Virus record (IMG/VR): IMGVR_UViG_3300042558_004148
Location: 143,416 to 207,415 of that record
Origin: a virus
Length of the DNA: 64,000 bases
Strand: one strand, 5' to 3'
Below are positions 1-64,000 of the stretch, piece after piece. Below the pieces are notes generated by a model. The model ran no database searches, was not told where the DNA came from, and saw only the letters and a list, made by a program, of their open reading frames with translations. Numbering within the stretch: the stretch's first letter is position 1; each line of letters begins with the position of its first letter. The translations under genes were made by a program, and so were the position numbers.

Positions 1-2
1 GA

Positions 3-269
3 AAACATATATTTGATGTCAAGATAACTATAATGGATGATCCATTATCATATTCAATATACGATAAAAATTATTTTAGAGTTGATTTTTGGATTTGCGA
101 GGATCTCGACATTAAAAAATATGATATACAATTAAGATCAGCAAACAGGGATAAAAATAAATTAATAGTTCATATAGAACCAAATTATAAAGCAACCCTA
201 TTTTTTGATGGCGTTGGTGAAATTGAGAAAATAAATATTTCCAAGAAAAAGGGAGAAAAAATAAACTAA
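3..269 (+). CDS. hypothetical protein, 5' end outside window
   Basis: The reading frame is open from the left edge of the window through the first ATG at position 33 to a TAA at 267-269, so the gene probably begins upstream and only its C-terminal 88 or so residues are present. The visible part is a mix of hydrophobic beta-like stretches and charged residues, ending in a lysine-rich tail (KKKGEKIN). No family is recognised. It lies 27 bases before the glycosyltransferase gene on the same strand, which suggests co-transcription. An alternative is that it starts at the ATG at 33 and is complete at 78 residues. Confidence 0.55.
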   Translation, partial: KHIFDVKITIMDDPLSYSIYDKNYFRVDFWICEDLDIKKYDIQLRSANRDKNKLIVHIEPNYKATLFFDGVGEIEKINISKKKGEKIN

Positions 270-296
270 GACACTATAACTACTAAATTATAATCA

Positions 297-1571
297 ATGA
301 CAAACAATAAGAATAAAAAGAAGCAATCTATGCCGATTAAGATGTCGGTTCCTATGAACATTCTACCCAAATCAAATCTGAAGCAAACAATATCATTATG
401 TTTGGTTATGATTGTGAAAGACGAGGAAGACACCATGGAAAGGTGTTTGAAGGCTGTTGCACCTTATATAAAATATTGGGTAATAGTTGACACCGGATCA
501 ACTGACAAGACGAAGGAAGTTATTAAAACCACGATGGATTCGTTGGGTATTGAAGGGGAATTGCACGAGAGACCATGGGTAAACTTTGAGGTAAATAGAA
601 CTGAAAGTTTAAATTTGGCTAAAGATAAGTGTGACTATAGATGGATAATCGATGCGGATGATACTTTTTTTCCTGATACACCAGGAGTAAATCCATTTGC
701 TGGATTGGACACACAAGCGGATTGCTATCAGCTTCTATATAAACTAAATGCTCTACAATATAACAGAGCACAGATAGTCAGATCAAACCAGAATTGGGTG
801 TATCGAGGGGTTCTTCATGAGTATCTATTTCTTGATGAAGATAAGAAGGAAGTTCTGCAGTCTCCAATAAGAGGATGCCACGTTATTGCTGATATTTCTC
901 CACTTAAAAGAGCTGGTTCACTAGAGGAAAAATATTCAAATGATGCCAAGATATTGGAAGAAGCATTGATAAAAGAGCCGGGTAACGAAAGATATATGTT
1001 TTATTTAGCACAGAGTTATAGAGATTCTGAACAGCTAGATAAAGCTATAGAAGCATATCAGAAGAGAATAGATATGGGTGGATGGGAAGAAGAGGTTTAC
1101 TATTCCAAATATATGATAGCCAAGATAAGCGAGAAAAAGGGTAAACCAGATAACGAGCTTTCAGAATTATATTCCAAAGCATGGGAATATAGGCCATCCA
1201 GATTAGAGTGTGTTTTCCATACCATGAGAAAGCTTAGAGATCAGGGAAGACATCTTGTTGCATTTGCTTATGGTGATGTAGCTATAAAAACTAAAGGAAC
1301 ATCGGATATTCTTTTTATTGAGCCTGAAATTTGGCAATGGAGACTTTTGGATGAATATTCACTGGCTGCTTATTATATAGGTAACCCAGAAATTGCTATG
1401 GAAAAAACATCAGCTATTTTAAGTGCTCCTTTCTTTAAGGATATAGCACCAGCTGAACAAGCTAGGCTTAAGAAAAATATGGATTTCTATAAGAAAGGAT
1501 CGGAGGAAAAATCCAAAAAGCTACAGATGATGCAACAGATGCAAAAAGCACAGGATAGCAGAAAGGTATAG
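297..1571 (+). CDS. GT2-family glycosyltransferase with C-terminal TPR-like helices
   Basis: The predicted protein has 424 residues. A basic N-terminus precedes a GT-A fold of glycosyltransferase family 2: the LCLVMIVKDEED strand and loop (about 34-45), VDTGSTD (64-70), and the metal/nucleotide-sugar motif DADD (119-122). From about residue 200 the protein is alpha-helical with a TPR-like stretch (YMFYLAQSYRDSEQLDKAIEAY), as in bacterial GT2-TPR enzymes, and it ends in a Met/Gln-rich tail. It should transfer a sugar from an activated nucleotide sugar; the acceptor (virion protein, modified DNA base or host glycan) cannot be read from the sequence. Two more glycosyltransferase-like genes lie at 13339 and 49468. 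Confidence 0.85.
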   Translation: MTNNKNKKKQSMPIKMSVPMNILPKSNLKQTISLCLVMIVKDEEDTMERCLKAVAPYIKYWVIVDTGSTDKTKEVIKTTMDSLGIEGELHERPWVNFEVNRTESLNLAKDKCDYRWIIDADDTFFPDTPGVNPFAGLDTQADCYQLLYKLNALQYNRAQIVRSNQNWVYRGVLHEYLFLDEDKKEVLQSPIRGCHVIADISPLKRAGSLEEKYSNDAKILEEALIKEPGNERYMFYLAQSYRDSEQLDKAIEAYQKRIDMGGWEEEVYYSKYMIAKISEKKGKPDNELSELYSKAWEYRPSRLECVFHTMRKLRDQGRHLVAFAYGDVAIKTKGTSDILFIEPEIWQWRLLDEYSLAAYYIGNPEIAMEKTSAILSAPFFKDIAPAEQARLKKNMDFYKKGSEEKSKKLQMMQQMQKAQDSRKV

Positions 1572-1572
1572 T

Positions 1573-1580
1573 GATATATA
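1573..1580 (+). promoter_or_regulatory. putative late promoter element GATATATA
   Basis: The octamer GATATATA followed by G lies 22 bases before the ATG at 1603. The same octamer or a close variant sits before many genes in this window that look late or virion-associated. It resembles the T4 late -10 element TATAAATA in composition and position. Function is inferred from recurrence only. Confidence 0.55.
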
Positions 1581-1602
1581 GAGAAAATAATTAGAAAGTA
1601 AA

Positions 1603-2154
1603 ATGAAACATCTTTTAGAATTTGATTCTTATTCTCCTATGGATGAAGCCGAGGTAAAAGCAGGAGTTCCAGTATATAACGAGGATGAGTTCAATAAAAA
1701 TACCAGTGCTAAACCAGCTATGGTCGTTAAAGTTCCTGAAATTATATCAGTTTTAAATAAATTTATTGCTGATCAGGAAAGTGGTGAAGTTGAAAAAATC
1801 GTAGTTCTAGCTGAGATTCCATCGCAAGGTAAAAATGCACCTAAGTATGTTCTTGATGATGCAGCAGCTGAAAGAGAAAGACAAATACAAAGAAAAACCG
1901 CTATCTACGGAAGTAGAACGGAGAGATCTGATAGACCTGAAGACGACGAGCAAACAGATGCAATCAACATATTTGTTGATTCCGAGTTTATAGTAAAGGG
2001 AGTTATTAATAAATTAGGTAAAGATTATATTTTAGGTATCCCAGAATCTAAGAAAAAGAAAGCTGAATCTAGTAAAGAAATGATGGACTATTACACTGTT
2101 GAAATTGAACCTAGACAAGTATTTGAAATATTCTTCTCTCCTAAGGGAATGTAA
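1603..2154 (+). CDS. hypothetical late protein with N-terminal FxxF-type motif
   Basis: This 183-residue protein is not recognised. Its N-terminus (MKHLLEFDSYSPMDEAE) fits the hydrophobic-x-x-F-x-x-aromatic pattern followed by Glu that recurs at the ends of several proteins in this window and resembles the T4 internal-protein capsid-targeting sequence. The middle is charged, with an Arg/Asp-rich stretch near 95-120. It has its own upstream GATATATA element and is followed directly by a strong terminator, so it appears to be expressed as a single gene. A head-associated or scaffold-type role is inference only. Confidence 0.7.
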   Translation: MKHLLEFDSYSPMDEAEVKAGVPVYNEDEFNKNTSAKPAMVVKVPEIISVLNKFIADQESGEVEKIVVLAEIPSQGKNAPKYVLDDAAAERERQIQRKTAIYGSRTERSDRPEDDEQTDAINIFVDSEFIVKGVINKLGKDYILGIPESKKKKAESSKEMMDYYTVEIEPRQVFEIFFSPKGM

Positions 2155-2176
2155 TAAAAATCAACAATATAACGAA

Positions 2177-2209
2177 ATCCCCAATAATTTTTTATTATTG
2201 GGGATTTTT
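2177..2209 (+). terminator. rho-independent terminator after 1603 gene
   Basis: A perfect 12-base stem (AATCCCCAATAA / TTATTGGGGATT) encloses a T-rich loop and is followed by a T-rich tract. It separates the upstream gene from the topoisomerase gene. Confidence 0.85.
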
Positions 2210-2223
2210 ATTGAAATTAAATT

Positions 2224-2234
2224 GTGTAGGTGTG
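2224..2234 (+). promoter_or_regulatory. GTGTAG(G/A)TGTG motif before topoisomerase gene
   Basis: The 11-mer GTGTAGGTGTG lies 28 bases before the ATG of the large topoisomerase subunit. A copy with one mismatch (GTGTAGATGTG, 6924-6934) lies upstream of the second topoisomerase subunit. Sharing between two functionally paired but separate genes suggests a common control element, perhaps of a middle promoter. This is pattern evidence only. Confidence 0.35.
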
Positions 2235-2262
2235 ATATAAAATTAAAGTAAATTTCATATAC

Positions 2263-4044
2263 ATGAGCAAAGTTAATAAATCAATAGAGGTTCTTACTGA
2301 TTTCGAGCATATTATTAAGAGACCGACTATGTACGTCGGTTCGGTTAAAAAAAGCGACGAAGTGCTTCCTATTATAGGGGATGGCTTTATAAAATCAGTC
2401 ACCAAGGAGCACTCCATAGGTATGTATAAACTCTTCGATGAGGTTTTTGCAAACTCGGTTGATGAGGCCAAGAGAATGCAATCACCGATGAAGAAGATTA
2501 CTGTTGAGATTAATAGCAAGGAAAATATGATGTCCATAACCGATTCGGGTGACGGATTTACTAATGGTTCAGTTATTAATAAGAAGAGTAAATTAAGCAA
2601 TATAGAAACTGCGGTATCTATGCTTAGAGCTGGTTCTAATTTCGACAACGATTCAATAGACGAATCAATTGTCGGAACCAATGGTATGGGAGTCAGTTTG
2701 GTTAACGCTTTATCTGTAATGTTTGAGATTGAAACTACAAACAGTAATGAAACCTATACGCAAACTTGGAAAAATTTTATAGCTTCCAAAGCAGATGTAA
2801 AAAGTAAGGTGAAGAGTAAGTCTACTGGTACTAGAGTTACCTTTATACCAAATGGATCGGTGTTTGATAAGTCCCAATGGGACTATTCGACAATAAAATC
2901 ATATCTCTGTCTGAAAAAGAGAGTATTGGAGTCGGAAGAAAAAACATCCAATCTGAAGATAGAATTTATATGGGATGGTAAGACTGAATTAGTTCAATCA
3001 GGTTTAAATCCTGATTGGTCAGCAAAAACTCCGATAGGCGAGCTTCTTATATGGGAGAAGAAACAGGACTCCGGCTCATTCTCTTTTGTTAATAGTGCTA
3101 TATGTACTGGTATACATCAAAAGATCGTATACGATAAAATAAACAATGAATTGGACGATTCATTGGGGCATCACTTCTACGACAGCTTACTTATATTAAA
3201 TCTTTCACCAAAGATAGTTAGATTCGGAGATCAGAATAAAACAAAATTTGTTTCCAAGAGAGAGGAAGTCGAACCAACGATAATAAGAAACTTTGATTCT
3301 CAACTTAATAAATTTTTTAGAAGTGAAACTTTTAAAAAAATTAAGAAAGCGGTAGATGATAGAAAAAAAGATACAGCACTAAAAAAAATTAGGAAAGAAA
3401 AAAAATCAATTAAGATAAAACATTCCAATAAATATTTTCCACCAACCTCGGGAAAAGCGGAAAATTTATTTATAGTTGAGGGACTAAGTGCGATGGGATC
3501 AATCTTACAAAAAAGAGATTCTAAGAAGGATGGTGTTTATGCGCTTAAAGGTAAAATTAAGAATGCCAGAAGTCTTGGGGATCTTTCTGATAACAGGGAG
3601 ATTTTGGAACTTATGCAAATCTTAAATCTTGATCCTGAAGGTCCCGCATTAAATTGTCCATTCGATAAAGTTGTTATTGCAACGGACCAGGATCCAGACG
3701 GAGCACATATAACATCCTTGTTAATAAATCTTTTCTATTCCTGGTTTCCCTGGATGGTTAAGCAAGGGAGAATACATTTCCTTGAAACCCCTCTGGTAAC
3801 TGTTGGCGATAGAACTAAGAAATATTATTATTCATTAGACGAATTTAAGAAAGCTTCCAATAGAGGAGGAGCGGTTAGATACCTTAAGGGACTTGGTTCT
3901 CTTTCGATGGATGACTGGGATTATGTAATGAAAAACAAAAGAATAATAGCGCTGAAGGAGGATACACATACAAAGAAAAATCTGGAGATGGCCTTTGGTA
4001 AATCCGCGCAAGAAAGGAAAAAATGGTTAAGTAACCCATTATAA
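2263..4044 (+). CDS. type II DNA topoisomerase large subunit (ATPase + TOPRIM; T4 gp39-like)
   Basis: The 593-residue protein has the GyrB/ParE/T4 gp39 arrangement. The GHKL ATPase domain shows the Mg/ATP Asn region EVFANSVDEA (N64), ITDSGDGF (92-99) and the glycine lid GTNGMGVSL (138-146). The TOPRIM domain has EGLSAMGSIL near 405 and the metal-binding DQDPDGAH near 480. ATP-driven strand passage would relieve topological stress during phage replication together with the DNA-cleaving subunit at 6995. It is shorter than cellular GyrB and, as in T4, encoded apart from its partner. It follows a terminator and has its own upstream region. Confidence 0.95.
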   Translation: MSKVNKSIEVLTDFEHIIKRPTMYVGSVKKSDEVLPIIGDGFIKSVTKEHSIGMYKLFDEVFANSVDEAKRMQSPMKKITVEINSKENMMSITDSGDGFTNGSVINKKSKLSNIETAVSMLRAGSNFDNDSIDESIVGTNGMGVSLVNALSVMFEIETTNSNETYTQTWKNFIASKADVKSKVKSKSTGTRVTFIPNGSVFDKSQWDYSTIKSYLCLKKRVLESEEKTSNLKIEFIWDGKTELVQSGLNPDWSAKTPIGELLIWEKKQDSGSFSFVNSAICTGIHQKIVYDKINNELDDSLGHHFYDSLLILNLSPKIVRFGDQNKTKFVSKREEVEPTIIRNFDSQLNKFFRSETFKKIKKAVDDRKKDTALKKIRKEKKSIKIKHSNKYFPPTSGKAENLFIVEGLSAMGSILQKRDSKKDGVYALKGKIKNARSLGDLSDNREILELMQILNLDPEGPALNCPFDKVVIATDQDPDGAHITSLLINLFYSWFPWMVKQGRIHFLETPLVTVGDRTKKYYYSLDEFKKASNRGGAVRYLKGLGSLSMDDWDYVMKNKRIIALKEDTHTKKNLEMAFGKSAQERKKWLSNPL

Positions 4045-4053
4045 TTTTTCATT

Positions 4054-4075
4054 CCGCATTAATTTATTAATCTTG
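4054..4075 (+). promoter_or_regulatory. putative early promoter (CCG-N11-TAATCTTG)
   Basis: CCG at 4054-4056 is followed after exactly 11 bases by TAATCTTG (4068-4075), close to the Bacteroidota -7 consensus TAnnTTTG. Eight other intergenic sites here show the same spacing. The ATG of the UV endonuclease follows at 4091, giving a leader of about 10 bases. Confidence 0.55.
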
Positions 4076-4090
4076 TAAAAAAAATAAGAT

Positions 4091-5005
4091 ATGGATAGAA
4101 AGTATGGTTACTGCTGTATAAACATGACTCTAGCTGAAAGCAAGGAGAAAGTTACCACCAATAGAGGAATGGTCAAAAAAACATTTTTGGAGAGAGGAAT
4201 AGATTATGTTTCTGATCTTGCTCTTTTAAATGTCAGAGATCTAAAAAAAATTATTGAATGGAACCATTCTAATTCTATATTCATGTACAGGATGTCCAGT
4301 GACATATTCCCGTGGTGCTCAGAATATGAAATATCCGAATTAAAGGATTATCCGGAGATCAAAGATATTCTTAAGGAATGCGGTGATCTTGCTAAGAAAT
4401 TTGATCAGAGAATAACTTTTCACCCATCACCATATGGTGTGCTTGCATCTGAAAGACCAGACGTTGTAATAAAAGCAATTAAGGAATTATCGCAGCATGG
4501 TGAAATAATGGATATGATGGGTCTGGATAGATCCGTTTATTATCCTATAAACATCCACGTAAATACAACGAAACCAGATAAGGAAAGCGCAGCTAATAGA
4601 TTCTGTGATAATTTTTCGTTATTGCCAGATTCTGTTAAGAGTAGACTTGTCGTGGAAGTTGACGATAAAAAATCCCAGTATACATCGGTGGATCTATTTA
4701 ATATGGTCCATTCGAAAATAGGAATACCTGTTACTTTCGATTATCTACACAATGAATGTAATAAACCAGATAATATGACGGAAGCCCAATCTTTATCTGT
4801 TTGTTTATCCACATGGCCGGAGGGTATACCAGCAATAACACACTACTCCGATTCAAGAAGATTAAACGAGGATTCTACAGCCAGAGAGGTTGCACATTCT
4901 GATTGGATTTGGAAAGCACCCGAAACATACGGATTAAACTTTGATATAGAGTTTGAAGTAAAGATGAAAGAAAGGGCTTTATTAAAATACCTAAATCAAA
5001 TATAA
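4091..5005 (+). CDS. uvsE: UV damage endonuclease, UvdE/UvsE family
   Basis: The 304-residue protein matches the UVDE family: a TIM barrel that nicks DNA 5' to UV photoproducts and some other lesions. Recognisable segments are the N-terminal GYCCINM, the family block MYRMSSDIFPW, the metal-site HPSPYGVL, NIHVN, the VEVDDK segment and the late TFDYLHN and ITHYSDS blocks, which supply metal-binding His/Asp/Glu residues. It would act in repair of phage DNA, probably early, because it sits directly behind a putative early promoter. Length agrees with bacterial UvsE proteins of about 300 residues. Confidence 0.92.
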   Translation: MDRKYGYCCINMTLAESKEKVTTNRGMVKKTFLERGIDYVSDLALLNVRDLKKIIEWNHSNSIFMYRMSSDIFPWCSEYEISELKDYPEIKDILKECGDLAKKFDQRITFHPSPYGVLASERPDVVIKAIKELSQHGEIMDMMGLDRSVYYPINIHVNTTKPDKESAANRFCDNFSLLPDSVKSRLVVEVDDKKSQYTSVDLFNMVHSKIGIPVTFDYLHNECNKPDNMTEAQSLSVCLSTWPEGIPAITHYSDSRRLNEDSTAREVAHSDWIWKAPETYGLNFDIEFEVKMKERALLKYLNQI

Positions 5006-5010
5006 TTTTT

Positions 5011-5241
5011 ATGAAAAATAGTCAAGAGATAGAAGATTTCGAATCGCTACTAGCATCACAGGAAAATTCAAATATTAAATATAACGTTGATACAGATATG
5101 GAGTCATTGGTTAAATATGACTACCTGATCGAAGTTTACGGTAAAGATTTGGTTGACTCCGTGGTTTATAAGAAGAATGATTTATTTGATCCTGAATATT
5201 ATAAGACTGTATTACTGGAATTAGAAAATAGAGGAATGTAA
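5011..5241 (+). CDS. small hypothetical protein
   Basis: A 76-residue acidic protein with no recognised family. It begins 5 bases after the UV endonuclease stop and its stop codon TAA overlaps the next ATG (TAATG), a tight operon arrangement. The C-terminus (YYKTVLLELENRGM) looks helical. Confidence 0.65.
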   Translation: MKNSQEIEDFESLLASQENSNIKYNVDTDMESLVKYDYLIEVYGKDLVDSVVYKKNDLFDPEYYKTVLLELENRGM

Positions 5242-5603
5242 TGTTTAAGGAGGAAGATAATAATCTAGAAAGTGGATATCCCATAGATAAACATCCACAG
5301 TATTCTATATTAAGAAAGCATATAGAAAGATCCGTACAAGATCTATTTTTAATTTCACTAAGAAATCAAAATAGTGATATTTTTTATGTTTTCGAAAAAG
5401 AAGAACAGATAGATGCATTTCTTGAAAGAATGCTTAAGTATTGGGAAAAATACGAGAAGTACGAAACTTGCCAGGAAATAGTTAAGCTTGGGAAGAAGTT
5501 GAAGAAGAAGTGGAAAACCAGAGAATCAAATCCGGAAACAGCCGGCGAGATAAGAATAAAAGATATATTTAGATCAACATTTGATGACGAAAGATTACTA
5601 TAG
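5241..5603 (+). CDS. small helical protein with YEKYETC motif
   Basis: This 120-residue protein is mostly helical and highly charged. Near its centre it carries [19 protein letters not shown], which matches the pattern (E)YEKCxx(L/I) in three tandem small proteins at 19770-20480, so these four appear to be one family. The motif recalls the UVR helical hairpin (FExAAxLRD) of UvrB/UvrC, but that similarity may be only helical convergence. The 3' end overlaps the DnaJ start by 20 bases in another frame. Confidence 0.65.
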
Positions 5604-6603
5604 AATATTAGATGTATCTAAAGATGCTACAGCGGATGATATAAAAAAGGCATATCGTAAATTAGCTATCAAGTACCACCCAGATAAAACTGGGAATGAT
5701 AAGGTGGCGGAAGAAAAATTTAAGGAGATATCGGAAGCCTATGAGATATTATCCGACCCAGCAAAAAGATCGTCTCACGACAGACCACCATTCAGTGGAT
5801 TCTGGGACGGAAGTAATCCATACCAGACTGGTGATTTTTCATCATTCTTTACGGCACAGCAAAGACAGAGCGAACCAAGGGTACATAAGGGTAGAAACAT
5901 TAGCATTTATGTTTCTGTTACTCTGGAGGAAATGATGACGGGAACTAGCAAAAAAGTAAAGATAACAAGGAAGACTCAATGTAGGGATTGCTCCGGAACC
6001 GGCGCAGAAAATGCGGATCTACAAAAATGTAATGAATGTGGTGGTATAGGTAAGGTTAATAGAACTGTACATCATGCATTCGGTGAGGTTGTTATGCAGG
6101 AAGACTGTAAATATTGCTATGGCTCGGGAACAAGGTCTAAATCGAATTGTAAATCATGCTTTGGTTCTGGTACAATAAGGAGAGAAGAGGAGATTGACGT
6201 AAACATACCGAAGGGATCTATTTCCGGAGTCTCTTATTTAATAGTCGGTAAAGGAGACTGGGAAAAATCTCCATCCAACCCAGGTGATTTGGTAATAAAC
6301 GTAGAGGAATATTTACATCCGATTTATACCAGGGATGGCATAAATCTAATTCACGAAAAAAAGGTTTCTTTTAAGGATCTTTGCGTTGGAATAGAAGCTG
6401 AAATTCCTAACTTAAAAGGATCCAATTGGAGAATAAAAATACCTGCAGGATCTTCTCCTGGTAGGCTATTCAGATTACCTGGAAAGGGAATACCCGAATT
6501 TAATGGATTTGGTAGCGGTGATATACTCGTTAAATTAAACCTAAATGTTCCTAAGGATCTCACCGAGGAACAAATAGAAGCATTAGAAAACTTTAAAGAT
6601 TAA
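5584..6603 (+). CDS. dnaJ: DnaJ co-chaperone, type I (J domain, zinc-finger, C-terminal substrate domain)
   Basis: The 339-residue protein has an N-terminal J domain with HPD in KYHPDKTG, a short Gly/Phe-like linker, four CxxCxGxG-type repeats ([32 protein letters not shown]) binding two zincs, and the C-terminal beta domain. It should stimulate a host or phage Hsp70. The ATG at 5584 begins directly with the J domain ([11 protein letters not shown]); the in-frame TTG three bases upstream is unlikely. A complete type I DnaJ is unusual in a phage and might assist capsid or replisome assembly. Confidence 0.95.
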
Positions 6604-6606
6604 AAT

Positions 6607-6918
6607 ATGGAAATGATATTATTATTCCTTTTTATAGGATGGACCTTTGCAACTACCATAGTTAATGGATCTATTTTTGATAGAATTAGAAATTGGCTGC
6701 TAGTTAGAATTCCGCTATTAGGTAAACTTTTTTCTTGCATAAGATGCCTTAGTTTCTGGACTGGATTATTCATATTTGGTATGCTTACCAAATATGACTA
6801 TATACACGAAATTTTTGGACTGCCATTATATTTCAATTTTATAATATATCCATTTATACAGAGTGGGGTTTCAGTAATTATCGAATCATTCGTTATATTT
6901 CTTAGAAAATCAAATTAA
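6607..6918 (+). CDS. small membrane protein, DUF1360-like
   Basis: The 103-residue protein has three or so hydrophobic segments (about 2-20, 42-62, 74-97) and a CIRCLSFWTG motif between the first two. CxxCxxFW next to a membrane helix is typical of DUF1360 proteins found in bacteria and phages, whose function is unknown. It begins 3 bases after dnaJ and is probably co-transcribed. Confidence 0.7.
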   Translation: MEMILLFLFIGWTFATTIVNGSIFDRIRNWLLVRIPLLGKLFSCIRCLSFWTGLFIFGMLTKYDYIHEIFGLPLYFNFIIYPFIQSGVSVIIESFVIFLRKSN

Positions 6919-6923
6919 AATTA

Positions 6924-6934
6924 GTGTAGATGTG
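6924..6934 (+). promoter_or_regulatory. GTGTAGATGTG motif before second topoisomerase gene
   Basis: This 11-mer differs at one base from the motif at 2224-2234 upstream of the other topoisomerase subunit. It lies 60 bases before the ATG at 6995. Shared control of the two subunits is inferred. Confidence 0.35.
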
Positions 6935-6994
6935 GAAATAAAGACCATAGCAGCACTATAAATTAGAAATCATATAAAACCAAGTACAAGCAAG

Positions 6995-8389
6995 ATGAAT
7001 AAGAATTTGAGCATATCTGATCAAATAAACACACAATACAGAACATATGCGCTGTATGTTTTACAAAGCAGAGGTATACCTAATTTCTATGATGGACTTA
7101 CTCCGGTTCAGAGATTGATCCTGGAAAACTCACCTTCCCGATTTAATAAAACTGTGGGTCTTGTTGGTGAAGTCATTAAAACCGGATTATATCACCATGG
7201 GGATTCTTCTTTAGCAGGTGCCATCTCAAAATTGGCGAGACCTTTTGGATGTGCATATGGTATATTGGAAGGAGATGGATATTTTGGATCTCCAGTTAAT
7301 CCAAGTCCAGCCGCTCCGAGATATACATCGGTTAGAATCAACAGTAAAATTAAAGATATACTTTCCAAAAATTCCGACCTAAACGAAAAGAATGAGGAGG
7401 GTGGACATGATTGGATTCATACTGAAGTCCCATTGGGATTACTTACTCACGTGGTTGGTATTGCAGTTGGATACAGAAGTAATATACTTCCCAGAAAGTT
7501 TGAGGATATAATCGAATATCTACAGGGAACACCAAAGTTACTAAAACCTTACTTCAAGGACTTTACTGGGAAGATCAGTAAATATATGGGTGAAGAAAAT
7601 ACGTGGCTTATAGAAAGCTCGTTTGTAGCAGACCCAAACAAAAAAACAATTACCATAGCGGATCTTCCGCCAGTGATGAGGTACGATAGTTTCATTAATA
7701 AACTGGACGATAAACTTGAAAGACTCGGATTTGATTATAGAATAGAAAACAGATCACAGAGTAAATGTGAGCTGGTTGTTTCACTAAGAGGAATCACACC
7801 CGATAATTTTAAGTATGTTTGTGAGGTAGTATCCAAGATATGTAAGATCATAGTTAAGGAGGACGTTATTCTTATTAAGGACGGGAATGTAATGGAATTT
7901 GGTTCGGTGAAAGAATATCTAGATCATTTCAAGGAGCATCTCGAATTGGTTAAACTGAAGAGATTATTAAGAGACGAATCTGATTATTCTAGAGAGCTTA
8001 CTTTCTTAGAGGCAAAATTAAAGTTTCTTAATTTTATGATAACCAAAAAAAGAACAAATCCCGAGATTATTAAATTTTTGGATGAATTTGAATCGTGGAT
8101 TTCTTCACGACTTGGTAAAATAGAATTGGTTAAATTATCAGTTGAACATATAAAACAAACTGAGAACGAAATAGCTGAACTTAAGAAAAAAATTATACAG
8201 GTCAGAAAAGAAATAAAAGAACAGGACAAGATCTATAAGACTATGTGTAAGGAAGTTCTTAAACTTGAAAAAACTAGACATAAGAAAATCATAAATTCTT
8301 TATTTGAACCTGAACAATCCAATGGTATTGAAATATTCCAGGTGGAAGAAGAAGAAATTGAAATTAAGCAGGAAGAGGACGAAATTTAA
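6995..8389 (+). CDS. type II DNA topoisomerase DNA-cleaving subunit (GyrA/ParC; T4 gp52-like)
   Basis: The 464-residue protein corresponds to the breakage-reunion domain of GyrA/ParC and T4 gp52. Visible landmarks are YVLQSRGIPNFYDGLTPVQR, the YHHGD winged-helix segment (66-70), and the catalytic tyrosine in AAPRYTSVR (Y110), which forms the covalent link with DNA. A long charged coiled coil occupies about 310-440, followed by an acidic tail. There is no C-terminal beta-pinwheel DNA-wrapping domain, as in T4. It partners with the ATPase subunit at 2263. Confidence 0.95.
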   Translation: MNKNLSISDQINTQYRTYALYVLQSRGIPNFYDGLTPVQRLILENSPSRFNKTVGLVGEVIKTGLYHHGDSSLAGAISKLARPFGCAYGILEGDGYFGSPVNPSPAAPRYTSVRINSKIKDILSKNSDLNEKNEEGGHDWIHTEVPLGLLTHVVGIAVGYRSNILPRKFEDIIEYLQGTPKLLKPYFKDFTGKISKYMGEENTWLIESSFVADPNKKTITIADLPPVMRYDSFINKLDDKLERLGFDYRIENRSQSKCELVVSLRGITPDNFKYVCEVVSKICKIIVKEDVILIKDGNVMEFGSVKEYLDHFKEHLELVKLKRLLRDESDYSRELTFLEAKLKFLNFMITKKRTNPEIIKFLDEFESWISSRLGKIELVKLSVEHIKQTENEIAELKKKIIQVRKEIKEQDKIYKTMCKEVLKLEKTRHKKIINSLFEPEQSNGIEIFQVEEEEIEIKQEEDEI

Positions 8390-8427
8390 AATAAAAAGAG
8401 AACTAGAACTATTAAATAAATAAAATA

Positions 8428-9201
8428 ATGAAATTAAGAATTACGAGCATACCGAATTTAATTGCTTTCCTTAAGAGATTGAAAGCTGTAGACAAGAGTG
8501 TAATATTAGAAATAACCGACGATATGGTTTTTTCCAAGGTTCATACTCCGGATAAATCAATCATGAAATATTCTAGCGTAAAGATAGGGGATGTTTTAGA
8601 GGGAGATATTGATTGGAAAGGATTAAAGACAGACAGAGTTAAAATAGGTATTATAGATGCTACCAGATTAATGGATGCATTTAAGCACTTTAGACCTGAA
8701 GAAGAGGTATTTTTGGAACTTGTAACAGACCAAGTGGACGGATCTTGCGTAGCGACGGAGGTAAAATTAGTATCTGCATCACTTAATATCAAATTAAGAT
8801 GCGCTGATCTGAATTTATTATCATATATCGAGGATAAGATACTTTCTCTTGTTCACAGTAAGGAAGATTATTTAGTTAATTTTAAAATATACCAATCTGA
8901 TTTTACCACGGTACTTTCACTATGTGGATTGGAAAATAACTCGGAGGAGATACTTTCATTCCAGATAAGTGATAAGAATGCGCATGCTGTAGGTGATTCT
9001 TTCAACTATAAGTTAAACATAGGTGCATCCGAAATATTATTTCATGATGACTCAATTAACAAGGTGGAGCCAAACGTGTACAAGAATCAACTATCACACA
9101 TGGAGGCTGAAACATGCCAGGTTTATGTACATGAGAACAGATTTGTTTTATTCTCTGAACAATCATCAACTTCGATAGCAATCGGATTGGTAGAAAAATA
9201 A
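8428..9201 (+). CDS. probable DNA polymerase sliding clamp (T4 gp45/PCNA-like)
   Basis: The 257-residue protein has clamp-like size and an alternating beta-rich pattern with two similar halves: an N-terminal domain (1-125) and a C-terminal domain, each starting with a helix and hydrophobic strands. It lies directly before the DNA polymerase fragment, the expected neighbour. Sequence motifs of clamps are weak, so the call rests on size, secondary-structure pattern and context. A clamp would encircle DNA and tether polymerase and, in T4, late transcription. Confidence 0.6.
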   Translation: MKLRITSIPNLIAFLKRLKAVDKSVILEITDDMVFSKVHTPDKSIMKYSSVKIGDVLEGDIDWKGLKTDRVKIGIIDATRLMDAFKHFRPEEEVFLELVTDQVDGSCVATEVKLVSASLNIKLRCADLNLLSYIEDKILSLVHSKEDYLVNFKIYQSDFTTVLSLCGLENNSEEILSFQISDKNAHAVGDSFNYKLNIGASEILFHDDSINKVEPNVYKNQLSHMEAETCQVYVHENRFVLFSEQSSTSIAIGLVEK

Positions 9202-9206
9202 TATAA

Positions 9207-10355
9207 ATGAGTCCAGAAGAAAAAATAGAGATTAAGAAAAAGATAGAGAGACTTACCTCACTTAAGAATGAACTTAAGAATGAGGAGCAGGCTATCAAGT
9301 TAACCATGAACTCCATCTATGGAGCGATTGGTAATAACTGGTTTATTTGCTTCAATACTGACGTTGCCGAATCAGTAACTCTGCAGGGACAGGACTTAAT
9401 TAAGTATTCTGAAAAGATACTCGACAAGTATTTTCATGAACATTGGCATCTAGATACAGAATTACACGAGAGATTAGGTATTACTAAGGTAAAGAAAGTT
9501 GTAAAACCCTTGGTTGTATATGGTGACACTGATTCGAATTATGTGACCTTTCAGGAGGTTGTAGATTCCTGTGATTACCAGGGGGAGGACAAGGATCTTA
9601 TTATTAAAATCAATGAATATAGATTAAATGAGTATCTTAGAAAGTGCTTTGATATTTACTCCAAAAAATGGAACACCACGAACTATCAGGATTTTGAGTT
9701 AGAAACTCTTTCATATAACGGTATATTTTTGGGTAAGAAAAAATATGTAGTGAACCTAGCATATGATTCTGGACTTCATATGGATCCACTTCAACAACTC
9801 AAGTTCACTGGGGTTGAAATGATTAAAGGCGGTACCCCTCCATTCGTTAGAGAAAAATTAATATATCTAACTAAATTTATATTCTCCAAAGGTAGGTCAT
9901 TTGACATAAGAGAATTTGTTAAGGAGCTTAAAACCATCAAGAAGGAATTTAAAACTCAGGAGCCCAAGAATATATCGGCATCAGTTAATATAAACAATTA
10001 TGAAAAGTTTATATTAAATGATACTACCGGATTCGAGGTTTCGAAGGGATGCCCGATTCACGTAAGAGCTTCAGGATATCATAATTATTTACTAAATGCA
10101 TCAAAATACAAAAGTAAATATTCACTCATAAGAAGCTCTGAAAAAATAAATTACTATTTTGTTAAAGTTAAATCAATATCGGAGAATAACGTTTTTGCTT
10201 ACCCGCAGGGAACTTATCCATACGAATTTGCTCCACCTATTGATTATGATGAGCAATTTACAAAGACCATACTCGATCCGATAAACAGATTCATAGAGGT
10301 CATGGGATATAATAGGATAAGTCCAAATTTATTCATGATAAACGCACTATTTTAA
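9207..10355 (+). CDS. family B DNA polymerase, C-terminal part (motifs B and C, thumb); split gene
   Basis: The 382-residue protein begins just before polymerase motif B (KLTMNSIYGAIGN, 31-43) and continues with motif C YGDTDS (105-110), carrying catalytic aspartates, and the KKKY template-binding motif (177-180), then a thumb-like region. The exonuclease domain and motif A (the SLYPS-type strand with the other catalytic Asp) are missing, and no ORF upstream in this window supplies them. The gene starts cleanly 5 bases after the clamp gene. It therefore looks like the C-terminal partner of a split polymerase, with the N-terminal part elsewhere in the genome. A degraded gene is less likely because the frame and motifs are intact. 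Confidence 0.9.
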   Translation: MSPEEKIEIKKKIERLTSLKNELKNEEQAIKLTMNSIYGAIGNNWFICFNTDVAESVTLQGQDLIKYSEKILDKYFHEHWHLDTELHERLGITKVKKVVKPLVVYGDTDSNYVTFQEVVDSCDYQGEDKDLIIKINEYRLNEYLRKCFDIYSKKWNTTNYQDFELETLSYNGIFLGKKKYVVNLAYDSGLHMDPLQQLKFTGVEMIKGGTPPFVREKLIYLTKFIFSKGRSFDIREFVKELKTIKKEFKTQEPKNISASVNINNYEKFILNDTTGFEVSKGCPIHVRASGYHNYLLNASKYKSKYSLIRSSEKINYYFVKVKSISENNVFAYPQGTYPYEFAPPIDYDEQFTKTILDPINRFIEVMGYNRISPNLFMINALF

Positions 10356-10543
10356 TGAGCTTTAATAAAAGATTTTTACCCGAGGTGGATGTACTTGAAA
10401 AAAGAAGGGAACAGTATGATAATGATCTTGATTTCTTTAATTCGATTGTAGGAAAGGCTGATTGCTTTATAGGATCGGAGGAATCTATAGAATATCTGGA
10501 CAGATTGGAAAAAAAGCTCTTTGGTGATGAAGAAGAAAAATAG
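10355..10543 (+). CDS. small hypothetical protein
   Basis: A 62-residue charged protein with no recognised family. Its ATG overlaps the polymerase stop by one base (TAATG) and its end overlaps the next gene by 17 bases, so translational coupling is likely. Confidence 0.6.
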   Translation: MSFNKRFLPEVDVLEKRREQYDNDLDFFNSIVGKADCFIGSEESIEYLDRLEKKLFGDEEEK

Positions 10544-10826
10544 CATTGAGATAAATTTTAATCCAGTGGACGATAATATTTTCTATGATTACTATAACGA
10601 ATATAGAACGCTGATGATCCACGAGGCGGAAGGTATACTTAGTAATAAACCAAGTTACATCCTACATACTCCAATACCCATACAGGATAAGATTGCCAGA
10701 ATATCAGATCTCTTGGATTTTTTTGTACTTGAAAATGAACAAGATATTGTGGATGATCTAATTATGACTAGAAATTCGATAAAAATCAAGATGTTCATCA
10801 ACCTGCAGATTAATGAATTAATTTAA
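10527..10826 (+). CDS. small hypothetical protein
   Basis: A 99-residue protein starting at the ATG at 10527 (MKKKNSIEI); upstream TTG and GTG codons are in frame but less likely. The C-terminal half has a helical pattern (ISDLLDFFVLENEQDIVDDL) loosely similar to the YEKC-type small proteins but without the Cys. It is the last gene of the replication operon. Confidence 0.6.
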   Translation: MKKKNSIEINFNPVDDNIFYDYYNEYRTLMIHEAEGILSNKPSYILHTPIPIQDKIARISDLLDFFVLENEQDIVDDLIMTRNSIKIKMFINLQINELI

Positions 10827-10856
10827 GAAAGTCCAATTATAGATCTAATTGATCTT

Positions 10857-10864
10857 GATATATA
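10857..10864 (+). promoter_or_regulatory. putative late promoter element GATATATA
   Basis: GATATATAG lies 26 bases before the ATG at 10891. The element separates the replication operon from the ATP-grasp fusion gene and implies a different expression time for the latter. Confidence 0.5.
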
Positions 10865-10890
10865 GATGGTAAAATAATTAATATTAATTG

Positions 10891-12351
10891 ATGTTATTAA
10901 ATAAGAAGGTATTAAATTTCGTTTCTTTCTTGAATGAATCAAAGACTGACGGAATAAAGGTTATAGTTCTTACTGGGAATGTAAAGGGTAGTAAAACATC
11001 TGAATCATTCAAGGAAGAATGTGAAAAAATGGGAGCTGAATGTCACGTTGTTGATGTGAACGAAGCTGTATTGGAAGCCGTGTATAACGGACATCTTATA
11101 AAGATGGACGGAGAACAGATTCTGATAGATCCAAATTCGACTGTGATTGTTCCGCGAAGAGGTGTATTGGAAAATTCACACACTAAGCAAATATTGCTAT
11201 CTTTGGAGGAAGCAAGGTATTTTACAGTAAATAGCTTGGAATCGATGGAGGTTTGCGAAAATAAATTCATTACATCGAAGATAATGGAAGAGCATGGATT
11301 ACCTGTTCCTAAATATGCTCTAGTACCCAACGAGGATGCACTTGATAGAGCACTTGAAGAGATTGGTGGTAAATTCCCGGTTATAATGAAATTATTATCA
11401 GGAACACAAGGAATCGGAGTTTCTATAGTTGATTCCTATGCATCTTTAAAATCTGTATATCAAACAATCAGAAAACTTGATGATACAAATGAGATATTGA
11501 TACAGGAGAAAATTGATTCAAAATCTGATTTAAGAATTCAGGTAATAACCAAAAAAATAGATCCACTAAATCCAACTAAAGACAATTGTATTATACTGGG
11601 ATCTATGAAAAGGGATGCTGTTGATAAGGACTTTAGAACTAATTACTCTTTAGGTGGAAGCGTTTCTAAATACGAAATAGACGATGAACTAGTAGATATC
11701 GCATGCAGAGCAGCTAATGCAGTAGGATGTCATTGGTGTGGAGTTGATATTATGATTGATAGTAAGACTAAAAAGCCTTACATTCTGGAAGTTAATTCAT
11801 CCCCCGGTACTGAGGGTATATCTAAAGCTATAGGTAAACCGATTGTGGAGGATGTTCTTGATTATATACTAAACAAAGACAACTGGTCACAATCTGACCT
11901 TGAAATAGGATATCTCGAAACATTAACAGTTCCTGGAATTGGTAGAATGGTTGCTAAGTTTGATACTGGTAACGGTGCTAGATCTTGCACATTACATGCA
12001 GACGAAGTAGAAGAGCTGGATGGAAAATTAGTTTGGCAGGTTGGTAAGAAAAAATTTGTCAATGAAATAATTGAATATTCGGATGCTGAAGTTGGTAGGG
12101 ACGTACACACAAGACCAGTTATAGAAATTGATTTAGTTTTTAATAATGTAACTGTACCTAAAGTAAAGGTATCTCCCGTTGATAGAACAGAGAAGAGCAC
12201 ACCGTTTTTAGCAAATAGAGCATTTATGAGAAAACTTGGATTAGTAGTTAATCCAGATAAAGCTTTCGTAGTAAGTGGTGAGCTAGAAGATAAATATAGT
12301 GCAGGATCATCTAAGGGTGAAGCCCATGCAGGAATAGAATTTGAAAAATAA
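10891..12351 (+). CDS. ATP-grasp (RimK-like) ligase fused to retropepsin-like 'Zn_protease' domain
   Basis: The 486-residue protein has an N-terminal FxxF motif (NFVSFLNE, F10/F13), then a RimK-type ATP-grasp enzyme to about residue 330 (PVIMKLLSGTQGIGVSIV nucleotide loop; DIMIDS and LEVNSSPGTEGI metal/ATP motifs). The C-terminal 140 residues match the retropepsin-like family PF05618: IGRMVAKFDTGNGARSCTLHA, with the catalytic-type DTG near 355, and later PFLANRAFMRKL. RimK-like enzymes add amino acids to protein C-termini; the retropepsin-like partner is normally a separate gene. The fusion suggests paired peptide ligation and cleavage on an unknown target. ATG 10891 is chosen over the adjacent TTG at 10888. 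Confidence 0.88.
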   Translation: MLLNKKVLNFVSFLNESKTDGIKVIVLTGNVKGSKTSESFKEECEKMGAECHVVDVNEAVLEAVYNGHLIKMDGEQILIDPNSTVIVPRRGVLENSHTKQILLSLEEARYFTVNSLESMEVCENKFITSKIMEEHGLPVPKYALVPNEDALDRALEEIGGKFPVIMKLLSGTQGIGVSIVDSYASLKSVYQTIRKLDDTNEILIQEKIDSKSDLRIQVITKKIDPLNPTKDNCIILGSMKRDAVDKDFRTNYSLGGSVSKYEIDDELVDIACRAANAVGCHWCGVDIMIDSKTKKPYILEVNSSPGTEGISKAIGKPIVEDVLDYILNKDNWSQSDLEIGYLETLTVPGIGRMVAKFDTGNGARSCTLHADEVEELDGKLVWQVGKKKFVNEIIEYSDAEVGRDVHTRPVIEIDLVFNNVTVPKVKVSPVDRTEKSTPFLANRAFMRKLGLVVNPDKAFVVSGELEDKYSAGSSKGEAHAGIEFEK

Positions 12352-12361
12352 TATAATATAA

Positions 12362-12589
12362 ATGGAAAATTTAAAAGAGTTTGGTAGTGTTGATATACAA
12401 CCTATGCACGAGTCTTCTCAGGACGAAAAAACTGAAAAAATACAGGTACTTCTTTCCAAAGAGGATCTAACCGATTTAAGTAGAAAAATCTCGAAAGAAG
12501 CATTGGCAAAAGGTGAAGCACCTGTATCAATTTCTCATTATGTAAGAATACTTATTAGAAGAAATCTTGGTAAAACTACCTCTGATTAA
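12362..12589 (+). CDS. small hypothetical protein, possibly RHH-like
   Basis: A 75-residue protein starting MENLKEFGSV, followed by an acidic linker and a C-terminal segment (KIQVLLSKEDLTDLSRKI...SISHYVRILIRRNL) compatible with a ribbon-helix-helix fold: one strand and two helices. DNA binding is possible but unproven. It begins 10 bases after the ATP-grasp fusion and its 3' end overlaps the convergent gene at 12586 by 4 bases. Confidence 0.6.
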   Translation: MENLKEFGSVDIQPMHESSQDEKTEKIQVLLSKEDLTDLSRKISKEALAKGEAPVSISHYVRILIRRNLGKTTSD

Positions 12590-12927
12590 TTTCTAAAGAA
12601 ATCCTCAAATGATAATACTCTATTCGAATCAACGGATGGAGTATTTTTTTGATCATCGGAATCATCTTCTGTGTCTTCTTCAGAATCATCAGATGTAAAA
12701 TCTGAATCCTCTTCGGAAGAATCATATGATTCCTCATCGTTCGAGGTATAATCAGAATCATCATCAGATGTAACTTCAGCCTCTTCGTTATCTTCTAAAG
12801 GATCTGTGTCATCAAATGATTCTTCGTTGTCCCATGAGCCAGCGCCATCTAATTGGCCTTCCTCTTGGTTTAATCTGTTCTCTGTTTCCTGCGATTCAGA
12901 TTCTTGTGGATTAAATTCTGTTTCCAT
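12586..12927 (-). CDS. highly acidic protein with C-terminal FEDF motif
   Basis: The 113-residue protein is dominated by Asp, Glu and Ser with many DDSD/EEDS runs and is probably disordered. It ends with RVLSFEDFFRN, the same FEDF motif found at the N-termini of the proteins at 12962 and 26368 and at the very C-terminus of the one at 49174. Its promoter region is shared with the divergent gene at 12962 and contains GATATATAT on its own strand. Acidic composition would suit a DNA mimic, scaffold or internal head protein; none is shown. Confidence 0.7.
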   Translation of the reverse strand: METEFNPQESESQETENRLNQEEGQLDGAGSWDNEESFDDTDPLEDNEEAEVTSDDDSDYTSNDEESYDSSEEDSDFTSDDSEEDTEDDSDDQKNTPSVDSNRVLSFEDFFRN

Positions 12928-12945
12928 TTTTAAATTTTAAAATTA

Positions 12946-12961
12946 GTTAAATATATATCAC
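12946..12961. promoter_or_regulatory. divergent late-type promoter, near-palindromic ATATATAT
   Basis: The sequence GTTAAATATATATCAC reads as GTGATATATATTTAAC on the minus strand, so the minus gene at 12927 has an exact GATATATA element. The + strand variant lies only 2-3 bases before the ATG at 12962. Confidence 0.45.
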
Positions 12962-13282
12962 ATGAAAAAAATACTAGAATTTGAAGATTTTTTAGAGAAT
13001 GATCTTGAATTAGACGAAGCTCAGAAAGCAATGCTTAGAGATTGGATCACTAAATATGAGAAATACTTTAATTTCCATGATAGTGGTAGTTTTATCGATT
13101 CCATAGACGATATAACTAATGATGCAATAGCACAATTAGGCATAGATAAGAGTAAGCATGATGCTGTCCAGAGTTACCTTGAAAGCCTATATGATCTCTC
13201 CGATGGCATATCAGTTATAATGGCTCCCGGAATAGAATTTCAATATACGAACATAGACCAGGTTCAGAGATTCCAATATTAA
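12962..13282 (+). CDS. hypothetical protein with N-terminal FEDF motif
   Basis: A 106-residue acidic protein. Its N-terminus MKKILEFEDFLENDLE closely resembles T4 capsid-targeting sequences (hydrophobic, F-x-x-F, then Glu). The remainder is helical and unrecognised. The ATATATAT element almost touches the start codon, which suggests a leaderless transcript. It may be an internal head protein. Confidence 0.7.
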   Translation: MKKILEFEDFLENDLELDEAQKAMLRDWITKYEKYFNFHDSGSFIDSIDDITNDAIAQLGIDKSKHDAVQSYLESLYDLSDGISVIMAPGIEFQYTNIDQVQRFQY

Positions 13283-13338
13283 TTATATTTTTATTGAAAT
13301 AATTGCATTTTTTTATGTATAATTATTAAATATTTTTA

Positions 13339-14259
13339 ATGAATAAAATTGAGGCAGTGTATGTGGATTGGCATGCACCCAGAAAATTCAGAGGAGCATC
13401 TTCACCGGTTAAAAAACCATGGGAGATTGCATTAATAATTAGAAGTACATATTTTGCTAGGGAAGCAAATTCCTGGTCTCCTGTTTTATATTGTGACGAA
13501 ATAACATATGCGTATTACGATAAGATAGGACTTCTTGACCACTTCGATAAAGTTTATCCGATATTACCTCTTACTGATATAGGTTTCGATCCGAATATAT
13601 TTTGGGCTGGTGCTAAATTTATAGCAATGAAAAATTGCGATTCGCCGTTTGTAATGATGGATTTGGATGCAGAAATTCGTTTTGAAGTAGATCTTTCCGC
13701 TTATGATGCATTTTTCACACATTATGAGGGTATTATTCCCGGAGATATTAAATTTTATCCGGATCCTGAATATCTTGATACTGATGGATTTTTTAAAGAA
13801 AGATATTCTTTTGAATGGGGTGAAAAAGCTTTCAATACATGTATTTTCCATATTAAGGATCTTATATTAGCAAAGGAATACGCAAATGCAGCTCTAGATT
13901 TTATGTATGGTGTTAGCTCAGTTAATCCAGCATTTGAAAAAGTACCGTATATACTTTTAGCTGAACAGAGATTCGTGTATGAATTCTGTAAAATAAAGAA
14001 TTTGAAAGTCGGTACTCTAATAAAAGGAGAGTATATACCAACCAACTATATGCACGGAGTTGATTCCTTCATTAATTCAGATTTAGCTGAGATTGGCGAG
14101 AAAGGATTTTTGCATGTTTGGGGATATAAAAGCAATCTAAATGGTAACGATGAGGAAGCGGAAAGCTTTTTTGGTAATCTTATTTCGACAGCACCTCAAC
14201 TAAGTAAGCATATAGTTAATTCGGTTTCTCTAAATACTGAATTAACTTTGGATAAATAG
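13339..14259 (+). CDS. glycosyltransferase-like protein (GT-A fold, MDLDAEIR motif)
   Basis: The 306-residue protein has a GT-A-like pattern: an N-terminal substrate strand, alternating strands and helices, and the DxD-type motif VMMDLDAEIRF (about 112-122), followed by family-like segments (PYILLAEQRFVYEF near 200; NYMHG). It resembles the uncharacterised phage/bacterial glycosyltransferase family DUF6734. Donor and acceptor are unknown. No standard promoter was found in the 57-base gap upstream. Confidence 0.7.
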   Translation: MNKIEAVYVDWHAPRKFRGASSPVKKPWEIALIIRSTYFAREANSWSPVLYCDEITYAYYDKIGLLDHFDKVYPILPLTDIGFDPNIFWAGAKFIAMKNCDSPFVMMDLDAEIRFEVDLSAYDAFFTHYEGIIPGDIKFYPDPEYLDTDGFFKERYSFEWGEKAFNTCIFHIKDLILAKEYANAALDFMYGVSSVNPAFEKVPYILLAEQRFVYEFCKIKNLKVGTLIKGEYIPTNYMHGVDSFINSDLAEIGEKGFLHVWGYKSNLNGNDEEAESFFGNLISTAPQLSKHIVNSVSLNTELTLDK

Positions 14260-14281
14260 TTAACTTCCAATCAAACAATAT

Positions 14282-14303
14282 TCGCAATAAATATTTATTT
14301 TTG
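14282..14303 (+). promoter_or_regulatory. putative early promoter of the tmRNA (TCG-N11-TATTTTTG)
   Basis: TCG at 14282-14284 is followed after 11 bases by TATTTTTG (14296-14303), matching the spacing of the other early-type sites. The mature tmRNA 5' end lies about 40 bases downstream, leaving room for a short processed leader. Confidence 0.5.
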
Positions 14304-14346
14304 TGAAGTGAAACATTTAGAGATTCAAGTACTTTAAATAATATAT

Positions 14347-14803
14347 GGGGCTGACCAGGTATTGATTGGCAGCATTAGTTCTTTGAGACGCAGGCAGAGT
14401 TAGTATCGGAAACTCTTTAATAACCTATACAAAGCTTTAAACGGCAAAACAAATGTTTGGGAAGCGATCAACTCGTTTGGTGCTCCCGTATCTCAAGTTG
14501 AGTTCGCAGTAGCGGCTTAATTGTCGGGTCTCAGTTACCTAGGAACAGAAATCTGAAAGCGGGAAAAAGGGTTAATAGTACCACAAATCGATGAGCATCA
14601 GTAACCCTGAGCGAAAGCGACAGTCCACGGAGAAATCTAAGGAGCGCTGTTAATGTGATTCAAATGGAAGATTAGTTCACGATAAACCGAACCATTTAAT
14701 AAGGGAATCGTAAATTTTGTTTATTTAGAAAAATAAACTAAGCCTGTGAATGAGTCCTTAGGGTTAACTGAGCAAGACTAGGGTTCGATTCCCTACAGCT
14801 CCA
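14347..14803 (+). ncRNA. ssrA: tmRNA (trans-translation RNA)
   Basis: The RNA begins GGGGCTGACCAGG and ends with a T-arm (TAGGG-TTCGATT-CCCTA) and CAGCTCCA. The 5' GGGGCTG and 3' CAGCTCC form a 7-bp acceptor stem with one G-U pair. The region CTAAGCCTGTGAA before the 3' tRNA half matches a conserved tmRNA segment, and a tag reading frame ends in GCGGCTTAA. The CCA tail is not encoded. About 457 nt is longer than typical bacterial forms, partly because of the long tag. It would free stalled ribosomes using SmpB, which is not seen in this window and may come from the host. Confidence 0.95.
14443..14520 (+). other. tmRNA tag reading frame, 25 codons plus stop
   Basis: The resume codon is inferred as GGC at 14443, preceded by the TTTAAAC context found before the resume codon of Bacteroidota tmRNAs. 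The encoded tag starts GKTNVWEAIN and ends VEFAVAA before TAA. The hydrophobic FAVAA end corresponds to the ALAA-type degradation signal. Typical tags of this phylum are about 9-10 residues, so this tag is much longer. The resume codon assignment rests on context. Confidence 0.85.
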
Positions 14804-14829
14804 CTGACGCGATTTTGTACTTTAGTTTG

Positions 14830-14837
14830 GATATATA
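14830..14837 (+). promoter_or_regulatory. putative late promoter element GATATATA
   Basis: GATATATAATC lies 20 bases before the ATG of the GIY-YIG gene and 27 bases after the tmRNA 3' end, giving the endonuclease its own transcription start. Confidence 0.5.
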
Positions 14838-14857
14838 ATCTAAACTAAAGTATAGAA

Positions 14858-15700
14858 ATGGCAAGAAAGGAACATAAATACCACTACATCTACAAAATAA
14901 CTTGCACCAGAACCAAAAGATATTATATTGGAATGCACTCAACCGATAAACTAAATGATGGTTATATGGGCGGAGGAAAAAGAATAAGAAATTCGATAAG
15001 AAGACATGGCAAGGAAGCACACACTAAGGAGATTTTGGAATATTTCAATGACAGGGAATCATTAAGAAACAGAGAGATTGTATTAGTTAATGAAGATCTA
15101 TTGAATGATCCGATGTGTATGAATTTACAACCAGGAGGTGGAGGAGGAATAATAAACGAAAAACATCTGAAGGATTTTTGCCAGGCTGGAAATAAAGCAT
15201 TCGTCGAGAAATTAAAGGATGATGTCTATATGAATAGATTCATCGAGTGTACAAAAGAGGGAAGAAAAAAGGCAGTTGCTAAAGCCAAAGAACTCTATGA
15301 AAATGGTACATACAGACTGGACACTTTTAAAGACCGAACGCATACACCCGAAACGATTTTAAAAATGAAGGAAGCAAAGAAATTTCATGGATCCGGTGAT
15401 AAAAATTCCCAGTTTGGAAAAAAATGGATAAAAAATTCAGAAACTATGGAATGCATAAAGATAGATGCATCCGAATATGAAAATTATATAGTTCTGGGAT
15501 GGGAAAGCGGGAGATTCCCAAGTTCAGCTGGATTAACTGTTAAATTAACAGAATCCCAGATTAGCGAAATAAAAACTATGCTATCCGATAATATTATGGT
15601 ATCTGAAATAGCTAAGAATTTCCAAACATCGGTAACAACGATCAGAAAAATAAAACGTGGAGATACTTGGAGACATGTTAATATAGAAGGGCTGGAATAA
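14858..15700 (+). CDS. GIY-YIG homing endonuclease, Seg-like
   Basis: The 280-residue protein has an N-terminal GIY-YIG nuclease domain: YIYKITC (10-16), YYIGMH (22-27), a conserved Arg region and EKHL/NREI helices. A middle NUMOD3-type part (HTPETILKMKEAKKFHGSGDKNSQFGKKW) and a C-terminal helix-turn-helix (VSEIAKNFQTSVTTIRKIKRG) should give DNA specificity. This is the layout of free-standing T4 Seg and intron-encoded endonucleases. It sits 54 bases after the tmRNA gene with no intron, and ends at its own terminator. Confidence 0.92.
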   Translation: MARKEHKYHYIYKITCTRTKRYYIGMHSTDKLNDGYMGGGKRIRNSIRRHGKEAHTKEILEYFNDRESLRNREIVLVNEDLLNDPMCMNLQPGGGGGIINEKHLKDFCQAGNKAFVEKLKDDVYMNRFIECTKEGRKKAVAKAKELYENGTYRLDTFKDRTHTPETILKMKEAKKFHGSGDKNSQFGKKWIKNSETMECIKIDASEYENYIVLGWESGRFPSSAGLTVKLTESQISEIKTMLSDNIMVSEIAKNFQTSVTTIRKIKRGDTWRHVNIEGLE

Positions 15701-15703
15701 TGT

Positions 15704-15731
15704 CCTATTTTCGATGAGAATAGGCTTTTTT
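15704..15731 (+). terminator. terminator after GIY-YIG gene
   Basis: CCTATT and AATAGG pair around a T-rich/GATGAG loop, followed by six T residues. Confidence 0.7.
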
Positions 15732-15752
15732 ATTGAAACTTTATTTTATAAA

Positions 15753-15760
15753 GATATATA
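15753..15760 (+). promoter_or_regulatory. putative late promoter element GATATATA
   Basis: GATATATAATTTT lies 20 bases before the ATG at 15781. It supports 15781 rather than an upstream in-frame start that would lie within the promoter. Confidence 0.5.
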
Positions 15761-15780
15761 ATTTTAAAATAAATTTATAC

Positions 15781-16128
15781 ATGGAAAACATTATTATCTC
15801 AATCTTTGGAGTTATCTTATTATTTGTTATAGCTATTTTTGCTACAAATTGGAAAGAAAAGAAAGAAGATCAAAAAATTGATACCTCTATCAGAACTAAA
15901 AAAACATCATCTAATGTTAATTCATCTGGAGCAACTTCAGGATCGGGCGGAAAAGGTTATATCGGAACTATCGATAAGAACTCAGAAAAAGTAAAGCCGA
16001 AGAAAAAAACACCTAAAGCGAAGGCATCTAAACCTGAATTTCCGATCACTGACAATAAACCAAAACCAGGAGCTAAAAGAGGTAGAAAACCTAAAAAAGA
16101 TAAAGGTAACGATCTATTATTAAGCTAA
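15781..16128 (+). CDS. membrane-anchored basic protein with AT-hook-like motif
   Basis: The 115-residue protein has one N-terminal membrane helix (about residues 3-22, IIISIFGVILLFVIAIFAT) and a Lys/Pro/Ser-rich, probably disordered remainder. Near the C-terminus KPGAKRGRKPKKDK contains an AT-hook-like GRKP core, which binds the minor groove of AT-rich DNA in other proteins. With the short N-terminus outside, the basic tail would be cytoplasmic and could tether DNA to the membrane. That function is inference. Start chosen from the GATATATA position. Confidence 0.7.
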   Translation: MENIIISIFGVILLFVIAIFATNWKEKKEDQKIDTSIRTKKTSSNVNSSGATSGSGGKGYIGTIDKNSEKVKPKKKTPKAKASKPEFPITDNKPKPGAKRGRKPKKDKGNDLLLS

Positions 16129-16147
16129 TATAAATATACAGCATTCA

Positions 16148-16179
16148 AATCCCAATCTTCTCAGATTGGGATTTTTTTT
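16148..16179 (+). terminator. terminator after AT-hook-like membrane gene
   Basis: AAATCCCAATCT pairs with AGATTGGGATTT around a TCTC-type loop, followed by a T run. An early-type promoter begins 12 bases later. Confidence 0.85.
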
Positions 16180-16190
16180 GATTTTATTTT

Positions 16191-16218
16191 TTTGTCCCGT
16201 AATTTTTACTTAACTTTG
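16191..16218 (+). promoter_or_regulatory. putative early promoter (TTTG / CCG-N11-TAACTTTG)
   Basis: TTTG at 16191-16194 and TAACTTTG at 16211-16218 match the Bacteroidota -33/-7 elements with a 16-base spacer; CCG lies at 16197-16199. The ATG follows at 16239. Confidence 0.65.
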
Positions 16219-16238
16219 TATAAATTAAAAAAAAAGAT

Positions 16239-16691
16239 ATGAACCTTAGAAGATTGAAGAAAAGAATGAGTCTAAATTTCGTTAGATTCTCTAGAATAGC
16301 CACTGGGAGATCCTCGGAGATTAAGCATAGGAGAAGCAAGAACGAGAGAATGATTATCAGAATTGTTAGATCAGTCATTAATGTACCCGATAGTAGGGTA
16401 TATTATTCACCTAAGAGTTCTAGATTTTTTCTGCATACGAAGGATCGGAGATATATTATATCAATGGATTCAGAATCCATTAGGATAACGAATCATCATT
16501 TCTTTTTCAATAGTGATCTTAGAAGCAGTGTTTCGGATGAGCTGATGGGTCTTGCATTTTCCAGAATCGAGGAGGATATGATAAAACTGGAATCTGCATC
16601 TATCTTTAATGAGAACATATTTCTTAATGAGGTTTATTCATCGATTAAGGAAAATAGTGAGATAATGGTCGGAATGCCGGTAGAAGAATAA
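16239..16691 (+). CDS. hypothetical early protein
   Basis: A 150-residue protein with a strongly basic first 50 residues (many Arg/Lys) and a beta-like middle (RVYYSPKSSRFFLHTKDRRYIISMD). No family is recognised. It is the first gene behind a good host-type promoter and 16 bases before methylglyoxal synthase, so it is probably expressed early. The basic N-terminus could bind nucleic acid. Confidence 0.65.
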   Translation: MNLRRLKKRMSLNFVRFSRIATGRSSEIKHRRSKNERMIIRIVRSVINVPDSRVYYSPKSSRFFLHTKDRRYIISMDSESIRITNHHFFFNSDLRSSVSDELMGLAFSRIEEDMIKLESASIFNENIFLNEVYSSIKENSEIMVGMPVEE

Positions 16692-16707
16692 AAATAAAAA
16701 GCAGTGA

Positions 16708-17085
16708 ATGAGAATAGCGGTAATAGCACACGATAACAAGAAGGCAGATATGGTTGCATTCGTAATGAAGCGACTGGATTTCTTTTCAAAAATTGAAATT
16801 GTAGCAACTGGAACTACAGGAACACACATAGAACATGCGGGTTTAGATGTAGATCTAAAAAAATCAGGACCTCAAGGAGGTGATGCACAAATTGCAGCTG
16901 AACTTGTGGAGGGAAAGATCGATATGATATTATTTTTCATAGATCCATTAACATCCCATGCACATGAAGTTGACGTACAAATGTTATTAAGATTGTGTAA
17001 TGTGTATAATATACCGATTGCTACAAACTACTCCACTGCTGATCTTCTAATAAGATCAATCAAAAATAACAAATCGCAGGAATGA
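16708..17085 (+). CDS. mgsA: methylglyoxal synthase
   Basis: The 125-residue protein aligns with MgsA, which converts dihydroxyacetone phosphate to methylglyoxal and phosphate. By alignment with the E. coli enzyme all catalytic residues are present: H8 (AHDNKK), D59 in GPQGGDAQ, D79 in FFIDPL, H86 and D89. The phosphate-site TGTTGTH is also intact. It is slightly shorter than cellular enzymes (about 130-150). It follows an early-type promoter and overlaps the next gene by 4 bases. The product is toxic and diverts glycolysis, so a role in host metabolic takeover or anti-host action can be proposed. Confidence 0.93.
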   Translation: MRIAVIAHDNKKADMVAFVMKRLDFFSKIEIVATGTTGTHIEHAGLDVDLKKSGPQGGDAQIAAELVEGKIDMILFFIDPLTSHAHEVDVQMLLRLCNVYNIPIATNYSTADLLIRSIKNNKSQE

Positions 17086-17738
17086 GAATAATTTTTATAT
17101 CAGATACACACACCCAACATCATGAGCTCGATTCACACTTGGACTCATTATATTTGGAGGACAATAACAGCATACTAGTACACTGTGGTGATATCTCATC
17201 AAGAGGTAGAGGATATGAAGTTGAGGATTTTTTTATCTGGTATGATTCATTACCTTTTAAAAATAAGATAATGATCGCGGGTAACCATGATTTTCTTTTT
17301 GAGAAAAATCCAGATGCAGCCAAAAATCTACTGGATGAATACGGAAAATCAATAATTTACTTGGAGGACAGTGGTGTAGAAATAGAAGGCGTTAAATTCT
17401 GGGGAAGCCCAGTAACCCCTTGGTTTTATGACTGGGCATTTAATAGAAGAGAGGATATACAGAATCATTGGGATCTTATACCTGAAGACACAAACGTTCT
17501 AATAACTCATGGCCCACCATTCGGTATTCTCGATGTTACATATAGGGAGAGAATGCATGTTGGCTGCCCATTATTGAGAAGCAAAATAGAAACTCTGAAA
17601 GACCTTAAAATTAGCGCTTTTGGGCATATACACGAGGCTTTCGGTACTGATAATATAAATGATGTTCATTATGTTAATGCGAGCTTTGTAACGCTTAGAT
17701 ATGACCCGTTAAACCATCCCATCGTAATAGATTTATAA
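17082..17738 (+). CDS. calcineurin-like metallophosphoesterase (239FB/UPF0046-like)
   Basis: The 218-residue protein has the dimetal phosphoesterase signature: ISDTHTQH (D-x-H), HCGDISSRG (GD), IAGNHDF (GNHD), ITHGPPFG and FGHIHEAFG (GHxH). These residues bind two metal ions. The closest architecture is the 239FB/UPF0046 family of cyclic nucleotide or nucleic acid phosphodiesterases. Substrate unknown. The start ATG overlaps mgsA by 4 bases, implying translational coupling. Confidence 0.9.
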   Translation: MRIIFISDTHTQHHELDSHLDSLYLEDNNSILVHCGDISSRGRGYEVEDFFIWYDSLPFKNKIMIAGNHDFLFEKNPDAAKNLLDEYGKSIIYLEDSGVEIEGVKFWGSPVTPWFYDWAFNRREDIQNHWDLIPEDTNVLITHGPPFGILDVTYRERMHVGCPLLRSKIETLKDLKISAFGHIHEAFGTDNINDVHYVNASFVTLRYDPLNHPIVIDL

Positions 17739-17808
17739 AAATTACATTTTTTTTATTTGTTTATGAAATATAATCAACCAAATGTGATAGAATTAATAAA
17801 CCAAATAA

Positions 17809-18588
17809 ATGAAGACTTTTTATAAACCCTCGGTAGCAATCAAATGGACTAAGGACCGATTGAAAGATTATGGCTACACAGTAAAAACAGAGAAATGGCA
17901 AGGTATAGATTCGCCAGATGATATGTGGGAGGTGATGAATCACTCTTTCCAATTTTTTATACCTCATACTCTGGAAGAACTTGTAAGCGAGGTTAAACCG
18001 AATCTTCCCTGGGCAGATGACCATTTCAGGGAAAGAGTAGGTGGTCTTCCGTTAAATCCTCCACCCTCTCATGAATGGTGGCCCTTTTCTCAGAAGAATA
18101 ATGAACAGTTCGGCGGAAACACACAATTTTCTCATACGTATCCTGAAAGAATATGGCCGAAAAATTCTGGGCCAGACGGGGATTCAGTACATTTGGAGGG
18201 TATCAGATTTAAGTATGGCGATCTTGGTGACGTTGTTAATCTATTGGAAAAAGAACCTTATACTAGACAAGCATTCTTACCGATTTGGTTCCCTGAAGAT
18301 ACCGGAACCGTACATGGGGAAAGGGTACCATGCACCATAGGATATCAATTTATGAGGAGAGGGGATCATTTCCATATGGTTTATTATATAAGATCCTGTG
18401 ATTATATTAGGCATTTTAGAGACGACGTTTATATGGCTTGCAGAAAGCTTATGTGGATTCTTGATATATTGAAGGAAAGAAATCCTGATCTGTGGGGAAA
18501 TGTTACACCCGGATATTTCGCCATGCACATAACTTCCCTGCATTGTTTTAATAGCGAGAAGACAGTTTTAAAAATGAATAATAAATAA
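17809..18588 (+). CDS. thymidylate synthase-fold enzyme, probable dCMP-type hydroxymethylase
   Basis: The 259-residue protein shows the thymidylate synthase core in diverged form: TRQAFLPIWFPED (phosphate-site Arg), RVPCTIGYQF with the nucleophile C175, and YIRSCDYIRHFRDDVYMA, equivalent to the RSxD...PFNIA block. The Asn that reads the uracil base in ThyA aligns with D206. The same Asn-to-Asp change marks dCMP hydroxymethylases such as T4 gp42. It therefore probably acts on dCMP with methylenetetrahydrofolate to make 5-hydroxymethyl-dCMP, or a related modification. A canonical thyA lies at 29375, so this enzyme is not needed for dTMP. Confidence 0.75.
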   Translation: MKTFYKPSVAIKWTKDRLKDYGYTVKTEKWQGIDSPDDMWEVMNHSFQFFIPHTLEELVSEVKPNLPWADDHFRERVGGLPLNPPPSHEWWPFSQKNNEQFGGNTQFSHTYPERIWPKNSGPDGDSVHLEGIRFKYGDLGDVVNLLEKEPYTRQAFLPIWFPEDTGTVHGERVPCTIGYQFMRRGDHFHMVYYIRSCDYIRHFRDDVYMACRKLMWILDILKERNPDLWGNVTPGYFAMHITSLHCFNSEKTVLKMNNK

Positions 18589-18589
18589 T

Positions 18590-18748
18590 ATGGAAAAGTG
18601 TATAAAAGATTGCTTAAGAGCTATAGAAAAAACCTATCCAAATAATTATGAGTATGGAAGTAAAATGAGAATTTTTATGGATTACATAAAGGAGGAAAGA
18701 ACAGAAGAAGAAATTTTAATTTTTACCGAAACACTTAATAAAAAATAG
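18590..18748 (+). CDS. small hypothetical protein (52 aa)
   Basis: ATG 18590 to TAG 18746-18748 encodes a helical, Lys/Glu-rich peptide (MEKCIKDCLRAIEKTYPNNY at the N-terminus). It starts 1 base after the previous stop and ends 3 bases before the next ATG, which supports a real gene in a tight operon. Confidence 0.6.
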   Translation: MEKCIKDCLRAIEKTYPNNYEYGSKMRIFMDYIKEERTEEEILIFTETLNKK

Positions 18749-18751
18749 ATT

Positions 18752-19042
18752 ATGAGTCAAGAAATGAACCCATCAAAAGCATACTTTAAGCTAATTAAAG
18801 AACCTACGGAATCGATGGCTGAATATTACGTTAAGATGTTTAGAAGAAATCAGATGAAGTTTATAAGAAGATCAAGTTTAGATGTTGATCACTTAGGATC
18901 CGAATTTTCATACGAAGGTCTTAATCTAAAAATTCTTGGTGCATCTGATACTAGCACCATGGTGGTTAAGGATATAGATAATGATAAATACTATCTTATA
19001 CACTCCGACATAGTTACCAATTCAATCTTAATAAACAATTAG
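18752..19042 (+). CDS. small hypothetical protein
   Basis: A 96-residue protein with a basic N-terminal half and a C-terminal beta-like segment (ILGASDTSTMVVKDIDNDKYYLIHSD). No family recognised. Operon spacing is 3 bases on both sides. Confidence 0.6.
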   Translation: MSQEMNPSKAYFKLIKEPTESMAEYYVKMFRRNQMKFIRRSSLDVDHLGSEFSYEGLNLKILGASDTSTMVVKDIDNDKYYLIHSDIVTNSILINN

Positions 19043-19045
19043 GCC

Positions 19046-19267
19046 TTGATTGAATATATTATAAAGACTGATAATCCTGAGATTCACATACAGGTATGTG
19101 AAATAATATCCATAATGGGTGTTACAATAATCGATGATAAATTCGGCGAATCTGAGGATGGATTTTATGGTTATTTTAGATTGAACGGTAACGAGGATTC
19201 ATTTGAGATACTTTCAGAATTTCCAAATGTTGTCCTGGAGCTTCCAAAGGATAAAATACTGAGATAA
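19046..19267 (+). CDS. small hypothetical protein, TTG start
   Basis: A 73-residue acidic protein read from a TTG at 19046; no in-frame ATG precedes the conserved-looking region (IEYIIKTDNPEIHIQVCEII). The compact alpha/beta pattern is unrecognised. An internal ATG would remove a third of the protein. Confidence 0.5.
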   Translation: MIEYIIKTDNPEIHIQVCEIISIMGVTIIDDKFGESEDGFYGYFRLNGNEDSFEILSEFPNVVLELPKDKILR

Positions 19268-19312
19268 AATAATATATCAACTTTATTTAGATCACTTCTT
19301 CATATCCGACAT

Positions 19313-19320
19313 GATATATA
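19313..19320 (+). promoter_or_regulatory. putative late promoter element GATATATA
   Basis: GATATATAG lies 33 bases before the ATG at 19353. Confidence 0.5.
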
Positions 19321-19352
19321 GTTAGGATATTCTTTTGATTGGGCAAAACCAA

Positions 19353-19748
19353 ATGATTATCATGGAGGAAAATAACAACATTAGTCAGACACTTCTGATG
19401 AAGCAAATTTTAGACGAGATTTCTAGATTGAAGTCCACGATGCCTAATGGTGAGTTAAAACACCTACAGGATGCAGTCGAGGGACTTAGACTAGATCAAA
19501 AATCCTTGAAGGAGGATGTTTCTGATATAAAGAAGAAATTACTTGATCCAGATACTGGTGTTATCGTTAAGGTTAACGAGAACACCAAGTTTAGGGTACA
19601 AGAGGAAAGTAGATATGAGGACTATTTGCAATTTAACGTTGATCTTAATGATCTTAAGAAATGGCAAAGCGGAATAAATAAAGCAATGTGGATTATATTC
19701 ACTGCTATAGCTGCTATTGCTCTTAAGGTTATATTCGGTGTTGGATAA
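19353..19748 (+). CDS. coiled-coil protein with C-terminal membrane anchor, XhlA/holin-accessory-like
   Basis: About 131 residues from ATG 19353 (a second ATG at 19362 is equally possible). A long coiled coil (HLQDAVEGLRLDQKSLKEDVSDIKKKL region) is followed by KWQSGINKAMWIIFTAIAAIALKVIFG, a C-terminal membrane helix. This arrangement is that of the XhlA/hemolysin-type accessory lysis proteins and of short tail or inner-membrane phage proteins. It lies far from the endolysin (40582), so a lysis role is uncertain. An upstream in-frame TTG at 19335 lies too close to the promoter element. Confidence 0.65.
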   Translation: MIIMEENNNISQTLLMKQILDEISRLKSTMPNGELKHLQDAVEGLRLDQKSLKEDVSDIKKKLLDPDTGVIVKVNENTKFRVQEESRYEDYLQFNVDLNDLKKWQSGINKAMWIIFTAIAAIALKVIFGVG

Positions 19749-19769
19749 CACTAATTAAAAACTATTTTT

Positions 19770-20066
19770 ATGGAATCCTGGTTTTTTAAAGATATAATTG
19801 GTTCTAAATCTGAAAGTAGATCACTTCTAGGTGATGCGATTTACGAGAAAGTAAAAGAAGCGATATTGGATAATTATGATAGGATAGAAATATTTACTCT
19901 CCTATCCAAATCTAGTCACGAATCACCTATTTCTGGGATCACATTTAGTCTCGATAACAAGCAATTTTATTTATTTTTAGAAAATTATCTGAAAGTTTGC
20001 GAGGATAGAGAGGAGTATGAAAAGTGCAGGGAAATATTGGATCTCACTGAACTAATAACTGGATGA
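19770..20066 (+). CDS. small helical protein, YEKC family
   Basis: A 98-residue protein whose C-terminus, FLENYLKVCEDREEYEKCREI, has the motif shared by the next two genes and by 5241-5603. Function unknown. The stop overlaps the next ATG (ATGA). Confidence 0.65.
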   Translation: MESWFFKDIIGSKSESRSLLGDAIYEKVKEAILDNYDRIEIFTLLSKSSHESPISGITFSLDNKQFYLFLENYLKVCEDREEYEKCREILDLTELITG

Positions 20067-20263
20067 TACCTATGAAAGTGGCAGATATTCAGAAATATGA
20101 CGACAATTTATCAAGATACTCATTGATAGTAAGAGGAGTAATAAAATCCAGTGATGAGATAGTAGATTGTATAAGAATTTTTGAATACTTTGAGGATTAT
20201 GAAAAATGTAAGCATCTAAGGGATATATTACTTAATAGTAAAGATGGAGAAAAAATTAGATAG
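20063..20263 (+). CDS. small helical protein, YEKC family
   Basis: A 66-residue protein ending IFEYFEDYEKCKHLRDILLN..., a clear paralogue of its neighbours in the C-terminal half. Overlaps of 4 bases upstream and 20 bases downstream indicate tight translational coupling. An alternative ATG lies at 20072. Confidence 0.6.
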   Translation: MIPMKVADIQKYDDNLSRYSLIVRGVIKSSDEIVDCIRIFEYFEDYEKCKHLRDILLNSKDGEKIR

Positions 20264-20480
20264 ACAGATTTTTGAGAATGCCCTTAGTAGCATGGTAAAA
20301 TATGGTAGCATAAGTATTATGAGCGAACGCATATATTACAGGAGAGAATTGCTTAAAAAGTCAATGCTGGCTTACTATGAATCAACTGAAGAGTTTGAAA
20401 AATGTAGATATCTCGTATGGTTTTTTAATTCGGTTGAGATCGATAATCAGGTAGGAGCTACTGGTGAATATGTGGAATAA
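20244..20480 (+). CDS. small helical protein, YEKC family
   Basis: A 78-residue protein with LAYYESTEEFEKCRYLVWFF, the third tandem member of the family. The region after the motif is short and acidic. Tandem arrangement suggests gene duplication followed by divergence. Confidence 0.6.
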   Translation: MEKKLDRQIFENALSSMVKYGSISIMSERIYYRRELLKKSMLAYYESTEEFEKCRYLVWFFNSVEIDNQVGATGEYVE

Positions 20481-20582
20481 TCCTCATATAATGTGGATAA
20501 AAATAGTAATTATGGGTTTCTTTTTGAAACCTTTATTTTTGTTGGTGGTATAAAACATAACCAACAAAAAGTAAATAGATTA

Positions 20583-22160
20583 ATGAAATTTTCAGAACTT
20601 ACTGCAGAACAAATCTTTGAAATTTCGGAAATATATTGGAATAGAAAGGCTTCTTGGGACGAACGAATGAAGCAACTAAGTCAATATCTTGGAAAATCCG
20701 AAAGAACAGTTCAGAGTTGGATCTCCAAATTAGGGATCACAGAAAAATCGATACAAGAATCACCACAACTCATAAAAGCCAAAGAGAGGAAATTCGATAA
20801 GAAGAAAAAAAGATTTATCATAACTTGGGCTCAAAATGACACCCCTGTTCATGATGTATTCTTTTCAAATCTTGAAGAATATGCTAATTTCATTGGAGCT
20901 GATATACACGTAATAGCGGGTAGATACAAAAATCCAACTTCAGTATTTTCTGATAAGAAATATGATACTTGGGCCCCTAGAATAGAACCATTCCTGGATG
21001 CGAATAGACATGAGGTTCATAAACATATGTGGATTATGTCTGATGTGAAGATACAGCCAACAGCTGTTGATCCAATGACTGGACTACAAGGTATGAGCGG
21101 AGTTAATTCATGCGTATTTGGATCTCCAAAGGTACACATGGAAACCATTCCTGTACTAGAGGGTAATCTTCCGAAGATGATGATGACCACTGGAGCATGT
21201 ACGGTTAAAAATTATACAGATTCAAAATCTGGAAAGAAAGGAGAATTCCACCACACTCTAGGGTTTGTTGTTGTTGAGATAAAGGATTCAAAAATATTCT
21301 TTGCAAGACAAGTAACAGCAACGGACGACGGTGATTTCCACGATCTTTATCATTCGGTTAAATATAATCCTGATAGTAACATTAGTGAGGTTACTAGGAT
21401 AACTAAAATACCAGCAGCGATATTAGGGGATTTACACTACGGTCAACATGATCCGGAAGTTATAAAGAAAACATTGGAGCTTTTTAGTAACTTAGAACCT
21501 GAAAATGTAGTTTTGCATGATGTTTTTGATGGACTTTCAATAAATCATCACGAATCAAACGATCCATTTATACAGTATCATAGAGAAATGGACGGTACAA
21601 ATTCTCTAAGAAAGGAAATAGATGCAATGCTAATTGGTCTGGAGGATTTCGAGAAATATAACGTTACTATAGTTAGAAGTAACCATGATGATTTCTTAGA
21701 TAGATGGCTTAAAAACACAGATTGGAGAAAAGCAAGTACGCTGAAGAATTCCATAGAATATATGGAATTTAGTGCATTGCTATTAAAAGGTGAGGCACCT
21801 AAGGGGATTATACCGCATCTTATAAATAAAAGATTTCCTACATTCAAAACATTAGACCGAAGTGATAGCTTCGTTATAAATGGATGGGAATTAGGACAGC
21901 ACGGGGACATAGGATCAAATGGATCCAGAGGTTCACTTCTGCAATTCAGAAAGCTAAACACTAAAATAGTAGTTGGTCACTACCACTCACCCGGTAGAAA
22001 GGATGGTGCTTTAGCTGTCGGTACATCAACCAAACTTAGAGTTAATTATAATCTAGGCCCTAGTGGATGGTTACAATCACACGTTATAGTTCATGCTGAT
22101 GGTAAGGCTCAACACATAAATTTCATTAAAGGTGAATTCACCACTATAAAACTCAAATAA
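20583..22160 (+). CDS. HTH plus calcineurin-like nuclease/phosphoesterase (T5 A1-like size)
   Basis: The 525-residue protein starts at ATG 20583 (MKFSELTAEQIFEISEIYW) with a helix-turn-helix-like segment (LGKSERTVQSWISKLGI, residues about 38-54). The C-terminal half has dimetal phosphoesterase motifs: LGDLHYGQHD, VLHDVFDG, VRSNHDDFLDRW, GQHGDIGSNG and VVGHYHSPG. Size and layout recall phage T5 A1, implicated in host DNA degradation, but that link is from memory and unverified. A GTG at 20493 would add 30 residues of unlikely sequence. Its stop overlaps the RNase HII start. Confidence 0.82.
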   Translation: MKFSELTAEQIFEISEIYWNRKASWDERMKQLSQYLGKSERTVQSWISKLGITEKSIQESPQLIKAKERKFDKKKKRFIITWAQNDTPVHDVFFSNLEEYANFIGADIHVIAGRYKNPTSVFSDKKYDTWAPRIEPFLDANRHEVHKHMWIMSDVKIQPTAVDPMTGLQGMSGVNSCVFGSPKVHMETIPVLEGNLPKMMMTTGACTVKNYTDSKSGKKGEFHHTLGFVVVEIKDSKIFFARQVTATDDGDFHDLYHSVKYNPDSNISEVTRITKIPAAILGDLHYGQHDPEVIKKTLELFSNLEPENVVLHDVFDGLSINHHESNDPFIQYHREMDGTNSLRKEIDAMLIGLEDFEKYNVTIVRSNHDDFLDRWLKNTDWRKASTLKNSIEYMEFSALLLKGEAPKGIIPHLINKRFPTFKTLDRSDSFVINGWELGQHGDIGSNGSRGSLLQFRKLNTKIVVGHYHSPGRKDGALAVGTSTKLRVNYNLGPSGWLQSHVIVHADGKAQHINFIKGEFTTIKLK

Positions 22161-22738
22161 TGATGGATATTAGCAGTTATAAATTTATTGCGGGGGTTGA
22201 CGAAGTTGGACGCGGGGGACTTAGTGGACCTGTAGTTGCAGCCGCTGTTATATTGCCAGCGGATTTTCATGACAGCCGGATTAAGGACAGTAAAACTATC
22301 AAAAGTCTAAAGAAGCGAGAGGAGCTGGAGCTATTAATAAAGGATAATGCAATATCTTGGGGTATTGGAGCAGCATCTCCGCAGGAAATAGATCAGATGA
22401 ACATTTTACAAGCCACATTCTTAGCTATGAAAAGAGCTATTGATGCATGCTCACATAAGCCAGATTTTCTTTATATTGATGGTGATAGATTTCCTGGTCA
22501 TCAGGGAATACCTTATGAATGCGTCATTAAAGGTGATTCTAAAATCTTTAGTATCTCAGCTGCGTCGATATTAGCTAAAGTCCATAGGGACAAGCTGATG
22601 AGAGAATTAGATTCACAGTACCCAAAATATCTATGGTCAAGAAATGTAGGATATGGAACAGCTGATCATATTAAGGCCATCAGGGAGACTGGAATAACCA
22701 AACATCACAGAAAAACATTTTGTCAAAATTTTATTTAA
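22160..22738 (+). CDS. rnhB: ribonuclease HII
   Basis: The 192-residue protein matches RNase HII: AGVDEVGRGGLSGPVVAAAVIL with the first catalytic Asp and Glu, DSKTIKSLKKRE, LYIDGD (third Asp) and the ASILAKVHRD helix with the last acidic residue. It cleaves RNA in RNA-DNA hybrids, removing primers or misincorporated ribonucleotides. T4 uses an unrelated RNase H, so an RNase HII is a bacterial-type replacement. It starts with ATGATG overlapping the upstream stop. Confidence 0.95.
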   Translation: MMDISSYKFIAGVDEVGRGGLSGPVVAAAVILPADFHDSRIKDSKTIKSLKKREELELLIKDNAISWGIGAASPQEIDQMNILQATFLAMKRAIDACSHKPDFLYIDGDRFPGHQGIPYECVIKGDSKIFSISAASILAKVHRDKLMRELDSQYPKYLWSRNVGYGTADHIKAIRETGITKHHRKTFCQNFI

Positions 22739-22744
22739 TAAATC

Positions 22745-23107
22745 ATGGAAAATAAAGAATTAGATGTAAACATCAATCCTCTAACGGGGGAAGTTATTAT
22801 CGATCCAGTAATGGATGAATCTGAGGAGATGGAAATCCTTGGTATAGAGGAATTTGATAGAGCCGAGTGGGTTTGCCAATTCGACGAGGAAGATCCAATA
22901 GTTATAGCATGGAGCAATGACAAGACTGAACCTGGAGAATTATCATTCGTGCTAAAAGCAAGGTCGGATTCTAGTTTAATCTTTCAATCTGGAGATGGTC
23001 AGAAAACTTTTAGATTGTTCGCTAGAAGAATGCCAGATGAGAGAAGATCTGAACTTGATCAACACGAAGAAACTGAAAGAAAACTGAGAGAAGAAAATAA
23101 TCTTTAA
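22745..23107 (+). CDS. acidic hypothetical protein
   Basis: A 120-residue acidic protein with a short beta-rich core (AEWVCQFDEEDPIVIAW, LSFVLKARSDSSLIFQ) and a charged helical C-terminus. No family recognised. It is spaced 6 bases after RNase HII and 3 bases before the IMPDH-like gene. Confidence 0.65.
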   Translation: MENKELDVNINPLTGEVIIDPVMDESEEMEILGIEEFDRAEWVCQFDEEDPIVIAWSNDKTEPGELSFVLKARSDSSLIFQSGDGQKTFRLFARRMPDERRSELDQHEETERKLREENNL

Positions 23108-23110
23108 GAA

Positions 23111-24169
23111 ATGCAACCTAAACAACCAAAGTTTGATTTTAATGACATCCTAATTTCACCTGCTATCATAACTGATATCAGTACCAGAAAGCAGGTGAAT
23201 GTTCTATACGATGATGAATATCTTCCTATATTTACTGCTCCAATGGACACGGTAGTATCTAGTGAAAATAAGGATTTCTTTTTCAGAAACGGTATCAAGG
23301 TCGTAATGCCAAGAACTGAAAAGCTGGGTAATGTTATCGTAACATCCCATGATTTATTTAGATCTGTGGGAATGGATGAATTTGAATCGATATTTCTTGG
23401 AGAAATTTCTATAGAAGGAGGTCCTTTTTACATGTTGATTGATATAGCGAATGGACATATGAACAAGCTACTTGATATAACAAGGAGAGCAAAGGAGCAG
23501 TATGGAAATTCCATGATATTAATGGTTGGTAATATAGCACATCCGGAAACTTATAGGCTTTTCTCGTCAGCTGGAGCTGATTACATTAGAATTGGTATAG
23601 GTAATGGGGCTGGTTGCTTAACAACAGTCCAGACTGGAGTTGGCTATCCCATGGCATCGCTAATTAAGGAATGCTATGATGTAAGCTGCACCATAGACAA
23701 TCCAGCAAAGATTGTTGCTGATGGTGGATTTAAAAACTACTCCGATATTATAAAGGCGCTAGCATTAGGTGCTGATTATGTTATGTTGGGATCAATACTG
23801 AATAAAGCTTTAGAAAGTTGCGGTGAAACCTATCTTAGTAATAGAAGTATCAATTATGATAGTAAAGTAAACCAATATTCTGTTGACACGGAGAACCTAT
23901 TTAAAAACGGTGCTAAGATGTTTAAAAATTTTAGAGGGATGAGTACCAAGGAGGCACAGACCGCTATGGGTAAATCTATATTAAAGACCAGTGAGGGAGT
24001 TACTAGGGTGCAGGAGGTTGAATATACGATATCAGGATGGACAGATAACTTCAAAAGTTATCTAAGTTCTGCAATGAGCTATTCTAATGCAACAACACTG
24101 GAAGACTTTATAGGTAAAGCCGAATGGAATATGATAACCGTGAATTCATATGACAGGTTCAAAAAATAA
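23111..24169 (+). CDS. IMP dehydrogenase / GMP reductase family enzyme
   Basis: The 352-residue protein has the IMPDH/GMPR TIM barrel without CBS domains: FDFNDILISPA, PIFTAPMDTVVS, the catalytic loop RIGIGNGAGCLTT with the Cys, VADGGFKNYSDIIKALALGADYVMLGS and FRGMSTKEAQ. Length is close to GMP reductase (about 345). It either makes XMP from IMP or reduces GMP to IMP; the GAGC loop is not the standard GSxCxTR, so substrate is uncertain. It would tune purine pools for phage replication or supply a modified purine. Confidence 0.88.
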   Translation: MQPKQPKFDFNDILISPAIITDISTRKQVNVLYDDEYLPIFTAPMDTVVSSENKDFFFRNGIKVVMPRTEKLGNVIVTSHDLFRSVGMDEFESIFLGEISIEGGPFYMLIDIANGHMNKLLDITRRAKEQYGNSMILMVGNIAHPETYRLFSSAGADYIRIGIGNGAGCLTTVQTGVGYPMASLIKECYDVSCTIDNPAKIVADGGFKNYSDIIKALALGADYVMLGSILNKALESCGETYLSNRSINYDSKVNQYSVDTENLFKNGAKMFKNFRGMSTKEAQTAMGKSILKTSEGVTRVQEVEYTISGWTDNFKSYLSSAMSYSNATTLEDFIGKAEWNMITVNSYDRFKK

Positions 24170-24205
24170 AAACTTTTTTTGGTATATAGTTAAAAAAATA
24201 ACAAA

Positions 24206-24655
24206 ATGAAATCTAATTATCTACTAACTATAGAGTTAATATCAAAAAACAAATTCACTAAAGGTGAAATAGAGGGAATAAAGGATATCTTAGATCTTGG
24301 TGTTGATAACACCCCATTTAGATCTATTTTTAACGATAGTCTTTCAATCAATTTTAATAGCTATCTTGAAGTTTATGCGGAGGATATAATATTTGATGCT
24401 GATGTACAGGAAGAACTTGGTAATTTAATTGAAAATATAGATTCGATTATACCAGGTGGATGGGAAAACGATTCCAAGATAGAATGGGTAAGTGAATATC
24501 AACACACATCTTCTGTTTGGTACAAGGATGGTCAGAAATGGATCAACGTTATCAAGGAAAATGATAGAGGAATATTAGGAGAAGATGAAGAATGGAATGA
24601 AGAACTTGATGACCATGGTTACGGTTCGGATTTCGATGACGATGAATGGAACTAA
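24206..24655 (+). CDS. acidic hypothetical protein
   Basis: A 149-residue protein with an alpha/beta N-terminal domain and a Trp- and Asp-rich C-terminus (EEWNEELDDHGYGSDFDDDEWN). No family recognised. A GTATATAGT element, a variant of the late motif, lies about 17-24 bases upstream of the ATG. Confidence 0.65.
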   Translation: MKSNYLLTIELISKNKFTKGEIEGIKDILDLGVDNTPFRSIFNDSLSINFNSYLEVYAEDIIFDADVQEELGNLIENIDSIIPGGWENDSKIEWVSEYQHTSSVWYKDGQKWINVIKENDRGILGEDEEWNEELDDHGYGSDFDDDEWN

Positions 24656-24667
24656 TTTTTTAATTAG

Positions 24668-24675
24668 GATATATA
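24668..24675 (+). promoter_or_regulatory. putative late promoter element GATATATA with structured leader
   Basis: GATATATAATTT is followed by an unusually GC-rich leader of about 100 bases (24680-24778) containing AAGGGTGCCTT, which is complementary to the 3' flank of the same gene at 25652-25662. The long leader is atypical for this genome. Confidence 0.5.
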
Positions 24676-24679
24676 ATTT

Positions 24680-24690
24680 AAGGGTGCCTT
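24680..24690 (+). repeat. left arm of long-range inverted repeat (AAGGGTGCCTT)
   Basis: The 11-mer is perfectly complementary to AAGGCACCCTT at 25652-25662, so the 5' leader and 3' UTR of the gene at 24779 could base-pair. Confidence 0.6.
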
Positions 24691-24778
24691 TCGTGCTTAG
24701 TGTCCCGGGTCAGAGTGGCCTTAGAATTGTTCATGTATAATGAGCAGTGATGGGATTTTAAAAAATAAAAAAGGTAAA

Positions 24779-25633
24779 ATGAAAACAAACAAAACAATGC
24801 AGGGGCTAAATTCTCCTGAAGCTTGGGTAGCCGTAGCCAGCAATAGACAAAAAATATACGGAGCAAACGAGGATCTGGTTTACCTTGACGATAACCAGGA
24901 ATTTCAGATTGAGTTATTTAATCCAACATCTGAAAAATACCTAGCTAAAATTTATCTTAATGATAAATTGATTAGCAACACTGGCTTAGTTCTTAAGCCG
25001 GGACAGAGATACTTCCTTGATAGATACCTGGACGAAAAGAAGAAATTCTTATTTTCAACCTATGAGGTAGATTCGTCTGATGAAGTAAAGGCTGCAATCA
25101 GAAATAATGGTAAGGTTAAGGTTGAGTTCTTTAAGGAGATACCAGTATTCAATAATCCGATCTCTATTAATACCGGGACTGCAATATTCACCCAATATCC
25201 AACAAATCCGTGGTACGGTGGAAGCTGGGGTGGAAGTTTTGGCGGGAATGTTTATTGTGGTACAACACTATCCGGTACAACGGGTACAACTTTTACCACG
25301 ACCTCTGCCGCTAATAATAACATATCTTTTACATCATCTCTTTCCTCAGGGAATACCGCTTATTATAGCTCTCCTGTAGCTGGATCTGCTAATGTATCAG
25401 GAACTTTAGAAACCGGTATGGTAGAGAAGGGAAGTAAATCGGATCAGTCTTTTGGTAATGATAGCGGATCTTATTCTCTGTACAGCTCATACACTAGTGA
25501 ATATCAAATATTACCAAGATCCACTAAGCCAGTAGAGGTATCTGAAATCAGATCATACTGCACAGGCTGTGGAACAAGAATGAAAAAGAAAACATGGAAA
25601 TTCTGTCCAAACTGCGGAGAATCCATGGAATAA
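24779..25633 (+). CDS. hypothetical protein with C-terminal zinc ribbon
   Basis: From ATG 24779 the protein has 284 residues; an in-frame ATG at 24740 would add 13 but lies inside the structured leader. The N-terminal 110 residues form a beta-rich domain (EFQIELFNPTSEKYLAKIYL, LVLKPGQRYFLDRYLDE) seen in other large-phage hypothetical proteins. A Gly/Ser/Thr/Asn-rich low-complexity middle (about 135-235) follows, then a zinc ribbon SYCTGCGTRMKKKT...FCPNCGESME. The architecture suggests an abundant structural or surface-exposed protein; function unknown. Confidence 0.75.
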   Translation: MKTNKTMQGLNSPEAWVAVASNRQKIYGANEDLVYLDDNQEFQIELFNPTSEKYLAKIYLNDKLISNTGLVLKPGQRYFLDRYLDEKKKFLFSTYEVDSSDEVKAAIRNNGKVKVEFFKEIPVFNNPISINTGTAIFTQYPTNPWYGGSWGGSFGGNVYCGTTLSGTTGTTFTTTSAANNNISFTSSLSSGNTAYYSSPVAGSANVSGTLETGMVEKGSKSDQSFGNDSGSYSLYSSYTSEYQILPRSTKPVEVSEIRSYCTGCGTRMKKKTWKFCPNCGESME

Positions 25634-25645
25634 TAAATTAATTTA

Positions 25646-25676
25646 ATTCGGAAGGCACCCTTTTATTCAACCGAAT
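25646..25676 (+). terminator. 3' hairpin presenting complement of the leader
   Basis: ATTCGG and CCGAAT form a 6-bp stem enclosing a 19-base loop that contains AAGGCACCCTT, the complement of the leader at 24680-24690. It may act as terminator or in a loop-leader interaction. A strong T run is absent. Confidence 0.4.
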
Positions 25677-25706
25677 ATAAAATTATAATATAGGGTTAAT
25701 ACTGAT

Positions 25707-25714
25707 GATATATA
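25707..25714 (+). promoter_or_regulatory. putative late promoter element GATATATA
   Basis: GATATATAGG lies 17 bases before the ATG of the secreted nuclease gene. Confidence 0.5.
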
Positions 25715-25731
25715 GGCTAAAACAATTTTAA

Positions 25732-26331
25732 ATGAAAGCCAAAACGTTATTATTATTAACCCTATTATTTTCAACCAATCTTTTATTTTCTCAGGTTCTT
25801 AGGGATTCGGTTAAAGTTAAAACTGATATCTATGAGGTTATCTACAGTGAGAAGCTGGAGCAACCAAGATTCATAAAATATGATGTGCTATGTCCCACTG
25901 GAACAGCATCTAGAGCTGGTATGGACTTCTATACCAACGACAGTATAAAAACCTCAGACAATCTGGATTATGTCAAAAATCTGTACGATAAAGGACATCT
26001 AGCACCCGCTGCTGATTTTAATTGTACCAAAGACATGCTTAAGAAGACATTCAGTTACCTCAATTGCGCATTACAGGATCAATACCTTAACAGAGGAGTT
26101 TGGCGAATCCTTGAAGAATATGAAAGAGAATTAGCTAAAAGCAGTAAAGTTACAGTGACAATAGAATTAGTATTTACCGCAAAATCTAAGAAGCTACCAA
26201 CAGGAGCCACTGTTCCCGACGGATTTTATAAGACGATATACGTCGAAAAAACCAAAAAAGTGTATAAATACTATTTTCCCAACATAAAACCAACCAAACT
26301 CAAATATAGCGACTACTTATTAGGAAACTAA
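25732..26331 (+). CDS. secreted DNA/RNA non-specific endonuclease (NUC1/EndA-like)
   Basis: The 199-residue protein starts with a clear signal peptide (MKAKTLLLLTLLFSTNLLFSQ, cleavage near residue 21). The mature part matches the beta-beta-alpha-metal nuclease family: DKGHLAPAADF corresponds to the DRGH catalytic motif with the general-base His, and SYLNCALQDQYLNRGVW to the metal-binding Asn block. It would cut DNA or RNA in the periplasm or outside the cell. Its own late-type promoter suggests synthesis late in infection. Confidence 0.88.
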   Translation: MKAKTLLLLTLLFSTNLLFSQVLRDSVKVKTDIYEVIYSEKLEQPRFIKYDVLCPTGTASRAGMDFYTNDSIKTSDNLDYVKNLYDKGHLAPAADFNCTKDMLKKTFSYLNCALQDQYLNRGVWRILEEYERELAKSSKVTVTIELVFTAKSKKLPTGATVPDGFYKTIYVEKTKKVYKYYFPNIKPTKLKYSDYLLGN

Positions 26332-26342
26332 TATGGTATACC

Positions 26343-26350
26343 GATATATA
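26343..26350 (+). promoter_or_regulatory. putative late promoter element GATATATA
   Basis: GATATATAAT lies 17 bases before the ATG at 26368, the same spacing as for the preceding gene. Confidence 0.5.
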
Positions 26351-26367
26351 ATAAAAAAAGAAAACCT

Positions 26368-26808
26368 ATGAATAAAATAGCTTCATTCGAAGATTTTAAA
26401 AAATCAAAAGCTGCACCTTCTATTAAGGAGGAGCATGGAGAAGAACATGGTGGTGATCCACAACATTATATGTTCTTTCAGAATCTTGCATCTATCAAAC
26501 ATTATATTGATGAGATTCTTAAAATGGAACCAGAGCAAGTTGATAACATGCTGAAAAATGGGCATGATTGGGCAGCTGATCATATCGCTACATCTAAAGA
26601 TGATATTCAGGAAGTTGCTGAGTGGATTAGAAATGAAATGGAAAATCCAGGTCACGAGGAGGAAAGCGGAGACGACGAACTAGCTGAACCTGAGGTAGAT
26701 AATATCATCGTTAATATCGAGGGTGAAGATGATGATAAGGAAGATGAAGAAGAGGAAGACGACGATGAAGATGAAGATGATGACGAAGAGGAGGAAGAAG
26801 AAGCTTAA
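26368..26808 (+). CDS. acidic-tailed protein with N-terminal FEDF motif
   Basis: The 146-residue protein begins MNKIASFEDFKKSKAAPS, an FEDF-type terminal motif, followed by a helical middle and a C-terminus of about 50 residues almost entirely Asp/Glu. It resembles acidic scaffold or internal head proteins. It has its own late-type promoter and terminator. Confidence 0.72.
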   Translation: MNKIASFEDFKKSKAAPSIKEEHGEEHGGDPQHYMFFQNLASIKHYIDEILKMEPEQVDNMLKNGHDWAADHIATSKDDIQEVAEWIRNEMENPGHEEESGDDELAEPEVDNIIVNIEGEDDDKEDEEEEDDDEDEDDDEEEEEEA

Positions 26809-26822
26809 TCTTTAAAAAATAT

Positions 26823-26859
26823 AAAAAAGGCCGATATCAATCAGATTTCGGCCTTTTTT
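26823..26859 (+). terminator. terminator after acidic FEDF protein
   Basis: AAAAAAGGCCGA pairs with TTCGGCCTTTTTT around a short loop, ending in a T run; usable in both directions. Confidence 0.85.
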
Positions 26860-26907
26860 GTGAAACTAATTAGAGCAAACCGTATATGATTTTAAAATTA
26901 ATATACC

Positions 26908-27543
26908 ATGGAAGTAAATTTCTCCGATTCGTTTGCAAAGAGCCTTAAGAGGTTAACATGGCACGAAAGTAAATTATATAAAACGTATTCGGTATTTCGC
27001 TATGATATACCAAGATTTATCAGGAATGTTTGGAGGTTTAGAAAACCACTGATGAATCACTACTGGTGGGACCATCATTCAACTCTGGAATTTGTAAGAA
27101 TCTCATTGGATCATATGTCAGTTAATCTCGAAGAGAAAGGATTGGAAATAGATAAACCTAGAATGAAAAAGGTTAATGCCATGAGAAGAGCTTCACAGAT
27201 CATTCAAAATTACAACGAGGACAATTACATAGAGATGGCCGAGGCAGAGCTTGGCGAAATTATACATCATCCATGGGAATTCGAAGACGTTGAAGGAAAG
27301 CCTGGGCTTAGTAGATTGGTTGATAAGGATACTGAAGAGGAAAAAATTCATAATAGAAAAGTTTATGATAGAACCAGGGAGATCTCTGAGGCTGAATGGA
27401 AGGAGCTTTGGATCATATTCAGTGGACAAAATCATGATGAATATAAGGAAATATACGAAAAATTAAATGAGGAGGAAAAGAAAGAAGAAAACCACTACTA
27501 CAATTGGTTTGACGGAACCGATATGCGAGGATGGTGGGATTAA
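26908..27543 (+). CDS. hypothetical phage protein
   Basis: The 211-residue protein is rich in aromatic and charged residues, with a His/Trp cluster (MNHYWWDHHSTLEFVRISLDHM, starting near 49) and a long charged helix to the C-terminus. It is not assigned to a family. Its 3' end overlaps the next frame by 77 bases. Confidence 0.7.
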   Translation: MEVNFSDSFAKSLKRLTWHESKLYKTYSVFRYDIPRFIRNVWRFRKPLMNHYWWDHHSTLEFVRISLDHMSVNLEEKGLEIDKPRMKKVNAMRRASQIIQNYNEDNYIEMAEAELGEIIHHPWEFEDVEGKPGLSRLVDKDTEEEKIHNRKVYDRTREISEAEWKELWIIFSGQNHDEYKEIYEKLNEEEKKEENHYYNWFDGTDMRGWWD

Positions 27544-28156
27544 TCCTACCAAAATAAAGCATTCGGAAAAGAGCATACAGAAACTTCTCGAGAGCAGATT
27601 TGATATAAGTAACATTAAATTCGTTGTTTCAAATCTCTACCTATTTAGACATAATTGGGAAAGCGATTTTCTGGTGGTCCAGAGAAATTCTGGATATTGC
27701 TATGAGATAGAGATCAAAATAAGTAGAGCGGATTTCCTTAATGACTCTAAAAAAGTCGATAAACATTCTATATTGAAAGACGGTACATACCTGGTTAAGA
27801 AATATAAATACCGATGGGATAAGGAACTTAATAAAAGTGTTAGCGAACATAATTTCATACCTACAGAATGGAAATTTAGACCTAATAAATTTTATTATTG
27901 TGTACCCGAGGGACTTATTAAACCAGAGGAAGTTCCTGAATATGCCGGACTTATGTACGTTAATGAGTTTGGTGTAACTACAGTAAAGGAGCCAAAATTT
28001 ATTCATAAGGAAAAGCTAGCTCTAGAAAAGCCTCTATGTGATAAATTTTATTATTATTGGAGGAATGAGAAAAATAATAACATCTCGCTAATAAAGGAGA
28101 TTGCTAAATTCAAAAATGAAATTGGTATCCTTAACGAGAAGCTAAATAAAAATTGA
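27467..28156 (+). CDS. MmcB/PD-(D/E)XK-like nuclease-fold protein
   Basis: The protein of up to 229 residues contains SDFLVVQRNSGYCYEIEIKISRADFLND, a PD-(D/E)XK-like pattern (acidic residue, then E-x-K) as in MmcB-type DNA repair nucleases, and a KHSIL...YYCVPEGL region typical of that fold. The only in-frame ATG at 27467 overlaps the upstream gene by 77 bases; a non-ATG start near 27540 (the frame reads ATT AAT there) would remove the overlap and is quite possible. Endonuclease activity is inferred. Confidence 0.65.
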   Translation: MRRKRKKKTTTTIGLTEPICEDGGINPTKIKHSEKSIQKLLESRFDISNIKFVVSNLYLFRHNWESDFLVVQRNSGYCYEIEIKISRADFLNDSKKVDKHSILKDGTYLVKKYKYRWDKELNKSVSEHNFIPTEWKFRPNKFYYCVPEGLIKPEEVPEYAGLMYVNEFGVTTVKEPKFIHKEKLALEKPLCDKFYYYWRNEKNNNISLIKEIAKFKNEIGILNEKLNKN

Positions 28157-28159
28157 TAT

Positions 28160-28573
28160 ATGGAAGATTCAATAATGGAGAGATACGTTTCGTTTATATG
28201 CGAAGAAATACCAGGATCGATGAAAGTCCGTATATCACCTCCACCGCCAAAAGATGATGGTACATTGGGATATAACATAATGCCTAAAATTGGACCCTGG
28301 GTAAATCGTAATGTCGGAATTGAGATTATAGAGAAATACACCAGATCAGCTAAAATAAGACTGTCTTTTGATTCATATACCGACGAATCAATATATTACA
28401 TGTCCAGAAGGAAAGGACCAGAAACTATATTGGATGAGATCCATAATAAGATAGTAAAAATAGTGAATGTTAGATTCAAGGAAGAAGACAGAACTGAAGA
28501 TATTAGAGAAGAATACTCAAAGTTATCTGGTATTTTTGAAAAAATGAAAATAAAAAATAATAAAGATCAGTAG
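28160..28573 (+). CDS. hypothetical protein
   Basis: A 137-residue protein with a Pro-rich turn (ISPPPPKDDG) and an alpha/beta core (VGIEIIEKYTRSAKIRLSFDSYTDESIYY), then a charged C-terminal helix. No family recognised. Operon spacing is 3 bases after the nuclease-fold gene. Confidence 0.65.
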   Translation: MEDSIMERYVSFICEEIPGSMKVRISPPPPKDDGTLGYNIMPKIGPWVNRNVGIEIIEKYTRSAKIRLSFDSYTDESIYYMSRRKGPETILDEIHNKIVKIVNVRFKEEDRTEDIREEYSKLSGIFEKMKIKNNKDQ

Positions 28574-28575
28574 AT

Positions 28576-28803
28576 ATGAAAAAGACAAGAGTAATAGCAG
28601 CCTTAAAAGCTCAGGCATTAGCAGACAGAGAAAAAGCATTAATGGCTTTAGATTTATTGGAGAACCAGGCAGTTGGTATCGGAGATCATACAGCGAATGA
28701 TTTTTTAAAGGATGCCACTGAATCATTACAGTTATTAGCGGAAGCTGAGGATAGACTGGATATGATCAAAAAGTATTTTAGCGGTGGTGAATCTTCTTCC
28801 TAA
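28576..28803 (+). CDS. small helical protein
   Basis: A 75-residue protein, nearly all helix (KAQALADREKALMALDLLEN, ESLQLLAEAEDRLDMIKKY). It starts 2 bases after the previous stop. Unrecognised. Confidence 0.65.
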   Translation: MKKTRVIAALKAQALADREKALMALDLLENQAVGIGDHTANDFLKDATESLQLLAEAEDRLDMIKKYFSGGESSS

Positions 28804-28807
28804 AAAT

Positions 28808-29020
28808 ATGGGGACGTTCATTAAAAAAACTATTTGTAAGATTCGTGGACATAAATATTCCTATAATTTTGGATGGATGCCAACCAAATGTACATGCAAG
28901 AGATGCGGGATGAAATGGAAGACCGTTAATAATCCAGAGTACATTCCAGGTAAATCAAATCCACTAGAGATTGATATTTATACATGGGTAGAGGATGATC
29001 AAAATAGTGTCAATGAGTGA
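28808..29020 (+). CDS. small zinc-binding protein
   Basis: From ATG 28808 the protein has 70 residues: a basic N-terminus (FIKKTICKIRGHKYSYNFG) and CTCKRCGMKW, which together with C and H upstream could bind zinc. The fold resembles phage zinc-finger proteins with CxxCxxxW. An upstream GTG at 28784 lies within the previous gene. Confidence 0.6.
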   Translation: MGTFIKKTICKIRGHKYSYNFGWMPTKCTCKRCGMKWKTVNNPEYIPGKSNPLEIDIYTWVEDDQNSVNE

Positions 29021-29165
29021 AATAAACCTAGTTGAGGAGGAATTATGGGATCACTACAGTGGATTACCAAATCCTCTATGGTATCAATACAAAAAAGAAT
29101 TGGTCAATGAAGAGGATGATACAAGTGATAGTCCTGATTTGGGAAATGATGTTAAAGAGATTTAA
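29013..29165 (+). CDS. small acidic protein (50 aa)
   Basis: ATG 29013 to TAA 29163-29165 encodes MSEINLVEEELWDHYSGLPN... and an acidic tail. It overlaps the previous gene by 8 bases in the manner of other pairs here. Confidence 0.55.
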   Translation: MSEINLVEEELWDHYSGLPNPLWYQYKKELVNEEDDTSDSPDLGNDVKEI

Positions 29166-29183
29166 ACGAAGAAAGAAAAGTAT

Positions 29184-29378
29184 ATGGGAATTGTAAATAA
29201 AATAAAGGAGCATGTTCGTGTTTTATTTTCGGTGGAAGATTCAAATTATGATTTTGTGTCTGTTCTTAATGATGAGAGTGGCTATGAATTTATTAGCTGC
29301 GAAAGAATTGAAAATGTAACTAATTCTAGCTGGCCTAAATGGTCAATTATTATAAACTATAAAAGATATAAGAAATGA
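29184..29378 (+). CDS. small hypothetical protein
   Basis: A 64-residue protein with a beta-like core (DFVSVLNDESGYEFISCERI...WPKWSIIINYKRY). Its last codon overlaps the thyA ATG by 4 bases (AAATGA). Unrecognised. Confidence 0.55.
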   Translation: MGIVNKIKEHVRVLFSVEDSNYDFVSVLNDESGYEFISCERIENVTNSSWPKWSIIINYKRYKK

Positions 29379-30595
29379 ATAGGTTGGACAAACAATACCA
29401 AGAACTCCTACAGGATATTCTCGATAATGGGGTAACAAAAGGTGATAGAACCGGAACTGGAACAATCTCAGTATTCGGAAGACAAATCAGACACAAAATG
29501 TCAGAAGGATTCCCTTTACTTACAACCAAAAAAATGCCATGGAAAACAATCGTAACAGAATTACTTTGGTTCTTACGCGGTGATACAAACATCAAATTCC
29601 TTGTTGATAATAATTGTCATATTTGGGATGGTGATGCTTATAAGAATTATAAATTAAAAGCAGAGGGTTCTTCCACTTATAGTAAAATGTCAGAAAAAGA
29701 ATTTATTCAATGGATTAAAATGGATAAAGCATTTGCTGCAGAATGGGGAGAATTAGGTCCAATTTATGGTAGGCAGTGGAGACAATGGGGAGGATTACAA
29801 GATTTAACAGATGACAGTAAACCTATCTATTTAGACCAAATCCAAAATCTAATTAACGATCTTAAAACAAACCCAGATTCTAGACGATTAATGGTTAATG
29901 CTTGGAATGTTGGAGAATTAGACCAAATGGTTTTACCACCTTGTCATTATGGGTTTCAAGTTTATACAAGAGAGTTGAGTTTGAATGAAAGAGGTGAATT
30001 GTTTAGAAAAACATATCCAAACAAATCCGTTGATGACTTCAAACCAAATGGAATGGAAATACAATCAATGACACACCAATTAGACACGAGATACACTAAT
30101 GCAAATATTCCAAAAAGAACAATCTCTCTAATATGGAATCAACGTTCAGTAGATACATTCTTAGGTTTACCCTTTAACATTGCTTCTTATGGTTTGTTAT
30201 TAGAAATCATTGCTAGGGAAGTTAACATGGTTCCTGATGAATTGATTGGAAATCTTGGTGATGTTCACTTATATTCAAATCATATTGAACAAGCAGAGGA
30301 ACAGATTGGACGAGATTTAACTGATGAGGAGAGATATAATATTTGGTTTAATAATAATTACGAAACAGGAATGGAAAGATATTTTAATCCAAATGATTTA
30401 CCGGATTTTGATAATGACTATTATACTTCAACGCCAAAAAGAACAAGAGAACCATATCTATTACCCACATTACAAATCATGGATTATGATTCGGGACTTA
30501 CAATCTTAGGAAGCATGGAAAACTGGGGATCTGATGATTTTGTTATCAAAAACTATCAATCACATACCGCAATTAAAGCACCCTTAAGTAACTAA
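29375..30595 (+). CDS. thyA: thymidylate synthase, long form with insertions
   Basis: The 406-residue protein is a canonical ThyA with all landmarks: GDRTGTGTISVFG, PLLTTKKMPWKTIVTELLWF, GPIYGRQWRQWGG, SRRLMVNAWN, the nucleophile in LPPCHYGFQVY, RSVDTFLGLPFNIASY with the base-reading Asn, and NLGDVHLYSNH. It makes dTMP from dUMP. Insertions after QVY (about 30 residues) and near the C-terminus (DLTDEERYNIWFNNNYETGM region) lengthen it beyond the usual 264-316. Codon use (Ile mostly ATT/ATC, few ATA) differs from neighbouring genes, suggesting recent acquisition from a bacterium. Confidence 0.97.
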   Translation: MNRLDKQYQELLQDILDNGVTKGDRTGTGTISVFGRQIRHKMSEGFPLLTTKKMPWKTIVTELLWFLRGDTNIKFLVDNNCHIWDGDAYKNYKLKAEGSSTYSKMSEKEFIQWIKMDKAFAAEWGELGPIYGRQWRQWGGLQDLTDDSKPIYLDQIQNLINDLKTNPDSRRLMVNAWNVGELDQMVLPPCHYGFQVYTRELSLNERGELFRKTYPNKSVDDFKPNGMEIQSMTHQLDTRYTNANIPKRTISLIWNQRSVDTFLGLPFNIASYGLLLEIIAREVNMVPDELIGNLGDVHLYSNHIEQAEEQIGRDLTDEERYNIWFNNNYETGMERYFNPNDLPDFDNDYYTSTPKRTREPYLLPTLQIMDYDSGLTILGSMENWGSDDFVIKNYQSHTAIKAPLSN

Positions 30596-30609
30596 AAATA
30601 ATATAGCAT

Positions 30610-30831
30610 ATGAGCGTAGAAGAAACCATGGAGCTTGTTTTGAAATCATCAAATTCCAATCCATATAGTGGTAGATTATCAAAATTGGATAACTATATAG
30701 CAGCAATTGAATTATCGGAGCTCTGTAAACATTTTGCTAAAAAAGGACAAATTGAAGAAGCCATGAATTTGGATGCAGCTCATTGGGACGAAGTTATTGG
30801 TAGACTTAAATCACAACAAATAAAAATATAA
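30610..30831 (+). CDS. small hypothetical protein
   Basis: A 73-residue helical protein (AAIELSELCKHFAKKGQIEEAMNL). It starts 14 bases after thyA. Unrecognised. Confidence 0.6.
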   Translation: MSVEETMELVLKSSNSNPYSGRLSKLDNYIAAIELSELCKHFAKKGQIEEAMNLDAAHWDEVIGRLKSQQIKI

Positions 30832-30834
30832 GCA

Positions 30835-31227
30835 ATGGCACAAAAGATGGCAAAATATTATAATGAAGAAATAAGGGAATTAATAAGAGAATCGATTAAG
30901 ACTAAATCTGCTGGTAATAAAAAATCAGATTTCGGTAAATTTAGTACCGATGTGAGATTAAACGAAAAATACTACAAAGGTAACAAGGGATGGGAAATAT
31001 CAGAAAGCCCTAATAACAAAATCGTAGAGGATAAGTCTAGCAAGGATTCGATATTAAATCATCTTTTTATCTATGATATTACTACGAAATTGGTTTTATT
31101 AGGTACTGAATTATTAGGCTCTGCTATAAAAAATGTTTATAAAAGTATCAGAAACTCGGAAGCTAAACCATCAAATATACAATTGAATAAATTAGAGGAA
31201 GTTAAATCTGCTATAAAAACAAAATAA
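30835..31227 (+). CDS. hypothetical protein
   Basis: A 130-residue, Lys-rich protein with a hydrophobic C-terminal helix (LNHLFIYDITTKLVLLGTELLGSAI, about 80-104) that could be membrane-associated. No family recognised. Confidence 0.6.
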   Translation: MAQKMAKYYNEEIRELIRESIKTKSAGNKKSDFGKFSTDVRLNEKYYKGNKGWEISESPNNKIVEDKSSKDSILNHLFIYDITTKLVLLGTELLGSAIKNVYKSIRNSEAKPSNIQLNKLEEVKSAIKTK

Positions 31228-31228
31228 T

Positions 31229-31675
31229 ATGATACTGGACATTTTTAAGAAAAAAAAATCAGTTGGATCATCCGGAGAGATGGAAGAGATAGCATCCGTA
31301 ATAAAAACTAAAATACCAAAAAATCATAAACATGATACACCTACATTCATTAAGAGTAATACAATAGGTGGTCAGTTTAATGACATGCCCATTGGTGACC
31401 GCAAAAACTTTAGTTGTAGCTCCGGATTTAAGAGTATGTCATGTAATATAGGAATTAGAAATTCCTGCTCAAGTTATATTGGGGTTCCTAGCGAAATAAA
31501 GGCCAAATTACTACGACACCCAATAATAATAATTGACAGCAAGGACGTAATAGATTTACCCGGATTTAGTTATATAGGAAATTCCATGGCTGATGGTAAT
31601 TCAATGTACCACTACATTAACGGTGATCTGAAACAACTGATAAAAATGGGATATAATTATGAGGAATTAATCTAA
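31229..31675 (+). CDS. hypothetical protein, Ser/Cys-rich
   Basis: A 148-residue protein with a Cys/Ser/Asn-rich middle (NFSCSSGFKSMSCNIGIRNS) and a C-terminal alpha/beta segment. Cysteines at about 69, 78, 86 could bind a metal. Starts 1 base after the previous stop. Confidence 0.6.
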   Translation: MILDIFKKKKSVGSSGEMEEIASVIKTKIPKNHKHDTPTFIKSNTIGGQFNDMPIGDRKNFSCSSGFKSMSCNIGIRNSCSSYIGVPSEIKAKLLRHPIIIIDSKDVIDLPGFSYIGNSMADGNSMYHYINGDLKQLIKMGYNYEELI

Positions 31676-31681
31676 AGAATC

Positions 31682-31810
31682 ATGAAATTTATAAAATCTT
31701 TAAATTGGCAGGCAATAATAGTTTGGATAGTGATATTCTCAATAAGTTATCTACTTGGTAGATTATGGATAGCTCCACTGTTTAAATTTATATCGGATAG
31801 TATAAATTAA
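31682..31810 (+). CDS. small single-pass membrane protein (42 aa)
   Basis: ATG 31682 to TAA 31808-31810 encodes MKFIKSLNWQ then AIIVWIVIFSISYLLG, a membrane helix. It overlaps the convergent gene at 31807 by 4 bases. Confidence 0.55.
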   Translation: MKFIKSLNWQAIIVWIVIFSISYLLGRLWIAPLFKFISDSIN

Positions 31811-32025
31811 TATTGATTTCTATCAGGAAACATCGGATCAGGAAGTATTTCATGATCCTTTTTATTTTTTAGATATTCCATCGCGGTTCTACCTAATTGC
31901 TCCTCAAATGAAGGAAGACTATAGTCCAAATTACATGATCCCTCTGAACTTGAATTTGAGATACCAGGATTCATGGCTTCCAACCTTTTTATTATATGAT
32001 CTAAATATTCCTTACTTGGCTTCAT
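31807..32025 (-). CDS. small hypothetical protein on minus strand
   Basis: A 72-residue protein (MKPSKEYLDHIIKRLEAMNP...) supported by a late-type element GGATATATAAT reading on its own strand at 32030-32038, 5 bases before its ATG. It faces the opposite way to its neighbours and ends convergent with the small membrane protein. Unrecognised. Confidence 0.55.
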   Translation of the reverse strand: MKPSKEYLDHIIKRLEAMNPGISNSSSEGSCNLDYSLPSFEEQLGRTAMEYLKNKKDHEILPDPMFPDRNQY

Positions 32026-32029
32026 TTAT

Positions 32030-32037
32030 TATATATC
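32030..32037 (-). promoter_or_regulatory. putative late promoter element GATATATA (minus)
   Basis: Read on the minus strand this is GATATATA followed by AT and the ATG at 32025. It lies back to back with an early-type promoter on the + strand at 32045-32072. Confidence 0.45.
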
Positions 32038-32044
32038 CAATTTT

Positions 32045-32072
32045 TTTATACCGTATCTAATGATTATATTTG
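32045..32072 (+). promoter_or_regulatory. putative early promoter (CCG-N11-TATATTTG)
   Basis: A T tract, CCG at 32051-32053 and TATATTTG at 32065-32072 follow the early-type spacing. The operon starting at 32136 lies about 60 bases downstream. Confidence 0.6.
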
Positions 32073-32135
32073 CATACTAATAAATAGGAAAGCGAAACAA
32101 AAACTATAAAGTCCCTTTAATAATAAAAAGATAAC

Positions 32136-32606
32136 ATGGAATATTCCAGATTTGCAGAGATTATATTAAGACTCAAAAAACAGCAAGAAAAATCTGATGC
32201 AGCTTATAAATTGAAGATAGATCTGATAGACTTTAATGACGATCTAAATCGTATAATAGATATACTGATCAGAGAGGTTTATGGTGACGAAGGATATGAT
32301 TGGTTTAGTTGGTTTTGTTACGAGAGTGACTTTGGAGAGAAAGATTGGAGTCTATTTCCATGCTATAAAATGATCGATGGTAAGATGGTTAAGATCCATG
32401 AGGAAGGGGAAATAAGATATGGAGCAAGTGACGAGGATGGGAATCCAATATGTCATTCAGTCGAATCCACATGGGAGTATCTCGAGACAAATTATTCGAA
32501 TAACAAAAAGAAAACAAATAAACCAAAGAAAGGTGAATCCATATGGGAAGACCTTGCTAAGGATTTTGGAACAGATAATAAAAACAAAGGAAAGAAAGAT
32601 GAATAA
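32136..32606 (+). CDS. hypothetical protein
   Basis: A 156-residue protein with an N-terminal helical part, an aromatic-rich core (DEGYDWFSWFCYESDFGEKD) and a Lys-rich tail. The core is the sort of Trp/Asp-rich fold common in uncharacterised phage proteins. It overlaps the next gene by 8 bases. Confidence 0.6.
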   Translation: MEYSRFAEIILRLKKQQEKSDAAYKLKIDLIDFNDDLNRIIDILIREVYGDEGYDWFSWFCYESDFGEKDWSLFPCYKMIDGKMVKIHEEGEIRYGASDEDGNPICHSVESTWEYLETNYSNNKKKTNKPKKGESIWEDLAKDFGTDNKNKGKKDE

Positions 32607-32874
32607 GACTCTAACTATTTTTTTAATCACTATCTCTACTGTGGCATATTCACAAAGGAGAGAAACACCTCAAGCACCAGTAAAGTTTGCTGATTTTGCA
32701 TATGCAACCGAATCTAGGGACACGCTCTTCCTTGCGGAGAATGATCCAAGTTCCATCAATACGATGAAGGTCTGGAATGCTGATCCCGAATGGAACGGAA
32801 CAAATCCGGTTATTATTATGATACCGCAGGTTGATCTTGACAGAAAAAAGAAGGCTCTTTTGCCAAAATATTAA
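32599..32874 (+). CDS. exported hypothetical protein
   Basis: From ATG 32599 the 91-residue protein begins with a signal peptide (MNKTLTIFLITISTVAYSQ) and continues with a short periplasmic domain (FADFAYATESRDTLFLAEN). It belongs to an early-type operon. Exported early phage proteins often modify the envelope or block superinfection; here that is inference. Confidence 0.6.
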   Translation: MNKTLTIFLITISTVAYSQRRETPQAPVKFADFAYATESRDTLFLAENDPSSINTMKVWNADPEWNGTNPVIIMIPQVDLDRKKKALLPKY

Positions 32875-33882
32875 ATGAGAAAGATAATAGAAGATCTTAT
32901 ATTAACCAACAGAAGGATTAAAATAATAAAAAAGAAAGATATGCTAGAAAACAGATACCTATCAGATGATGAATTAAGACATCCCCATGAGGAGGAGGAG
33001 ACGGAAAAAATTAATTTTCATCAATGGTCAATAGTTGGCGATGGAAGCTTCTTACCTTCACCAGAAACTGTCAGAGCTCTAAAGCCTGGATTATATGAAC
33101 CCCAATATAATAACAGATCTGGTGAATGGGCGATAAGAAGACAGCAGATAAACACCGATGAGCTATACGAATTGCCAACTAAGGAGATTGCAGTAATTCT
33201 AAATGATCTTAAAAGCTTCTGGGAAAGAAGAGAGACATATTCTAAATATAAGCTGATGCACAAAAGAGGAATTCTTTTATATGGAGATCCTGGAGCGGGT
33301 AAATCAGGTATACTGCAGCTGTGTATGAAACACATCATCGAGGAGCTTAGCGGTTTAGTTATTAATATAAAAGACGAGGATACAGTTAGAGGTTATTTAG
33401 ATCTTGTCCCTAAATTAAGACAAATCGAACCAATCAGACCGATTGTAGTTATTATTGAGGATATTGATTCAATCGCAGGAGAAAGCAGCTACATCACTTC
33501 ACAGCTTCTTAATATGCTGGATGGTATTAAACAGATAGAAAATGTTGTTTATATTGCAACAACTAATTACCCAGAAAAATTGGAAGAGCGTATTACAAAT
33601 CGTCCATCAAGATTTGATAGAAGATATTATATTGCTCCACCAAGTAATGAGGTAAGAAAAGCATATCTGGAAAGAAAACTTGGTGAGGATGCTAAAGTTG
33701 ATATTGAGAGATGGGTTTCTGATACAGATGGAATGTCGATGTCACACCTTAAGGAGCTATTCATTTCAGTATTCCTTCTGGATGTAGCATATGACGATGC
33801 TATAGACCATCTTAAGGAGATGAAGAAAAAACCTAGAGGTAAAGGTCAGAAGAGCGTTGGTTTTGGTAATTCATCAAATTAA
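32875..33882 (+). CDS. AAA+ ATPase, BCS1/FtsH-type core
   Basis: The 335-residue protein carries one AAA+ module: Walker A GDPGAGKS (near 140), Walker B VVIIEDID, sensor-1 YIATTNYPEKL, and the arginine-finger region NRPSRFDRRYYI, followed by the lid helices. The N-terminal 110 residues are unrecognised and probably give specificity. A basic 22-residue start may be trimmed by initiating at ATG 32941. It could remodel a protein or nucleoprotein complex. Confidence 0.9.
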   Translation: MRKIIEDLILTNRRIKIIKKKDMLENRYLSDDELRHPHEEEETEKINFHQWSIVGDGSFLPSPETVRALKPGLYEPQYNNRSGEWAIRRQQINTDELYELPTKEIAVILNDLKSFWERRETYSKYKLMHKRGILLYGDPGAGKSGILQLCMKHIIEELSGLVINIKDEDTVRGYLDLVPKLRQIEPIRPIVVIIEDIDSIAGESSYITSQLLNMLDGIKQIENVVYIATTNYPEKLEERITNRPSRFDRRYYIAPPSNEVRKAYLERKLGEDAKVDIERWVSDTDGMSMSHLKELFISVFLLDVAYDDAIDHLKEMKKKPRGKGQKSVGFGNSSN

Positions 33883-33888
33883 TCTGAG

Positions 33889-34218
33889 ATGAGCGGGGGA
33901 GCATTTGATTATAATCAATATAAGATAGGCTATATAGCTGATCAGATAGAACATGAGATTGAAAGAAGCGGAAGACCTAAGACTCAGGAGGAGATAAAGG
34001 ACGATTTTAGAGATCCTAGTTGGTACGAAAAGTACCCGGAGGATCTAAACCATTACCAATATCCCGATGACGTCATAAACGAGTTTAAAAATGCCGTTAA
34101 AGCGCTTAGAATAGCGGAAGTCTATGCTCAAAGAGTTGATTGGCTGCTAAGCGGAGACGATGGAGAAGAAAGTTTTAGAACTAGACTTTATGAGGAGTTA
34201 AATAAATTAGAAAAATAG
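33889..34218 (+). CDS. phage hypothetical protein, MSGGAFDYxQ family
   Basis: A 109-residue protein beginning MSGGAFDYNQYKI, a conserved opening of a widespread family of small phage proteins without known function. The rest is acidic and helical (VINEFKNAVKALRIAEVYAQRVDWLLSGDD). It starts 6 bases after the ATPase gene. Confidence 0.75.
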   Translation: MSGGAFDYNQYKIGYIADQIEHEIERSGRPKTQEEIKDDFRDPSWYEKYPEDLNHYQYPDDVINEFKNAVKALRIAEVYAQRVDWLLSGDDGEESFRTRLYEELNKLEK

Positions 34219-34222
34219 AAAT

Positions 34223-34486
34223 ATGAAAAAAGTATTAGCAATCGCTTTAGTAGCTATCACATTAGCTTCATGCACAGAAAATGCTCGAGTAAAATCTTGG
34301 GGCGGAGAAGGTACAATCAATTTACCCAAAGGACAAAAATTAGTTACCATCACTTGGAAAGAAACTCAAGTTTGGTATTTAACACGTCCGATGAATTCAA
34401 CAGATAAAGCAGAAACTTACAAATTCCAGGAGGAATCAAGTCTTGGTGTAATGGAAGGAACATATAATATCGTTGAGACCAAATAA
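34223..34486 (+). CDS. small lipoprotein
   Basis: An 87-residue protein with a signal peptide and lipobox (MKKVLAIALVAITLASC, Cys 17). The mature part is a small beta domain (KLVTITWKETQVWYLTRPM). Codon use (few ATA Ile codons) differs from most neighbours and hints at recent transfer. Envelope-located; a superinfection-exclusion role is possible but not shown. Confidence 0.8.
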   Translation: MKKVLAIALVAITLASCTENARVKSWGGEGTINLPKGQKLVTITWKETQVWYLTRPMNSTDKAETYKFQEESSLGVMEGTYNIVETK

Positions 34487-34495
34487 ATTACTAAT

Positions 34496-34753
34496 ATGAA
34501 AACTCACACAAGGGGTAATATCATAGTGGAAGACATCAAGATTGGTGATATACACTATGAATATGAATACGGGGTAGGTATTAAATGTGAGGTGATAAGC
34601 TTGCCTGAATTGAATGCTGAGGGACAATATGAGTGGAAGAGCAAAAATATTAATAGTGGAAAAGTGATAGATTATTTAGTTGATCCTAAATACTCACATT
34701 ACTCGGCTAATCTATACGATTACGAGGCTTATAAAGTTAATACTTATCTATGA
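34496..34753 (+). CDS. small hypothetical protein
   Basis: An 85-residue beta-rich protein (IKIGDIHYEYEYGVGIKCEVISL). Its end overlaps the next start as ATGA. Unrecognised. Confidence 0.6.
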   Translation: MKTHTRGNIIVEDIKIGDIHYEYEYGVGIKCEVISLPELNAEGQYEWKSKNINSGKVIDYLVDPKYSHYSANLYDYEAYKVNTYL

Positions 34754-35385
34754 TGAAGAATAAAGGAATATTATGGAACAAGCACGGGTGGATAATTGAA
34801 TATACCACCTATGGAGGTCCTGGAAAGGAATCAATAAGATCCGTTGTTCTTATTGATTCAGACAAGTCAGATCATAGATTATTGGAATTGGAGGGCAAGG
34901 AAGTTTCATTCTACCACTTAAAGATTAATCCATTAGGAAGACAGGTAGATCCTTTTGATTTAACGCAGAATCAATCTGGATGCAAATGGGTTGCTAGAAT
35001 AGAATTTAGTGAAACCATCCCTGTCATTGATGAGCCGGTTAAGAATAAAAAATCCAGAGAATATATTCTATGTGCTGCGATCTGGTACAAAGACATTACT
35101 CTGAAAAAAGAAATTCCACAAGTTCTACCAAAGAATTGCGATAGAGGTTTGGTGGTGTTAGGGCATAGGCACGGACAGGCTATGTGGACCATGAGCTGTC
35201 TAACCGGACTAAGAAGTGTTGAAAATGCTGAAGATGGTGTTGGAGAACATGAGCAGGGATTCCTAACGAATACAAATAGATTTGTTGGACGTGAGGAAGC
35301 ACTGGAAATTGCGATTAGAGAAGATCAAGTTATGGATCACAATGAAATCAGAGGAGATAGATTATTCTCCGAGGACCTATATTAA
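34750..35385 (+). CDS. conserved phage protein ending LxSEDLY
   Basis: The 211-residue protein has an N-terminal beta domain and a C-terminal block (CAAIWYKD..., GLVVLGHRHGQAMW, EQGFLTNTNRFVGREEALEIA, GDRLFSEDLY) characteristic of a family of unknown function common in phages. The conserved RHG and Arg/Glu residues suggest a binding or catalytic site. Starts with an ATGA overlap. Confidence 0.75.
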   Translation: MMKNKGILWNKHGWIIEYTTYGGPGKESIRSVVLIDSDKSDHRLLELEGKEVSFYHLKINPLGRQVDPFDLTQNQSGCKWVARIEFSETIPVIDEPVKNKKSREYILCAAIWYKDITLKKEIPQVLPKNCDRGLVVLGHRHGQAMWTMSCLTGLRSVENAEDGVGEHEQGFLTNTNRFVGREEALEIAIREDQVMDHNEIRGDRLFSEDLY

Positions 35386-35396
35386 TATTAAATGTT

Positions 35397-35966
35397 ATGA
35401 AAATTTTGTTCCTGGATAATGACGGAGTAATATGTCTTCATAATAATTGGGGAGGCAGAACGAAAAAGTGGTCTAAATATAGATCGGCTAATCCTGAGAG
35501 TAGTCCAAATTTAAAAGATGCACCAGTCGAAATCCGTTTTGATGATTTTGATAAAAAAGCAATCAAGATTCTAAATGAGATACTTCAGGAGACCGGTGCT
35601 GAAATTGTTGTGAGCTCGGATTGGAAACTTCATGCAACACTAGAGGAGCTTGGTGATTACTATGAAGCACAGGGTATTATTAAAAGACCCATTGCAATTA
35701 CACCAAATTTGGATGAATTTGATCCAAATGCCAACGACCTGTTTGTGTGGAAATGGTGGTTGGAAAAAAAGAGAATATTGGAGATCCAGGAGTATCTTGA
35801 AAAAAATCCCGATATAACACATTGGGTTGCTATCGACGATCTTAATATGAGTCCAGGAGCAAACGGTGGATATGGGTTAGAAAACTTTGTTCTAACACCA
35901 AGATCGACTGAAGGAATTAAACAATTGGGAATTAAAGAAAAAATAAATAATTTTTTAACTAAATAA
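35397..35966 (+). CDS. HAD-like phosphatase, 'Swiss Army Knife' RNA-repair type
   Basis: The 189-residue protein has HAD motif I FLDNDGVI (D7, D9), motif II VVSSDWK, and motif IV AIDDLNM, with the overall look of the HAD domain found in Swiss Army Knife RNA-repair proteins (PF18143-like). Such domains are predicted to remove terminal phosphates from RNA ends. With the ligase at 57807 and kinase at 60013 this could supply the 3'-phosphatase activity that T4 fuses to its kinase. Assignment is from motif pattern. Confidence 0.75.
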   Translation: MKILFLDNDGVICLHNNWGGRTKKWSKYRSANPESSPNLKDAPVEIRFDDFDKKAIKILNEILQETGAEIVVSSDWKLHATLEELGDYYEAQGIIKRPIAITPNLDEFDPNANDLFVWKWWLEKKRILEIQEYLEKNPDITHWVAIDDLNMSPGANGGYGLENFVLTPRSTEGIKQLGIKEKINNFLTK

Positions 35967-35975
35967 TAATAAATA

Positions 35976-36716
35976 ATGATTAAATTTTTAAAAAGAGTCT
36001 TGAGACTCAATCGAGCATTGAAAGAAGAAAATGCTCTTTTTGGTACGCCTTCATCGAATGATGGACTAGACGAAACTTTCCTGTTTGACTTTAAAAATTA
36101 CAGCTCCGGATACAGAGGCGGAACCGGAATAAATACATTTCTGACCGTCGGATCATCCTTATCTAGTGATGATAGCAAAGACTCCGAACCTGTATCTAAG
36201 AAAATAGCAATGAAGCCAATTGATATCTTGGGTGAATTGGAAACTATACCAACTCCTTGGACTATGGCTAATCTAGATGACAAAATCGAAGTTCTTAAAT
36301 ACAAGAGAGATTTGATCACTCAAAAGTATTCACGCAGAGAAGTAGAAGCTCTAATCGAAAGACTAGAAAACCGTAAGAAGTATGACAAATTCCACGCTTT
36401 TTTCAACGGTTTTCAAAACACTACTGACGAGAAGATTGATGTCTTACTAGAAAAGTATGATGTAGTCATGAACACTTCGGATCTATTTGTCCCAGAATTT
36501 CCAGATGATGCTATACAGACCATGAAAAGCTACACTGATAATATGATGAAGCTTTGTAAAAAGAAGCCAGTATTCTATGTTATTGCTGAACCTGATAAAT
36601 TTAGAAAAGCATATGAAAAAAGGGATCCTATTTTATTAGTACAGAGTCCATTTGGATTTTATTGGCAAATTTTGGGTGCCTGGGATAAAGAAATGATGCT
36701 TTTGAGCGAACTGTAA
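35976..36716 (+). CDS. hypothetical protein
   Basis: A 246-residue protein with a basic start, a Ser/Asp-rich disordered linker (about 40-70), then a helical region (KYSRREVEALIERLENRKKYDKF) and an alpha/beta C-terminal domain. Unrecognised. It starts 9 bases after the HAD gene and ends 23 bases before the next ATG. Confidence 0.65.
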   Translation: MIKFLKRVLRLNRALKEENALFGTPSSNDGLDETFLFDFKNYSSGYRGGTGINTFLTVGSSLSSDDSKDSEPVSKKIAMKPIDILGELETIPTPWTMANLDDKIEVLKYKRDLITQKYSRREVEALIERLENRKKYDKFHAFFNGFQNTTDEKIDVLLEKYDVVMNTSDLFVPEFPDDAIQTMKSYTDNMMKLCKKKPVFYVIAEPDKFRKAYEKRDPILLVQSPFGFYWQILGAWDKEMMLLSEL

Positions 36717-36727
36717 TTAAATAAACT

Positions 36728-36735
36728 GATATATA
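36728..36735 (+). promoter_or_regulatory. putative late promoter element GATATATA, leaderless spacing
   Basis: GATATATA ends only 4 bases before the ATG at 36740. If it acts like the T4 late -10 box, transcription would begin at or next to the start codon. Confidence 0.5.
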
Positions 36736-36739
36736 CTGC

Positions 36740-38149
36740 ATGGAAAAAGTATATAATTTTAATCAGTTTTCAAAACTGTACGAATCGCAATCTTCTAATT
36801 TACAAAATATTATAATTGGAGATTCTCTAACCCCGCTAATTGCTAAGAATTCTATTGATGTGGATATTTTAGGTCCGGTTGGATCTGAAGCTAACTTATG
36901 GAAATCCGGTGTTAATACAGAATGGCTTAAAAAAGCTGTTGCTAAATTTCCAACAACACAATCCATCAAGAATGTAGTAATAAAAATTGGTACTAATAGC
37001 GGATTTAGTATCAGGGATGACGTGAGAGGTCTATTTATAGAGCTAAGAAGGGCATTCCCAGAAGCCAAATTCTTTGTGGTACAGGGATCTTGGGGATGGG
37101 GGAATAACAAGAATGTTACTGCTGCCAAAGTGAAAGCTTATTATGAGCTTTTCTCTAAAGAGGGAGCAACGGTAATAGAACCGCCAGTTGGATATTCACC
37201 AACATCTGCAAAGGCACATAGTGAAACTCAAGCAATTAAGGAGATCGGTAAGAATTTAGACCTTGCTATACAGGAGAGTGTAAATAATTCAATTTTGGAA
37301 ACCCCGACACTGACAGATTCAGAGATAATTGTAAGAAAGGGTGATCCATATAAATATAAGGTTGTTAATGATCATTGGTTAGCTAAGAGAGACGACCAGT
37401 CAAGATGGTATGAAATTACAGGTAAGGATTTCAAACCAGGATTTCAGGTATCCATAAATATTCTAGATTCAGAAAATCCAACGCTTAGATCAAACGTTGC
37501 ACCAAAGAGAGAAAATAGAATTAAATCAGGAGAGGTTAACAAGGATATTGAAACTGACGAAACATTTCTACCACTAGGTCTCGGTGCTGATCCAGAAAAG
37601 ATAGATCCTAGAATTGCAGAAAAATATAATTTCCATATAATCCCGGACGGTAAAAAAACTAATTACAGGAGTGCTCAGTTTCCTCTTGATATCATGAGGA
37701 ACGTTTATACTAAATATAACGTTAAAAACGTAATTAGGTTAAATGATGATGGGAAGGATGGTAAACATCTACCTCTTCAGAGATCAGTTTCAATAGAAAA
37801 AGAGATGGAATTATGCAAAGAAATAGGATGCGATTTCTATAAGCTCTCGCCAACGGAAGATCAGGATAAGATAAATGAATTATTATCCAAGGGAAACACA
37901 CTAATACATTGTGCACATGGATCTGATAGAACTGGAGGATCTGTTGGGGGATATCTATATAAAACTAAATTAAATCCAGAATTATCTACCACTGAAAATA
38001 TATGGAAATATACAACCCAATATAATGATTGGAATAGCATCGTTACTAAGAATCCGGATGATTTTTTGGATGATGTTTATTTGAAACAAGCTCAGAAATT
38101 CGGAGTAAAAGATATAGAGGATGCAAAAAGACTCGCTAAACTAAATTAA
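36740..38149 (+). CDS. SGNH hydrolase-like domain fused to dual-specificity/tyrosine phosphatase, N-terminal FxxF motif
   Basis: The 469-residue protein starts MEKVYNFNQFSKLYES, an FxxF terminal motif. Residues 21-180 match an SGNH/GDSL hydrolase: IIIGDSLTP (S29), IKIGTNSG (G84, N86), VVQGSWGWG, and a late His candidate. A linker domain follows, then from about 300 a phosphatase of the DSP/PTP class with the signature HCAHGSDRTG (H390, C391, R397). The phosphatase signature is complete, so protein (or inositol/RNA) phosphate removal is likely. The motif and promoter suggest packaging in the head and injection. Confidence 0.85.
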   Translation: MEKVYNFNQFSKLYESQSSNLQNIIIGDSLTPLIAKNSIDVDILGPVGSEANLWKSGVNTEWLKKAVAKFPTTQSIKNVVIKIGTNSGFSIRDDVRGLFIELRRAFPEAKFFVVQGSWGWGNNKNVTAAKVKAYYELFSKEGATVIEPPVGYSPTSAKAHSETQAIKEIGKNLDLAIQESVNNSILETPTLTDSEIIVRKGDPYKYKVVNDHWLAKRDDQSRWYEITGKDFKPGFQVSINILDSENPTLRSNVAPKRENRIKSGEVNKDIETDETFLPLGLGADPEKIDPRIAEKYNFHIIPDGKKTNYRSAQFPLDIMRNVYTKYNVKNVIRLNDDGKDGKHLPLQRSVSIEKEMELCKEIGCDFYKLSPTEDQDKINELLSKGNTLIHCAHGSDRTGGSVGGYLYKTKLNPELSTTENIWKYTTQYNDWNSIVTKNPDDFLDDVYLKQAQKFGVKDIEDAKRLAKLN

Positions 38150-38154
38150 TAAAT

Positions 38155-38442
38155 ATGAAATTAGAAGTAATTGATTTTTATGCTGAATGGTGTGGACCAT
38201 GTAAAGCAATGGCTCCAGCTTTCGAGAGCTTAAAAAGTGAATATCCGGAAGGAAATGATAGTGGTGTAGTTATTACTAAGCTTAATGTTGATGAACATCA
38301 GGAAGTTGCTCAGAAATACTCCGTTAGAAATATACCAACCTTGGTTTACCTTAAAGATGGTGTTGAGGTACATCGAGTATCGGGAATGCAAACTAAATCT
38401 GCTATGGATACAAAAATCAAAGAGATTTTAGCGGAAGCTTAA
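38155..38442 (+). CDS. trxA: thioredoxin
   Basis: The 95-residue protein has the redox site EWCGPCKAM (C13, C16), the cis-proline loop NIPTLVYLKDG, and the full thioredoxin fold length. It can reduce disulfides, supply ribonucleotide reductase or act as a polymerase processivity factor as T7 does with the host protein. Its gene follows the phosphatase fusion by 5 bases and ends at a strong terminator. Confidence 0.95.
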   Translation: MKLEVIDFYAEWCGPCKAMAPAFESLKSEYPEGNDSGVVITKLNVDEHQEVAQKYSVRNIPTLVYLKDGVEVHRVSGMQTKSAMDTKIKEILAEA

Positions 38443-38460
38443 TATTTTCAAATATCAAAT

Positions 38461-38491
38461 AAAAAGGACACTAATATTAGTGTCCTTTTTT
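38461..38491. terminator. bidirectional terminator between trx and minus-strand cluster
   Basis: GGACACTAAT/ATTAGTGTCC is a perfect 20-base palindrome flanked by A and T runs, suiting both converging transcripts. Confidence 0.9.
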
Positions 38492-38506
38492 GTATCCGGC
38501 ATTTAA

Positions 38507-38647
38507 TTACCTTCCCTGACCTTTATAAGCTTTCTTATAATTCTTGGAGCTCTTATTTTTGGAAGTACCGCTCTTAGAGTGTCTGTCACAAGATGTGTTT
38601 GTTTTTTTAACAAACGAAACTGCTGATTGTGTTTTTGCCTTTGCCAT
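38507..38647 (-). CDS. small basic protein (46 aa)
   Basis: On the minus strand ATG 38647 to TAA 38507 encodes a Lys/Ser/Thr-rich peptide ending NYKKAYKGQGR. A late-type TATATA element reads on its strand at about 38675-38683. It could be a nucleic-acid-binding or internal head peptide. Confidence 0.5.
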   Translation of the reverse strand: MAKAKTQSAVSFVKKTNTSCDRHSKSGTSKNKSSKNYKKAYKGQGR

Positions 38648-38701
38648 TACGGGTTAATATTTTTTGAATTTTATCTATATATTTTTTTGATATAAAGTTT
38701 T

Positions 38702-39274
38702 TTAACTCTTTCTCCTAAAATTCATACTGATTACAATACGTTGTTCATTGCTGAAATTCTTTGTGACGTAATGCGGCAGGGTGCTATCAAACATCGCAAA
38801 TTTACCGGCTTCAGCTACAATCTCTTTATGACATGTTCTGTATGGGTTAATCTGATATTGAAATACTAGATTTCCACTGTCTTTGGGAACCTGAATCCAA
38901 ATAGCAGCACTTACGTGAGCTCCTCCCTCATAGTTATCCTGTGTCTCGTGGGAATGCAGATTTGTAGATTCATTGTGATTGTGGATAACAGCCCAGAATG
39001 CGGAATTTGGATCCTGACCCTCCTGATTTTGCCAACAAAGTTCTATTTCCTCTCCAAACGAAGAAAACCACTCGTTACAGAGGACTTGTACTATCCCCTG
39101 TACCTGTGGTGTAAAATTTATTCTGATATCCTCATACCTTATATTAGTAATATCCTTTGACATGTTTCTCCCCTCTTTATGGTTTGATAATATCATTTCT
39201 ACGAGGGGATTTAGATCCTCTTGTAAATGGCCTATAAGATATTCAGTTTTTGTAAGAGTAATTACTTCTGACAT
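38702..39274 (-). CDS. 2-oxoglutarate/Fe(II) oxygenase family protein
   Basis: The 190-residue protein has the double-stranded beta helix signature of a 2OG-Fe(II) dioxygenase: HNHNESTNLHSHE (metal-binding H-x-D/E-type region), GAHVSAAIWIQVPKDSGNLVF, and the distal FDSTLPHYVTKN...RIVISMNF with His and the 2OG-binding Arg. Hydroxylation of a protein or nucleotide is expected. T4-type cyanophages and others also carry such enzymes. It overlaps closely with the neighbouring gene (3 bases gap). Confidence 0.85.
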   Translation of the reverse strand: MSEVITLTKTEYLIGHLQEDLNPLVEMILSNHKEGRNMSKDITNIRYEDIRINFTPQVQGIVQVLCNEWFSSFGEEIELCWQNQEGQDPNSAFWAVIHNHNESTNLHSHETQDNYEGGAHVSAAIWIQVPKDSGNLVFQYQINPYRTCHKEIVAEAGKFAMFDSTLPHYVTKNFSNEQRIVISMNFRRKS

Positions 39275-39277
39275 AGA

Positions 39278-40180
39278 TTACCATTTAAAAGCTTTCTTGA
39301 ATCCTTTATCTATTTGGTTTCCTGCGTCTTTAAATGCATTATCAGCTTCTCTTGCTAATCTCTCGGTTTCTCTGGCTGCAGCATCAGCTTCTTCCTGAGC
39401 AGCTCTAGCTTGTCTGTCAAATTCTTCCTGAGCTTCTCTAGCTAATCTTTCAGTTTCTCTTTGAGCTTCTGCAGCTTGTTCTGCTAATACCCTATCAGCC
39501 TCATCAGCTAATCTTTTTGCTTCTGCAGCTTGTTCTTCAGCTAATTTTTGTGCTGCAGCGGCATCTTCTGCTATTTGATTTGTATCAATACTAACGCTTA
39601 GGTCAACATCAACACCAAGTAGTACTGCTACTTCACCGCTAACTCCGATTGTTGCAACTCCATCAACATAAGTAGCTTCGCCACCTCCACCGATTCCAAC
39701 TTGTTCACCAACTGATACTCCTGCACCGGCTGTAACTGAACCTTCTCTTAAATCTAATGTTCCTTCTCCATCTACACCAGCCGCTGATCCCGCTGATACG
39801 CTTCCATTTGCTACTACACCTTCATCACCTGCTCTTACTTCAAGTTCAGCTTCGTTTCCTGTTTTAACATAAGCATCTACTGTACCACTAGCACCAAATC
39901 CTTCAGCATTAGCTTGACCATCTACTGTAATATGAGCTTCAGTCGTATCTGAATAACTTGCTTCCACATAAACGTTATTACCATCTAAACCACCCTCAAC
40001 AGATGCTTCAGTTCCGGTTTTAACAGATGCTTCAATACCGATTGAGGCATTTTCATCTCCTGTTGATACTCCTGCAGATGCAGTTGTTGTAGTATCAATC
40101 GATGCACCGCCTGAAGTTCCATCTGAGTGGGTTTCAGCCGATTGATTGTTTTCAAAATTTGTGTTTGTTTCTGTTGACAT
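39278..40180 (-). CDS. repeat protein: Gly/Thr-rich beta part and LEA-like coiled coil
   Basis: The 300-residue protein has an N-terminal half of short Gly/Val/Thr-rich repeats (about 1-195), then about 85 residues of Ala/Glu/Arg repeats (AEEQAAEAKRLADEADRVLAEQ pattern, 11-residue periodicity) and a short aromatic end FKKAFKW. The first half resembles beta-solenoid or YadA-like fibres; the second resembles late-embryogenesis-abundant or trimeric coiled coils. GCT/GTT-rich codons suggest high expression. A virion fibre or abundant structural role is inferred. Confidence 0.7.
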   Translation of the reverse strand: MSTETNTNFENNQSAETHSDGTSGGASIDTTTTASAGVSTGDENASIGIEASVKTGTEASVEGGLDGNNVYVEASYSDTTEAHITVDGQANAEGFGASGTVDAYVKTGNEAELEVRAGDEGVVANGSVSAGSAAGVDGEGTLDLREGSVTAGAGVSVGEQVGIGGGGEATYVDGVATIGVSGEVAVLLGVDVDLSVSIDTNQIAEDAAAAQKLAEEQAAEAKRLADEADRVLAEQAAEAQRETERLAREAQEEFDRQARAAQEEADAAARETERLAREADNAFKDAGNQIDKGFKKAFKW

Positions 40181-40196
40181 AATTTATTTTTTATTT

Positions 40197-40487
40197 TTAT
40201 TTTAATTCGTTTATTGCATCCTCAGCATACTTGTCCCTCTGGTCCTCCAGATATTTAATCCTGTCTAGCATAATGGATTTATCCTCCTTGTTAGTCTGTT
40301 CAATATAGGCTTTCTGCTCTTCATATAATTTCTGCCAATATGCTACTCGCTCTTCCATCATTCTACCTTGATACCAAATAACACCTATCATGAGTACTAT
40401 GGTAAATGATTGTTCTTTTAGTTTAGATAGAAATACGTCGGCGAATCCTGATATATTCGAATTGCCATTTGTTTCTTTTGCTTCCAT
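40197..40487 (-). CDS. membrane protein with coiled coil, candidate holin/spanin-like
   Basis: The 96-residue protein has one membrane helix (FTIVLMIGVIWYQG, about 28-41) followed by a charged coiled coil (EERVAYWQKLYEEQKAYIEQ). It lies downstream of the endolysin, separated by a terminator, so a lysis accessory role is plausible. An AATATATAATTTT element on its strand (near 40515-40523) could be its promoter. Confidence 0.6.
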   Translation of the reverse strand: MEAKETNGNSNISGFADVFLSKLKEQSFTIVLMIGVIWYQGRMMEERVAYWQKLYEEQKAYIEQTNKEDKSIMLDRIKYLEDQRDKYAEDAINELK

Positions 40488-40533
40488 ATTCTTAATATTT
40501 TAGATATTTGAAAATTATATATTATAATAAGTA

Positions 40534-40561
40534 AAAAGGCCCGGGGATAACCGAGCCTTTT
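40534..40561 (-). terminator. terminator after endolysin gene
   Basis: AAAAGGC and GCCTTTT flank an inner CGG/CCG pair around GGATAA; read on the minus strand it lies just beyond the endolysin stop. Confidence 0.8.
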
Positions 40562-40581
40562 GGTGTTATTTGTTATTCAAA

Positions 40582-41403
40582 TTATTTTAAAAGAGAATAA
40601 TACTCTTTGAAGTGCTTAATTCTATCAGCTAAGCCAATTGTACCTCCATTAACTCTTTTAGTAACTGAGGTAACAACAGCATCAGTAGCTCCTTGATCAC
40701 AAATAGACCAAAGTTTATTGTTGTTGAAGAACCAAGCTGCAGAAGCCAATGGATATTTAGTTGAAACTAAATCTGGATTTGCTAAGATATCATCATCAAC
40801 GAATTTATCGAATGAAGTGTAATTAGCTTTACCTGTTAATTGGATATAACCTCTACCTCTAAATTTAAAACCTTCTTTAGAAGCTTCGTCACCGTTACCC
40901 ATTCTTCCACCATAAACTCTTGCAGCAATCTTTTCAGGTTGTCTTGCATAAGATTCATTAAGTGTACCTGGGAAATATTTTGGAAAAATCTTTTTAAGAC
41001 CATCCGCAGAGTAGTTAAGGTTTTCACTAACTGCTTTAAATCCGCCAGATTCATGACCACACTGAGCTAAAAAGTGAGCAAGTCTTAGTACATTACTAAT
41101 CCCAAATTTTGAAGCAGTAGCAGGAATTTGTGCAATAACTGCATCAGGAATATGACCTTTAAGAGCTGCCAATTTAAAATCAGAAGCAGGTATAGCAACT
41201 GGAGCAGCAGCAACTGGAGCAGCACCAAATAATTTAGTCCATGTTCCATCACCAACAACGCCATCAGCAGTTAATCCATTAGCTGCTTGCCATGCTTTAA
41301 CCTTAGCTTCAGTACCCGGACCGAAAGCTCCATCAGCAGCTAATCCTAATTTAGCTTGGAGTTTTTTTACGTCTTCTCCTTTAGACCCATTCTTTAATAA
41401 CAT
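40582..41403 (-). CDS. endolysin: peptidoglycan-binding domain plus GH19 chitinase-like lysozyme
   Basis: The 273-residue protein begins with a PG_binding_1 domain (LKNGSKGEDVKKLQAKLGL, residues 1-60), a linker of Ala/Pro, then a GH19 catalytic domain with AHFLAQCGHESGGF (catalytic Glu at about 118), KFRGRGYIQLTGKANY and AAWFFNNNKLW. It hydrolyses the sugar backbone of peptidoglycan at lysis. A GAATATATAA element (41424-41433 minus) gives it a late-type promoter. Confidence 0.95.
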   Translation of the reverse strand: MLLKNGSKGEDVKKLQAKLGLAADGAFGPGTEAKVKAWQAANGLTADGVVGDGTWTKLFGAAPVAAAPVAIPASDFKLAALKGHIPDAVIAQIPATASKFGISNVLRLAHFLAQCGHESGGFKAVSENLNYSADGLKKIFPKYFPGTLNESYARQPEKIAARVYGGRMGNGDEASKEGFKFRGRGYIQLTGKANYTSFDKFVDDDILANPDLVSTKYPLASAAWFFNNNKLWSICDQGATDAVVTSVTKRVNGGTIGLADRIKHFKEYYSLLK

Positions 41404-41461
41404 ATTAGTTTTGGTTTTTTATTTTATATATTCCCATAACCAAAAAAAATACGTACATTTT

Positions 41462-41489
41462 TTTGTTCCGTAATCATAAATTACATTTG
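41462..41489 (+). promoter_or_regulatory. putative early promoter (TTTG / CCG-N11-TACATTTG)
   Basis: TTTG at 41462-41465 and TACATTTG at 41482-41489 with CCG at 41468-41470 fit the host-type consensus well. Its position means the ATG at 41491 lies before the likely transcription start, so translation should begin at 41509. Confidence 0.7.
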
Positions 41490-41508
41490 CATGAAAATAA
41501 AAAGACGT

Positions 41509-41868
41509 ATGAAAAAAATAATGCCTTTATTGATCCTGGTTATTGCTATTTCCAGTTGTAATAATGTTGAATATCCGATGTATCAATATGGTGAGGAATC
41601 TGAAATTCCTGATTCACTGAGAGTGAAATATGCAGAGTGGGTTACGGAGACAGTTAAAGCCTCCAATAACAACATGACCGGTGGTGATTATGAGGATCCG
41701 GAGGATGTTGTTGCACAGGTTGAGATTACTGGTCATAATATATTCTCTGTTAAAGTGGAAGGAATGCACGTTACTAATTGTGCCGAATGTATGTGGGAAT
41801 TCGTCCCAGTATATAAAATGACACCCCGACAGATTTCAATTTTTAAAAAACTAAAGGAACAAAGATAA
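41509..41868 (+). CDS. lipoprotein, paralogue of 42758 protein
   Basis: From ATG 41509 the 119-residue protein has a signal peptide and lipobox (MKKIMPLLILVIAISSC). The mature part shares WVTETVKASNNNMT and HNIFS with the exported protein at 42758, so the two are likely related. Both sit directly behind early-type promoters. Envelope location suggests superinfection exclusion or envelope adaptation, which is inference. Confidence 0.78.
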   Translation: MKKIMPLLILVIAISSCNNVEYPMYQYGEESEIPDSLRVKYAEWVTETVKASNNNMTGGDYEDPEDVVAQVEITGHNIFSVKVEGMHVTNCAECMWEFVPVYKMTPRQISIFKKLKEQR

Positions 41869-41887
41869 TATATCGAATATAAATAAT

Positions 41888-42580
41888 ATGAAATACTTAT
41901 CAATAGACATCGAGACCACCGGACTTAATCCGGAAAAAAATGAAATCCTATCAATCGGAGTTATTGTAGAGGATACAAACAACAAGCTTCCATTTGAGGA
42001 CATCCCAAAATTCCACGTTGCAATTAAAAGGGAAGAAATCACTGGATCCCCATTTGCTATCAATATGAATAAGGATCTCATCGAGGCTATAGTTCATTAT
42101 CAGGAGGCAGAATCACTGGATGAAAAGAATGATTTGGTTCATATGACCGGTATGCAATTTTTAAATGAAAGCGATGTTGCTGATGCCCTATTTAGATTCC
42201 TGTATGATAATGGAATGGTTAAAAAGGAAGATACCAGCGGATGGAGCCATGCGCAAACTGGTGAGCATTTTAGAATCATTAACGGCAAGTCATATCCGGT
42301 ATTAAAATCTAACATGAATCCTGTCTCTCTAAATGTAGCAGGTAAAAACTTTGGTACATTTGATAAATTGTTTATCGAGAAACTTCCGAGATGGAAACAA
42401 ATATTCAGAATTAAGCAAAGAATTATTGATCCATCGATATTATTTACCAATTGGATCGAGGATGATTCATTGCCTTCATTAAATCAATGTAAGCAGAGAG
42501 CTAAGATAGATGGAGCAGTTACTCATAATGCTTTGGAAGATGCATGGGATGTTGTAGAATTACTACGAACACAGTATTAG
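41888..42580 (+). CDS. DEDD 3'-5' exonuclease (DnaQ/RNase T-like)
   Basis: The 230-residue protein has ExoI motif SIDIETTGL, a middle region with ExoII-type acid, and ExoIII HNALEDAWDVVELL, giving the four acidic residues and His of the DEDDh family. It removes nucleotides from DNA or RNA 3' ends. It is not the missing N-terminal part of the split polymerase, because family B exonuclease domains have a different motif order and fusion point. An AT-rich inverted repeat at 42589-42621 may terminate transcription. Confidence 0.88.
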   Translation: MKYLSIDIETTGLNPEKNEILSIGVIVEDTNNKLPFEDIPKFHVAIKREEITGSPFAINMNKDLIEAIVHYQEAESLDEKNDLVHMTGMQFLNESDVADALFRFLYDNGMVKKEDTSGWSHAQTGEHFRIINGKSYPVLKSNMNPVSLNVAGKNFGTFDKLFIEKLPRWKQIFRIKQRIIDPSILFTNWIEDDSLPSLNQCKQRAKIDGAVTHNALEDAWDVVELLRTQY

Positions 42581-42588
42581 TATAAGCT

Positions 42589-42622
42589 AAAATAAAAGCT
42601 TTTAGTGACGTCTTTTATTTTT
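42589..42622 (+). terminator. AT-rich hairpin, possible terminator
   Basis: AAAATAAAAG and CTTTTATTTT form a 10-bp stem followed by Ts. It is weak because the stem is nearly all A-T. Confidence 0.45.
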
Positions 42623-42696
42623 ACTGATGTAGATGCATTAAAATGTATTTAATCCGGTAGGGATAAAAAAAATCAATAAAAAATCAATAAAATTTT

Positions 42697-42724
42697 TTTA
42701 TCCCGAGTTGTGGTCTTATATTTG
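42697..42724 (+). promoter_or_regulatory. putative early promoter (CCG-N11-TATATTTG)
   Basis: A T tract, CCG at 42703-42705 and TATATTTG at 42717-42724. The ATG follows at 42758. Confidence 0.65.
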
Positions 42725-42757
42725 TAATGTATTTAAAAACAAAAACAATTAAGAGAT

Positions 42758-43279
42758 ATGAAAAAGTTAATCGCAATCGCAGTTTTAATTATCGCATCGG
42801 TAACAACTGCACAGGTAAATGCTCAATCTAAAGAAACAGCATTTGAAAAAGAATTAATTAAATTCGTAGATAGCACAGTTAGTGCATCAGGTAAAAATCT
42901 TACAAAGCTAGATAGATTTAAGGAAGGATGCTATACCCACGTGAAAGTAAAAAAATTCGGGGAAGCAGATACGCCATATAGTAGATCTAAAGCACCTAGT
43001 CACAATATATTTAGCTACACCGCAGATAGTGAAGGTAATGGGAATATTAATCCGGAAAAATATGGTATTGAATTGGTTGAAAAAACATATGCTTCACGAA
43101 TCTCTAAGATATTAAATGATCCAGCAAATATTGAAGCGGGTTATGATTCATATTACTTCACAATTGTAACAATAAAAGGCTCTTACTACTTAGTTTTTGC
43201 AATGGGATATTTAGATCCAGTAGACACGGACGAAAGAATGAATGCAGAATTTAATAAGTCAATGGAAACTACAAATTAG
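42758..43279 (+). CDS. exported protein, paralogue of 41509 lipoprotein
   Basis: The 173-residue protein has a classical signal peptide (MKKLIAIAVLIIASVTTAQVNA). The mature part shares FVDSTVSASGKNLT and HNIFS with the 41509 lipoprotein and continues with a beta-rich domain (YYFTIVTIKGSYYLVFAMGYL). It ends at a strong bidirectional terminator. Function unknown; location periplasmic or secreted. Confidence 0.75.
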   Translation: MKKLIAIAVLIIASVTTAQVNAQSKETAFEKELIKFVDSTVSASGKNLTKLDRFKEGCYTHVKVKKFGEADTPYSRSKAPSHNIFSYTADSEGNGNINPEKYGIELVEKTYASRISKILNDPANIEAGYDSYYFTIVTIKGSYYLVFAMGYLDPVDTDERMNAEFNKSMETTN

Positions 43280-43294
43280 AATCCATATAAAAAC

Positions 43295-43330
43295 AAAAAA
43301 CCCTAGATAAAATATTATCTAGGGTTTTTT
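43295..43330. terminator. bidirectional terminator
   Basis: AAAAAACCCTAGATAA and TTATCTAGGGTTTTTT form a 16-bp stem with a 4-base loop between two convergent genes. Confidence 0.9.
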
Positions 43331-43347
43331 TGTTTTTTATGTTACGA

Positions 43348-44541
43348 TTAAGCTATAACGCTAGAATTTAATTGAATTACTGCCTGAGCTATAATGATTT
43401 TATCAGCCTTGTTTGAATCTTCAGATGCCATATAAACTAATTCAGGAGTTGTTTTATCAACTGGTGCTAAATATTCACCCTCAACATTAAGTGTAACTCT
43501 TCTCCAGGTCTTTCTGTCTTCAGTACTTGCTTTTGGTTGAATGTCTAATTTATCAGAAACCTTAACATCAGCAGCCTTGAAAGAGGTAGTTGATTTAATA
43601 TAATCAGCAACCGCTTGAGCTCTTTCTTTACAAAGTGCTTCGTTTCTAGCTTTATCACCTTCTTGTGATGCACCACCAGTAACAGTAATACTATTAGCTG
43701 AAGCAACGTTACCTAGTGCTGCTAATATTGCAGCTTTACCTTCTTCTTTAAGAACTGATTTATTAACATCAAAAAGAGTGTTATCATCCTGAATAACGAT
43801 AGGTTTTAATGTTTCTGCAGTTGTTGTTTTTTGTCTTACGAACTGTATAATCTCCCTAGATTCATATTCAACACCACCTTGTGGAACGATCTTAACAGGG
43901 TAATAGAAATAGTATTGTACAGATACATCTGATGAACCTTTTCTATCGGCAGGCTGTGGCTCGCTAACGAATCCAGATGGTGTCTTTAATAATTGATTCT
44001 TAACTGGACTATCATATCTCCACACTTTAGCGTCAAGTTTAGCTTGATTATCTACAATAAGGTATTGATTAACTGGACCTGATCCCGAAAGGAAATCACC
44101 ATCATTTTTCTCACCTGATGTGAATTTCTTTTTACCGCTATCGTAATATGGATCCTTAAATCCACCAATATTTTTTAGGTTTAATTTGGCTAAATATTGG
44201 GCAAACCCTATTCTTTTACCCGATCCATCAAGAACTGAACCACCCAAAAGATTCTTATATTCAAATTCTTGTAGATCGAAATCGATGCTAGAAATCTCAG
44301 TTGCATCGGTTCTTGTCATATCTGATAGACAGCTACTAATACGACCCAAAGGTATTGCTTGTGAATAATTACCCTGATTAATTACTTCCTCGATAGCACC
44401 TAATGCCTTTCTTCCTTTAGCATCCAGACCTTCAGCAGCTAATGCTGTTTTAAGTTCAGTGAAATCGCTTACTTTTAATCCTTCATTAATAGCAAATTTT
44501 AAGAACTCGCTAAAGCTCTCGAATACTGGTTTATTTTCCAT
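43348..44541 (-). CDS. OmpA-like domain protein with N-terminal FxxF motif, probable virion protein
   Basis: The 397-residue protein starts MENKPVFESFSEFLKFAINE, an FxxF terminal motif. The central part is unrecognised. Residues from about 245 form an OmpA-like peptidoglycan-binding domain: NTLFDVNKSVLKEEGKAAIL, GGASQEGDKARNEALCKERAQAV and RRVTLNV. In phages OmpA-like domains occur in virion or cell-wall-associated proteins. GATATATAAT (44572-44579 minus) supports late expression. Confidence 0.8.
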   Translation of the reverse strand: MENKPVFESFSEFLKFAINEGLKVSDFTELKTALAAEGLDAKGRKALGAIEEVINQGNYSQAIPLGRISSCLSDMTRTDATEISSIDFDLQEFEYKNLLGGSVLDGSGKRIGFAQYLAKLNLKNIGGFKDPYYDSGKKKFTSGEKNDGDFLSGSGPVNQYLIVDNQAKLDAKVWRYDSPVKNQLLKTPSGFVSEPQPADRKGSSDVSVQYYFYYPVKIVPQGGVEYESREIIQFVRQKTTTAETLKPIVIQDDNTLFDVNKSVLKEEGKAAILAALGNVASANSITVTGGASQEGDKARNEALCKERAQAVADYIKSTTSFKAADVKVSDKLDIQPKASTEDRKTWRRVTLNVEGEYLAPVDKTTPELVYMASEDSNKADKIIIAQAVIQLNSSVIA

Positions 44542-44571
44542 TATATTATTGTTTTTATTTTTATTATTTAT

Positions 44572-44579
44572 TATATATC
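44572..44579 (-). promoter_or_regulatory. putative late promoter element GATATATA (minus)
   Basis: On the minus strand GATATATAAT lies 30 bases before the ATG of the OmpA-domain gene. Confidence 0.5.
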
Positions 44580-44607
44580 TACTCCAGAAATTTAATATTG
44601 TTCCCTA

Positions 44608-46029
44608 TTATCCTGGATATCCTTCTTCCTTATGTACTCTTTCGAATAATTCTTTTTGCTTAGACTCGTTGATATATTTAGAAAGTTCCTTAACTTTCTC
44701 AAAGTCCCTATCATCCAATGCCTTATCTATAAGCTTTTCGATGTCTCTCTTAGCAAGCTGTGAATAATCTACATCCTCGTCCTCTTCAGGTTCAGCAGCT
44801 CTTGCTGGTGCTTCTTTATAATCCTCTTCGTCCTCGTCATCATCGTTTCTGTCTATACCAGCTGCATCTAATTCATAGTCACTAATTTCTTTAGCTACTT
44901 CATCAATTATATCCTGCATATCTTTTTTAGCTGACGTCTCACCAGATAATATTCTAAGAACTAGATCAAGAAATTCAGATGCTTCCATGAGCATCATTTT
45001 TCCAAAAACATGTTCTCTTAGATTCGTTATTTTATCAACCTCTGGGAATCCGTTGATAAAATCTCTAAGATCAGCTGCAATTTCTGGACCATATCTAAGA
45101 TCTTCGATCTCATCTGCAAGTGAATCGGTGTTGGTTATGATTATTTCAGATTCTTCCTCATCATCAGGAATAGCATTAGCTGCTATCAATTCATAGATAC
45201 CTTTAACTGTTTCATGAAGAAGCATAGCAAAGTCAGTACCCAATGCATAGATAGTTGGCTTAGTTTGATCGAATAATTCTTCAGTTTCTTCAGCAGGAAT
45301 TTCATCATCATTCATTAATTGGTCTAAAATATCCTGAGCGAGGTCTTCGTTACCTTTAGAATCTTCTGGAGTTTCCCATTGTACCTTAACAGAACCAGCA
45401 AATCCAGATTTGTCTCTTTCCCACATCTCTTTCTGAACATCCATCGGAATAGCCCAGTCAAAGAATCCAGCGATTTCTGTTATTTTATTAAGTAGCTCCT
45501 TGTATTCGTTACCAACCTCAGCACCAAGTATCTGAATCAATCCCTGAGAAACCTCCGGTAGATTTAGCATTAATTTGGTATTTTTGGCCTCACCCTGTGT
45601 GATGTTATTAGCAATCTTTCTTTTGTGTATTTCTGAAATTATTCCAGCATCTTTAAGTTCTTTAAGCTGTGGCATTTCAGGTGGTTCGGAAGGAACGTTT
45701 TCCATTGACTTCTTGATTTCGTCATTTTTAGGAAACTTGATCTTTAATTCGACCTCTTCCAGGATATCACCATACATTGTTCTGATAGCTCTTTCAGCAA
45801 GTGCCTCTAATTCTGCTTCATGTCCTCTCTGAATCTGTTTAGCTCTAGATACTAATCCCATGAACTGAGGTATTTCTCTACCGTGTCTTCTTTGCAATTC
45901 AGCATTTCTTTCGGCTGCTCTTGCTTCAACATCGGAAAGATAAGATCCAGGTTTACCACCTTCACCAGGTATGCCTGGGTTTCCTTGTAACGAGGCTTCT
46001 TCTAATTTTTCTTTAAATGATTTAATCAT
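44608..46029 (-). CDS. hypothetical probable virion-associated protein
   Basis: The 473-residue protein starts MIKSFKEKLEEASLQGN, a shorter form of the FxxF terminal motif. A Gly/Pro linker is followed by a long helical, acidic protein with a second acidic disordered stretch (about 415-440). No family recognised. Its size and position in the 43-49 kb cluster suggest a head or scaffold-associated protein. It overlaps the gene at 46022 by 8 bases. Confidence 0.7.
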   Translation of the reverse strand: MIKSFKEKLEEASLQGNPGIPGEGGKPGSYLSDVEARAAERNAELQRRHGREIPQFMGLVSRAKQIQRGHEAELEALAERAIRTMYGDILEEVELKIKFPKNDEIKKSMENVPSEPPEMPQLKELKDAGIISEIHKRKIANNITQGEAKNTKLMLNLPEVSQGLIQILGAEVGNEYKELLNKITEIAGFFDWAIPMDVQKEMWERDKSGFAGSVKVQWETPEDSKGNEDLAQDILDQLMNDDEIPAEETEELFDQTKPTIYALGTDFAMLLHETVKGIYELIAANAIPDDEEESEIIITNTDSLADEIEDLRYGPEIAADLRDFINGFPEVDKITNLREHVFGKMMLMEASEFLDLVLRILSGETSAKKDMQDIIDEVAKEISDYELDAAGIDRNDDDEDEEDYKEAPARAAEPEEDEDVDYSQLAKRDIEKLIDKALDDRDFEKVKELSKYINESKQKELFERVHKEEGYPG

Positions 46030-46288
46030 TGTATTTAGTTTTTAATTTTGACAGATTAAATTTTATCGGAGCTTTAGATTTTCTAAGTTCCGCATTGAAT
46101 CTTTCCATAACATCCTTTAATTTTGCTTTAGGTGCAGGTTCTGTTGATGGTTTATCCCTTCTTATAGGACTAGGTCTTGACGGAGTTGGTCTAGTTCCGG
46201 GAGCAGTACCAGGTTTAGTAGCTGGTTGTCCAGGCTTAGTAGCTGGTTGAGCAGCTAAAAACTCGTCGATCTTTGTGTATAGTCTCAT
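46022..46288 (-). CDS. small Pro/Thr-repeat protein
   Basis: An 88-residue basic protein with repeats PATKPGQPATKPGTAPGTRP (near 15-34) and a helical C-terminus. Upstream, its strand carries GATATATATTC at 46308-46318. It probably forms an operon with the 473-residue gene. Confidence 0.65.
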   Translation of the reverse strand: MRLYTKIDEFLAAQPATKPGQPATKPGTAPGTRPTPSRPSPIRRDKPSTEPAPKAKLKDVMERFNAELRKSKAPIKFNLSKLKTKYND

Positions 46289-46307
46289 TTTTTTATGTTT
46301 TTGATTT

Positions 46308-46318
46308 GAATATATATC
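46308..46318. promoter_or_regulatory. divergent late-type promoter (GAATATATATC)
   Basis: Read on the minus strand this is GATATATATTC, serving the gene starting at 46288; on the + strand the same element could serve 46340. The arrangement repeats that at 12946-12961. Confidence 0.5.
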
Positions 46319-46339
46319 AAAAGATAAATTATAGATATT

Positions 46340-47899
46340 ATGACAAATAGAAGTTTCCCAACTTTTTTCGATGTTGCAGAACCCTTAATAGAGAATGTAC
46401 AAGCTGCTAAGGATTATTTAATCAAGCAATATGCAGATAAAAAAGGAATTAAGCCATCGGAAATCGATGCAGAAGAGAAAAAGGCAGTACTTTCTGCCAG
46501 AGTTTTTACCGAGATTAGGGACATGCTTCAGAAATCACCCGGATATACGTTAGCATTTCTTAAATTTAGAATGGATCAGAAAGCTCAGATGGACGAATTA
46601 AAGGAGATTCTGGACAATCTTCAGAAATATAAGGGTCAAATTAACGAATTACCAATGTCTGTAGAGGACTATGCTAAATATGTTGTTAAAAAGGATGATG
46701 AAGATATCAGACCTGGTTATGAATTGCTTGGTGATGAACTTAGAAATTTTGAAAGAAAAAGAAAAGTTAAAGATTTCTATAATGAATTAACTCCAAGAAT
46801 GAAAAAAGCATTTTCATCAGCAACAGATAATCAGATTGAGGAATTAACAGCCATATCAAATAAATTAAAATCTCTTCCTGATGCTAAGAGTGAGGACGGA
46901 GTAGCTAATGCTTGGAAGTCTTTCTCTAAGAACATGAAAAAGTATGATGATACAAGAACATATCCTGAATATTCGGATGAGAAAAAAGCTTTTAAAGATC
47001 TTATTAAAGATGCATTAGAATTTACTGAAAGCTGGGGACAGTCGGAGGATAAACTTCTAGGTAAATTAAAATCATTGGGACCACAAGTAGGTATATTATA
47101 TGCTAAAAACGGTTACATTGTAATGTCAGCAAGAACACCGGAAGCACAAAGAGCGGTATGTGCAGATACAAACTGGTGTATCAGAACAGATTCAACATTC
47201 TGGAGTTATGGAGGTGGTAGAGTGCAGTTTAATATAATTAATTCAAATGCACCAGTAACTGATCCATTAAGTTTAATAGGGATCACTATAAATGCTGATG
47301 GAACAGTTCATACTGATGCAACCAGACCAAATAGCAGACTTAGAGACGCTAACGGTAATACATTTAAAACATATCAGTCTGCATTAAAAGGACTTGGGTA
47401 TCCTGCAGAATTAGTTGATTCTGTTGAAAAAGCTTTTAGTAGAGAGGTTGATATCAAGCTAGCTCTTGAACATTATTATAAGGACGGATCTAATTTGGAA
47501 CCTAAGAAGATCATAGAATCTTTAATAACTATGAGTAAAGGTTTCTTAGCAGGTTCAATGCCACAGGAAGACTGGGAAAATATCGCAGGAATCGTATCAG
47601 AAATTATCTTTACCGATAAAGGTTTATCTAAATCTCAATTTATGAAAATCTTCAAAGGAAATGGTATCTATACCGATGCTACTTGGAAAGTTTTTGATAC
47701 CATCATCGGAGAAGATTATACTAAAGCTGATATGGAAGAAATTGAGGCTGCGGTTAAAAGAGGTATAGAAGATATGGGTATATTATTAGAATTAAGTAAA
47801 ACTGGATCTATTAATCTTAAACCAAAAGATAGAGATGCTATGGAAGGTATCATATCAAACAAGAAAGACGTTATTGAGAACGTTAGAAAAAGAATGTAA
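46340..47899 (+). CDS. large-phage protein with DTNWCI motif
   Basis: The 519-residue protein begins MTNRSFPTFFDVAEP. After a helical first half, residues about 250-350 contain ILYAKNGYIVMSA, VCADTNWCIRTDSTFWSYG and FNIINSNAPVTDPLSLIGITI, a pattern I recall from uncharacterised proteins of large phages (ADTxWCI...F). The conserved Cys and Trp suggest a catalytic or binding site. It is the first gene of a late-type operon with 47921 and 49174. Confidence 0.7.
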   Translation: MTNRSFPTFFDVAEPLIENVQAAKDYLIKQYADKKGIKPSEIDAEEKKAVLSARVFTEIRDMLQKSPGYTLAFLKFRMDQKAQMDELKEILDNLQKYKGQINELPMSVEDYAKYVVKKDDEDIRPGYELLGDELRNFERKRKVKDFYNELTPRMKKAFSSATDNQIEELTAISNKLKSLPDAKSEDGVANAWKSFSKNMKKYDDTRTYPEYSDEKKAFKDLIKDALEFTESWGQSEDKLLGKLKSLGPQVGILYAKNGYIVMSARTPEAQRAVCADTNWCIRTDSTFWSYGGGRVQFNIINSNAPVTDPLSLIGITINADGTVHTDATRPNSRLRDANGNTFKTYQSALKGLGYPAELVDSVEKAFSREVDIKLALEHYYKDGSNLEPKKIIESLITMSKGFLAGSMPQEDWENIAGIVSEIIFTDKGLSKSQFMKIFKGNGIYTDATWKVFDTIIGEDYTKADMEEIEAAVKRGIEDMGILLELSKTGSINLKPKDRDAMEGIISNKKDVIENVRKRM

Positions 47900-47920
47900 T
47901 CATAACAATATAAAAACAAA

Positions 47921-49162
47921 ATGGAAGATAATTTTTTAAACCAAGAAGGTGTAATAGACGAGGCAAGGAGAGAATGGTATAATCTTAATGAATATACACA
48001 ATCCATGTACGATGCATTTAATAACACCAAAGAAGGTAAGGATCTAAAAGCTATAGGTGTTGATGTTTTTGCTAGAGGAAGAAGAGCATTAGTTCTTACT
48101 AGAACTGGCGGACCAATGGCAGACGTAGAAATATGGGAAAATGAAGACGGCGAATTCTGTTATGAATACCTATCAAGTAAGGCAGGGGTTGAAAGATATA
48201 ATCTTTCTAAATTTGACACTCCAGAAAAATGTCTAAGAGCTCTTTTACTAAGAATCATTAGAAACAATATACCTGCAGCTATTATACCTAAGAAGGATAT
48301 ACCCAACCTAAATTTCAATGAGCTGGTTCCGGTAGGATCTGAGCTTAGTATGCAGGAGATAATGGGTAGAATGAAGGAGACAATTGGAGGTCACGAATTA
48401 TCGGATCTTGATGTAACCGCAATTGAAGCACTACCAACAATTCAAAATCTTAGTGATCTTGGACTAGTAGGTAAGGGTAGCAGATCGGACAGAACCGTTA
48501 TAAACAAAGTTGATCAAATTTCTCCAAAATATAGATTTTACTCGAGAGCAACACAGAGAGTGGGTGAGATATACGGAGAGACGCTCGCTAAAATAATCGG
48601 GGTTAGAAAGAATGAACTTGCTGGAAATCTTTTTACCGGATCCTACGAGGTATGGAGAGTAAACAACTCTAATAGAATGCCACTGAATGGTATTAATTTT
48701 AGAACTGGTGACAATTCAGTAAAATGTAACATACAGGATAATGAAATTTTTGGATCCGTATTTATTGCAATCTTTAAAAGAACATTCAAAAGAGCTAAGA
48801 CTAATAAATATGAGAAGGAAAAATTATTAATTCCTAGTTACGCTGTAAGAACTAAAGGAGCAGAAAAAATCGCTATTACAGAGGAATTAAATTCTTTACT
48901 TTGTGAATATTTCACGGAAGCTTCTGAGACCCTTGAGGCAAGTGTCTTTATTGATCCAGGGGAAGAGAATACACAAATCCATGATAATGCTTTGGCACTT
49001 CTTCTTAAATTCCTTCTTAAAAAAGGATCAATGGATCTTAAGGGTGCAATAGCAGAAAACGACGAATTACAAGATCTAGTTGAACTTACTACTAGATATG
49101 AGGACATGGATGATCTTACTAAGAGACTTATTAATGTTTCTAGAGCACTTAGATACGTATAA
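47921..49162 (+). CDS. hypothetical probable virion-associated protein
   Basis: A 413-residue protein with an alpha/beta N-terminal part and a helical C-terminal region rich in Leu, Glu and Asp. No family recognised. It begins 21 bases after the preceding gene in the same operon. Confidence 0.65.
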   Translation: MEDNFLNQEGVIDEARREWYNLNEYTQSMYDAFNNTKEGKDLKAIGVDVFARGRRALVLTRTGGPMADVEIWENEDGEFCYEYLSSKAGVERYNLSKFDTPEKCLRALLLRIIRNNIPAAIIPKKDIPNLNFNELVPVGSELSMQEIMGRMKETIGGHELSDLDVTAIEALPTIQNLSDLGLVGKGSRSDRTVINKVDQISPKYRFYSRATQRVGEIYGETLAKIIGVRKNELAGNLFTGSYEVWRVNNSNRMPLNGINFRTGDNSVKCNIQDNEIFGSVFIAIFKRTFKRAKTNKYEKEKLLIPSYAVRTKGAEKIAITEELNSLLCEYFTEASETLEASVFIDPGEENTQIHDNALALLLKFLLKKGSMDLKGAIAENDELQDLVELTTRYEDMDDLTKRLINVSRALRYV

Positions 49163-49173
49163 TATAGTAGAAT

Positions 49174-49416
49174 ATGGATATATTAGAAAGAAAAAGAGAG
49201 GATGTTTGCTCTGGTTGCGGAAAGGCCATAGCAGATCCAGAAAAGGAATGCTCCCACTGCGGAGCATTTCCGCATAAAGCATATCACGAAAGAGCAGCTT
49301 CGAAAACATTAGGTATTGCTAAATTCATACAGAATTCACCAGCAATGCAACCCAATCAGAAGCTTAGCGAGGATAGCAACAAATTACAAAATCTTATATC
49401 GTTTGAAGATTTTTAA
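49174..49416 (+). CDS. small zinc-ribbon protein with C-terminal FEDF
   Basis: The 80-residue protein has a rubredoxin-like zinc ribbon VCSGCGKAIADPEKECSHCGAFP (residues 10-32) and ends exactly with LISFEDF. The terminal motif is shared with 12586-12927 and, at the other end, with 12962 and 26368. It closes the operon before a terminator. Confidence 0.72.
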   Translation: MDILERKREDVCSGCGKAIADPEKECSHCGAFPHKAYHERAASKTLGIAKFIQNSPAMQPNQKLSEDSNKLQNLISFEDF

Positions 49417-49446
49417 AAAAATTCCGGCCAGTCCGGAATTTTTTTT
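49415..49446 (+). terminator. terminator after zinc-ribbon gene
   Basis: AATTCCGG/CCGGAATT forms an 8-bp stem around CCAGT, flanked by A and T runs. Confidence 0.85.
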
Positions 49447-49467
49447 AATATACATCTAAAAATATTG

Positions 49468-50337
49468 ATGATAATACTAAAAGCAACATACGGGGATCTG
49501 GATATAACAGAAATAATAAAATCCAGAGTTAATAATGGGAAACTTGTTATAAGAGCAAATAATGATATCTGCGGTGATCCTAAACCAGGAGTTCTGAAAA
49601 CATTGGATATAGAATGGTCTGATGGCGACCAATTGCACAGTCAGTCATGGAACGAGGGAACAGCTTGTTCTATACCCAAATCGGTAAATAGAAAATTAGG
49701 TATATTTTATTCAAATAACAAGGATCAGCAGACTTATCCAACAATAAAAAAATCATTGGAGAGAATAAAAATAGCATCCGCTGGGGTTGCTGACGTCTTT
49801 ACCTGTCTATGGGAGAGAATCGAAGATAATCCGTTTCCCGAATCGCCAAGTTGGTATAAGGTTTCTTCACATTTAACACAGACGATTCAAATATTACAAA
49901 CCTTATATACTGCAAGATCAGCAGGTGAATATGATTATGTTAGCTTCCTTGAGCATGATTGTTTATATTCAGAGGGATGTTTTGATTACCCAGATTTCGA
50001 AAAAGGCCAAATGTTATGTAATATGAATTACATGGGCTTATGTAAAGATGGGTGGCAGGAAAGAAATCAGGACGACAAGCCGCTATCTCAAATTACGATG
50101 AGATTCGAAGAAGCAATATCACACTTTGAATCAATATTACCAAATGCAATATTAACAAATAGCGGATTGGTTGAACCTCAGTGTCAGATACTAGAGTGGA
50201 GATCAGAAAATCCATCAGTCCATGTTAATCATGGTTACCACTTTACCTCGCATTTCTCAATATACAGCAAGGATAGAATACATCCAGTTGATCCGTATTG
50301 GGGAGATTCTAAAAATTACACAAATTTATTTTTTTAA
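49468..50337 (+). CDS. glycosyltransferase-like protein with N-terminal DUF3395-like domain
   Basis: The 289-residue protein starts MIILKATYGDLDITEII; residues 1-65 match the DUF3395-like beta domain (KATYGDLDITEII...GDPKPGVLKTLDIEW). The rest has a GT-A-like pattern with YDYVSFLEHDCLYSEG (about 150-165) as possible DxD-equivalent EHD and a substrate-binding NSGLVEPQCQILEW. It is the third glycosyltransferase-like protein in the window. ATG 49468 is preferred to the TTG at 49465. Confidence 0.65.
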   Translation: MIILKATYGDLDITEIIKSRVNNGKLVIRANNDICGDPKPGVLKTLDIEWSDGDQLHSQSWNEGTACSIPKSVNRKLGIFYSNNKDQQTYPTIKKSLERIKIASAGVADVFTCLWERIEDNPFPESPSWYKVSSHLTQTIQILQTLYTARSAGEYDYVSFLEHDCLYSEGCFDYPDFEKGQMLCNMNYMGLCKDGWQERNQDDKPLSQITMRFEEAISHFESILPNAILTNSGLVEPQCQILEWRSENPSVHVNHGYHFTSHFSIYSKDRIHPVDPYWGDSKNYTNLFF

Positions 50338-50338
50338 T

Positions 50339-50360
50339 CCGAATTAATTTATTATCTTTA
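50339..50360 (+). promoter_or_regulatory. putative early promoter (CCG-N11-TATCTTTA)
   Basis: CCG at 50339-50341 and TATCTTTA at 50353-50360. The ATG follows at 50377, leaving a leader of about 10 bases. It drives an operon of small genes. Confidence 0.6.
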
Positions 50361-50376
50361 TAAAAAAGAATAAATT

Positions 50377-50841
50377 ATGATGGATGGAATTTTAGTCTCT
50401 GAGGGTAAGGATTACGTTCTTTACGAATCAAGACCCGTTAGCAAATCCCGGATTTTAGCATGTACCAGCGAGTCAATTTACTTTACGCTGGAAGAAGTTT
50501 TAAAATTAGATCCAAATAATTGCGAAGATCTATTCAGCGACAATAGATCGCTATCTGAATCTCTCGCAGACGACACCAAACTATTCACATCAGATGATCT
50601 TGGTCGTGCACTTGCACAGGGACATTATCTGGGTGTTAATAAAGTTTCAGAAGAGCTTTTAGATACTGAGTTTATCTTGTTAAGGAACTCGATAATAAGA
50701 AAGAATGGGATCTATGTACAATTCCAATCGGAAGTTGTCTCGGATCTAGATAATCGTGGTGACGGTCAAATATTTTCAAATAACAAAAAAGAACAACCAC
50801 TCGTTAATGATGCGGGGTTTCTTATTCTAGAATCTTTATAA
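50377..50841 (+). CDS. hypothetical early protein
   Basis: A 154-residue acidic protein, alpha/beta in character (ILACTSESIYFTLEEVLKL). First gene behind an early-type promoter. Unrecognised. Confidence 0.65.
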   Translation: MMDGILVSEGKDYVLYESRPVSKSRILACTSESIYFTLEEVLKLDPNNCEDLFSDNRSLSESLADDTKLFTSDDLGRALAQGHYLGVNKVSEELLDTEFILLRNSIIRKNGIYVQFQSEVVSDLDNRGDGQIFSNNKKEQPLVNDAGFLILESL

Positions 50842-50851
50842 AAACAGCAAT

Positions 50852-51061
50852 ATGAAAAAACATAATTGTTATGCTTGCGTCCACAGGGAAAAGCTAATTG
50901 GTGATGCACATTCAAAATGCAACTACCCATCCACGGTGAGCGAAATACCAAAAAAGACTGTCGACGTGGATTCTCATGGTTGGGACATGGGTTGGGCAAA
51001 CTGGCCACATAATTTTGATCCGACATGGATAAAAAAATGTAAGGTATATCAAGAAAAATAG
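50852..51061 (+). CDS. small Cys-rich protein
   Basis: A 69-residue protein with NCYACVHREKLIG...SKCNYP...KKCKVYQ; the spacing of the Cys residues suggests zinc binding. It lies 10 bases after the previous gene. Similar Cys-start small proteins are common in phages. Confidence 0.6.
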   Translation: MKKHNCYACVHREKLIGDAHSKCNYPSTVSEIPKKTVDVDSHGWDMGWANWPHNFDPTWIKKCKVYQEK

Positions 51062-51064
51062 ATA

Positions 51065-51295
51065 ATGAAAACAATCATACACGTAAATCAGCACAACATA
51101 AAGGCCAACTCAAAGGGTGAGAATAGACCAGTTCTAACCTGTAAGACATATAAGTCCAACGATTATACCAATGAGGCAGTTATCTATGGACAGGATGGAT
51201 TACCTGCTGCAAAGATAGTTTATGCACCAGACAAACCTCTATCCTGTGGTGCAAAGGTTTGGATTGAAACATATGGTAAAGTCGAAACTAAATAG
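51065..51295 (+). CDS. small hypothetical protein
   Basis: A 76-residue beta-rich protein (VLTCKTYKSNDYTNEAVIYG). Starts 3 bases after its neighbour. Unrecognised. Confidence 0.6.
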   Translation: MKTIIHVNQHNIKANSKGENRPVLTCKTYKSNDYTNEAVIYGQDGLPAAKIVYAPDKPLSCGAKVWIETYGKVETK

Positions 51296-51298
51296 AAC

Positions 51299-51682
51299 AT
51301 GGATAGCAATAGAAAACTAATATTAGCTGAGTTTGATTCACTTAAGGGACAATTTGTCATTACGTGTAGCCACAATATAGAAAGACTTGTTGCTGTTGGA
51401 TCCGATGATATGGATTATTATTGGATCACTTACAATGGCAGAAAGCTAAATTGGAGTAGCTGCGTTGGTAGAATAATGCCTCTGAAAGGTCATCTCCGGG
51501 ACAAGGATTATAAAGAATTGGTTAGATTAGCTAAGCTTAATCATTATGACCAAGAAACTTTATGGGGAAGGGATAATCCAGAGGAGGGTCTAGATTTTTC
51601 TAATAAGCACAAGGAATTGTTGATTTGTGATATCGGGGAGACCGATGAGTTTATGACCGATATATGTTGGGATATTAATTAA
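51299..51682 (+). CDS. hypothetical protein
   Basis: A 127-residue protein with a compact N-terminal beta barrel-like part (FVITCSHNIERLVAVGSDDMDYYWITYN) and a C-terminal acidic helix. The first 80 residues could bind nucleic acid or a small ligand. Unrecognised. Confidence 0.6.
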   Translation: MDSNRKLILAEFDSLKGQFVITCSHNIERLVAVGSDDMDYYWITYNGRKLNWSSCVGRIMPLKGHLRDKDYKELVRLAKLNHYDQETLWGRDNPEEGLDFSNKHKELLICDIGETDEFMTDICWDIN

Positions 51683-51693
51683 AAATTAATTTT

Positions 51694-51966
51694 ATGAAAA
51701 TGAAAGGTTTATATGCAGTAGCTATTATGATTTCTGTGATTTCATGTAATAGTAAAGATTACAAATACAAAATCTACGGGAAGAGAGTAATGCGTATAGA
51801 AAAGCACATAGATTGGCAGGAGTCTAATCTAACGGAGGAGCTTGTTGACGTTATTGCTTATACTGATACGATACATGGATATAATAACGATTCAATCTGG
51901 TATTATAATTCGGATGGATCAAAGATGACAATTCTATCACCTTATAGGGTTGCTAAAATAAAATAA
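51694..51966 (+). CDS. small lipoprotein
   Basis: A 90-residue protein with signal peptide and lipobox (MKMKGLYAVAIMISVISC, Cys 18). The mature part is a short beta domain (VMRIEKHIDWQESNLTEELVDVIAYTD). Another exported protein in an early-type operon. Confidence 0.7.
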   Translation: MKMKGLYAVAIMISVISCNSKDYKYKIYGKRVMRIEKHIDWQESNLTEELVDVIAYTDTIHGYNNDSIWYYNSDGSKMTILSPYRVAKIK

Positions 51967-51967
51967 G

Positions 51968-52186
51968 ATGGAAAATACAGCAAGAATTAAAATAGACCTA
52001 GTCAATGGTGTAGAAGGAAATTCTATCTACATGAATGACACAAGGGTATGTGGGAATAAACCATGGGGAGGAGGTAAAATTATTAAAACGTGGACTACCT
52101 CAATTGATAATATTGAAAATGCTCTTGGTTTTAGATTTACCGAGGAACAATTAAATAAACTTAATGAACTAAGTAAATCAGAATAA
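51968..52186 (+). CDS. small hypothetical protein
   Basis: A 72-residue protein (NSIYMNDTRVCGNKPWGGGK) with a C-terminal helix. Starts 1 base after the lipoprotein stop. Unrecognised. Confidence 0.6.
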   Translation: MENTARIKIDLVNGVEGNSIYMNDTRVCGNKPWGGGKIIKTWTTSIDNIENALGFRFTEEQLNKLNELSKSE

Positions 52187-52187
52187 G

Positions 52188-52397
52188 ATGAAAGCAATTC
52201 AACTAAAATCACCACAGGATTTTAAAAAATGTAGAGATGAGTTTAAAGATAAAAGTAATGCGTGTTGGGAGATGCATATTTGGAATTATTTTGAATCATC
52301 AACTTGCTACATACCATCCGAGGATTGTTTTATTAGTTTAGAAAGAGCAAAGCAATTAAAATTTGATATCAAACAAGAACTAATTAAATCAGACTAA
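52188..52397 (+). CDS. small hypothetical protein
   Basis: A 69-residue protein (SPQDFKKCRDEFKDKSNACW). Starts 1 base after its neighbour. The codon mix from here to 53274 is less ATA-rich than the phage average. Confidence 0.6.
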   Translation: MKAIQLKSPQDFKKCRDEFKDKSNACWEMHIWNYFESSTCYIPSEDCFISLERAKQLKFDIKQELIKSD

Positions 52398-52398
52398 G

Positions 52399-52722
52399 GT
52401 GGAAAAGCATACTGTAGAATTTTATGATTGGGATGATATCCAAAGAGAAATCTGTAAAGAGATGTGTATTGAAGAACAATACTTCAGAGATTACCATAAA
52501 TTAGTTGGTGGTGAATATAAAGACCTATGGCATATTTGGTTGGAATATTTTCAGTCAGATGTTACAAACGACACAATAGTTCGGAATGATTGTGATGAAC
52601 GAATGGACATTAAAATTCATTGGGTAACCGAAGAAGGCGATGAGTGGTCGATTCCATTTGTTGAAGCAGTTTATAGAGTGTGGGATAAATTTGAAATTGA
52701 ATATGTAAAATACTGTTGGTAA
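52399..52722 (+). CDS. hypothetical protein, GTG start
   Basis: The 107-residue acidic protein starts at GTG 52399, 1 base after the previous stop; no nearer ATG is usable without losing 20 residues. Aromatic-rich (YKDLWHIWLEYFQ). Codon use differs from neighbours. Unrecognised. Confidence 0.6.
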   Translation: MEKHTVEFYDWDDIQREICKEMCIEEQYFRDYHKLVGGEYKDLWHIWLEYFQSDVTNDTIVRNDCDERMDIKIHWVTEEGDEWSIPFVEAVYRVWDKFEIEYVKYCW

Positions 52723-52776
52723 AGGCAATCTTACAAATGCATCAATAAAAGAATTACTAAGACAAAATAGAAATGA

Positions 52777-53274
52777 ATGGAAAATAGAACTTACAGAATG
52801 TATGGATTAGTACCATATAACATCTCGCCAATTCAGCAAGGTATCCAATTTGGACATGCCGTTGTTGAGTATGGCTTGGAATTTGGAACTACCCCAGAAT
52901 ACCAGAAATGGGCAAACGAAGACAAAACTTTTATCATTTTAGACGGAGGAACAACAAACACTCGATATGATGAGAACGATAACCATATTGGTTCCTTAAA
53001 TAACCACAGACAATTATTGTCAGATGAGGGCGTTCAATTTCGTAGTTTCTTTGAGCCAGATTTGGGTGACCAGTTAACTGCAGTAGTTTTCTTAGTTGAT
53101 GACAGGGTCTTTAACAAAAAGATTTGGCCAGATTATAATGGAACATTTTATGTTGACGGAACTCCAGAAGCCACTGAATATTGGAATTGGATTATGAAAT
53201 TTGATGAATCGGAACAGGAGGCTCGTAGAATTGTATTCTTAAGAGAATTTTTAAAGAACTTTAGATTAGCATAA
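52777..53274 (+). CDS. peptidyl-tRNA hydrolase 2-like protein
   Basis: The 165-residue protein resembles the Pth2 fold: an N-terminal strand and helix (GLVPYNISPIQQGIQFGHAVVEYGLEF, equivalent to the MxxGKxxAQxxHA helix), a second strand TFIILDGGTT, LNNHRQLLSDEGVQFRSF, and LGDQLTAVVFLVDD. Pth2 enzymes release peptides from stalled peptidyl-tRNA. The classical catalytic residues are not clearly conserved, so activity is uncertain. Codon use is unlike neighbouring phage genes. Confidence 0.55.
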   Translation: MENRTYRMYGLVPYNISPIQQGIQFGHAVVEYGLEFGTTPEYQKWANEDKTFIILDGGTTNTRYDENDNHIGSLNNHRQLLSDEGVQFRSFFEPDLGDQLTAVVFLVDDRVFNKKIWPDYNGTFYVDGTPEATEYWNWIMKFDESEQEARRIVFLREFLKNFRLA

Positions 53275-53528
53275 TGGCATTATCAAATTCAAAAATTACC
53301 AGGGCTAATAAGCTATACGAAGCAATAAAGAATAATAAGGAGCTGCCAAGATCTCTTAGAAATATAACTCCTGAGGAAAGAGAGGAATTGCTAATCTATG
53401 CAATAGATCATATTATACTGGAAGTCAAAAAAAGAAACGAAAAAATAGAAGAATATCAGGACTTTTTTGTAATGATGGGTAAGTTCATGCCATACAAGAA
53501 TCCAAAAAGATATAAAGGTTATAAATAG
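53274..53528 (+). CDS. small hypothetical protein
   Basis: An 84-residue basic, helical protein (ITPEEREELLIYAIDHIILE). Its ATG overlaps the previous stop (TAATG). Unrecognised. Confidence 0.6.
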   Translation: MALSNSKITRANKLYEAIKNNKELPRSLRNITPEEREELLIYAIDHIILEVKKRNEKIEEYQDFFVMMGKFMPYKNPKRYKGYK

Positions 53529-53540
53529 AAATAAAAAAAT

Positions 53541-53699
53541 ATGAAGAGAATTTTAGATTTACTTGCACCCGCTTATTTAGGGTTTGCTCTTTCACATTTC
53601 GCAAATATTAGCTATGACCAATTGGAATTCTATTATATTATAATTCCCTTCTTTATATTAGTAAAATTAAGTAAATTTAATAAAAATGGCGAAAACTAA
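53541..53699 (+). CDS. small membrane protein (52 aa)
   Basis: ATG 53541 to TAA 53697-53699 encodes a hydrophobic peptide with two membrane segments (LAPAYLGFALSHFA and FYYIIIPFFILV). Overlaps the next gene by 14 bases. Confidence 0.55.
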   Translation: MKRILDLLAPAYLGFALSHFANISYDQLEFYYIIIPFFILVKLSKFNKNGEN

Positions 53700-54216
53700 A
53701 ACAATAGAGGTTAGCGAGGAGATGTACGCAAAGTTAATTGAACTTGCAACCGAGATGACCACCCAAGATCCAAGGTGTACCAGAATGCCACACTTGTTTC
53801 AGATTAGGGATTGGAAAAGAAATTATGACTGGGATCTAAATGGCAACATCCCATGCTGGGTTGATAGCAATGGTGATTATACAGTGGTAGAAACACTTGA
53901 TGATTTAAAAGATTATCTTGACAATAATGGTGTAGATGAGCCAGACAATCTCGATGAGCTTTGGGATGATGCATACGATCTTAGGGATTGGATTGAGGAT
54001 AACTGCGAGGATCTAAAAGAATGTTCATATTCAATGGAACCAGTTTACACTAACTCGTTTCTAACTGCTAAGGCTGCTCAGGAACATTTGGATAGAAATG
54101 ACTATCATTATCATAAGGATGCGGATGTTTATCTACATCACGCATGGAGAAATCCTGAAGCAGATCTAATCTCCGAATTCCTATGCGGGTTAGTTGATAA
54201 AAAAATGCACACTTAA
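53686..54216 (+). CDS. acidic hypothetical protein
   Basis: The 176-residue protein is Asp/Trp-rich (ELWDDAYDLRDWIEDNCEDL) with a His-rich end (EHLDRNDYHYHKDADVYLHH). A DNA-mimic or metal-binding role can be imagined but nothing specific is seen. It lies before an early-type promoter. Confidence 0.65.
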   Translation: MAKTKTIEVSEEMYAKLIELATEMTTQDPRCTRMPHLFQIRDWKRNYDWDLNGNIPCWVDSNGDYTVVETLDDLKDYLDNNGVDEPDNLDELWDDAYDLRDWIEDNCEDLKECSYSMEPVYTNSFLTAKAAQEHLDRNDYHYHKDADVYLHHAWRNPEADLISEFLCGLVDKKMHT

Positions 54217-54227
54217 TCAGAGGTTAT

Positions 54228-54249
54228 TCGAATTAATTTAATATATTTA
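54228..54249 (+). promoter_or_regulatory. putative early promoter (TCG-N11-TATATTTA)
   Basis: TCG at 54228-54230 and TATATTTA at 54242-54249. The ATG of a small gene follows at 54267. Confidence 0.55.
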
Positions 54250-54266
54250 CAAAAAATAAAAAAAAC

Positions 54267-54416
54267 ATGGAAGCAATCATCAGAAAAATTGAAATCCGAA
54301 TCGAAACGAATGAGGAATGTATTGACAACTTCAATGCACCAGATCACGTAAACGATCTTCTTAGAGGAGAGAATGAATTCCTAAAGGGACTAATAGAGGA
54401 ACTGAAAAAACAATAA
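54267..54416 (+). CDS. small helical protein (49 aa)
   Basis: ATG 54267 to TAA 54414-54416 encodes a charged helix (MEAIIRKIEIRIETNEECID...). First gene behind the promoter; 4 bases before the GTG of the next gene. Confidence 0.6.
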   Translation: MEAIIRKIEIRIETNEECIDNFNAPDHVNDLLRGENEFLKGLIEELKKQ

Positions 54417-54420
54417 TATA

Positions 54421-55059
54421 GTGGTAAACAACTTCGACATCATAAGGGATCTTTTAAAATTCCGGGATAAGGACTCTTTCTATTTTCTTCAGGTGCTGAA
54501 GAGAAGAAAGGATAATCCAGATCTTGGTAAGGACATGGTGCACATTGCTGATTACTATATCTATGATCTGGATCAATTCGATAAGCTAAAACCAAGGATT
54601 ATAGATCAATGTGATTCGGAGAACGCTAGAGCATACTTCAGACTTAATTCTAGAGATGCTAAGAAGGTCGCTATGCAGACTTTAAAGAGAGTGGTAGACC
54701 ATATTACATCTGAAAATCATCGTGCAGTAAAGAGCGCATATGCATCCTGTACGGGCGAATTCCATTCGGACCCTGATAAAAGCTGGATAGTTGATATCGA
54801 TTGGAAAGATTGGGATGGCGATGTACTTGACAGAGAAACCCTATTATCAGGAGGATCACTGGGAGAAAAATTGGATTCCATGATATCTCTTTTGACAGAT
54901 CTTCAGAACGAAACCAAAAAGGAACCTAGATTGGATATAATACCAACCAAGAACGGTGTTCATATTATAACCAGACCTTTCAATTTGCAAAAATTCAAAG
55001 GATTCCACCCGAGCATGGATGTTCATAAAGATAATCCAACAGCTCTTTATTTTCCATAA
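54421..55059 (+). CDS. hypothetical protein, primase-like pattern (weak)
   Basis: The 212-residue protein starts at GTG 54421. It shows an alpha/beta pattern with ARAYFRLNSRDAKKVAM, SWIVDIDWKDWDGD and IPTKNGVHIITRPFNL, loosely like archaeo-eukaryotic primase/PrimPol folds (acidic pair D-x-D, then G-x-H-I). It sits upstream of a Dda-type helicase. The primase idea is a weak inference. Confidence 0.55.
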   Translation: MVNNFDIIRDLLKFRDKDSFYFLQVLKRRKDNPDLGKDMVHIADYYIYDLDQFDKLKPRIIDQCDSENARAYFRLNSRDAKKVAMQTLKRVVDHITSENHRAVKSAYASCTGEFHSDPDKSWIVDIDWKDWDGDVLDRETLLSGGSLGEKLDSMISLLTDLQNETKKEPRLDIIPTKNGVHIITRPFNLQKFKGFHPSMDVHKDNPTALYFP

Positions 55060-55077
55060 CTAATACAATACATAAAA

Positions 55078-55341
55078 ATGATAAAAGTAATCGTTGACGG
55101 TAAGCCAAGGATCATAAGAAAAAATATGATCAGCTACCATACGGAGAATGATCTCAATTGTAGATACCAAAATCATAATATAAATATAGCTAGACAGGAA
55201 TCCGGCGACTTCTACGTAGCGGTAACAGATGATTCCGGATCTTATGCTGTTCAGGGTGGATTTGGTGGGCAGTACTGCAGGGACGGTATTAAAACTATAG
55301 AGGATTGTTTGGTAATGTGCATACAAAACATTCTTATCTAA
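55078..55341 (+). CDS. small hypothetical protein
   Basis: An 87-residue beta-rich protein with a basic N-terminal half (KVIVDGKPRIIRKNMISYH). It begins 18 bases after the previous gene. Unrecognised. Confidence 0.6.
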   Translation: MIKVIVDGKPRIIRKNMISYHTENDLNCRYQNHNINIARQESGDFYVAVTDDSGSYAVQGGFGGQYCRDGIKTIEDCLVMCIQNILI

Positions 55342-55351
55342 TTATTGAGAA

Positions 55352-56797
55352 ATGGCTAAGACAAAGAAAAAACCAGTAGTCGATATAGACATATTAAACG
55401 GTGACCAGAGAGCCGCTTTCGAACAATTGCGTGATTATCTATATGACAGAGAAGATGATAGCGTATACGTGCTTAAAGGATGGGCTGGCACGGGTAAAAC
55501 GTTTTGTATTAGCATACTTATAAAATACGCTCTAGAGGTTATACACCCAACACATAATTGGTATAAGATAGGTGTTACCGGACCAACTAATAAATCGGTA
55601 AGAGTAATTAAAAAAACCAGTGGACTTCGAAATTCGAGAGTAACCTTCCAAACGATCCATAAATTACTAGGACTAACCGAAAGAATAACAAAAGACGGTC
55701 AGCAGGAGTTTGTGAATCAGGGAGACTTTAAACCACAGATTAATTCGGTCAAGCTTCTTATAATAGATGAGGTTTCTATGCTTAACGATGATCTATTTCA
55801 CGAGATCTTAAAATATCGAGAAAAAATTAAGATTATCTGCATGGGTGATCCAGCTCAGATTCCACCTGTTGGAAGACATGATTGCATACCTTTCAGAGAC
55901 GAATTAGCTGATTCGTATAGAATTAAGACTCTCCAACTTAAACAAATAATGAGACAGAAGGAAGATAATCCAATTATCGACACCTCAGTTCTTATTAGAG
56001 AGGATATCTACAATGACAAGATCAACACTGGGAATGAAACTAAGGTAAATGAAATTGGCGAGGGTATAGAATATCTTAACCTTAATTTACCTGAGACTAG
56101 AAAGGGATTTTCAGAAAAGCTGAAGGAGTACTTTGTAACCGATGAGTTCGTTAAAGACTCCGAATATGCTAAGATAATAGCATGGAGAAATAAAACGGTA
56201 TCCACGATGAATGGAATCATCAGGAAAGCAATATATGGTGAGGAATCAGAAACATCCAAGATACTTAATGGTGAGAAGCTGATAGCAAACAATCCAGTTA
56301 TACAGGATGATGCAGTTATACTTAACACTAATGAGGAATTTACAGTGGAGAGTTTCAGTGTGGACAGTGAGGAACTAAGTCTAATCATTAGTGAAAATCC
56401 TGATGACGATACGATGAAGGTGACATTGAAATATTATGACACTGTGGTTAGTTTAATTGACGATGACGATGATTTAATTAAATATAGAATAGAGATACTT
56501 CATGAAGATAGCGAGTATGAATTTCAGAAGATCGCTAACATATTGAAAATCAAAGCAATACAGACCAAGGGCAGAAATAAGTCATGGATTAGATATTATG
56601 GATTTCTTAGAAGGTATGCTGATGTATCATATGCTTATTCGATCACCGCACACAAATCGCAGGGGAGTACATATAACACGACATTTGTTCTGGATGATGA
56701 CATTAATATGAATTTTAATATCGTCGAAAGAAACAGAATCAAATATACCGCATATACAAGGGCTAGTAAGAAACTATATGTTCTAAAGAGGTTCTAA
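55352..56797 (+). CDS. dda: Dda-type superfamily 1 DNA helicase
   Basis: The 481-residue protein has the SF1B helicase motifs: Walker A GWAGTGKTF (near 43-51), motif Ia TGPTNKSVR, Walker B LLIIDEVSML, motif III GDPAQIPPVG, and motifs V/VI SYAYSITAHKSQGSTY and YTAYTRASKKLYV. It resembles T4 Dda and RecD/Pif1 enzymes and should unwind DNA 5'-3' to start replication forks or remove bound proteins. Ends before a terminator. Confidence 0.93.
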   Translation: MAKTKKKPVVDIDILNGDQRAAFEQLRDYLYDREDDSVYVLKGWAGTGKTFCISILIKYALEVIHPTHNWYKIGVTGPTNKSVRVIKKTSGLRNSRVTFQTIHKLLGLTERITKDGQQEFVNQGDFKPQINSVKLLIIDEVSMLNDDLFHEILKYREKIKIICMGDPAQIPPVGRHDCIPFRDELADSYRIKTLQLKQIMRQKEDNPIIDTSVLIREDIYNDKINTGNETKVNEIGEGIEYLNLNLPETRKGFSEKLKEYFVTDEFVKDSEYAKIIAWRNKTVSTMNGIIRKAIYGEESETSKILNGEKLIANNPVIQDDAVILNTNEEFTVESFSVDSEELSLIISENPDDDTMKVTLKYYDTVVSLIDDDDDLIKYRIEILHEDSEYEFQKIANILKIKAIQTKGRNKSWIRYYGFLRRYADVSYAYSITAHKSQGSTYNTTFVLDDDINMNFNIVERNRIKYTAYTRASKKLYVLKRF

Positions 56798-56821
56798 ATA
56801 AAATACATAAATTATATTATT

Positions 56822-56858
56822 AAAATCACGGAATATTTTTATTATCCGTGATTTTTTT
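56822..56858 (+). terminator. terminator after Dda helicase gene
   Basis: AAATCACGGA and TCCGTGATTT form a 10-bp stem with a 12-base loop and T run. The stem right arm overlaps the CCG and spacer of the next early-type promoter. Confidence 0.8.
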
Positions 56859-56867
56859 TTATCTTTA
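56846..56867 (+). promoter_or_regulatory. putative early promoter overlapping the terminator (CCG-N11-TATCTTTA)
   Basis: CCG at 56846-56848 belongs to the terminator stem, and TATCTTTA at 56860-56867 lies just past the T run. The ATG follows at 56887. Confidence 0.55.
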
Positions 56868-56886
56868 CATAAATTAATAAAAATCC

Positions 56887-57540
56887 ATGTTAGTAGACCT
56901 ATCAAAATCAGAGAATGCAGTTCTGGAAGGAATAAGAAAATCCAAAAAATATAAGGAGAAGAATTTCAATGAAATTTATCTCCAACTGAATAGAGAATTT
57001 TCTGATGTCATATCAGCAGCTAAAATTTATATACTGGACAATTATCAGAAGGTATCTGATTATTCGGATCTTTCACTTATTTTAAGATGCGCCAATCACA
57101 AGGGATCGGTATACTTTGGAAAAAAATCGAAACCTAGGATGGGAGCGAATACATCGAGTGTACTAAAGAATATGCTTTCCGAATTAGATAAAGAAACCAT
57201 ACAAATAGAAAAATTTGATAAAGCTGTATACGACTGGAGCGATGGAGATTTCTCTGTTACTTTTAACGGGATAGGTTACAATTGGATTGATTCAAATTCA
57301 ATCGTTGATATAGCTCACTATATAGAGGAGAAATTGAAAGAGAAACCATCTGGTAACGAGTATGTCGTTTGTAGGGATAAATTCGATGACGAAATAAAAG
57401 ATGGCGATATGGTTGACGTACAGATGGCTGGTGAACATAGAGTTTATATGAAGGATGGGCAGCTTCACTTCAGCCCATATGGCGAAGAATGCATGGTATG
57501 CGAATACTTCTCAAATGATCTAATCCTAGTTAAAAAATAA
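56887..57540 (+). CDS. hypothetical protein
   Basis: A 217-residue protein with a helical N-terminus and a beta-rich C-terminal domain (EVV/YVVCRDKFDDEIKDGDMVDVQMAGEHRVYMKDGQLHF). The C-terminal part looks like a small barrel. First gene of the operon that includes the RNA-repair genes. Confidence 0.65.
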   Translation: MLVDLSKSENAVLEGIRKSKKYKEKNFNEIYLQLNREFSDVISAAKIYILDNYQKVSDYSDLSLILRCANHKGSVYFGKKSKPRMGANTSSVLKNMLSELDKETIQIEKFDKAVYDWSDGDFSVTFNGIGYNWIDSNSIVDIAHYIEEKLKEKPSGNEYVVCRDKFDDEIKDGDMVDVQMAGEHRVYMKDGQLHFSPYGEECMVCEYFSNDLILVKK

Positions 57541-57561
57541 ACCATAAATATCTATTCCAAT

Positions 57562-57765
57562 ATGAACCATGAAGGAATGATAAGGGATCTTAAAAATCTT
57601 ATAGATGATTGGGAATATGAGAAAAATACTCTGAGCTCGATGATAAATTTATGGGAAGAATATGACGATCCCGGATCGGATCCCGGACTTCAATATGAAC
57701 AGGAAATGCTGGTCGAGGATAAATGGAATTCGATAACCGATTTTTGTAAAGAAAATTTTAAATAA
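57562..57765 (+). CDS. small acidic protein
   Basis: A 67-residue acidic helical protein (RDLKNLIDDWEYEKNTLSSM). Starts 21 bases after the previous gene. Unrecognised. Confidence 0.6.
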   Translation: MNHEGMIRDLKNLIDDWEYEKNTLSSMINLWEEYDDPGSDPGLQYEQEMLVEDKWNSITDFCKENFK

Positions 57766-57806
57766 TGAACGGAATAAATTAACACTTTTCATACTATAAG
57801 ACATCA

Positions 57807-58946
57807 ATGAGATACGACATAAAAATATTAAATGATTACGTGGAAAGAGGATTACTCGAGAAAAACGCACATCCTACACTTCCTATAGCTGTCTATAATT
57901 ATTCCAGAGAAGTCCAATATGATAACAATTGGGATGATATAACATTATCAATGAGGGGAACAATAATAGATAACAAAGGCTACGTTGTTGCTTCTGCCTT
58001 TCCTAAATTCTTTAATTACGAAGAAGTCGTGGATAAGGTTCCATTGAAGGGTGACTATGTTTATGTGCAGGAGAAGGTTGATGGATCACTTGGCTTACTT
58101 TTTTACTATGAGAATGAATGGCATTTAGCTACCAAAGGATCTTTTACTTCCGAGCAAGCAAAGAGAGGAATGGAGATATTAAAGGAGAAATACAAAAACT
58201 TCGATCAGATTTTCATGACTCATGTAACCTATATAGTTGAAATAATTTACCCCGAAAATAGAATAGTCGTTGACTATAAGGGCAAGGATAAAATAGTTTT
58301 TCTGAGCACCTCGATAGATGGAGTAGAACAACACTGGACCACGTCATTGTCTATCTTCAAGGGTAGTGGAATCAAGAAGAAAGATATAGTTAAATGTGAA
58401 CAACATTTTTCTTTCGGAGAAGATCTTTATAAATCTTTAAAAGAGAAGGACACTAAAAACGAGGAAGGATTTGTACTCTTATTTCAACCGTACTTTAGAA
58501 TGAAAATAAAGTTCAATGAATATGTGAGATTACACAGATTGCTGACCAACTTCTCTAATGTGGATATATGGGAGACTTTAAAGGAAGGCAAGGATATAAA
58601 CATCCTGCTTGAAAGGGTACCTGATGAATTTGACAAATGGGTTAAATCAACGATAAGCAATCTACAATATCATAAATATGCCATAGAGGAAAGAGCAGGA
58701 AAGATACACGATTATTTTAGATATGGCAAATATAACGACAGAGACCCGCAACCAACCAAAAAGGAGTTTGCTGATCACCTAGCTAAATGCAACGTTGAAC
58801 CGGCTATTAGAGCCATATGTTTTTCCATCTGGGATGGTAAAGACCATTCAAAACATGTATGGAAATTACTAAGACCCAAGTATCAAAAGCCATTCTGGAA
58901 CAGAGAGGAAACTAAAACAGATTCCAAATGGATTAAAAATAATTAA
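57807..58946 (+). CDS. RNA ligase, T4 Rnl1-like
   Basis: The 379-residue protein carries the nucleotidyltransferase signature EKVDGSLG with the AMP-accepting lysine K90 and D92/G93, preceded by MRGTIIDNKGYVVASAFPKFFNYEE as in T4 RNA ligase 1. Later blocks THVTYIVEIIYPENRIVVDY and EGFVLLF correspond to motifs IIIa and IV. It should seal 5'-phosphate/3'-hydroxyl RNA ends, in T4 used to repair tRNA cut by host anticodon nuclease. Lies in an early operon with a phosphoesterase and kinase. Confidence 0.93.
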   Translation: MRYDIKILNDYVERGLLEKNAHPTLPIAVYNYSREVQYDNNWDDITLSMRGTIIDNKGYVVASAFPKFFNYEEVVDKVPLKGDYVYVQEKVDGSLGLLFYYENEWHLATKGSFTSEQAKRGMEILKEKYKNFDQIFMTHVTYIVEIIYPENRIVVDYKGKDKIVFLSTSIDGVEQHWTTSLSIFKGSGIKKKDIVKCEQHFSFGEDLYKSLKEKDTKNEEGFVLLFQPYFRMKIKFNEYVRLHRLLTNFSNVDIWETLKEGKDINILLERVPDEFDKWVKSTISNLQYHKYAIEERAGKIHDYFRYGKYNDRDPQPTKKEFADHLAKCNVEPAIRAICFSIWDGKDHSKHVWKLLRPKYQKPFWNREETKTDSKWIKNN

Positions 58947-58951
58947 ATAAA

Positions 58952-59593
58952 ATGAAAATAATATTAGAAAAAAATCAGCAAATATTTTTTACCTCCGACA
59001 CACATTACAATCACTCAAATATATGTAGTGCAACATCAAATTGGCCGGAGGGTAGAGGTACACGAAAATTCAATTCGCTGGGGGAGATGAATGATCGGAT
59101 AGTTTCTGAGATTAATCAGAAGGTTGGTGAAAATGATGTATTAGTACATCTTGGTGATTGGAGTTTTGGTGGATTTGAATCTATCATAGAATTCCGAAAT
59201 AGAATTAACTGCAAAAACATCTACTTGTTTCTTGGTAACCACGATCACCACATTAGAAATAATAAGGAGGGCGTTCAGGGATACTTCAGAAAGGTATCTA
59301 GCTATGACGTAATTGACATCCGCCGTCCAGAGGGAAAGGAAACTAAAAAATACCAATTTGTATGTTGTCACTTTCCTATAGCAAGTTGGGATGGCATGAA
59401 TAAGAAAGTTCCACACCTACATGGGCATGTTCATTTACCGCCTCATTTAAAATTACATGAAGGTCAGGCAATGGATATCGGAGTAGACGGTAACGGTATG
59501 GAACCTTACAGTCTTAATGAAATACTGAAATTGGTTGAAAAAAGACCGGTGAGACATCTAAGCTTACCCAAGGATCACCACACTGAGGAGTAA
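58952..59593 (+). CDS. calcineurin-like metallophosphoesterase
   Basis: The 213-residue protein has FFTSDTHYNH (D-x-H), VHLGDWSFGG (GD), FLGNHDHHI (GNHD), VCCHFPIASW and HLHGHVHLP (GHxH). It belongs to the dimetal phosphoesterases often encoded beside RNA ligases in phages. It begins 5 bases after the ligase gene, so a role in processing RNA 2',3'-cyclic phosphates or ends is plausible but unproven. Confidence 0.9.
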   Translation: MKIILEKNQQIFFTSDTHYNHSNICSATSNWPEGRGTRKFNSLGEMNDRIVSEINQKVGENDVLVHLGDWSFGGFESIIEFRNRINCKNIYLFLGNHDHHIRNNKEGVQGYFRKVSSYDVIDIRRPEGKETKKYQFVCCHFPIASWDGMNKKVPHLHGHVHLPPHLKLHEGQAMDIGVDGNGMEPYSLNEILKLVEKRPVRHLSLPKDHHTEE

Positions 59594-59609
59594 TATAAAA
59601 TAAAAGTAA

Positions 59610-59795
59610 ATGGAAAAATTAGCTATGTTAGCAGCAGTATGCGCATTACCAGCAGTTATATTTATGTTGGTTGCAAAAATGAACGGGGGTAATAAAATAA
59701 TCGGATGGCTGGGATTAAAGCTACCATCGCTGATATCATTGGTTTCAGTTATCCTATTAATTATGGCATACTATGGATTTATTAAGCTATCATAG
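59610..59795 (+). CDS. small membrane protein
   Basis: A 61-residue hydrophobic protein with two membrane helices (LAMLAAVCALPAVIFMLVA and LISLVSVILLIMAYYGFI) and a short loop. Possible holin or inner-membrane factor. Unrecognised. Confidence 0.65.
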   Translation: MEKLAMLAAVCALPAVIFMLVAKMNGGNKIIGWLGLKLPSLISLVSVILLIMAYYGFIKLS

Positions 59796-59839
59796 CTCGA
59801 AATAAAAAATAATTACTAACTAAGAATTATTAAACAAAC

Positions 59840-60013
59840 ATGATAACAAAAGAAATTTTAGACACGTTTATCTTCGATACAATCGGAGGAGAAAAATTTG
59901 GTGTTAATGATCCAATTACTCATGACGAGATCATAGGATATTATCCAACAAGAGATGCTGCAGAAAAAGCATTTAGAGAATATGTGGAAAAAGAAGGAAT
60001 AGTATTTGAGTAA
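59840..60013 (+). CDS. small acidic protein (57 aa)
   Basis: ATG 59840 to TAA 60011-60013 encodes a peptide with GYYPTRDAAEKAFREYVEK. Its stop overlaps the next ATG (TAATG). Codon use is close to that of the next gene. Confidence 0.6.
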   Translation: MITKEILDTFIFDTIGGEKFGVNDPITHDEIIGYYPTRDAAEKAFREYVEKEGIVFE

Positions 60014-60402
60014 TGGAAAAGAAATTAATACTCTTAAGAGGTCTTCCTGGATCAGGAAAATCTACATTAGCAAAATCATTTGCCAATGCTAGCCATTTTG
60101 AAGCCGACATGTATCATGTAGGTGAAGATGGTGTTTATAACTGGAAACCAGAAAATGTTAAAGCTGCTCACGAATGGTGCAGAAGAAATGTTGAACATAT
60201 AATGTCATATGGTAAGGATGTTGTAGTTTCTAATACATTCACACAAGAATGGGAAATGAAAGCATATTATGAAATGGCAGAAACTTACGGGTATATGGTA
60301 TTCTCAATTGTGGTAGAAAATAGACATAATGGAGTAAATGTTCATAATGTACCAGATGAAACTATGATTGCAATGAAAGAAAGATTTAATATAGCATTAT
60401 AA
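60013..60402 (+). CDS. polynucleotide kinase-like P-loop kinase (no phosphatase domain)
   Basis: The 129-residue protein starts MEKKLILLRGLPGSGKSTLA with a P-loop GLPGSGKST (about 9-18), then HFEADMYHVGEDG and VVVSNTFTQEWEM, matching the kinase half of T4 PseT/Pnkp and related small-molecule kinases. It would phosphorylate RNA 5' ends. The T4 phosphatase half is missing; HAD (35397) or metallophosphoesterase genes could supply it. It lies in the same cluster as the RNA ligase. Confidence 0.85.
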   Translation: MEKKLILLRGLPGSGKSTLAKSFANASHFEADMYHVGEDGVYNWKPENVKAAHEWCRRNVEHIMSYGKDVVVSNTFTQEWEMKAYYEMAETYGYMVFSIVVENRHNGVNVHNVPDETMIAMKERFNIAL

Positions 60403-60404
60403 TC

Positions 60405-61166
60405 ATGGAAAGATTAACGTTAAGTCAGGCAAAAAAGAAGTATTCCGACATCCACGAGAATGGTAGGGACTACGGGGTAAGGAGAGCATTCGAGATCCTT
60501 ATAAACGATAAACCATATCAGGTTTGGGATATATCCGGTTATGAGCACAAAAATGGAGAATGGAACGGAACTCCCAAGACATGGTGGTTAAATTTCAAAG
60601 AAGACGGAGATGAGGAATCCGAATTAGTACCATTCGTAGATAAAGGTGTTCATAGAATTTGCTGGGAAGTAAAATACAAGCAAAAGAATTACGCAAAGCA
60701 TAAATATGGTGATTGGGATATTAGAAATAGCGGTCACTGTAGGATTTACGCTAATGGTAAGCAGGTTATATCTTTCGGCAGTAGGGATTTAGAATATGCG
60801 ATGGCTAAGGTTCCTGTTATGATCGTTAAGATCATGGAGCACCCATTTAATTTTTTAAACCCACAGGAGGAAAATGGTAGAAAAATATGGTACCATGGAA
60901 TGCCAGCTACGGTATCTGTTAATGAATACTCGGAGCCTGGAGAAATATCAGTAGTACCAGATTATACCACCGGCATAGGACCTAATAAATGGTGGAAGCT
61001 TTATAATGAGAGGAAAAATCCGGTTGTTATGAGTGATTCAGAGATTGATGAGGATGACATTGATGAAGATTTACTCGATTTGGAATATGAGTCGATGTCG
61101 AGTAGAATAAATCACGGGGATGCTTTGTGGGACGGGATGATAAACTGGTTCAGAAAGGGTGATTAA
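60405..61166 (+). CDS. hypothetical protein
   Basis: A 253-residue protein with a Trp-rich N-terminal domain (YQVWDISGYEHKNGEWNGTP) and an acidic tail (DSEIDEDDIDEDLLDLEYE). The overlap with the next gene is 1 base (TAATG). Unrecognised. Confidence 0.65.
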   Translation: MERLTLSQAKKKYSDIHENGRDYGVRRAFEILINDKPYQVWDISGYEHKNGEWNGTPKTWWLNFKEDGDEESELVPFVDKGVHRICWEVKYKQKNYAKHKYGDWDIRNSGHCRIYANGKQVISFGSRDLEYAMAKVPVMIVKIMEHPFNFLNPQEENGRKIWYHGMPATVSVNEYSEPGEISVVPDYTTGIGPNKWWKLYNERKNPVVMSDSEIDEDDIDEDLLDLEYESMSSRINHGDALWDGMINWFRKGD

Positions 61167-61543
61167 TGAAGATTGAGATAGCAATACCAGGAGGATTTAA
61201 TCAGCTCTACGGAATTACCCCAGAGCAGAAAGAAGACATGAGGAGATCATTATTTAAAGAAATCGACGATACGATAGTTACCATCTATTCAGGATATACA
61301 CACCTGATGGCGAGCAAAGAAAATATGACTCGAATGCTGGAGGATATTAACAAATCAATCTTGGGTAAAAATCGTGAATATAGATTGGAATTTAATAAAT
61401 CGCTATATAAAAAAAGAATAACCGCAGGAACAATATTAAATTCAATTGATATTTGCAAGGGAAGACATAAATATCCACTATCGCAATATCTACTAATCAA
61501 TAGTCTTGTCAATAATGGCGATGCTTTTATAAAAATTAAATAA
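61166..61543 (+). CDS. hypothetical protein
   Basis: A 125-residue basic protein with no clear domain (EQKEDMRRSLFKEIDDTIVT, YRLEFNKSLYKKRITAGTIL). Operon spacing is 1 base. Unrecognised. Confidence 0.65.
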   Translation: MKIEIAIPGGFNQLYGITPEQKEDMRRSLFKEIDDTIVTIYSGYTHLMASKENMTRMLEDINKSILGKNREYRLEFNKSLYKKRITAGTILNSIDICKGRHKYPLSQYLLINSLVNNGDAFIKIK

Positions 61544-61544
61544 A

Positions 61545-61955
61545 ATGAAGTACAATTTATTTTTGGACGACGTCAGACACCCTTATGATTGCATATCATA
61601 CATGAAAGGGAATGAAGGAATATACTCCAAGTGGGAATGGGTAATAGTTAAAAACTATGACGAATTTATTTCTACCATAACAGAAAGAGGTATTCCCGGA
61701 TTCATATCTTTCGATCATGATCTTGCAGACGAACACTACTCTAAGGAGATGTACGAGGGTACGGAGGAATATAATAAGAAATACGAAGAATTCAAAGAAA
61801 AGACCGGGTTAGATTGTGCTAAATGGCTTTGTGAATACTGCATGGACTATGGAGAATATCTTCCGCCATTTATCGTACATTCCATGAATCCAGCGGGAGG
61901 AAAAAACATCTCAAGCTACCTGGAGAGCTTCAATAAATTTCAAACAGAATCTTAA
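61545..61955 (+). CDS. cyclic-phosphate processing receiver (cREC) domain protein
   Basis: The 136-residue protein matches the cREC pattern: LFLDDVRHP (D8, D9), VKNYDEFIS, GIPGFISFDHDLADEHYS and GLDCAKWLCEYC, ending with HSMNPAGGKNI. This receiver-like family (PF20274-like) is predicted to handle cyclic phosphates in RNA-processing and conflict systems. Its position two genes after the kinase supports an RNA-repair role. Confidence 0.7.
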   Translation: MKYNLFLDDVRHPYDCISYMKGNEGIYSKWEWVIVKNYDEFISTITERGIPGFISFDHDLADEHYSKEMYEGTEEYNKKYEEFKEKTGLDCAKWLCEYCMDYGEYLPPFIVHSMNPAGGKNISSYLESFNKFQTES

Positions 61956-61966
61956 ATAAAAATAAC

Positions 61967-62638
61967 ATGAACACGAAAGGAGAATTCAGTAGATATGCAA
62001 TGAGCGATCACAACATCAGCTCGATGAATATGCACTACTACCAAAAACAAGTTGAAGCCTCATTAACTCCATATATTCTGGAAGAAAGAGAATTAAGAGC
62101 CACCCAAATGGACATTTTCTCCAGATTGATGATGGACAGATTACTTTGGGTTGCAGGACCAGTAAATGATAATATGTCAACCATTGTACAGGCACAATTA
62201 ATGTTTTTAGATTCTGTTGATACTAGAGATATAATCATGCACATTGATAGCCCAGGCGGTTCAGTTAAATCTGGACTTAGTATGGTTGATGTGATGGAGT
62301 ATGTAAAATCTGATATCGCAACAGTTAATACTGGAATGGCAGCTTCGATGGGATCAATTTTACTTGGAGCTGGTACAAAGGGTAAAAGAAGCTCATTGAG
62401 ATTCAGTAAGGTTATGCTTCATCAATCAAGTGGAGGATTTAATGGTAACATACAAGATGCTGAAATTGATATGATCCAATGGAAAGAATACAATGAGGTG
62501 CTTCTTGAATTACTTGGTGATTACTGTGGGAAGGATAAGGAACAAATCAGACAGGACGCAACGAGAGATTTCTGGCTTAGTTCTAATGCTGCATTGGAAT
62601 ATGGTATCATTGACGAGGTAATAAGATCAAAGAAATAA
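61967..62638 (+). CDS. clpP: ClpP-like serine protease
   Basis: The 223-residue protein has the ClpP catalytic set: S127 in NTGMAASMGS, H152 in MLHQSSGG and D201 in RDFWLSS, with the oxyanion MHIDSPGGSV. The N-terminus (1-55) is longer than in cellular ClpP. No ClpX/A is present, so it would use host unfoldase or act alone. In many phages ClpP-fold proteases are prohead proteases; that remains open here. Confidence 0.93.
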   Translation: MNTKGEFSRYAMSDHNISSMNMHYYQKQVEASLTPYILEERELRATQMDIFSRLMMDRLLWVAGPVNDNMSTIVQAQLMFLDSVDTRDIIMHIDSPGGSVKSGLSMVDVMEYVKSDIATVNTGMAASMGSILLGAGTKGKRSSLRFSKVMLHQSSGGFNGNIQDAEIDMIQWKEYNEVLLELLGDYCGKDKEQIRQDATRDFWLSSNAALEYGIIDEVIRSKK

Positions 62639-62748
62639 TGGATCGGAGACGGGATAAAATATCGGGCATAGCTACTGCAATATTGATATTTGTAGCTATG
62701 TTCATAATTGGAGTTGCTATAGCTTCATCCATATTCGAAGGAGTTTAG
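62638..62748 (+). CDS. small single-pass membrane protein (36 aa)
   Basis: ATG 62638 to TAG 62746-62748 encodes a basic N-terminus (MDRRRDKISG) and a membrane helix (IATAILIFVAMFIIGVAIAS). Overlaps the protease stop by one base. Confidence 0.55.
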   Translation: MDRRRDKISGIATAILIFVAMFIIGVAIASSIFEGV

Positions 62749-62922
62749 ATGATACCAGTTAAGCTAAAAGATTGGAATCATGTAAAGGATTCAGGATTTT
62801 TTATAGTAAAAATAGAAAATCCTGAATCTTATTACTACCAATTTAATAATGGAACGTATTCACCGGTGATAGAGAAGTGCTACTTTGACAGAATACCAGA
62901 AAATAATAAAAAGAATGGCTAA
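62749..62922 (+). CDS. small hypothetical protein (57 aa)
   Basis: ATG 62749 to TAA 62920-62922 encodes a beta-like peptide (SGFFIVKIENPESYYYQFNN). It overlaps the next gene by 8 bases. Unrecognised. Confidence 0.55.
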   Translation: MIPVKLKDWNHVKDSGFFIVKIENPESYYYQFNNGTYSPVIEKCYFDRIPENNKKNG

Positions 62923-63244
62923 ACATTATTGTGATTGCGGTAAACCTGCGAAATGGCTTTATATGCCGGGATATTCAGGTGGAGGTAATTCATTCTCGTG
63001 TGATGATTGTGTTCCCCGTGGATGTTCATGCAACGAATACTCAACAAAACCGGAACACTACCATCCACCAGCTGGATTTACTCCAAATGCTGAAGATGGA
63101 ATCGAAGGGGTAGATTGGAAATGGTTAGACGAGGAAAAAACTAGTTGGACCCATATAGATGATAAAGGTCGGCAATGGCCTTGCTGTGAATTTGAATATG
63201 ATTCCGATGAAGATAACTTCGATTGGGACGACGAAGAGGAATAA
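62915..63244 (+). CDS. zinc-binding hypothetical protein
   Basis: From ATG 62915 the protein starts MAKHYCDCGKPAKWLYM and has CDDCVPRGCSC and a later CCEFEYD, typical zinc-ribbon Cys spacing. The C-terminus is acidic (DEDNFDWDDEEE). An in-frame TTG at 62885 lies inside the preceding small gene. Unrecognised. Confidence 0.65.
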   Translation: MAKHYCDCGKPAKWLYMPGYSGGGNSFSCDDCVPRGCSCNEYSTKPEHYHPPAGFTPNAEDGIEGVDWKWLDEEKTSWTHIDDKGRQWPCCEFEYDSDEDNFDWDDEEE

Positions 63245-63264
63245 TAATCTAAAAAATAAAAAAT

Positions 63265-63546
63265 ATGGAACTAATAAACACTAAAGAAATTTTTATCTGT
63301 GATTGCCATTCAACTGAGCACCAGATGGTGGTTTACTATGGCGAGGATGAATTCGATAACGGTAATAAATATCCGATGATCTATGTTCATATGCATCTAA
63401 ATAAACTAAGATTTTGGGAAAGAGTTAAATATGGTATAAAATATATTTTTGGACACACATCAAGACAAGGTGCTTTCCATGAATTTATATTTAATCCAGA
63501 TGATTCTGAGAAATTACAGGAAATAGTTAATTATCTTAGAAAATAA
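63265..63546 (+). CDS. hypothetical protein
   Basis: A 93-residue protein with a Cys/His start (FICDCHSTEHQMVVYYGEDEF) and a basic, aromatic middle (RFWERVKYGIKYIFGH). Similar small proteins occur in other phages. Unrecognised. Confidence 0.65.
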   Translation: MELINTKEIFICDCHSTEHQMVVYYGEDEFDNGNKYPMIYVHMHLNKLRFWERVKYGIKYIFGHTSRQGAFHEFIFNPDDSEKLQEIVNYLRK

Positions 63547-63560
63547 GATTAATTAAATGT

Positions 63561-63568
63561 GATATATA
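63561..63568 (+). promoter_or_regulatory. putative late promoter element GATATATA, leaderless spacing
   Basis: GATATATAGC ends 4 bases before the ATG at 63573, the same tight spacing as at 36728. Confidence 0.5.
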
Positions 63569-63572
63569 GCTT

Positions 63573-64000
63573 ATGCTAAAACACATAAGAGAATTTCAGG
63601 AATTTCATCCTGACTGGGAAAAATTAAACGAAGACATCTTTGATGACATCTTTGATAAATTAAGGGGAATTTTTAATAAGGTTTATAGAAAACCTGAACA
63701 AAAGAAAGTTCTTACCAACAAGAAGAAGGTTGAAAAAAGTCCCCTATATGGCGAGCATATGTTTTATTTACCACACCAGCAGGGTCCATCTGGAGCTGCA
63801 TCACTGGTTAAAATATTAGAGGGAAAGGAAAAATTAACAGCAGCTCTAAGAAATAAATTACTAAATAACATGCCAGCATCGGATGTTAGATATACTAAGG
63901 TACTTAGAGGAAATGATATAGTTGCTGTTAGAGCTTTTCTCGATTACCAAAAAGGAACATGGGATAACTATAAGAAATCAGCGTTATCCGAAATAAAATC
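63573..64000 (+). CDS. late-type protein with N-terminal FxxF motif, 3' end outside window
   Basis: The frame runs from ATG 63573 to the right edge without a stop (142 codons). The start MLKHIREFQEFHPDWEKLNE is one of the clearest matches to the FxxF...E pattern. A Lys-rich linker then leads to a globular part (YLPHQQGPSGAASLVKILEG). Identity unknown. Confidence 0.7.
   Translation, partial: MLKHIREFQEFHPDWEKLNEDIFDDIFDKLRGIFNKVYRKPEQKKVLTNKKKVEKSPLYGEHMFYLPHQQGPSGAASLVKILEGKEKLTAALRNKLLNNMPASDVRYTKVLRGNDIVAVRAFLDYQKGTWDNYKKSALSEIK

What the first reader, a model, noticed from the sequence alone, without database searches (positions are those of the whole stretch)
9207..10355. Split family B DNA polymerase: only the motif B/motif C half is present
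The ORF begins just before motif B and contains motifs B, C and KKKY, but exonuclease domain and motif A are absent. The start is clean and follows the clamp gene by 5 bases. Split T4-type polymerases are known in a few phages, but the break here falls between motif A and motif B, so the two catalytic aspartates would lie on different polypeptides.
Basis: partly seen in the sequence, partly recalled or inferred. Interest (0 to 1): 0.7.

Follow-up and report, generated by a model that had tools for sequence, protein, structure and literature searches.

The report
Two-gene split phage DNA polymerase
This huge phage makes its replicative DNA polymerase as two separate proteins, from genes 14 kb apart, with each half carrying part of the active site; the same cut is known from a few other phages, and here it proves to be a fixed trait of a whole lineage of large phages rather than an oddity or an error.

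Summary
Window 9207-10355 encodes the C-terminal half (382 aa: motifs B, C, KKKY, thumb, probable clamp-binding tail) of a T4-type family B DNA polymerase. The missing N-terminal half exists 14.3 kb upstream, outside the window (G000:C1:136907-138307, + strand, 466 aa: three exonuclease motifs, motif A, first fingers helix). No other family B, PolA or Pol III alpha gene was found in the 373 kb record. The cut falls at the fingers tip (about RB69 505-530), so the catalytic aspartates and the dNTP-binding residues lie on two chains. It is not an assembly error: 88 of 88 related N-halves, and the related C-halves, are cut at this place; 36 contigs carry both halves, same strand, 13-24 kb apart. 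Both halves are under strong purifying selection. The break point is not new: Aeromonas phages 44RR (43A/43B) and CC2 are cut at the same place. The tree implies independent splits there and one older split shared by PAU, Tenacibaculum, Lak and other huge phages. The clamp gene directly upstream is confirmed by predicted fold, and the order N-half ... clamp - C-half is shared by much of that lineage. Most likely a two-subunit replicative polymerase: a new member of a known kind.

The parts
9207..10355 (+). C-terminal half of split family B DNA polymerase (382 aa): second fingers helix, palm motifs B and C, KKKY, thumb
   Evidence: PF00136 132-451/453, PHROG 1918 and 262; residue alignment to RB69 gp43
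9207..9296 (+). residues 1-30: helix that would form the C-half side of the two-chain fingers; relatives' chains start at about the same place before motif B
   Evidence: helix 3-40 in the model, first 20 residues pLDDT about 80
9297..9323 (+). motif B KLTMNSIYG (RB69 K560, N564, Y567, G568)
9519..9536 (+). motif C YGDTDS (RB69 D621, D623); no intein here, although some close relatives are interrupted at DTD|S
9735..9746 (+). KKKY motif (RB69 K705-Y708)
10320..10352 (+). C-terminal tail SPNLFMINALF, probable clamp-binding peptide (position of RB69 ...SLFDMFDF); the role is inferred
   Evidence: tail conserved in relatives
8428..9201 (+). sliding clamp (PCNA/gp45 type), 5 bases upstream of the C-half
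   Evidence: AF2 model pLDDT 83.7; best PDB match PCNA, Z 19.5, rmsd 3.6 over 226 residues; homologues precede the C-half in LR756500, L084, PAU and pT24

Best explanation
The phage's replicative polymerase is a T4 gp43-like family B enzyme made of two non-covalently joined chains. The N-chain (466 aa, gene outside the window at G000:C1:136907-138307) brings the N-terminal and 3'-5' exonuclease domains, motif A and the first fingers helix with the dNTP-gripping R482/K486 equivalents. The C-chain (382 aa, window 9207-10355) brings the second fingers helix with K560/N564, motif C, the rest of the palm, the thumb and a C-terminal clamp-binding tail. The chain is cut in the loop at the fingers tip, far from the active site, so the two fingers helices can pack against each other as in the one-chain enzyme and rebuild the active site. 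The C-chain is encoded right behind the clamp it would bind. The split probably arose once in an ancestor of this huge-phage lineage and has stayed fixed. Shown: both genes, all catalytic residues, site of the break, conservation, purifying selection, clamp fold (predicted). Inferred: physical association, polymerase activity, clamp contact, origin.
For: N-half found at 14.3 kb, same strand, with exonuclease D114/E116/D222/D327, D411 and R482/K486 equivalents; C-half with K560/N564, D621/D623, KKxY. The two halves cover PHROG 262 back to back, positions 88-496 and 492-840 of 856. The N-half has its own PHROG (2062, 5-497/502) and the C-half its own (1918). No other PolB, PolA or Pol III alpha in the record. 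Every N-half (88/88) stops 84-93 residues after motif A, and the C-halves begin shortly before motif B. 36 contigs hold both halves, same strand, 12.8-23.9 kb apart. pN 0.06-0.17 against pS above 0.7 in both halves. Clamp fold confirmed. [quoted passage not shown]
Against: No direct evidence of association or activity in this phage. The C-half alone gives a poor AlphaFold model (pLDDT 48.7); that fits a chain needing its partner but may only reflect a shallow alignment. The two chains could not be folded together with the tools at hand.
Confidence: 0.93

Rival explanations
1. The two halves are joined after translation (split intein) or at RNA level (trans-splicing) into one chain.
For: Split inteins appear to join pieces of the C-half at motif C in LR756500, Lak-A2 and PTm1 and probably in some close IMG/VR relatives; a split-intein PolB is reported in Pseudomonas phage MIJ3 (PMC6892783).
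Against: No intein domain at the end of the N-half or the start of the C-half in this phage; the chains end and begin in fingers helices in all relatives; no group I or II intron at Rfam gathering level in either region.
Confidence: 0.03
2. Degraded or truncated polymerase: a pseudogene, with the host enzyme or another phage polymerase replicating the genome.
For: Only half of the protein is at the reported place.
Against: Both halves have all catalytic residues and are under strong purifying selection; no other polymerase gene of three families in the record.
Confidence: 0.02
3. Assembly error joining unrelated ends.
For: None beyond the oddity itself.
Against: Same break, order and strand in 36 contigs from many metagenomes, and the same break in isolated phages PAU, PTm1, pT24, MA9V-2.
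Confidence: 0.005
4. The C-half works only on its own, for instance as a clamp- or DNA-binding regulator competing with another enzyme.
For: It is encoded next to the clamp and has a clamp-binding-like tail.
Against: Motif B and motif C residues are kept invariant, which a decoy would not need; a matching N-half always accompanies it where the contig is long enough.
Confidence: 0.015

Closest known systems
Aeromonas phages 44RR2.8t and 25, split gene 43 (43A/43B)
   Same: T4-type family B polymerase in two chains; break in the fingers-tip loop between motifs A and B, at the same alignment place (44RR tested)
   Different: In 44RR the genes are neighbours (about 50 nt apart) and lie downstream of 44-62-regA; the split is an independent event within T4-like phages. 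Here the genes are 14 kb apart and the clamp precedes the C-half
Sphingomonas phage PAU gp105/gp110, Tenacibaculum phages PTm1 and pT24, Chryseobacterium phage MA9V-2
   Same: Same break; same side of the tree; N-half upstream of C-half on the same strand; clamp-like gene upstream of the C-half, clear in PAU and pT24, weak in PTm1 and MA9V-2
   Different: Only 2-4 genes between the halves; 23-29% identity; PTm1 also has a split intein at motif C
Uncultured huge phages LR756500-LR756504, LR745206 and Prevotella Lak phages
   Same: Nearest named relatives of both halves; all split at the same place
   Different: Some have the halves about 100 kb or more apart, in LR756501 on opposite strands; LR756500 and Lak-A2 have a further split at motif C by a split intein
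Pseudomonas phage MIJ3 split PolB with split intein (PMC6892783)
   Same: PolB encoded in two ORFs
   Different: Pieces are thought to be joined by an intein; none here

Membership tests
Family B DNA polymerase, T4 gp43-like | Exo I-III acidic residues, motif A DxxSLYP, motif B KxxxNSxYG, motif C DTDS, KKxY | tested here: met
   All present across the two chains; Pfam PF00136 and PF03104 above cut-offs
Family B DNA polymerase, T4 gp43-like | DNA synthesis and proofreading activity | not testable with these tools
   Needs the purified two-chain protein
Split polymerase of the 43A/43B kind (fingers-cut, two-chain PolB) | Break in the loop between the two fingers helices | tested here: met
   Alignment with RB69, T4 and 44RR
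Split polymerase of the 43A/43B kind (fingers-cut, two-chain PolB) | Both chains present in the genome, no intact copy | tested here: met
Split polymerase of the 43A/43B kind (fingers-cut, two-chain PolB) | Chains associate and polymerise DNA | not testable with these tools
   Reported for Aeromonas phage 25 only (PMC2988022)
Aeromonas 44RR/25 gene 43 split as one and the same event | Common descent of the split | tested here: not met
   44RR groups with intact T4/RB69 (100/99), apart from this clade (100/100); 44RR and CC2 themselves do not form one clade (AU p 0.0013)
Split-intein (fractured) polymerase gene | Intein N and C domains at the break | tested here: not met
   No intein domain on either chain
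PCNA/gp45 sliding clamp (window 8428-9201) | PCNA-type clamp fold over the whole chain | tested here: met
   Foldseek and VIA-align on the predicted model, Z 19.5

The most novel reading that the evidence does not exclude
In this huge-phage lineage the polymerase has become an obligate two-subunit enzyme, and the split has been turned to use: the C-chain, carrying the clamp-binding tail and motif C, is made together with the clamp and could load as a clamp-bound subunit, so that active polymerase forms only where a clamp and both chains meet. That would be a control point that one-chain polymerases lack.
Probability: 0.08. Interest if true: 0.65.

Novelty: new member of a known kind. Interest (0 to 1): 0.4.

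Why it matters
The fingers tip of family B polymerases has been cut independently two or three times at one place, and in one large phage lineage the cut has been kept through deep divergence while the halves drifted from a few kb to 100 kb or more apart. That makes it a natural guide to where a replicative polymerase can be cut and still work, and it warns that huge-phage annotation or PolB trees using one chain see only half of the enzyme.

Tried and rejected
Assembly artefact: rejected, same break in 88 N-halves and the related C-halves. Complete second polymerase: no further PolB in the record apart from a 247-aa stand-alone exonuclease-like ORF near G000:46626; no PolA, no Pol III alpha. 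Split intein at the break: none. Trans-spliced introns: no Rfam intron in L003 or L004. AlphaFold model of the C-half alone: pLDDT 48.7, not used. hhalign comparison of the clamp profile with single sequences from PAU, PTm1, pT24, MA9V-2 and T4 gp45 gave no convincing hit; an HMM widened with the LR756500 clamp then ranked the gene upstream of the C-half in PAU and pT24 at E 4e-6 to 5e-6, weaker for PTm1 (0.002) and MA9V-2 (0.025). In Acinetobacter DLP2 only the N-half was seen; its other half was not traced. Literature search for a description of the split in Lak and other huge phages found none in the papers held, though Jug phages are said to have polymerase genes often split by endonucleases (PMC12363816).

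Full report
Observation. ORF 9207-10355 (+) encodes 382 residues that match the second part of family B DNA polymerases: PF00136 positions 132-451 of 453, PHROG 262 positions 492-840 of 856, and PHROG 1918, a 382-position family that is itself a C-half. Motifs B, C and KKKY are present and align with RB69 gp43. The start codon lies 5 bases after the stop of the gene at 8428-9201.

The other half. The window lies at G000:C1:143416-207415 of a 373,485-base virus record. A PF00136 search of that record finds a second place at 137912-138322. It belongs to a 466-aa ORF, L003:10908-12308 = G000:C1:136907-138307, + strand, with PF03104, PF00136 positions 16-152, and PHROG 2062, an N-half-only family, over residues 2-464. 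All exonuclease and motif A residues and the fingers residues R482/K486 are there. PHROG 262 finds only these two halves and a small exonuclease-like ORF near 46.6 kb; PolA and Pol III alpha are not found. Completeness of the record is not known, so a missing gene is not fully excluded.

Where the cut is. Aligned to T4 and RB69, the N-half ends near RB69 505 and the C-half begins 30 residues before the K560 equivalent; the loop at the tip of the fingers is gone. So the catalytic aspartates D411 and D621/D623, and the dNTP-binding pairs R482/K486 and K560/N564, are on different chains. The N-half end (..MLELELEIDQLKKVLDKE) and C-half start (..IEIKKKIERLTSLKNEL..) look like amphipathic helices, as expected for the two fingers helices (sequence; helix 3-40 in the model).

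Not an artefact. Of 88 N-half loci in IMG/VR, all stop 84-93 residues after motif A. In the 44 C-half loci the open stretch before motif B is 28-43 residues in all but two (L164, 71 residues; L181, 20 residues). 36 contigs hold both halves, all same strand, with 12.8-23.9 kb between them (15, 21). Several of these contigs are near-identical, so they are not 36 independent lineages, but they span roughly 67-100% identity. Between relatives pN is 0.06-0.17 while synonymous sites are near saturation in both halves.

Relatives and history. The nearest named relatives are huge uncultured phages and Lak phages, all split at this place; so are PAU (gp105/gp110), PTm1, pT24 and MA9V-2. In a tree of 19 polymerases the T4-like and cyanophage enzymes form one side (100/100), with split 44RR and CC2 placed separately among intact T4/RB69; holding 44RR and CC2 together is rejected (AU p 0.0013). 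The 13 other split enzymes form one group with weak support (68/61), with intact MaF61 as neighbour on a long branch; three changes of state suffice. So the fingers-tip cut has arisen more than once, and one of these events is old and fixed. The direction of every change was not established: MaF61 could be a re-fusion.

Neighbourhood. The upstream gene has no Pfam or PHROG hit, but its model (pLDDT 83.7) has the PCNA clamp fold (Z 19.5, rmsd 3.6, 226 residues). A clamp HMM finds its homologue directly or one gene upstream of the C-half in LR756500, L084, PAU and pT24, and weakly in PTm1 and MA9V-2. The order N-half ... clamp - C-half is therefore shared by much of the lineage and argues for one ancestral break with rearrangement. 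In LR756500 a homing endonuclease gene of PHROG 3339 follows the N-half with a 4-base overlap, which makes an endonuclease insertion a plausible cause, not shown here. The C-halves of the window's group end in a conserved ..NLF...LF, where RB69 has its clamp-binding peptide (the role of the RB69 peptide is from general knowledge).

Motif C inteins. LR756500, Lak-A2 and PTm1 carry a split intein at DTD|S of motif C, with an Intein_splicing domain detected in LR756500. Among close relatives, L181, L182 and L191 have the C-half interrupted at the same place and L183 and L186 have an in-frame insert (inteins by inference). The window phage has none.

Known and new. [quoted passage not shown] PTm1 is annotated in GenBank as split, and Jug phages and MIJ3 are reported to have split polymerase genes. 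I found no paper in the library describing the fixed fingers-tip split across Lak and other huge phages, but the library is incomplete. Verdict: new member of a known kind, ordinary in mechanism, of some interest for its age, fixation and repeated origin.

Noticed in passing
window 14347-14806 (+): A tmRNA gene (Rfam RF00023, 64.3 bits, full model) that ARAGORN misses; likely tag reading frame GKTNVWEAINSFGAPVSQVEFAVAA-stop, a long tag ending in AVAA. Related sequence lies downstream of the C-half in L034, L025 and L026 too.
   Followed up: partly
window 14858-15700 (+): 280-aa ORF just after the tmRNA with a GIY-YIG-like start (by eye) and a resolvase-type HTH at its end, probably a homing endonuclease.
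   Followed up: no
L005 (LR756500) 13416-16816 and 5069-9240: Split inteins with an endonuclease-type gene in between, both in the polymerase C-half (at motif C) and in a ribonucleotide reductase gene.
   Followed up: partly
L181, L182, L191, L183, L186: Close relatives of the window phage with the C-half interrupted or enlarged around motif C DTD|S, while the window phage is free of it: probably a mobile intein site.
   Followed up: partly
LR756501: L011 and L009; Lak-A2: L014 and L010: Polymerase halves 100 kb or more apart and on opposite strands.
   Followed up: no
window 4091-5005 (+): UV-damage endonuclease UvdE gene (PF03851, E 7e-54) among the topoisomerase subunit, DnaJ and clamp genes.
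   Followed up: no
G000:C1:46626-47024 (outside the window): 247-aa stand-alone ORF matching the exonuclease part of PolB (PHROG 262 positions 117-223, E 1.4e-5).
   Followed up: no

What the first reader, a model, noticed from the sequence alone, without database searches (positions are those of the whole stretch)
36740..38149. SGNH hydrolase-tyrosine phosphatase fusion, candidate injected effector
An esterase-type domain and a complete HCxxGxxR phosphatase site are joined in one protein with an N-terminal FxxF motif and a leaderless-type late promoter. A phage that delivers a phosphatase with its genome would parallel T4 Alt, but with a different chemistry.
Basis: partly seen in the sequence, partly recalled or inferred. 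Interest (0 to 1): 0.8.

Follow-up and report, generated by a model that had tools for sequence, protein, structure and literature searches.

The report
Head-packaged esterase–phosphatase phage protein
A giant bacterial virus carries a two-enzyme protein whose first 15 residues look like the tag that phage T4 uses to load proteins into its head for delivery with its DNA, so it is probably injected on infection, although its target is unknown and may be the cell envelope rather than host proteins.

Summary
The ORF 36740-38149 is real: 469 aa, in a 373-kb T4-like jumbo phage record. It joins an N-terminal leader, an SGNH-type domain (GDS, GTN, His), a small middle domain and a dual-specificity-type Cys phosphatase domain (HCAHGSDR, C391). 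Fold prediction supports the phosphatase; nearest solved folds are TpbA and Siw14.

The FxxF motif is more than chance. The target and 11 relatives all keep Fxx[FY]xx[LI]xE|[SAG], which follows the logic of the T4 capsid-targeting sequence (two aromatics three apart, then a prohead-protease site). This phage, and eight of eight large relatives tested, encode the T4-type prohead protease and gp23, and their capsid proteins carry the same kind of site. GATATATA 4-5 nt before the ATG in ten of twelve supports leaderless late expression.

So packaging and co-ejection are well supported, by inference. 'Tyrosine phosphatase effector like Alt' is not: nothing fixes the substrate, both modules recur in phage proteins with peptidoglycan-binding, M23, amidase or transglycosylase domains, and many SGNH relatives have signal peptides. 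The target alone has lysine in place of the residue before the SGNH His that is acidic in most relatives. I judge it a new variant of T4-type packaged cargo, possibly envelope-acting.

The parts
36728..36735 (+). GATATATA late-promoter-like element, 4 nt before the ATG (leaderless spacing)
   Evidence: Same element at 4-5 nt from the ATG in ten of twelve; also upstream of the prohead-protease gene and other late genes
36740..36784 (+). Leader M1-E15: predicted T4-type capsid-targeting sequence, cleavage predicted after E15 (LYE|S)
   Evidence: F7, F/Y10, L/I13, E15, S/A/G16 kept in 12/12 rows; T4 rule from PMC9026906; S77 protease and gp23 in genome
36800..37279 (+). SGNH-type module (S29, N86, QGSWGWG 115-121, H160)
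   Evidence: 47/47 conservation of S, N, H and WGWG; well-predicted fold; viral lipase/hydrolase models among Foldseek hits
37325..37513 (+). Small middle domain (GDPYKYK...W...)
   Evidence: Found only with this SGNH family in viral contigs; no Pfam match
37586..38146 (+). Dual-specificity-type Cys phosphatase module; P-loop H390-R397 at 37907-37930
   Evidence: Invariant P-loop; Foldseek to TpbA, Siw14 and PFA-DSP
36740..38149 (+). Whole gene: leader + SGNH + middle domain + phosphatase
   Evidence: Relatives with both modules at 47-58% identity in L005-L008, L016, L017

Best explanation
A late-expressed internal head protein. Its N-terminal 15 residues act as a capsid-targeting sequence that brings it into the prohead core; the phage's T4-type prohead protease cuts after E15; the mature two-enzyme protein is packaged and ejected with the DNA. 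Once ejected it most likely works at the cell envelope during entry, the SGNH module on an acylated glycan and the phosphatase module on a phosphate of a nearby glycan, lipid or periplasmic protein. Shown by computation: gene, modules, leader conservation, protease and capsid genes. Inferred: packaging and cleavage (about 0.75), phosphatase activity (about 0.75), envelope rather than cytoplasm as site of action (about 0.55), activity of the SGNH module in this particular phage (about 0.5).
For: Leader kept in 12/12 rows even where the C-terminal module is missing or replaced. T4 IPIII needs residues 4 and 7 for targeting and 8 and 10 for cutting (PMC9026906); the i/i+3 aromatics and [LI]xE are reproduced. 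S77 prohead protease and gp23 in this phage and in all eight related records over 250 kb. The MCP shows HSLNE|SAG, and small genes beside it start with the same leader type, e.g. MTLKFKEWNELNEA, MLSFNEFRLSEA. Strict motif on 6 genes against 0.1-0.3 expected. Envelope link: SGNH module fused to PG_binding_1, Amidase_2 and SLT; phosphatase module fused to M23 and PG_binding_1; about 15 SGNH-only relatives carry a signal peptide or membrane anchor. Closest solved fold TpbA is a periplasmic phosphatase.
Against: No virion proteomics. The second aromatic lies 5 residues before the Glu, not 3 as in T4. T4 Alt and IPI, the best-known packaged proteins, act in the cytoplasm. No phosphatase-module protein seen has a signal peptide. 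The target has Lys where relatives have the acid before the SGNH His. No conserved Asp was found at the usual general-acid position of the phosphatase module (27 residues before the Cys in TpbA).
Confidence: 0.5

Rival explanations
1. Packaged and injected cytoplasmic effector: the phosphatase dephosphorylates host proteins, nucleotides or RNA ends just after infection, as the first reader proposed in outline.
For: T4 CTS cargo reaches the cytoplasm (PMC9026906). No signal peptide on any phosphatase-module protein. An HAD_SAK RNA-repair-type phosphatase gene lies next to or near the target gene in the window and in L005 and L008. The P-loop profile scores best against a baculovirus polynucleotide 5'-phosphatase, E 0.098; PTP-SAK and polymorphic-toxin DSP families score weakly in relatives.
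Against: Fused partners of both modules are mostly cell-wall domains, which does not suit a purely cytoplasmic role; all substrate hints are weak.
Confidence: 0.27
2. Not packaged: a late protein that helps lysis from inside, released with the endolysin through the holin; the leader has another use.
For: Module partners include endolysin-type domains; the GH19 endolysin and a holin-like gene lie about 2 kb downstream.
Against: The leader is kept as a targeting-plus-cleavage motif and recurs on head-cluster genes; lysis proteins need no such motif, and this phage's endolysin at 40582-41403 lacks it.
Confidence: 0.15
3. Core filler: the catalytic modules have decayed and the protein only fills or shapes the head core, like T4 IPIII.
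For: The target lacks the SGNH acid.
Against: P-loop and Ser/Asn/His are invariant across distant relatives, the target included.
Confidence: 0.08

Closest known systems
T4 internal proteins IPI-IPIII and Alt (capsid-targeting-sequence cargo)
   Same: Short N-terminal leader with two aromatics three apart and a prohead-protease [LI]xE site; late gene; T4-type protease and gp23 in the genome
   Different: Cargo is an SGNH + dual-specificity-type phosphatase, not an ADP-ribosyltransferase or nuclease inhibitor; aromatic-to-Glu spacing is longer; packaging not shown
TpbA of Pseudomonas aeruginosa (and Siw14/PFA-DSP phosphatases)
   Same: Predicted fold and HCxHGxxR active site (TpbA HCKHGNNR, PMC4409338)
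   Different: About 15% identity; no matching general-acid Asp identified; phage-borne, no signal peptide, fused to SGNH
SGNH/GDSL esterases (weak profile match to the CE2-type domain of endoglucanase E, PDB 2wao, E 0.02)
   Same: Ser, Asn, His blocks
   Different: Invariant GSWGWG block; acid two residues before the His (missing in the target); no Pfam match; found almost only in viral contigs
T7 gp16-like ejected virion proteins with cell-wall activity (from general knowledge)
   Same: Would be ejected from the head to act on the envelope
   Different: No homology tested or expected; different head type

Membership tests
T4-type capsid-targeted internal protein | N-terminal leader with aromatics i and i+3 and a [LI]xE protease site | tested here: met
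   spacing from aromatic to Glu differs from T4
T4-type capsid-targeted internal protein | T4-type (S77) prohead protease and gp23 in the same phage | tested here: met
T4-type capsid-targeted internal protein | Present in virions with the leader cut off | not testable with these tools
   Needs virion N-terminal proteomics
Dual-specificity/PTP Cys phosphatase | HCx5R P-loop in the right fold | tested here: met
Dual-specificity/PTP Cys phosphatase | General-acid Asp on the acid loop | tested here: inconclusive
   No conserved Asp about 27-35 residues before C391; D337, D340 and D374 are candidates
Protein-tyrosine phosphatase | Activity on phosphotyrosine | not testable with these tools
   Substrate cannot be read from sequence
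SGNH hydrolase | Ser, Gly, Asn, His blocks | tested here: met
   S29, N86, H160 in 47/47; G57 in 45/47
SGNH hydrolase | Acidic residue before the catalytic His | tested here: not met
   Lys158 in the target; Glu/Asp in 43 of 47 rows. So it is called SGNH-type here, with activity uncertain

The most novel reading that the evidence does not exclude
Jumbo T4-like phages, probably of Bacteroidota, package swappable enzyme cargo behind a common capsid-targeting leader, and this one delivers a combined esterase and phosphatase that remodels the host envelope or its signalling at the moment of entry.
Probability: 0.4. Interest if true: 0.8.

Novelty: new variant of a known kind. Interest (0 to 1): 0.6.

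Why it matters
It extends T4's head-packaging route to new chemistry in uncultured giant phages, and suggests a sequence rule (leader plus prohead protease) by which packaged, injected proteins could be listed from genomes. In the target neither module is recognised by Pfam, NCBIfam or PHROGs at their cut-offs, and no record in the held phage collection matched.

Tried and rejected
Pfam, PHROGs and NCBIfam on the target: no family over cut-off. tblastn of target, L016, SGNH and phosphatase modules against 50,697 phage records: none. Sequence search of PDB with the target: nothing useful. First AlphaFold run with 5 sequences was poor, pLDDT 60.6, and was replaced by the 55-sequence run. Paralogues in own genome: none for either module. 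Middle domain as a general cell-wall module: not found outside this family. Cellular relatives of SGNH: only two contigs, both virus-like by gene content. GATATATA: not enriched as a count, only in its placement. Literature: no paper on a phage-encoded tyrosine phosphatase found in the held library; the jumbo-phage overview PMC7824862 has no mention of SGNH or PTPase.

Full report
Observation. The ORF at 36740-38149 encodes 469 aa. The window lies at 143416-207415 of a 373,485-bp virus record. Three records carry an identical protein, and six relatives with both modules at 47-58% identity exist in IMG/VR (L005-L008, L016, L017; in L017 the middle domain is replaced). Nothing matches in 50,697 phage records.

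Modules. Alignment of 55 related stretches shows Ser29, Asn86, His160 and WGWG unchanged in all 47 SGNH rows, and the phosphatase P-loop HCAHG[AS]DRTGG in all 15 rows. The deep-alignment model has mean pLDDT 87.6, with low confidence only in the leader and linkers; pTM 0.50 means the relative placing of the modules is not known. Foldseek puts the phosphatase module with TpbA (E 1.6e-5), Siw14 and plant PFA-DSPs. Viral hits include DSP phosphatases, an uncultured-phage lysozyme, and phage lipases/hydrolases that fit the SGNH half. Caveats: the target has Lys158 where 43 of 47 rows have Glu or Asp two residues before the His, and no conserved general-acid Asp is evident at TpbA's spacing (TpbA C132 and D105; PMC4409338).

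Leader. In the target and 11 relatives the first 15-17 residues end in Fxx[FY]xx[LI]xE|[SAG]: F7, F/Y10, L/I13, E15 and S/A/G16 in 12/12, while the residues between vary. It stays when the phosphatase is absent (L020, L021, L023) or replaced by an unrelated C-terminal domain (L019, L024). In T4 IPIII the capsid-targeting sequence is the first ten residues; residues 4 and 7 set targeting and 8 and 10 set cutting (PMC9026906). The phage has the S77 prohead protease and gp23. Its gp23 carries HSLNE|SAG, the protease/scaffold ORF carries many YLAE repeats, and neighbouring head genes begin with the same leader type. Eight of eight related records over 250 kb have both genes, and in the five examined the capsid proteins keep LNE|S or INE|A/S sites. 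In 163 kb of this genome the strict motif opens 6 of 218 gene models, with 0.1-0.3 expected. I therefore take the leader as a T4-type capsid-targeting sequence. This is inference from comparative anatomy; packaging itself is not shown.

Expression. GATATATA ends 4-5 nt before the ATG in ten of the twelve genes compared, and L019 and L020 have TATATA variants there. The same element precedes the prohead-protease gene and several leader genes at longer distances. With T4-like late-promoter geometry (-10 box TATAAATA, general knowledge) transcription would begin at about the ATG.

Where it acts. Relatives of the SGNH module are fused to PG_binding_1 (L036, L039, L040), Amidase_2 (L040; L051 just below cut-off) and SLT (L048); relatives of the phosphatase module to Peptidase_M23 and PG_binding_1 (L109; weakly L108). 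About 15 SGNH-only relatives start with a signal peptide or membrane anchor (simple hydrophobicity rule). The complete phosphatase-module proteins seen start with a leader of their own phage clade and none with a signal peptide (start codons of L010 and L099 judged by eye). This favours an envelope role after ejection, but a cytoplasmic role stays open: T4 cargo enters the cytoplasm, and an HAD_SAK gene lies close by in three loci.

Verdict. The capsid protein's nearest named relatives are Lak Prevotella phages and then Flavobacterium and Tenacibaculum phages, so a Bacteroidota host is likely.

Noticed in passing
window 10888-12351 (+): Gene with a T4-spaced leader (VLNFVSFLNES) and a match to a phage ribosomal protein S6 glutaminyl transferase family: another possible packaged enzyme.
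   Followed up: partly
window 1603-2154 (+) and 43348-44541 (-): Further genes with the strict leader motif and an upstream GATATATA element.
   Followed up: partly
L108, L111, L112, L159, L161: A second clade of jumbo phages has runs of neighbouring genes that each start with one of a few shared leaders (MNLQENIQRIREMMG..., MKIKITESQLKKIV..., MGKxFILxExER...), also on genes beside the capsid cluster: possibly large cargo sets.
   Followed up: partly
L019 and L024, C-terminal about 190 aa: The phosphatase is replaced by an unidentified domain (KLPIRLSGSYRVPK...), as if cargo modules are swapped behind leader and SGNH.
   Followed up: no
L132 and L133: Membrane-anchored SGNH relatives beside a second SGNH gene (and a GH19-like lysin in L132) on contigs binned with cellular genomes but virus-like by content.
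   Followed up: no
window 40197-41403 (-): Lysis-type cassette: GH19 + PG_binding_1 endolysin and a holin-like membrane protein.
   Followed up: no
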